Source: Deltaproteobacteria bacterium (GTDB taxonomy: Bacteria > DRYD01). From it: 17,419 nucleotides of DNA. The notes under the pieces were generated by a model. It was not told where the DNA came from, did not search any database, and was given only the letters and a program-made list of their open reading frames with translations. The stretch is taken from the NCBI GenBank assembly GCA_028276365.1, contig JAPYWL010000024.1, positions 1-17,419 on the forward strand, given 5' to 3'. Within the stretch, counting starts at the first letter, position 1. Each line of letters opens with the position of its first letter. This document shows positions 1 to 17,419 of the stretch, one piece after another. The position numbers were made by a program, and so were the translations under genes.

Positions 1-25
1 ATTGGAGCAGATATATAGCACACAG

Positions 26-2561
26 GTTTAGCTTACCCATAGGGGAATTGAAAGTGTAAATTTCATAAAATATTTATCGGGAGCTTTAAAATGTTTAGCT
101 TACCCATAGGGGAATTGAAAGTACTAATTCTTCTTTTTTTCGTTTTGGATTGTTTGTGTTTAGCTTACCCATAGGGGAATTGAAAGAAGAATAATTTATT
201 AGGACAATTACATAAAAGAGCAGTTTAGCTTACCCATAGGGGAATTGAAAGTAATATCTCGTGGAGTTCGCCATAATTCCCAATAAAACGTTTAGCTTAC
301 CCATAGGGGAATTGAAAGTTTCATTAACTGCAGTTCTAATGAATATATCTTGTGCGTTTAGCTTACCCATAGGGGAATTGAAAGTTAGGAGGTGGTTAGT
401 ATGGAGGGGAGCCATCACTAAGTTTAGCTTACCCATAGGGGAATTGAAAGTTTTTGAAAATTTTAATTTTATTTCAATTTCTATATTTTGTTTAGCTTAC
501 CCATAGGGGAATTGAAAGACTTCATATACTACTCCATCTTTATATCCATCTACTCCGTTTAGCTTACCCATAGGGGAATTGAAAGAAGATAAATTCCTAT
601 ACTATAACACTTCATTAATGAGTTTAGCTTACCCATAGGGGAATTGAAAGAAAGTAGTGTTAGGATTGTAAAGAATAGTGCCGTGTTGTTTAGCTTACCC
701 ATAGGGGAATTGAAAGGTTTCCTTAGATAAACCTATTAATGATAAAAGAATAGAGTTTAGCTTACCCATAGGGGAATTGAAAGTAGGCTTCTAAATCTAT
801 TATAGTATTTCTTAAATCAGTTTAGCTTACCCATAGGGGAATTGAAAGATAAAATCAAGGGAAAGAAAGAAAGAAGGAATAAGAGAGTTTAGCTTACCCA
901 TAGGGGAATTGAAAGAGGCAAATATATGGACGAGTATAAGCTAATTCCTCAACCCGTTTAGCTTACCCATAGGGGAATTGAAAGAGAATAAACCCTTCAA
1001 AGTCCATCATATAAACCCCGTTTAGCTTACCCATAGGGGAATTGAAAGTATTTATTTCAAAATCTACGTATGTAAATTCATCACTTGTTTAGCTTACCCA
1101 TAGGGGAATTGAAAGCAAGTAGAGAGATGGTTAGCTCCTAAAGAAGAAAAAGAGTTTAGCTTACCCATAGGGGAATTGAAAGCACCTCCTTTTTCTTTTA
1201 GGGGGTATCCCTTTCTCTTGTTTAGCTTACCCATAGGGGAATTGAAAGTTTTAATAAACTTCTTAACTTATCCATTCTAAACACGTTTAGCTTACCCATA
1301 GGGGAATTGAAAGTTTTTAGTTCTGCTAAATCCCATTCTAATTCTTCATGTTTAGCTTACCCATAGGGGAATTGAAAGTTCAAAAGAATAGATATAGCTT
1401 TACTATCTCCATTCTGTTTAGCTTACCCATAGGGGAATTGAAAGAGTTATATACTTTTTCTTCATTATCTTTACTTTTTTGTTTAGCTTACCCATAGGGG
1501 AATTGAAAGTTGCAAATGAGAAAATAAAAGCGCTATTTAATAAAACGTTTAGCTTACCCATAGGGGAATTGAAAGAACTTATCTACCCTCATATTAACCA
1601 CCTCCTTATGTAGTTTAGCTTACCCATAGGGGAATTGAAAGAATATATTCTTTCTAATATAGCAAAAATTTGCTCTAGTTTAGCTTACCCATAGGGGAAT
1701 TGAAAGAAAATTGAAAAAATTTATTATAGATGCTTTTATTAGTTTAGCTTACCCATAGGGGAATTGAAAGAATGATAGGGAGTGTTGAAGATGAAAAGAA
1801 AAATTTTGTTTAGCTTACCCATAGGGGAATTGAAAGAATTTTTCAATTAGTTTTTTCCAAAGGTTTTTCATTTGTTTAGCTTACCCATAGGGGAATTGAA
1901 AGCTACTCCTCTGCTGGAAAAGTAGGTTGCCCCCTCTGGTTTAGCTTACCCATAGGGGAATTGAAAGCTATTCCACTTCTTGTGGAAAAGTAGGTTTCTT
2001 CTGTGTTTAGCTTACCCATAGGGGAATTGAAAGCCAAAATTATGAACAAAATGTAAATAAATTGTTATATGTTTAGCTTACCCATAGGGGAATTGAAAGT
2101 GTAAAAATACTTGCAACAGAGAAAACCTACTTTTCGTTTAGCTTACCCATAGGGGAATTGAAAGCCAAAATTATGAACAAAATGTAAATAAATTGTTATA
2201 TGTTTAGCTTACCCATAGGGGAATTGAAAGCTTCTTTTCTTTCCCAAAATTCCCTCATACTAACACGTTTAGCTTACCCATAGGGGAATTGAAAGTAGCT
2301 TTGTAGTAATTGATAAATCTTAGCTTCATCAGGGTTTAGCTTACCCATAGGGGAATTGAAAGCAAAAGTATCTCTGTAGTGTAAATCAATTCTAAACTTG
2401 TTTAGCTTACCAATAGGGGAATTGAAAGTAAAAAAATCAAATTAATAATTTAGCATTAGCATTATTGTTTAGCTTACCCGTAGGGGAATTGAAAGTCTTT
2501 AAATTATTAAGATTATCTATATAAATAATATCGTTTACCTTACTTATAGGGGAATTGAAAG
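26..2561 (+). CRISPR. CRISPR array, 39 repeats of 29 nt with 38 full spacers
   Basis: The 29-nt repeat starts GTTTAGCTTACC and ends GGGGAATTGAAAG. It recurs with starts at 26, 93, 158, 223, 290 and so on to 2533, at intervals of 64-69 nt, giving spacers of 35-40 nt. Positions 1-25 are the end of a further spacer cut by the window. Repeats 1-36 look identical. Repeat 37 (2400) and repeat 38 (2467) carry one change each, and repeat 39 (2533) carries three. Decay at the right end marks the trailer, so transcription should run left to right, with the leader and cas genes beyond the left edge. The conserved ATTGAAAG end would give the usual 8-nt crRNA 5' handle and is typical of type I-B and type III systems; the type cannot be fixed without cas genes. 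The spacers after repeats 31 and 33 are identical. Identity of the early repeats suggests an active or recently active array. Confidence 0.99.
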
Positions 2562-2680
2562 GAAGGGGATTGAAAGGAAGGGGATTGAAAGAAAGGGAAT
2601 TTAAAGAAGGAATTGAAAGAAGAAGAAATGAAAAGTTAAACCTACCTATAAAGGAATTGAAGTAGGGAATTGAAGTTTTC
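2562..2680 (+). repeat. Decayed CRISPR trailer: tandem 3' half-repeats
   Basis: Directly after the last recognisable repeat come tandem units of 13-16 nt matching the 3' half of the CRISPR repeat. These are GAAGGGGATTGAAAG twice (2562-2576, 2577-2591), then AAAGGGAATTTAAAG (2592-2606), AAGGAATTGAAAG (2607-2619) and a more degenerate unit (2620-2635). A fuller but eroded repeat follows at 2635-2662, containing CCTACCTATA and GGAATTGAAG. Another half unit, TAGGGAATTGAAG, lies at 2663-2675. The last part overlaps the 3' end of ftsW. I infer slippage or recombination within the terminal repeat after it ceased to be maintained. Confidence 0.85.
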
Positions 2681-3809
2681 TTTTGATATCCAAGGACTCT
2701 TCTTTCTCAGGTTCATTTATTATTTTATTTATCAATGCTACTGCTAACCAATTAATTATCATAGAAGTTCCACCATAACTTATAAACGGTAGAGTTATAC
2801 CTGTTGCCGGTAATAACGATAACGTTACCCCCATATTAACTGCTGCTTGAAAAAATATCATAAAACTTAATGAAAATAAAACTAATTTTCTAAATGTATT
2901 AGTTTGTCTTAAAGAATTATGTATCCCTATTGAAAATAAAGCAAAAAATAAAAATAGTATAAATAAATTACCTATTAATCCTAATTCCTCTCCTATTATA
3001 GAGTATATGAAGTCTGTATGTTTTTCAGGTAAGTAATATTGTTTTTGTAAACTATTACCAAAACCTACTCCTAAGATTCCTCCCTTAGCATGTGCTATTA
3101 AACTCTGAATAATATTATATCCATAACCTAATGGATCTTTAAATGGATCAATAAAAGCTAAAAATCTCTTTATTCTATAACTCTTGGTTAATACTAAGAA
3201 TATAAATGCTATAAAAGAGAAGATAAATAAAGGTAACATGTGCCATATAGGGGTTCCCCCTACAAACATCGTAACTAAAAATAATAAAGCTACTATTGTA
3301 CTATTCCCTAAATCAGGTTCTATTTCTATTAAAAATGCTAATATTAGCATTATTACAAATGGTGCCACAAAACCTTTTTTGAAATCTTTTATTATATCTA
3401 TTTTATTCTCTATAAAATATGCAGTATATAAGATTATAACTATTTTAGATAACTCAGAAGGTTGAAAAGTTATTATCCCTAAATTAATCCATCCTCTTGC
3501 TCCATTTACTTCTACCCCTAATGGAGTAAATACTAATATCAATAATGCTATATTTATTAAAACTAACCAAGGAACACTTTTTTTTATAAAATCTACCGTT
3601 ATCTTTTTATTAAGCGTTATAATAAAGTAAATAAACAATCCTATTATAAAAGCTATTATCTGTTTTATAACAAAATTCATATTAAAAGTAGCAGAATATA
3701 CCATTAATATTCCAAACAACGATAAAATTAGGGATATGTAAAAAATAGCTTTTGAACTTATGCTATAGTTTGATATATTTTTTTTATTTTCACTTCTTGA
3801 TTTACTCAT
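2646..3809 (-). CDS. ftsW: SEDS-family peptidoglycan glycosyltransferase FtsW
   Basis: Membrane glycan polymerase of the SEDS family, which makes septal peptidoglycan from lipid II together with a class B PBP. The 387 residues contain about ten hydrophobic segments. They carry the FtsW-type landmarks NGARGW (102-107), FQPSE (115-119), EPDLGN (164-169), DPFKDPLGYGYN (221-232), PEKHTDF (261-267, with the likely catalytic Asp266) and a LLPATGITLPF...YGGTS block (332-349). The NGARGW and FQPSE signatures favour FtsW/SpoVE over RodA. The start codon lies 5 nt after the stop of the upstream peptidase gene and has no clear Shine-Dalgarno, which suggests a shared transcript and translational coupling. 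Oddity: the last ten codons (KLQFPTSIPL) and the TAG stop lie in the decayed CRISPR trailer, so the C-terminus appears to have been replaced or extended by repeat-derived sequence. That tail is cytoplasmic and follows the conserved core, so activity is probably intact. Confidence 0.92.
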   Translation of the reverse strand: MSKSRSENKKNISNYSISSKAIFYISLILSLFGILMVYSATFNMNFVIKQIIAFIIGLFIYFIITLNKKITVDFIKKSVPWLVLINIALLILVFTPLGVEVNGARGWINLGIITFQPSELSKIVIILYTAYFIENKIDIIKDFKKGFVAPFVIMLILAFLIEIEPDLGNSTIVALLFLVTMFVGGTPIWHMLPLFIFSFIAFIFLVLTKSYRIKRFLAFIDPFKDPLGYGYNIIQSLIAHAKGGILGVGFGNSLQKQYYLPEKHTDFIYSIIGEELGLIGNLFILFLFFALFSIGIHNSLRQTNTFRKLVLFSLSFMIFFQAAVNMGVTLSLLPATGITLPFISYGGTSMIINWLAVALINKIINEPEKEESLDIKRKLQFPTSIPL

Positions 3810-3814
3810 ATATA

Positions 3815-5347
3815 CTAATTAAAAAGCAAGGAATATTTTTCTTCAAAATAATTATATAAATATGTAGGATCTAAATTTTTGGATGTTATCTTATTTATTA
3901 GTTCTTTAGTTGTATATGTCATACCATGCTGATGAATGTTTTCTTTTAAGTATTGTATTATTAAATTAAATTGTCCATTTTGGATTAATTCTTTTAGATT
4001 TAATTGAGTTTTTGAATGATAATAAATTTGAGCAGCTACTATATTCCCAAGGGTGTAAGTAGGGAAATATCCAAATAAGCTTTCTGCCCAATGAATATCT
4101 TGTAAAAATCCATCTGAATAATTATCTAATTTGTATCCAAAATAATTATAAAATAAATCGTTCCATAAATCAGGGATCTCTTTTACCTTTAAGTTTTCAT
4201 TAAATATTTTTCTTTCTATATTAAATCTTAGGATTATATGAAGATTATAGGTTAATTCATCTGATTCTACTCTAATAGGTTGTAAATCTATTTTATTTGC
4301 TGCTTTGACAAAATCAACAACCTTATATTTATTAAAAATTTCAAAATAATTAACTAAGTAAGGATAAAAATAGTTCCAGAATTCAATAGATCTTCCAATA
4401 ATGTTTTCCCAGAATCTTGATTGCGATTCATGCAAACTTAAAGATATAGCTGCTCCTCTTGGTTGTCCGTAGTATTCTTCTGGTAAGTTATATTCATAAA
4501 TTGCGTGTCCTAATTCATGTAAGGTCCCAAAAATAGAATTACCTATATCATTTGGTATATACTTAGTCGTTATTCTTATGTCTTTAGGGGATATTGAAGT
4601 GGCAAATGGATGAGAAGTAGGATCTAATCTTGAGAAATCTTGACTAAAACCAATCTTTTTTACCAAAAAATTACAAAATTCTTCTTGCTTTTTTATATCA
4701 AATTCTCCTTTTAATATATCCTCTACTTTTTGGGATTTATCATAATACTTTTTAATTAATTCTTTGGTTTTAATGAGCAAATGATTAAATATATTTTCTA
4801 TTTCAGATGGAGTAAAGCTATATTCATAGCTTTCTAATAAAGCTTGATAAGGTTCTTCTTTGTATCCTAATAAATTTATAAATTCTTTATTAATTTCAAT
4901 AATTTTTTGTAAATAATTAAGGTACTCTTTTAAGGTATTATCTTGTAGGGATTTGGGTTTATTTTTTTTAGCTTGTTCCCATCTGTTTATAGATATTGGA
5001 ACTAAATTTGATAGTTTAGCCATTAATTTAGGGGGAATCTTTGAGGATCTTTCATATTCATATTTCCACCATTTTACATTAACCCATTCATCACTGTATT
5101 TCTCATAATCATTTTCATTTAGTAAATTTACTAATTTAGCATATTTTTTAGAGGTTTTCAATTTATGAATATATTCTGTTAAGATTGCTATTTGTTTTCC
5201 TCGGTATTCACTTGCTGCTTTAGGCATTGTTACTCTATCATCCCAATATAGTAAGCTCAATATCCCATTTAAATATGCAAGATATTCATTGTATTTCTTT
5301 ACTTTTTGATAAACTTTTTCTTTACTTAATTCCTTTTTTATTAGCAT
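3815..5347 (-). CDS. M32-family metallocarboxypeptidase
   Basis: Zinc carboxypeptidase of the M32 family (Taq/Pfu carboxypeptidase type), which removes C-terminal residues from peptides in the cytoplasm. It has no signal peptide. At 510 aa it matches the family's usual ~500 residues. Landmarks in order: DPTSHPF (242-248), the HELGH zinc and catalytic motif (277-281, Glu278 as base), HESQSRFWE (306-314) supplying the next metal ligand region, IRVESDELTYNLH (358-370), and HWAESLFGYFPTYTLG (419-434). All are in the family order. The start ATG has a purine-rich AAAGGGG about 6 nt upstream on the minus strand, and AT-rich promoter-like sequence (ATAATATAAT) lies slightly further up. It is followed after 5 nt by ftsW, probably in one operon. 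The pairing looks positional rather than functional. All active-site motifs are present, so the gene looks intact. Confidence 0.95.
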   Translation of the reverse strand: MLIKKELSKEKVYQKVKKYNEYLAYLNGILSLLYWDDRVTMPKAASEYRGKQIAILTEYIHKLKTSKKYAKLVNLLNENDYEKYSDEWVNVKWWKYEYERSSKIPPKLMAKLSNLVPISINRWEQAKKNKPKSLQDNTLKEYLNYLQKIIEINKEFINLLGYKEEPYQALLESYEYSFTPSEIENIFNHLLIKTKELIKKYYDKSQKVEDILKGEFDIKKQEEFCNFLVKKIGFSQDFSRLDPTSHPFATSISPKDIRITTKYIPNDIGNSIFGTLHELGHAIYEYNLPEEYYGQPRGAAISLSLHESQSRFWENIIGRSIEFWNYFYPYLVNYFEIFNKYKVVDFVKAANKIDLQPIRVESDELTYNLHIILRFNIERKIFNENLKVKEIPDLWNDLFYNYFGYKLDNYSDGFLQDIHWAESLFGYFPTYTLGNIVAAQIYYHSKTQLNLKELIQNGQFNLIIQYLKENIHQHGMTYTTKELINKITSKNLDPTYLYNYFEEKYSLLFN

Positions 5348-5662
5348 AGTTTTTCCCCTTTCTTCTTAATATTATATTATCACTCCCTTAAAGATTTTGA
5401 TTTTTATATAGTATTTCCTTTAAAAAAATAAAAATACAGATAATCTTAATTGAAACTATAATAAGGAATTACTTTATAAGATGTTTTTTAATTTAAGTAA
5501 TTTTGGGGGTTATTTAATATAAAAATAATTACAACCAAAGGATAAAAAATGAAAATAACAATAGAACAGTTAAGAGAAAGTCAAAGGAAAAAGATAATAA
5601 AGAAAGTTTTATATTTGAAAAAAAAATTTAAGAGAGTAAAAAATATTTTATAACAATAACTT
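5348..5662. other. AT-rich intergenic region with one doubtful tiny ORF
   Basis: This gap holds the probable minus-strand promoter of the carboxypeptidase (ATAATATAAT about 25 nt before its start). It also holds a possible 34-codon plus-strand ORF at 5549-5653, beginning MKITIEQLRE. The encoded peptide is very basic, with many Lys and Arg, and an AAAGG lies 7 nt upstream of its ATG. I do not recognise it. In sequence this AT-rich a 34-codon ORF can arise by chance, so it is not called as a gene. Nothing else was identified. Confidence 0.4.
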
Positions 5663-6701
5663 TTAGGGTTTATATATACAATAGGGGTCGCTGTTATGAT
5701 ATGATCCTGTTAAAGCGTAACTTCTGCTTCTACTACCTCCGCAGATCTCTCGGTATTCACAAACTCCGCATTTCCCCTTTATTTTACTATTAATCTCTAA
5801 TATTGTTTAATAATTTAGAGTTTTGGTATATATCTTTTAGGGATTGTTTTCTAATGTTATAAGCACTTAGGTTAATAAATCCGCTTGGTTGGACCTTATC
5901 TATATGATTAATAAATATCATCCCTTTTCCATCATTTACTCCAAAAGGTGCTCTTCTTATTAAACTTTTTTTATTATCTATTAAATCATTTGGAGTTAAT
6001 TTTTCTTTTATTACTTTTTGTAATAATTCGTATTCGTTTATATTTAATTCTTTTGCTTTTCTTTTTTATAAGGGGTTAATTAGTTTTAGGTTATTAGCTT
6101 TAGCTCTTCCTACTTGTATTAATAAGAAAATAGCCCATAGTTTAGGGTTTATTTTTTTGATTAATTCTACTATATTAGGGATATCTTGATAATTGAATTC
6201 TGTTAAGGTAGTGTGGATTTGAGTTTCTAAGTTATATTTATCAGCATAATTTAGGATTTCAAAGGTTTTATTAAACGTTCCTTTTATTCCTCTAAAATTA
6301 TCATGTATTTCTTCGTTGCTTCCATCTAAACTTAGTGCTATTCTATTTAATCCGGATTCTTTAAGTTTTTTTATTACTTCTTCAGTTATTAATGGAGTAG
6401 CTGATGGTGTTAATGCTACTTTGATATCATTTTTCGAAGCGTAATAAACTATATCAAAAATATCTTCTCTTTTGATTGGATCCCCACCAGTTATTATAAA
6501 AATGGGATACGGTTTTTCAAATTCTTTTATCATTTCAATTAAATTAAAGACTTCAGAAGTTTTAAGTTCAAAGGGATTTCTGTTTGTATTAGCTTCTGCA
6601 CGACAATGAAGACAAACTAAATCACAGGCCCTTGTAATTTCATAAATAACTGTAAAAGGCTTCTTATTGAAATCCATACTTATTTTATTATGCTTACCCA
6701 T
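5663..6701 (-). pseudogene. Broken radical SAM/SPASM gene (TIGR04053-like)
   Basis: Remnant of a radical SAM enzyme with a C-terminal SPASM domain, closest by memory to the TIGR04053 and NirJ/AhbD-like group; substrate unknown. The 5' part (6066-6701) carries the CDLVCLHC [4Fe-4S]/SAM cluster (Cys26, 30, 33), TGGDP (71-75), TPSATPL and SLDG. An in-frame TAA at 6066-6068 ends it. The same frame then continues with KRKAKELNINEYE and PFGVNDGKGMIFINH...QPSGF. Near 5790 a one-nucleotide shift (frame ending NNIRD, then INSKIKGK) leads to the SPASM cysteines, CGVCEYREICGGSRSR, and ...DPYC, with the final stop at 5663-5665. TAA cannot encode Sec or Pyl, so decay is the simplest reading. The stretch between NEYE and PFGVNDG also looks shorter than in relatives. 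The first ATG lies inside an orphan CRISPR repeat with no ribosome binding site. The internal Met9 (MDFNKKPF) resembles the usual family start. Confidence 0.85.
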
Positions 6702-6715
6702 AAAGGAATTGAAAG
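6687..6715 (+). repeat. Orphan degenerate CRISPR repeat
   Basis: This 29-nt element contains GCTTACCCATA followed by AAGGAATTGAAAG. Compared with the array repeat, only the first few bases and two of the four central Gs differ. It is in the same orientation as the array, about 4.1 kb from its end, and has no partner at normal spacer distance. On the minus strand it supplies the ATG and the codons MGKHN of the radical SAM remnant. The array repeat read in the same frame would encode MGKLN. Confidence 0.85.
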
Positions 6716-7022
6716 TTTTTGGGTTAGATTTTAGTAATTTATTTTATTTATTTTATTTATTTTATAAAAAGATTTTGGGGATTTTTTTATTTTTTTAATT
6801 TTTTTTATTTTTGTCAATCGGTTTTTGGGCATTAAAAAATTGACAAAAGTCAATATTGGATTTTTGTTTTTTGTTTATAAATTATGTTTTTTGCTTGGTA
6901 ATACTGAATCTGTTGATCCACCCAGAAAAATTAGCTTAGTTCGCATTAACAGTTTTTTTTATTATGAAGAATTTTTTATTTTTTACCTAATTATTATATT
7001 AGATTAAAATATACATCCTCCT
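6716..7022. other. AT-rich debris between two orphan CRISPR repeats
   Basis: No intact gene is visible. The left part is T-rich low complexity. An inverted repeat pairs TTTTGTCAAT (6809-6818) with ATTGACAAAA (6839-6848), and the latter is part of a small palindrome, TTGACAAAAGTCAA (6840-6853). A minus-strand 23-codon frame (6875-6946) reads MRTKLIFLGG...SVLPSKKHNL. This faintly resembles the N-terminus of RNase Z-like metallo-beta-lactamase-fold proteins. The plus-strand 60-codon frame at 6825-7007 runs through low-complexity sequence, has no ribosome binding site and is not called. Confidence 0.5.
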
Positions 7023-7066
7023 GTTTAGCTTACCCCTAAGGGAATTAAAAGAAGGGGAATTGAAAG
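7023..7066 (+). repeat. Second orphan CRISPR repeat plus half-repeat
   Basis: Positions 7023-7051 begin GTTTAGCTTACCCCTA and end GGGAATTAAAAG, a 29-nt copy of the array repeat with few changes. It is followed immediately by AAGGGGAATTGAAAG (7052-7066), which repeats the 3' half. The main array also ends with a repeat followed by half-repeats of about 15 nt, so this site looks like a second trailer remnant. Its orientation is the same as the array. Confidence 0.85.
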
Positions 7067-7094
7067 CTTTTATCCCTATTTTTATATTAAAAGA

Positions 7095-7127
7095 AAATAA
7101 AAAAGAGGGGAAAAAGATTTCCCCCTC
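7095..7127 (-). terminator. Intrinsic terminator for the lipoprotein gene
   Basis: On the minus strand GAGGGGGAAA, a short loop and TTTTCCCCTC form a stem of about 10 bp with one G-U pair, followed by TTTTTTATTTTC. It lies about 40-70 nt past the stop of the lipoprotein gene. It is the only GC-rich hairpin with a U-tract that I see in this AT-rich window. Confidence 0.75.
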
Positions 7128-7164
7128 CCTCTTATAACCTTTATTTCTGTTTTTTTATACTATT

Positions 7165-8496
7165 TTATGGATTTTGAATTGGAAGAACTGTAAAGCTTGA
7201 TGAAGAAGAATTTAATTTTCCGAATACATATAAGTAATTATTATAAAATACATTACCCCACCAAATACCTGCTGTTGAATTAGCAGTTAAATATGATCCA
7301 GTATTATTTGAAGTATCAAATTTTATAAAAGCTGCGTTGTTATTAGTATCTATGCTACTTAGGTATATAATATTACCGGTCCCTGGATAATATACATCAT
7401 TTATAGCTATTTTTATATCATTGTTGCTATTATCTTTAAACGTGAAATAGCTTGCGGTATTATTATTTAAGTCAAATACAGCTAAAACGCTTTGACCTGT
7501 TGTGGCTAAATTAGCTCCTAAATAGACTTTATTATTTAAAATAACAGCATCTAAAGGAGCTGCAATAAATAAATCACCACTTGGGGGATTTATTGTTTTT
7601 AAGCTACCAGATACTACACTTCCATTGCCTGGATTAACTTTAAATAACATTAAATTAATTGTAGGACCATTTTGCTGCTCTCCAACAATAATTAAGTTTG
7701 TTCCATCTGTTAATATATCAGTAGCAAATTCTTGAGTATTAGTATCATTGTCAACATCTATTTCAGTATAACCACTACTACCAAAAGTATTTACAGTAGA
7801 TCCATCATTAGTATTTAATTTAAAAATTATAACTTTGCCTTGATTATTATATCCTGCAACATAAAGTACATTATTAGTGCTATCTACTAATAATCTTCCA
7901 GTTGTTTCATAATTTCCCCTATCTAAAACAACTACACCTTGGATAGGAAAACCATTGCCGAAACTATTAACAAAACTTAAATTATTTTTATCTATTTTAG
8001 CAACGAATATATCAGTATCAGTACTATTATTGTATCCCCCCATAGCATATATATTATTAGTATCTTGATCTATATAAAGATTACCAAATTGTCCATTAGT
8101 ACCGCTTGTAAAATCAATTGTTAAAGAACCATTAAAGGTATTAGGTGGATTAAATTTAAATAGATATACGTTGGGGTTAGCACCAGCACCTGATGGAGAA
8201 TCATTTCCTAAAATAAAAAGAGAATTACCATTAGAGTCTAATAATCCATTAGCAAGTTCTGAAGCAGCACCATTATTAACATTATTTGCTTGGGAAACAG
8301 GAGTACTAGCTGTTCCACTATTAAGAGATAAGGTTATTACATTTCCACTTCCACTACCTCCGGAACCTCCGCTACCTCCAATACCTCCAATTATATTGTT
8401 ACCACTAGAGCTATTACAAGAAGTTATAAAAACAGTTATTATAGATAAGATTGTAATTAAGATTAAAAGATTTAAAAAATTAGTTAACTTTTTCAT
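7165..8496 (-). CDS. Exported lipoprotein with beta-propeller-like repeats
   Basis: The N-terminus is a lipoprotein signal: basic MKK, a hydrophobic stretch to residue 23, and the lipobox ITSC with Cys27 as the lipidated residue. A flexible Gly/Ser tether follows (residues 33-51, GGIGGSGGSGGSGSG). The rest, about 390 aa, is built of repeated segments in which hydrophobic strands such as NIYAMGGYNNSTD, VLYVAGYNNQG and NLIIVGEQQNG precede FVAKID, IIFKLN and LMLFKVN. Some segments end in FGNG (179-182) or FGSSG (238-242). This pattern fits a beta-propeller of the delta-60/DUF5122 kind, a structural surface fold with no fixed activity. Asn, Thr, Ser and Gly are abundant, as in secreted proteins. 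The ribosome binding site AAGGAGGTG is strong (8502-8510 on the complementary strand). The gene appears monocistronic with its own terminator. Function unknown. Confidence 0.85.
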   Translation of the reverse strand: MKKLTNFLNLLILITILSIITVFITSCNSSSGNNIIGGIGGSGGSGGSGSGNVITLSLNSGTASTPVSQANNVNNGAASELANGLLDSNGNSLFILGNDSPSGAGANPNVYLFKFNPPNTFNGSLTIDFTSGTNGQFGNLYIDQDTNNIYAMGGYNNSTDTDIFVAKIDKNNLSFVNSFGNGFPIQGVVVLDRGNYETTGRLLVDSTNNVLYVAGYNNQGKVIIFKLNTNDGSTVNTFGSSGYTEIDVDNDTNTQEFATDILTDGTNLIIVGEQQNGPTINLMLFKVNPGNGSVVSGSLKTINPPSGDLFIAAPLDAVILNNKVYLGANLATTGQSVLAVFDLNNNTASYFTFKDNSNNDIKIAINDVYYPGTGNIIYLSSIDTNNNAAFIKFDTSNNTGSYLTANSTAGIWWGNVFYNNYLYVFGKLNSSSSSFTVLPIQNP

Positions 8497-8673
8497 TTTA
8501 TCACCTCCTTATTATCAAAATATAATTATACAATTACATAAAAAATACTTTTTTTAGTTTATATAAAAAAAACACAATTTAATTTATTTTTGTCAATAAA
8601 ATTGAATATCATAAAAAATTATAGAAAGCTTTTTAATTTTAACTTCAAGGAAAATAGTTTTAAACAAAACGAT

Positions 8674-9303
8674 TTATAAGATAATAAATATTCCTAAAAT
8701 AAGATTTATGAAGATTATAATTAAACTTAATTTTAAGGATTTTAAAATAAAATCATTAAGGATTACAAAAGTTTTAGCAAGAAATAAAACTAAATAAAAT
8801 AAAATTAAATTTAGCTTATTGTTATTTCTTAATAATTCCTGCTTTATTGTAATTACTTCTTCTAATAATAAATTGATAAACTCTTTTAATTTTAAATTTA
8901 AATGTTTTTCAAGTTTTAAAATTAAAATTTTAAATGAAAAAGTAATACCAGTAAATGTAGTTATAAGAATAATCAGCTTAAAAATAGAAAACGAATATAC
9001 TAAATAAAATAATTTATAAGCTGATAAGAAAATCAAAAAAAGCATTATATAAGATAAACTAAAAATAGATAAAAAGTAAATCAAAGAAGCAAATACTATA
9101 AAAATTGAATTAAAAAGTATCCTACGGTTTTTATAATCTTCTTTAAATATATTTTTTTCTAAATATTCTAATTGTTCTATAATTTCAGTAATTTCCTTAA
9201 TTTTTGGAGTTCTATTAGTTTTAGCAAATTTTAAATTACTTTCAAATTGATTATAATTAAATTCATTGTAGTTATTAATTTGGGTTAAATCTTTTAAAGT
9301 CAT
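8674..9303 (-). CDS. Integral membrane protein of unknown function
   Basis: I do not recognise this 209-aa protein. Residues 1-60 are hydrophilic, with a heptad-like amphipathic stretch (IKEITEIIEQLEYLEKN, 35-51). About five hydrophobic segments follow, near 62-83, 86-105, 107-128, 164-184 and 189-209, and the last ends at the C-terminus. Between the third and fourth lies an amphipathic helix (LKLEKHLNLKLKEFINLLL). No catalytic motif is visible. The composition is dominated by Leu, Ile, Phe and Lys, as expected for a membrane protein at this AT content, and this weakens homology inference. It is preceded by AAAAAGGAT as a ribosome binding site and by a TATAAT hexamer. A single protein with this topology could be a polymer-export or cell-envelope accessory component, but nothing in the sequence decides this. 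The frame is long enough to be a real gene. Confidence 0.6.
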   Translation of the reverse strand: MTLKDLTQINNYNEFNYNQFESNLKFAKTNRTPKIKEITEIIEQLEYLEKNIFKEDYKNRRILFNSIFIVFASLIYFLSIFSLSYIMLFLIFLSAYKLFYLVYSFSIFKLIILITTFTGITFSFKILILKLEKHLNLKLKEFINLLLEEVITIKQELLRNNNKLNLILFYLVLFLAKTFVILNDFILKSLKLSLIIIFINLILGIFIIL

Positions 9304-9322
9304 AATTATCCTTTTTTATTTT

Positions 9323-9328
9323 ATTATA
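9323..9328 (-). promoter_or_regulatory. Candidate -10 box for the membrane protein gene
   Basis: On the minus strand TATAAT lies about 20 nt before the ATG, with AAAAAGGAT as a ribosome binding site between them. No convincing -35 hexamer is present at 16-18 nt. TATAAT occurs often by chance in sequence this rich in A and T. Confidence 0.3.
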
Positions 9329-9514
9329 CTTTTTTATAAAAAATTCCTCATGGTTTTGTTAATAACAATTCTGAAATTGAAAATAATAAAATCTACCTTT
9401 AATAAAAAATTTCTGTATAATACTTCATTTTCTATAAGTTGGAGATAACTTTATAAATACTGTATTTATTCTATTAAAAAATAAAAAAATAAAAAAAGAT
9501 TTAAAAATGAGAAT

Positions 9515-9811
9515 GTGTATCAAGCAGCGATATACGAATTAATGTATGGGGTAGGATATGATGTGCTAATAGAAGATAGTACAATAAAGGGGGGAATAGA
9601 TCTAATCCTGTTGTTAAATAAGAGAAAGGTATATATAATAGAGCTAAAATTGCTAAAGAAAGAGGAGGAAAAAGGGAAGGCGATAAAACATATATTAGAA
9701 AAGGAATACCATAAGAAGTATATGGATTATGAAACGGTATATATAGTGGGGATAGAAATAGATAAGGTAAAGAAGAGAATAGTGAATTATAAGTATAAGA
9801 AAGTAAAATAA
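9515..9811 (+). pseudogene. Orphan PD-(D/E)XK nuclease domain (PDDEXK_9-like)
   Basis: The 98 residues correspond to the C-terminal PD-(D/E)XK nuclease domain (PF08011, DUF1703). It is normally fused behind an AAA-ATPase-like domain (PF09820) in proteins of about 500 aa. Seen here: the opening helix YQAAIYELMYGVGYDV, then GGID (Asp29), then VYIIELKLLKK with Glu43 and Lys45 forming the ExK pair, and the terminal YETVYIVGIEID strand. The only start in frame is GTG, and the same frame runs open a little further upstream (KNEN) through AT-rich sequence with no trace of the ATPase part. I infer a 5' truncation that left one domain; a free-standing small nuclease is less likely but possible, since the catalytic residues survive. 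The encoding DNA is richer in G and in ATA/AGG codons than its surroundings, which hints at a different origin. Confidence 0.65.
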
Positions 9812-9876
9812 TTATCTTTTTTCAAAGGTTTTTATTTTATTCGAAAAATTTTATTTCTTTCAAAAGAAAAAAATTA

Positions 9877-10017
9877 TTTTTTAGTAGGATTTAATTTTTT
9901 AAAAGGATTTAGTTTTTTAAAGTAATTTAGTCTTTTTAAAAGATTTTGATTTGTTAAAAAGGTTTTGTTTTTTTAGAAAGATTTTATTTTCCTCAAAGGA
10001 TTTATTTTTTTTAAAAC
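9877..10017 (+). repeat. Iteron-like tandem array, 18-19 nt period
   Basis: Eight consecutive units follow an approximate consensus TTTTTTAAAAGGATTTAG. They start at 9877, 9895, 9913, 9931, 9950, 9968, 9987 and 10005, so the spacing is 18 or 19 nt. The first three are the best conserved, and 9816-9876 shows further, more degenerate units. Stop codons occur in all frames I read, so this is not a coding repeat. The regular spacing may mean an iteron or protein-binding array, or a decaying minisatellite. Confidence 0.7.
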
Positions 10018-10083
10018 AAAATAGAAGATTACGTATAATTAATTTAGAGTGAAAAAGAAAAAAGAATATTAAAAAATATTAAG

Positions 10084-10106
10084 TATAATATATATAGCTT
10101 AGCTAT
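10084..10106 (+). promoter_or_regulatory. Promoter-like TATAAT with palindromic operator candidate
   Basis: TATAAT at 10084-10089 is followed by the perfect palindrome ATAGCT-T-AGCTAT (10094-10106), where a transcription start and operator would sit. It is about 40 nt before the ATG of the decayed exported gene, which has AAAAAGGAA as its ribosome binding site. No good -35 box was found. Confidence 0.35.
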
Positions 10107-10142
10107 TACAAAAAAGTAAGAAATTAGAAAAAGGAAATAAAA

Positions 10143-10506
10143 ATGAAGAGAATAATAATATTAAGTGTTATCACAATGGTTATCATGGTATTAATAATAT
10201 CAAATATATTAATATGATATATATAACTCTGTTTTATTTGAAACTTTTACTAATAAATATTATATTTCTGGATTGGATGATCAAGTTAGCTGCAAATTAG
10301 CATTAATTAGTATAAATGGTGATTTAACACTTAATTATTCAAAATATTATGAAATTAAAAGTGATAATATAAAAGCTAACTTAAAGAATTTATGGTATAA
10401 AGATAATAGTACTTTTTATGTTGCCAGATATGGTTTATTAAACATTAGCTTTAAAACCTCAGGCTATGTAAATCATATAATATTAAGACTAATATTATGG
10501 CTATAG
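10143..10506 (+). pseudogene. Decayed exported protein gene
   Basis: A clear start (AAAAAGGAA then ATG) opens a 24-codon frame encoding a signal-peptide-like sequence, MKRIIILSVITM...ISNILI, which ends at TGA (10215-10217). Another frame, open from 10213 to a stop at 10506, encodes a body of about 97 residues. It includes SCKLALISINGDLTLNYSKY and STFYVARYGLLNISF. The alternation of short hydrophobic strands with a SINGDL-type turn resembles repeats of exported beta-propeller proteins, such as the lipoprotein at 7165-8496. A signal peptide and an exported-type body in different frames point to a frameshifted and truncated gene. An independent 77-codon gene from the internal ATG (10273) is possible but has no ribosome binding site. 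Confidence 0.5.
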
Positions 10507-10576
10507 GATATAAGAAACCTGATATTTACTAAAGAATAATGTTGGTTATTCAGAGAAAAATAATGATGCTAATAAT

Positions 10577-10604
10577 TCTATTACAAAAAATCTATTACAA
10601 AAAA
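10577..10604. repeat. Tandem 14-nt duplication
   Basis: TCTATTACAAAAAA occurs twice without a gap (10577-10590 and 10591-10604), between the decayed exported gene and the kinase-like gene. Confidence 0.9.
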
Positions 10605-10660
10605 TCTTTAAATAATAGAGATAACAGTAATAGTAAAATAAATATAAAAAATATTATTTT

Positions 10661-11290
10661 ATGTTAAAGGGTAAGCATAGTAGAGTATATTTCATTGATC
10701 TTAAAAATTACGAAAATTTTTTTAATTGTAATAATTTTTTTGAAAGAAAAATATCTCAAAAATTAATAAAAAAACAATTTTTAACTAAGGATTTAAAATC
10801 AAATTTTTATAAAGAAGTAATATCCTTATATAAGCTTTCTAAATACTTATTTATCCCTAAAATTATTTACTATAACCCAGAAAAATTATTCATAATAATG
10901 GAATATATAGAAGGTATTAATTTAAAAAATTTTATAGATTATTTACAAAGTTTTAGGAATAAATTAATTGTAAAAAAAATATTAATAAAAACTTATAAGA
11001 TTTTGATAAAAATCTGTATAATTTTAGATTTAGAAGGTATCTTTAAAGACGAATGGAATAGACCTTTTAAGCATGTTATACTAAAAATGAATAATAACCA
11101 AATTTTGGGAATTTATATAATAGATTTTGATAGAGCTAATTTTAATAAAGAACTAAGAAATTTACCACAATTTCTTACCTTTGTTTTTAACAACTTGGGA
11201 TTTAAACAATATTTTTATTTAATTAAAGAGATAATTTATTTTTATCGAAAAATATTTAAAAAATATCTAAGTTTTAGAGAAGATTATTAG
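10661..11290 (+). CDS. Small RIO/Bud32-like protein kinase homologue (COG2112-like)
   Basis: This 209-aa protein has the layout of a minimal kinase fold. A short nucleotide loop reads KGKHSRVY (3-10). A Lys/Glu pair may come from LIKKQF (35-40) and the helix FYKEVISLYKL (49-59). The hinge is FIIMEYIEG (77-85), the catalytic-loop region is DLEGIFKDEWNRPFKHVI (123-140), and the metal-binding position is IIDFDRA (153-159), with Asp155 in place of the DFG motif. The RPFKHVI...IIDFDRA pairing recalls the predicted kinases of COG2112, common in archaea and thermophilic bacteria. In those proteins the loop usually reads HGEL before the RP (from memory); here it is KDEW. The substrate is unknown and activity is uncertain. 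The ribosome binding site is weak. The gene stands alone, converging on serS. A short LPS-type sugar kinase relative is an alternative. Confidence 0.65.
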   Translation: MLKGKHSRVYFIDLKNYENFFNCNNFFERKISQKLIKKQFLTKDLKSNFYKEVISLYKLSKYLFIPKIIYYNPEKLFIIMEYIEGINLKNFIDYLQSFRNKLIVKKILIKTYKILIKICIILDLEGIFKDEWNRPFKHVILKMNNNQILGIYIIDFDRANFNKELRNLPQFLTFVFNNLGFKQYFYLIKEIIYFYRKIFKKYLSFREDY

Positions 11291-11292
11291 AT

Positions 11293-11320
11293 AAATAAAT
11301 TAGAATTTATTTTATTTTTT
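11293..11320. terminator. Shared AT-only hairpin between converging genes
   Basis: AAATAAATT-AG-AATTTATTT (11293-11312) is a perfect 9-bp inverted repeat, followed on the plus strand by a T-rich run. It sits in the 42 nt between the stops of the kinase-like gene and serS, where a bidirectional terminator is expected. The stem has no GC pairs, so it would be weak. Confidence 0.45.
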
Positions 11321-11332
11321 GTTTATAAAATA

Positions 11333-12616
11333 CTAATATTTCCAGTTTAAATCTATTTTATCAAAGCCTGTATATTTTTGAAGTACTTTAGGTATAAGAA
11401 TTGTTCCATCTTTTTGTTGATAGTTTTCTAAAATGGCTATAACTACTCTTGGTAGTGCTAAACCTGAGCCATTTAGAGTATGTACGAATTCGGGTTTGGA
11501 ATTTTGAGTTCTTTTAAATCGAATGTTAGCCCGTCTTGCTTGAAAATCTCTTGTATTGCTACAGGAACTAACTTCTAACCATTCTTTAGATCCTGGAGCC
11601 CATACTTCTATGTCATAAGTTTTAGACGCTGCAAATCCCAAATCTCCACTACAAAGTTTTACTACTCTAAACGGTAATTCCAAGGCTTTTAAGATATCTG
11701 TAGCATCTTGAACTAGTTTTTCTAATTCATAATCACTTGTTTCTGGAGTAGTAAATTTATAAAGTTCTACTTTATCAAACTGATGACCTCTTTTTATACC
11801 TCTTACATCTTTGCCTGCTGCTATTTTCTCTTTTCTGAAGCATGGAGTATAAGCTACATAATATAGAGGTAATACATCTATAGGAAGTATTTCGTCTCTA
11901 TACATATTTGTTAAGGGTACTTCAGCAGTGGGCACTAACCAAATATCGTCTTCCCAATCATGATATAAATTATCTTCAAATTTGGGTAACTGCCCCGCAC
12001 CTTCTAAACAATATTTTTTTACTACAAATGGTAAATATACTTCTTTATAATTATGATAAGTTGTGTGAAAATCAAGAAAAAAGTTAATGAGGGCTCTTTG
12101 GAGTTTAGCTAAATATCCTTTTAATATATAAAATCTTGAGCCAGATAATTTGACTCCTCTTTCAAAGTCTATTATATTTAGTTTCTCTCCTATTTCCCAA
12201 TGAGGAAGTACTTCTTTTTCTATTACTTCTCCTTCTTGATAAACTATAACATTATCAGAACTGTCTTTTCCAATTGGTACATCTTCATCTACTACATTTG
12301 GAATTAGCATAAGTAAGTGTCTTAAATTATTTTCTAATTCATTTAAAACGGGTTCTAATGCCTGTAGTTCTTGATCTATTTTTAATGATTCATTTATAAG
12401 TTTTTCTTTTTCTTGTTCAGTTGAATATTTTTTATGTCCTATTAATCTTGAAATATTATTTTTAGCAGAACGTAAGTCATTTATTTTAGATATTAATTCT
12501 TTTCTTTCTCGGTTTATGTTTAGTAAATTATCTATTATTTCTTCTTTTTCATTTCTTATTTTAAGATAGTATTTATATTTAGCTGGATCTTTAGCTATTA
12601 GATTTATATCATGCAT
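11333..12616 (-). CDS. serS: Seryl-tRNA synthetase
   Basis: Charges tRNA-Ser (and tRNA-Sec where present) with serine in the cytoplasm; class II synthetase, homodimer. The 427 aa fit the bacterial type. An N-terminal long antiparallel coiled coil (about 27-100, rich in Glu, Lys and Leu) binds the long variable arm of tRNA-Ser. The catalytic domain has the TAE serine-binding loop (230-232) and motif 2, CFRKEKIAAGKDVRGIKRGH (259-278). These are followed by FDKVE, SCSNTRDFQARR (351-362) and motif 3, NGSGLALPRV (382-391). The ribosome binding site AGGAGG lies 8 nt before the ATG (12625-12630 on the complementary strand). No T-box leader fits in the roughly 130 nt to the divergent ugd. No damage seen. 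Confidence 0.97.
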   Translation of the reverse strand: MHDINLIAKDPAKYKYYLKIRNEKEEIIDNLLNINRERKELISKINDLRSAKNNISRLIGHKKYSTEQEKEKLINESLKIDQELQALEPVLNELENNLRHLLMLIPNVVDEDVPIGKDSSDNVIVYQEGEVIEKEVLPHWEIGEKLNIIDFERGVKLSGSRFYILKGYLAKLQRALINFFLDFHTTYHNYKEVYLPFVVKKYCLEGAGQLPKFEDNLYHDWEDDIWLVPTAEVPLTNMYRDEILPIDVLPLYYVAYTPCFRKEKIAAGKDVRGIKRGHQFDKVELYKFTTPETSDYELEKLVQDATDILKALELPFRVVKLCSGDLGFAASKTYDIEVWAPGSKEWLEVSSCSNTRDFQARRANIRFKRTQNSKPEFVHTLNGSGLALPRVVIAILENYQQKDGTILIPKVLQKYTGFDKIDLNWKY

Positions 12617-12684
12617 TTTTATAACCTCCTTTAAAAAACTATCTTTATTTAGAGGGTTTTATATTTTAAATTTTTAGCTATTTT

Positions 12685-12713
12685 TTGACTTATCCTTTTT
12701 ATTTGTTAATTAA
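12685..12713 (+). promoter_or_regulatory. Weak promoter candidate for ugd
   Basis: TTGACT (12685-12690), a 17-nt spacer and AATTAA (12708-12713) lie about 30 nt before the ugd start, in the intergenic region shared with divergent serS. The -10 match is poor, so this is a positional suggestion only. Confidence 0.25.
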
Positions 12714-12744
12714 CTTGTAAGTGAAATAAAAATAAAAGGTAAAT

Positions 12745-14160
12745 TTGAAAGTATATAAAATATTATATATAGCTATGGTATTATTAAAGGAAAAGTTAAA
12801 AGAAATACAAACAGAAAATATAAAAAAAGAGGTAAAAGTAGGAATAATAGGTGCTGGTTATGTAGGATTAGTTACTGCAGCCGGATTAGCTTATAAGGGG
12901 TATAATGTTTTACTTGTAGAAAAAGATAAAGAAAAATTAAAGAAAATAAAACAGGGGATTTGTCCGTTTTATGAACCTGATTTACAAAGGTATCTATTAG
13001 AAGGTATTGAATCTGGGAGATTATCTTTTAGAGAAAATATTTCAGAATTAGTTAGTGAATGTAGGTATATATTTGTATGTGTAGGCACTCCTATTAAAGA
13101 TGATAGTACTTATGATATGTATTATTTAGATATAGTAGCAAAGGAAATAGCAAATAATTTAAAAAATGATTTTAGGATTATAATAATAAGGAGTACAGTT
13201 CCACCAGGTACTGGTAGATGGTTTAAGAAAGCTATATTAAGATATAGAAGAGGAGTGAAAGCTAATTTTGAGGTAGTATCAATGCCTGAGTTTTTAAGAG
13301 AGGGTAATGCTATATATGATTTCTTTAATCCTAGTAGAATTATAATAGGCTCGGATAATTATGATATAGGTAAAGAAGTTAGTGAGTTATATAGTGACTT
13401 TGGGGCTCCGATTCTAATAGTTAGTTTAGAAGAAGCAGAGATAATTAAATTAGCTTCTAATGCGTTTTTAGCTATGAGAATATCTTTTATTAATAGTATA
13501 GCTAATTTAGCAGAAGTTTTTGATTCTAATATAGAAAATATCAGATTAGGTATAGGGTTAGATCCAAGAATTGGTACTGAATTTTTAAAAGCAGGAATAG
13601 GATTTGGGGGATCTTGCTTACCTAAAGATTTATCTGCTCTTATTTCTGTATTTAATAATTATCAAATTAATCCTATCCTTTTTGAAGCTGTTAAGATTAT
13701 TAATGATGAACGGATAGATATTTTCATAAATAAAATTAAAAAAGCTTTATGGAATATTAAAAATAAAATCTTAACGGTTTGGGGAGTTTCATTTAAAGCT
13801 AATACTGATGATATTAGAGAATCTCCAGCACTTAAAATTATACCTAAGCTGGTTCAAGAAGGAGCTTTTATTAATGTATATGATCCTAAAGGTTTACATA
13901 ATTTCCAAAGCTATATCCAAAAAAATTATCCCCATTTTTCTAATAGTATAAAATTGATAGAAAATATATATGAAAGTACGGTTAATTCCAGCGCAATTTT
14001 AATAACTAATGATTGGGATGAATATAAAAGAGTAAATTATTACAATATTTATGAGCTTATGGAAACTCCTATTATAATTGATGGTAGAAATATCGTTAAT
14101 CCATTAGAAATGAGAGAAATTGGTTTTGAGTATTACTCTATTGGAAATAATATAAAGTAA
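12745..14160 (+). CDS. ugd: UDP-glucose 6-dehydrogenase
   Basis: Oxidises UDP-glucose to UDP-glucuronate with two NAD+, supplying uronic acid for capsule, exopolysaccharide or glycan synthesis. The Rossmann motif GAGYVG is at 36-41. VGTP (113-116), STVPPGT (150-156), EFLREG (182-187), NPSRII (195-200), the helix bearing Lys235 and Asn239, and GFGGSCLPKD with catalytic Cys291 (286-295) follow. The C-terminal domain has SFKANTDDIRESPA (349-362). Everything needed for catalysis is present. The frame opens at TTG with AAAAGGT upstream. An ATG ten codons later (12775) lacks a ribosome binding site, so TTG is preferred. Either choice leaves an N-terminal extension of 18-28 residues before the first strand. 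Some related NDP-sugar dehydrogenases (UDP-ManNAc or UDP-GlcNAc type) share these motifs, so the exact sugar is inferred. No glycosyltransferase lies nearby. Confidence 0.9.
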   Translation: MKVYKILYIAMVLLKEKLKEIQTENIKKEVKVGIIGAGYVGLVTAAGLAYKGYNVLLVEKDKEKLKKIKQGICPFYEPDLQRYLLEGIESGRLSFRENISELVSECRYIFVCVGTPIKDDSTYDMYYLDIVAKEIANNLKNDFRIIIIRSTVPPGTGRWFKKAILRYRRGVKANFEVVSMPEFLREGNAIYDFFNPSRIIIGSDNYDIGKEVSELYSDFGAPILIVSLEEAEIIKLASNAFLAMRISFINSIANLAEVFDSNIENIRLGIGLDPRIGTEFLKAGIGFGGSCLPKDLSALISVFNNYQINPILFEAVKIINDERIDIFINKIKKALWNIKNKILTVWGVSFKANTDDIRESPALKIIPKLVQEGAFINVYDPKGLHNFQSYIQKNYPHFSNSIKLIENIYESTVNSSAILITNDWDEYKRVNYYNIYELMETPIIIDGRNIVNPLEMREIGFEYYSIGNNIK

Positions 14161-14183
14161 TTTTGAAGATAATATAAAGTAAT
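14147..14183. repeat. 15-nt direct repeat at the ugd stop codon
   Basis: ATAATATAAAGTAAT is present at 14147-14161, including the ugd stop, and again at 14169-14183, a 22-nt offset. It looks like a small duplication of the 3' end of ugd into the gap before infB. Confidence 0.85.
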
Positions 14184-14202
14184 AAGAAAGAAGGAATTAG
14201 TT

Positions 14203-16311
14203 ATGAAAGCACATGAATTATCAAAGGTTTTAGAACTGCAATTTAAAGAATTAAAGGAAATAGCAAGTAATTTATCTATTTCTATAAATTCACCTAATCA
14301 AAAATTAACTGATGAACAAATCTCTTTAATTGAAGAATTCATTAATAAAACAAAAAATAAGAATGAAAATAAAGTTAATGAATCTCCTTCTTTTAAAGAA
14401 GATTCTATTAAAGAACCTATAGAAAATGAATTAATAGATACTAAATTAGAAGTTATAGATAAGGAATCTATATATAAAAAAAATATAGATGAAAAAGAAA
14501 AGATCCCAGATCCTAAAAGTGTTAATAAAGAATTGAATATTATTAAAGAAGAAATAAAAGTAGATTACTTAGAAGAGTCTATAAAAGAAGTGGAAGTAGA
14601 GTTTCCTATAACTGTTGAAAAATTTGCTAATACTTTAAATATTAATTTAACTGAATTAATTCAAAAATTGTTATCAAAGGGACATATACTAAATAAAAAC
14701 AGCTTTATAGATTTTTCTTTAGCTGAAGAAATTGCTTTTGAATATAATATTTTAATAAAATCAAAAGAAAAAGAGAAAAAAAGTTTTGTTTCTTTAGAAC
14801 TAGAAGAGCAAGAAATTTGGGTATCACGACCTCCTGTTGTTACTGTTATGGGGCATGTTGATCATGGTAAAACTACTTTACTTGATACTATTAGAAAAAC
14901 TAATGTAGTGTCTAAAGAAGCCGGTGGTATTACCCAACATATTGGGGCTTATCAAGTTGAATATAATTCTAAAAAAATCACTTTTATAGATACTCCAGGA
15001 CATGAAGCTTTTACTTCCTTAAGAGCAAGAGGTGCTAAAGTGACAGATATTGTTATTTTAGTGGTAGCTGCTGATGATGGGGTTATGCCTCAAACAATAG
15101 AAGCTATTAATCACGCTAAAGCAGCTGGAGTCCCTATTATTGTTGCTATTAATAAAATAGATAAGCCCAATGCCAATGTTGATAGAGTTAAAAATCAATT
15201 AGTTACATATGGGTTAATTCCTGAGGAATGGGGAGGACATACTCCTGTAGTTGAGATATCTGCTAAAACTGGTAAAAATATAGATTATTTATTGGAAGTA
15301 ATATTATTAGTAGCGGAATTAATGGATTTAAAAGCTAATATAGCGGGGAATCCTGAGGGAGTTGTTATTGAATCTAAATTAGATAAAAACAAGGGACCTA
15401 TTGCTACTATATTAGTTCAAAAAGGAATATTAAAAACTGGTATGTCATTTGTTATCGGTAAAACCTGGGGAAAAATTAGAGCAATGTATAATGAAAGGGG
15501 CCAGATTGTTAAGGAAGCTACTCCTTCTACTCCCGTTGAGATTATAGGGATTTCTCAGGTTCCTGAAGCTGGAGAGAAATTAATTGTAGTAGAAAATGAG
15601 AAAATAGCTAAAAATTTAGCACTTGAGAACCAAAAAGTTGAAGAAATTTCTAAAAAACAGTCTAAAAAGGTATTTTCTATTAATGATATCTTAGCTAAGT
15701 TCTCTTCAGAAGAAACACAGAATTTTAACATAATTTTAAAAGCAGATACCCAAGGTAGTTTAGAAGCTATAAAATCTATTATAGAAAGAATGAATATTGA
15801 AAATATTAGATTTAATATTTTACATGCTGCTGTAGGTAATATAGTAGATGGTGATGTATTGTTAGCAAAAGCTTCTAACGCTGTTATTTTAGGATTTAAT
15901 ATTAAGATAGAAGCTACAGCTAAAAAATTACTTGAAAAAGAAGAAATACAATGCTATATTCATAACATAATATATGAGTTAGTAGATAATCTTAAAAAAT
16001 TAGTAGAGGGTGCTATAAAGCCTGAAGAAATAGAGATAGAAATAGGCCAAGCTCAAGTAAAACAGGTATTTAAAGTAAAAAACTCAAAAGTAGCAGGATG
16101 TTATGTCATTAATGGAAAGATTACTCGGGATTCTAAAGTTATTGTAGAAAGAAATAATGAAAAAGTATTTGAAGGATATATTGAATCTTTAAGGAGATTT
16201 CAAGAAGATGTTAAAGAAGTTAATCAAGGTTATGAATGCGGAATTAAAATTAAAGATTTTAATGATATACTAATTGGTGATATTATTAGAGCTTTTGTTA
16301 AACAATATTAA
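14203..16311 (+). CDS. infB: Translation initiation factor IF-2
   Basis: GTPase that brings fMet-tRNA to the 30S subunit and promotes 50S joining. At 702 aa it is of the short bacterial form. An IF2_N module (about 1-50) is followed by a charged, disordered linker rich in Glu, Lys, Ile and Asn (50-130) and a second IF2_N-like module (about 133-185). The G domain has G1 GHVDHGKT (217-224), G2 GGITQHIGA (241-249), G3 DTPGHE (263-268), G4 NKID (317-320) and G5 SAKTG (353-357). Domains II to IV follow, including [11 protein letters not shown], with the fMet-tRNA-binding C2 domain at the end. AAGGAA lies 6 nt before the ATG. It is 42 nt after ugd and 47 nt before gcvH on the same strand. The usual neighbours nusA and rbfA are absent here. 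Confidence 0.98.
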
Positions 16312-16358
16312 TAAAATGATAAAATAATTTTTAAGTCTAGGAAAGGAGAGTTTTTAGG

Positions 16359-16742
16359 ATGTATAAAGTACCAGATAATCTTTTATATTCAAAGGAACAT
16401 GAATGGGTAGAATTAATTAATGATATAGCTGTAGTGGGGATAACTGACTATGCTCAAAAGGAATTGGGGGATATTGTTTTTATTGAAATGCCTAATATAG
16501 GTCAAAAAGTAGAATTTTCTAAAGTTTGTGGTTCTATTGAATCCGTTAAATCTGTATCTGATATATATAGTCCCGTTAATGGTGAGGTATTTGAAGTTAA
16601 CACTAAGCTAATTGATAAACCAGAATTACTTAATGAAGATCCATATACTAATTATATCTTTAAAGTTAGAATAACTGATTTTTCTTTTAAAGATAAATTA
16701 CTTGATGCTAATCAATATAAACAACATATTGGAATAGCCTAA
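16359..16742 (+). CDS. gcvH: Glycine cleavage system H protein
   Basis: Lipoyl-carrier protein of the glycine cleavage system, which shuttles the aminomethyl group between the P, T and L proteins; in many bacteria it also acts as a lipoyl relay. The 127 aa match the family length. Signatures are KEHEWVEL (12-19), GITDYAQKELGDIVF (27-41) and the lipoylation hairpin SIESVKSVSD, with Lys64 as the modified residue, then SPVNGEV (71-77) and ELLNEDPY (89-96). AAAGGAGAG lies about 9 nt before the ATG. No gcvT, gcvP, lipA or lipB is present in the window, so its partners must be elsewhere if the full pathway exists. Probably co-transcribed with infB, as no terminator is visible in the 47-nt gap. Confidence 0.97.
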   Translation: MYKVPDNLLYSKEHEWVELINDIAVVGITDYAQKELGDIVFIEMPNIGQKVEFSKVCGSIESVKSVSDIYSPVNGEVFEVNTKLIDKPELLNEDPYTNYIFKVRITDFSFKDKLLDANQYKQHIGIA

Positions 16743-16743
16743 G

Positions 16744-16776
16744 TTAGTAATTAAGATACTTTAGTAATTAAAATAC
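16744..16776. repeat. Tandem 16-nt near-duplication after gcvH
   Basis: TTAGTAATTAAGATAC (16744-16759) and TTAGTAATTAAAATAC (16761-16776) differ at one base and are separated by one T. A third partial copy, TTAGTAATA, lies at 16784-16792. Confidence 0.85.
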
Positions 16777-16863
16777 TAAAAATTTAGTAATAAAAAAATT
16801 TAATTTAAAGAATTGGTAAAAAAATAGGGGGAAAGGATAGTTATAGAGTTTAACTTATCTGTT

Positions 16864-16895
16864 AAAAAATTATAGATCTAAAAAATTATAGATCT
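16864..16895. repeat. Perfect tandem 16-nt duplication before secG
   Basis: AAAAAATTATAGATCT occurs twice with no gap (16864-16879 and 16880-16895), about 75 nt before the secG start. The AGATCT halves also make an inverted repeat. Confidence 0.9.
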
Positions 16896-16970
16896 TGGAT
16901 AAAGTGTAGATAAATTATTAAAAATATTACTTATCTAGGGCTTAAAGTCTTAAGGGGAAAGGAGATTTAG

Positions 16971-17231
16971 ATGGAAAATATTTACAATTTTCTTAAAGTA
17001 ATCTATATTGCAGTAGTTATAGTTTTTACAGTATTAGTGGGTAGTTATGTAACTGAAAAAAGCGGGTTAAGTGGAATAATGGGGGGAAATCAAAATTTAG
17101 CTGATAAAGGTATTAAGAAAATGACAAAACAAGAAATAATTACTAACTGGGCTACTAGATTAGCTATTTTATTCTTTATTATTTCTTTCTTACTTTTTGT
17201 CATGTCATCTAATTTATTTAAAGGTTTTTAA
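16971..17231 (+). CDS. secG: Preprotein translocase subunit SecG
   Basis: Small auxiliary subunit of the SecYEG channel, which aids SecA-driven export. At 86 aa it has the family layout: a first transmembrane helix (about 6-25), a short loop with the conserved SGLSGIMGG (31-39) and a polar stretch to residue 60. A second helix follows (about 62-79). The LSGxxGG motif together with the T-ITNWATRL entry into helix 2 is the SecG signature. The ribosome binding site GGGGAAAGGAG is strong and well placed. It is preceded by 228 nt of non-coding sequence with short tandem duplications, so it may have its own promoter. The next gene encodes an exported protein. Confidence 0.9.
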   Translation: MENIYNFLKVIYIAVVIVFTVLVGSYVTEKSGLSGIMGGNQNLADKGIKKMTKQEIITNWATRLAILFFIISFLLFVMSSNLFKGF

Positions 17232-17306
17232 TTTTTTGTTTATTATTAATCTTTAGTAATTATTCTCAAATTCAAAAATTAATTTAATTTAAATTAGGAG
17301 GTTTTT

Positions 17307-17419
17307 ATGCAAAAAAAAATAGATATTGTTAAATATATTTTTCTTATCTTTATTGTTTTTTTAATTGTTTTTAAATTATCTTTTGCTAATAACAATGATA
17401 AGCTTAAGGATTATTATTA
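17307..17419 (+). CDS. N-terminus of an exported protein, cut by window end
   Basis: A strong AGGAGG (17296-17301) precedes an ATG opening a frame that runs off the window after 37 full codons. The start is MQKKIDIVKY, a long hydrophobic core (IFLIFIVFLIVFKL) and SFANNNDK. This is a signal peptide with a probable cleavage after SFA. The mature part is too short to identify. It lies 75 nt after secG on the same strand. Confidence 0.8.
   Translation, partial: MQKKIDIVKYIFLIFIVFLIVFKLSFANNNDKLKDYY

Follow-up and report, generated by a model that had tools for sequence, protein, structure and literature searches.

The oldest end of a CRISPR array encodes the C-terminus and stop codon of FtsW in a hot-spring bacterium whose genome carries dispersed leader-repeat units at gene ends

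In a hot-spring bacterium, the degenerate terminal units of a CRISPR array supply the last codons and the stop codon of the cell-division gene ftsW, and the array lies with its oldest end against the gene. The same genome holds scattered copies of the CRISPR leader (about 105 nt) that are followed by one repeat only, here called leader-repeat units, and these are biased both in their position and in their orientation relative to neighbouring genes. On balance, we think that the 3' ends of genes are landing sites for leader-repeat units, and that the ftsW array developed from one such unit.

The DNA that was analysed, referred to as the window, is a whole contig (C72) of 17,419 nt from the 1.59-Mb metagenome-assembled genome of this bacterium (G000, 124 contigs). 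It was compared with five other genomes of the family, namely the sister species (G001) and G002-G005, and with one genome of the order; the named relatives include Candidatus Calescibacterium. Gene calls are open reading frames backed by sister orthologues, and they come from one incomplete assembly and one close relative. The array and its surroundings are laid out as follows.

1 to 25, plus strand: 3' end of a CRISPR leader (ATTGGAGCAGATATATAGCACACAG), matching the last 25 nt of the C59 array leader; the contig breaks inside the leader
26 to 2561, plus strand: CRISPR array of 39 repeats (GTTTAGCTTACCCATAGGGGAATTGAAAG) and 38 spacers of 35-40 nt
2562 to 2634, plus strand: run of 3' half repeats without spacers, two GAAGGGGATTGAAAG, then AAAGGGAATTTAAAG, AAGGAATTGAAAG and AAGAAGAAATGAAAA, read directly
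2635 to 2662, plus strand: degenerate terminal full repeat (GTTAAACCTACCTATAAAGGAATTGAAG), the antisense of which encodes TSIPL and the stop of FtsW
2663 to 2675, plus strand: half repeat (TAGGGAATTGAAG), the antisense of which encodes LQFP of FtsW
2646 to 3809, minus strand: ftsW, 387 aa, with residues 379-387 and the stop within CRISPR-derived DNA
3815 to 5347, minus strand: gene preceding ftsW, as also in the sister; M32-carboxypeptidase-like by our own reading, while NCBIfam gave no match

The array is assigned to type I-B by its regular identical repeats, its unique spacers (one duplicated) and a leader that it has in common with a cas-linked array; the homologous full leader adjoins cas1 of the type I-B locus on C84. 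The subtype I-B cas genes of the genome are cas1b, cas2, cas6, cas3 and cas5b, together with a partial cas4 match below its cut-off and a cas7/Csh2 fragment. At one mismatch or fewer, GGAATTGAAG occurs 44 times in the window, compared to 1.6 expected by chance, and nearly all of these are array repeats, among which only the last three on the ftsW side (2400, 2467, 2533) are variant. Since the leader lies at 1-25, far from ftsW, the gene faces the oldest end of the array, a polarity that contradicts the suggestion of the first-pass annotation that the array grew against an essential gene. No spacer is common to the C72, C84 and C59 arrays, and none has a match in the rest of the window at six mismatches or fewer. 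One 37-nt spacer (CCAAAATTATGAACAAAATGTAAATAAATTGTTATAT) occurs twice, at 2034-2070 and 2165-2201, two units apart, and three spacers (1903-2135) have AAAAGTAGGTT or its reverse complement AACCTACTTTT in common, perhaps reflecting related targets. As the contig starts inside the leader, which is a repeated sequence, the array could have been joined wrongly to ftsW during assembly; such an artefact is very improbable, however, because the junction is unique decayed sequence crossed by an open reading frame, and more than 20 loci on other contigs show this arrangement too.

FtsW has TIGR02614 as its top family and the sole one close to its own cut-off (E=1.4e-100, 336.9 bits, which is 0.6 bit short of the curated 337.5). 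On the minus strand the gene ends in GAT ATC AAA AGA AAA CTT CAA TTC CCT ACT TCA ATT CCT TTA TAG, of which the part encoding LQFPTSIPL and the stop is exactly 2646-2675, entirely inside repeat-derived DNA (2635-2662 and 2663-2675). The first-pass annotation was right to attribute the tail and the stop to the trailer end of an array, but it counted ten codons; the K378 codon (2676-2678) falls outside the repeat, so nine codons and the stop are repeat-derived. Likewise, the degenerate half repeats that it named as the source are represented by the unit at 2663-2675, but the unit at 2635-2662 is a nearly full degenerate repeat. In local alignment, the repeat-like 50-nt stretch at the ftsW end scores 15 against the genome's own repeat and 19 against that of the sister, and the best scores among 3000 Markov-matched random stretches were 13 and 17, respectively. 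With none of the 3000 scoring as high, chance resemblance is excluded at the level tested; the similarity is also contiguous with the array, and relatives are without this tail. That an ordinary FtsW tail just happens to look like the repeat is therefore the least credible explanation of all those considered, even though FtsW tails vary freely in the family.

Array-less relatives with the same KLQFPTSIPL ending would have spoken against a CRISPR origin, and such relatives were not found: the sister and the four other family genomes have other tails, and in none of them is there a repeat-coded FtsW tail or an array directly behind ftsW. Up to the stop codon, the sister tail reads ..NLKTKIISNL (longer form ..INEPLNTQNLNLKTKIISNL), while those of the other family genomes read ..KIVFQKSV, ..KIIIPENI and ..KLIISKT (longer forms ..NKPDEVKKVDVHNKIVFQKSV, ..NKPNETKKVYLQEKIIIPENI and ..NKPTEVKKIDIQGKLIISKT). 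FtsW is 85% identical to its sister counterpart over residues 5-379, and past the NEP/NKP motif it has 20 residues compared to 16-18 in relatives. Since only some 5-9 residues of a variable tail differ and the conserved part is complete, no functional part is visibly lost, and judging from its sequence the protein appears undamaged, with a tail only slightly longer than those of relatives. That ftsW lost its own 3' end, as had been proposed, is too strong a statement for a few unconserved residues in a tail of ordinary length. Gene order behind ftsW also differs. The sister has gltP, a symporter gene, at this place, and in G000 gltP sits on C48 beside another solitary leader-repeat unit, so a rearrangement is likely there. 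This speaks against the array having simply been inserted between these two genes as they are ordered in the sister; in G002-G005, however, the gene that follows ftsW is again a different one, and the sister order need not be ancestral.

The terminal repeat at ftsW is of an ancestral type. The present repeat of this genome is CTTACCCATAGGGGAATTGAAA, that of the sister GTTTTAGCCTACCTATAAGGAATTGAAAC and that of the second genus TCTACCTATAAGGGATTGAAA; the terminal repeat carries CCTACCTATAA, the state common to the sister and the family relatives, and it aligns better with the sister repeat than with that of its own genome. The simplest reading is that an older type of repeat has been preserved here as a fossil. 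In Escherichia and Salmonella arrays, too, the terminal repeat is almost always degenerate (PMC2886076).

A genome-wide search found 112 copies of the repeat, several of them distant from any array, and reading around these matches revealed that most array-distant repeats have the CRISPR leader before them. When leader and repeat were searched for together, 24 places were identified in G000, with leaders 78-98% identical, and in the relatives there was nothing comparable except one leader adjoining cas1 in the sister. Four of the 24 are starts or presumed starts of arrays (C84, C59, C68 and C71), the contigs of C68 and C71 ending shortly past the first repeat. The other 20 are scattered and carry one repeat only, some with one extra half repeat, and their left ends are sharp at (CA)GAAAAA[TC]TA.

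These solitary units are far from randomly placed. In 18 of the 20, the repeat end faces a convergent gene, and in 15 the stop of this gene lies within 30 bp; the distances from stop to repeat end in the 18 convergent cases are -27, -22, -16, 1, 2, 4, 8, 14, 16, 16, 16, 17, 22, 24, 29, 43, 53 and 113 bp. Of random insertion points, 56% have a convergent neighbour and 17.3% a stop no more than 30 bp away, which gives p about 2e-8 for the observed 15 of 20 under a null that leaves out selection against damage to the downstream gene. Such selection could keep units near the upstream stop, but would hardly fix their orientation, and between co-directional gene pairs the units all have one orientation (15:0). 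The paralogous duplicates C83a and C16a are not independent of each other. C16 and C83 each hold a gene-unit-gene segment; the two segments are paralogues, and the extra half repeat, present in only one of them, was gained or lost in one copy.

Array trailers follow the same rule with respect to gene stops. In G000, the C66 and C70 trailers directly abut the ilvE and infA stops, and both genes keep native-like tails. In the sister, the last repeat on C22 is 0 bp from the rapZ stop, and those on C16, C4 and C26 are some 70-110 bp from a stop, past half-repeat-like runs. In G002, the last repeat on C19 is about 2 bp from an aspartase/fumarase stop and those on C14 and C5 about 8 bp from a stop, with C3 as an exception. 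Spacerless runs of GGAATTGAAAG-like half repeats occur at array trailers in two species, for example at C70:14271-14414. Since units and trailers lie at stops as a rule, landing explains ftsW better than an accident confined to that gene.

For nine units (C51, C5b, C87, C106, C6, C54a, C61, C54b and C83b), both flanking genes are together in the sister without the element, with a tight gap in seven cases and a looser one at C51 and C5b; the sister repeat itself is restricted to four arrays and a few decayed copies. Either this lineage gained the units or the sister lost them, and gain is the simpler reading. Comparison with sister orthologues further shows that at least five genes have repeat-recoded tails, as leader and one-repeat copies sit tight at gene ends throughout the genome. 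In addition to ftsW, these are thrS (..LFDLLKNL in the sister, ..LFDLLNKLELSIPLWVS here, that is, LLKNL replaced by LLNKLELSIPLWVS), an ftcD-like gene (..FGFKKIIEFQVE and ..FKFKKTLFQFPYG, KKIIEFQVE replaced by KKTLFQFPYG), a gene that is metallophosphoesterase-like by our own reading, with no NCBIfam match (..NYLNSLINIFS and ..NYPNLFYFQFP), and perR (..CKECKNQKITNLNN and ..CKECFQFS, the latter from a half repeat), all given up to the stop. The antisense of the repeat reads LSIPLWVS or FQFPYG, each followed by a stop, or the open frame FNSPMGKLN, so that in two of three frames a gene entering the repeat very soon meets a stop.

It is also conceivable that the array was already beside ftsW, and that the gene lost its own stop by mutation or a small deletion and now uses the first stop in the array. 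This requires no insertion at a gene end and would be free of cost, as two antisense frames contain a stop; with many trailers and units lying 0-24 bp past a native stop, including those behind the native-like IlvE and InfA, a short slippage into the repeat would be easy. Loss of the stop could even act together with landing at ftsW. As the whole explanation we consider it possible but doubtful, because it leaves some 20 units of one orientation close to stops, and the empty sites of the sister, unexplained.

A further explanation is that the solitary units are former arrays whose repeats recombined and thereby removed all spacers, the ftsW array being one that did not collapse. Leaders at degraded arrays and one-repeat CRISPR loci have been reported in Escherichia and Salmonella (PMC2886076), and the half repeats at solitary units look like those at array trailers. 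However, seven units have the same variant repeat and half repeat, and a 10-nt internal leader deletion is common to several units, as expected if a derived unit was copied. Moreover, about 20 arrays would have had to be born and emptied, and the position rule would still lack an explanation; we regard collapse as unlikely.

According to the reading that we prefer, the leader-repeat unit would have been copied around the genome, moving as such and landing at gene 3' ends in one orientation, with its repeat end directed towards the stop codon of a convergent gene or reaching into it. Where it landed a few codons ahead of the stop, the antisense of the repeat would provide the last codons and a new stop, giving, depending on the frame, the tails LSIPLWVS or FQFPYG, or QFP/SIPL from the half repeat in FtsW. 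The unit at ftsW would be old, its founding repeat of the older type having decayed and remained at the ftsW stop, while additions of spacers on the leader side built the array of 39 repeats. Among the relatives examined, none has a single leader-repeat unit next to ftsW as an intermediate. Furthermore, most solitary units differ from the four arrays with longer leaders, which lie behind genes of their own direction, and arrays and solitary units may therefore have separate origins. The wider proposal that leader and one repeat form a mobile unit, which an integrase, either dedicated or CRISPR-borne, inserts at gene 3' ends in fixed orientation and which seeds arrays and recodes C-termini and stops, is put forward tentatively, with Cas1-Cas2 of the type I-B locus on C84 as one possible candidate for the integrase. 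The 20 copies and the sharp left end are MITE-like features. Target-site duplication across the units is not significant by permutation (p 0.28), with C48 as the single clear case (~20 bp); there, the unit at about 575-775 beside gltP is flanked by a near-perfect 20-bp direct duplication (TTTATTTATAAAGAAATAC / TTTATTTAAAAGAAATAC). A terminal inverted repeat candidate, AATTNNCCTAT, was seen near both unit ends (9 of 11, by eye only), and is at best weak.

Several known systems resemble parts of this picture. In E. coli K-12, too, the trailer of CRISPR1 points towards the 3' end of its convergent neighbour iap, and convergent placement alone is thus not special; there, the repeat remains outside the gene (iap stop at 1619, first clear repeat at 1702, locus positions), whereas here repeats encode protein tails and stops. 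Methanocaldococcus jannaschii reportedly carries a single type of leader at many places in its genome, with a number of repeats behind it that ranges from one to many (Bult et al. 1996), and these multi-copy long-repeat elements would be similar to the units described here in having dispersed leader copies with repeats; we know of no description of a lock to convergent stops or of recoded tails for them. Off-target integration by Cas1-Cas2 makes neo-CRISPR loci at new genomic places, but is not known to carry a leader copy, whereas the leader is part of the unit here. Rickettsia palindromic elements and MITE-like repeats are short dispersed elements that contribute codons to genes; the units differ from them in their location at gene ends, in supplying stops, and in lacking clear inverted repeats or target duplications. 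Viral solitary repeat units consist of a single CRISPR-like repeat outside an array (PMC8616872), and share the lone repeat with the present units, which are chromosomal and have a leader. Identity with them was rejected, as the units lie between orthologous chromosomal genes and a scan of viral contigs for repeat and leader gave no match. Dispersed single leader-repeat units were not found described in the openly licensed literature, which is weak evidence of novelty.

The birth of new CRISPR arrays at new chromosomal places is poorly understood, and some 20 leader and one-repeat units, nine of them with an element-free counterpart in the sister, make the question testable. Arrays are also not neutral to their neighbours, as their ends can become protein ends, including those of an essential tRNA synthetase and a division protein.

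The window contains one such solitary unit of its own, with a lone repeat nearby.

6687 to 6715, plus strand: lone degenerate repeat; the antisense strand has the first ATG of a truncated radical-SAM open reading frame
6923 to 7066, plus strand: solitary leader with one repeat (7023-7051) and a half repeat (7052-7066); the convergent gene at 7165-8496 lies opposite, with its 3' end towards the unit
7097 to 7135, minus strand: intrinsic-terminator-like site between this unit and the gene at 7165-8496

The radical-SAM gene (6066-6701) is TIGR04053-like and about half length, with its first ATG inside the lone CRISPR repeat. Elsewhere in the window, the intergenic stretch at 9859-10014 consists of imperfect T-rich tandem units of 18-19 nt.
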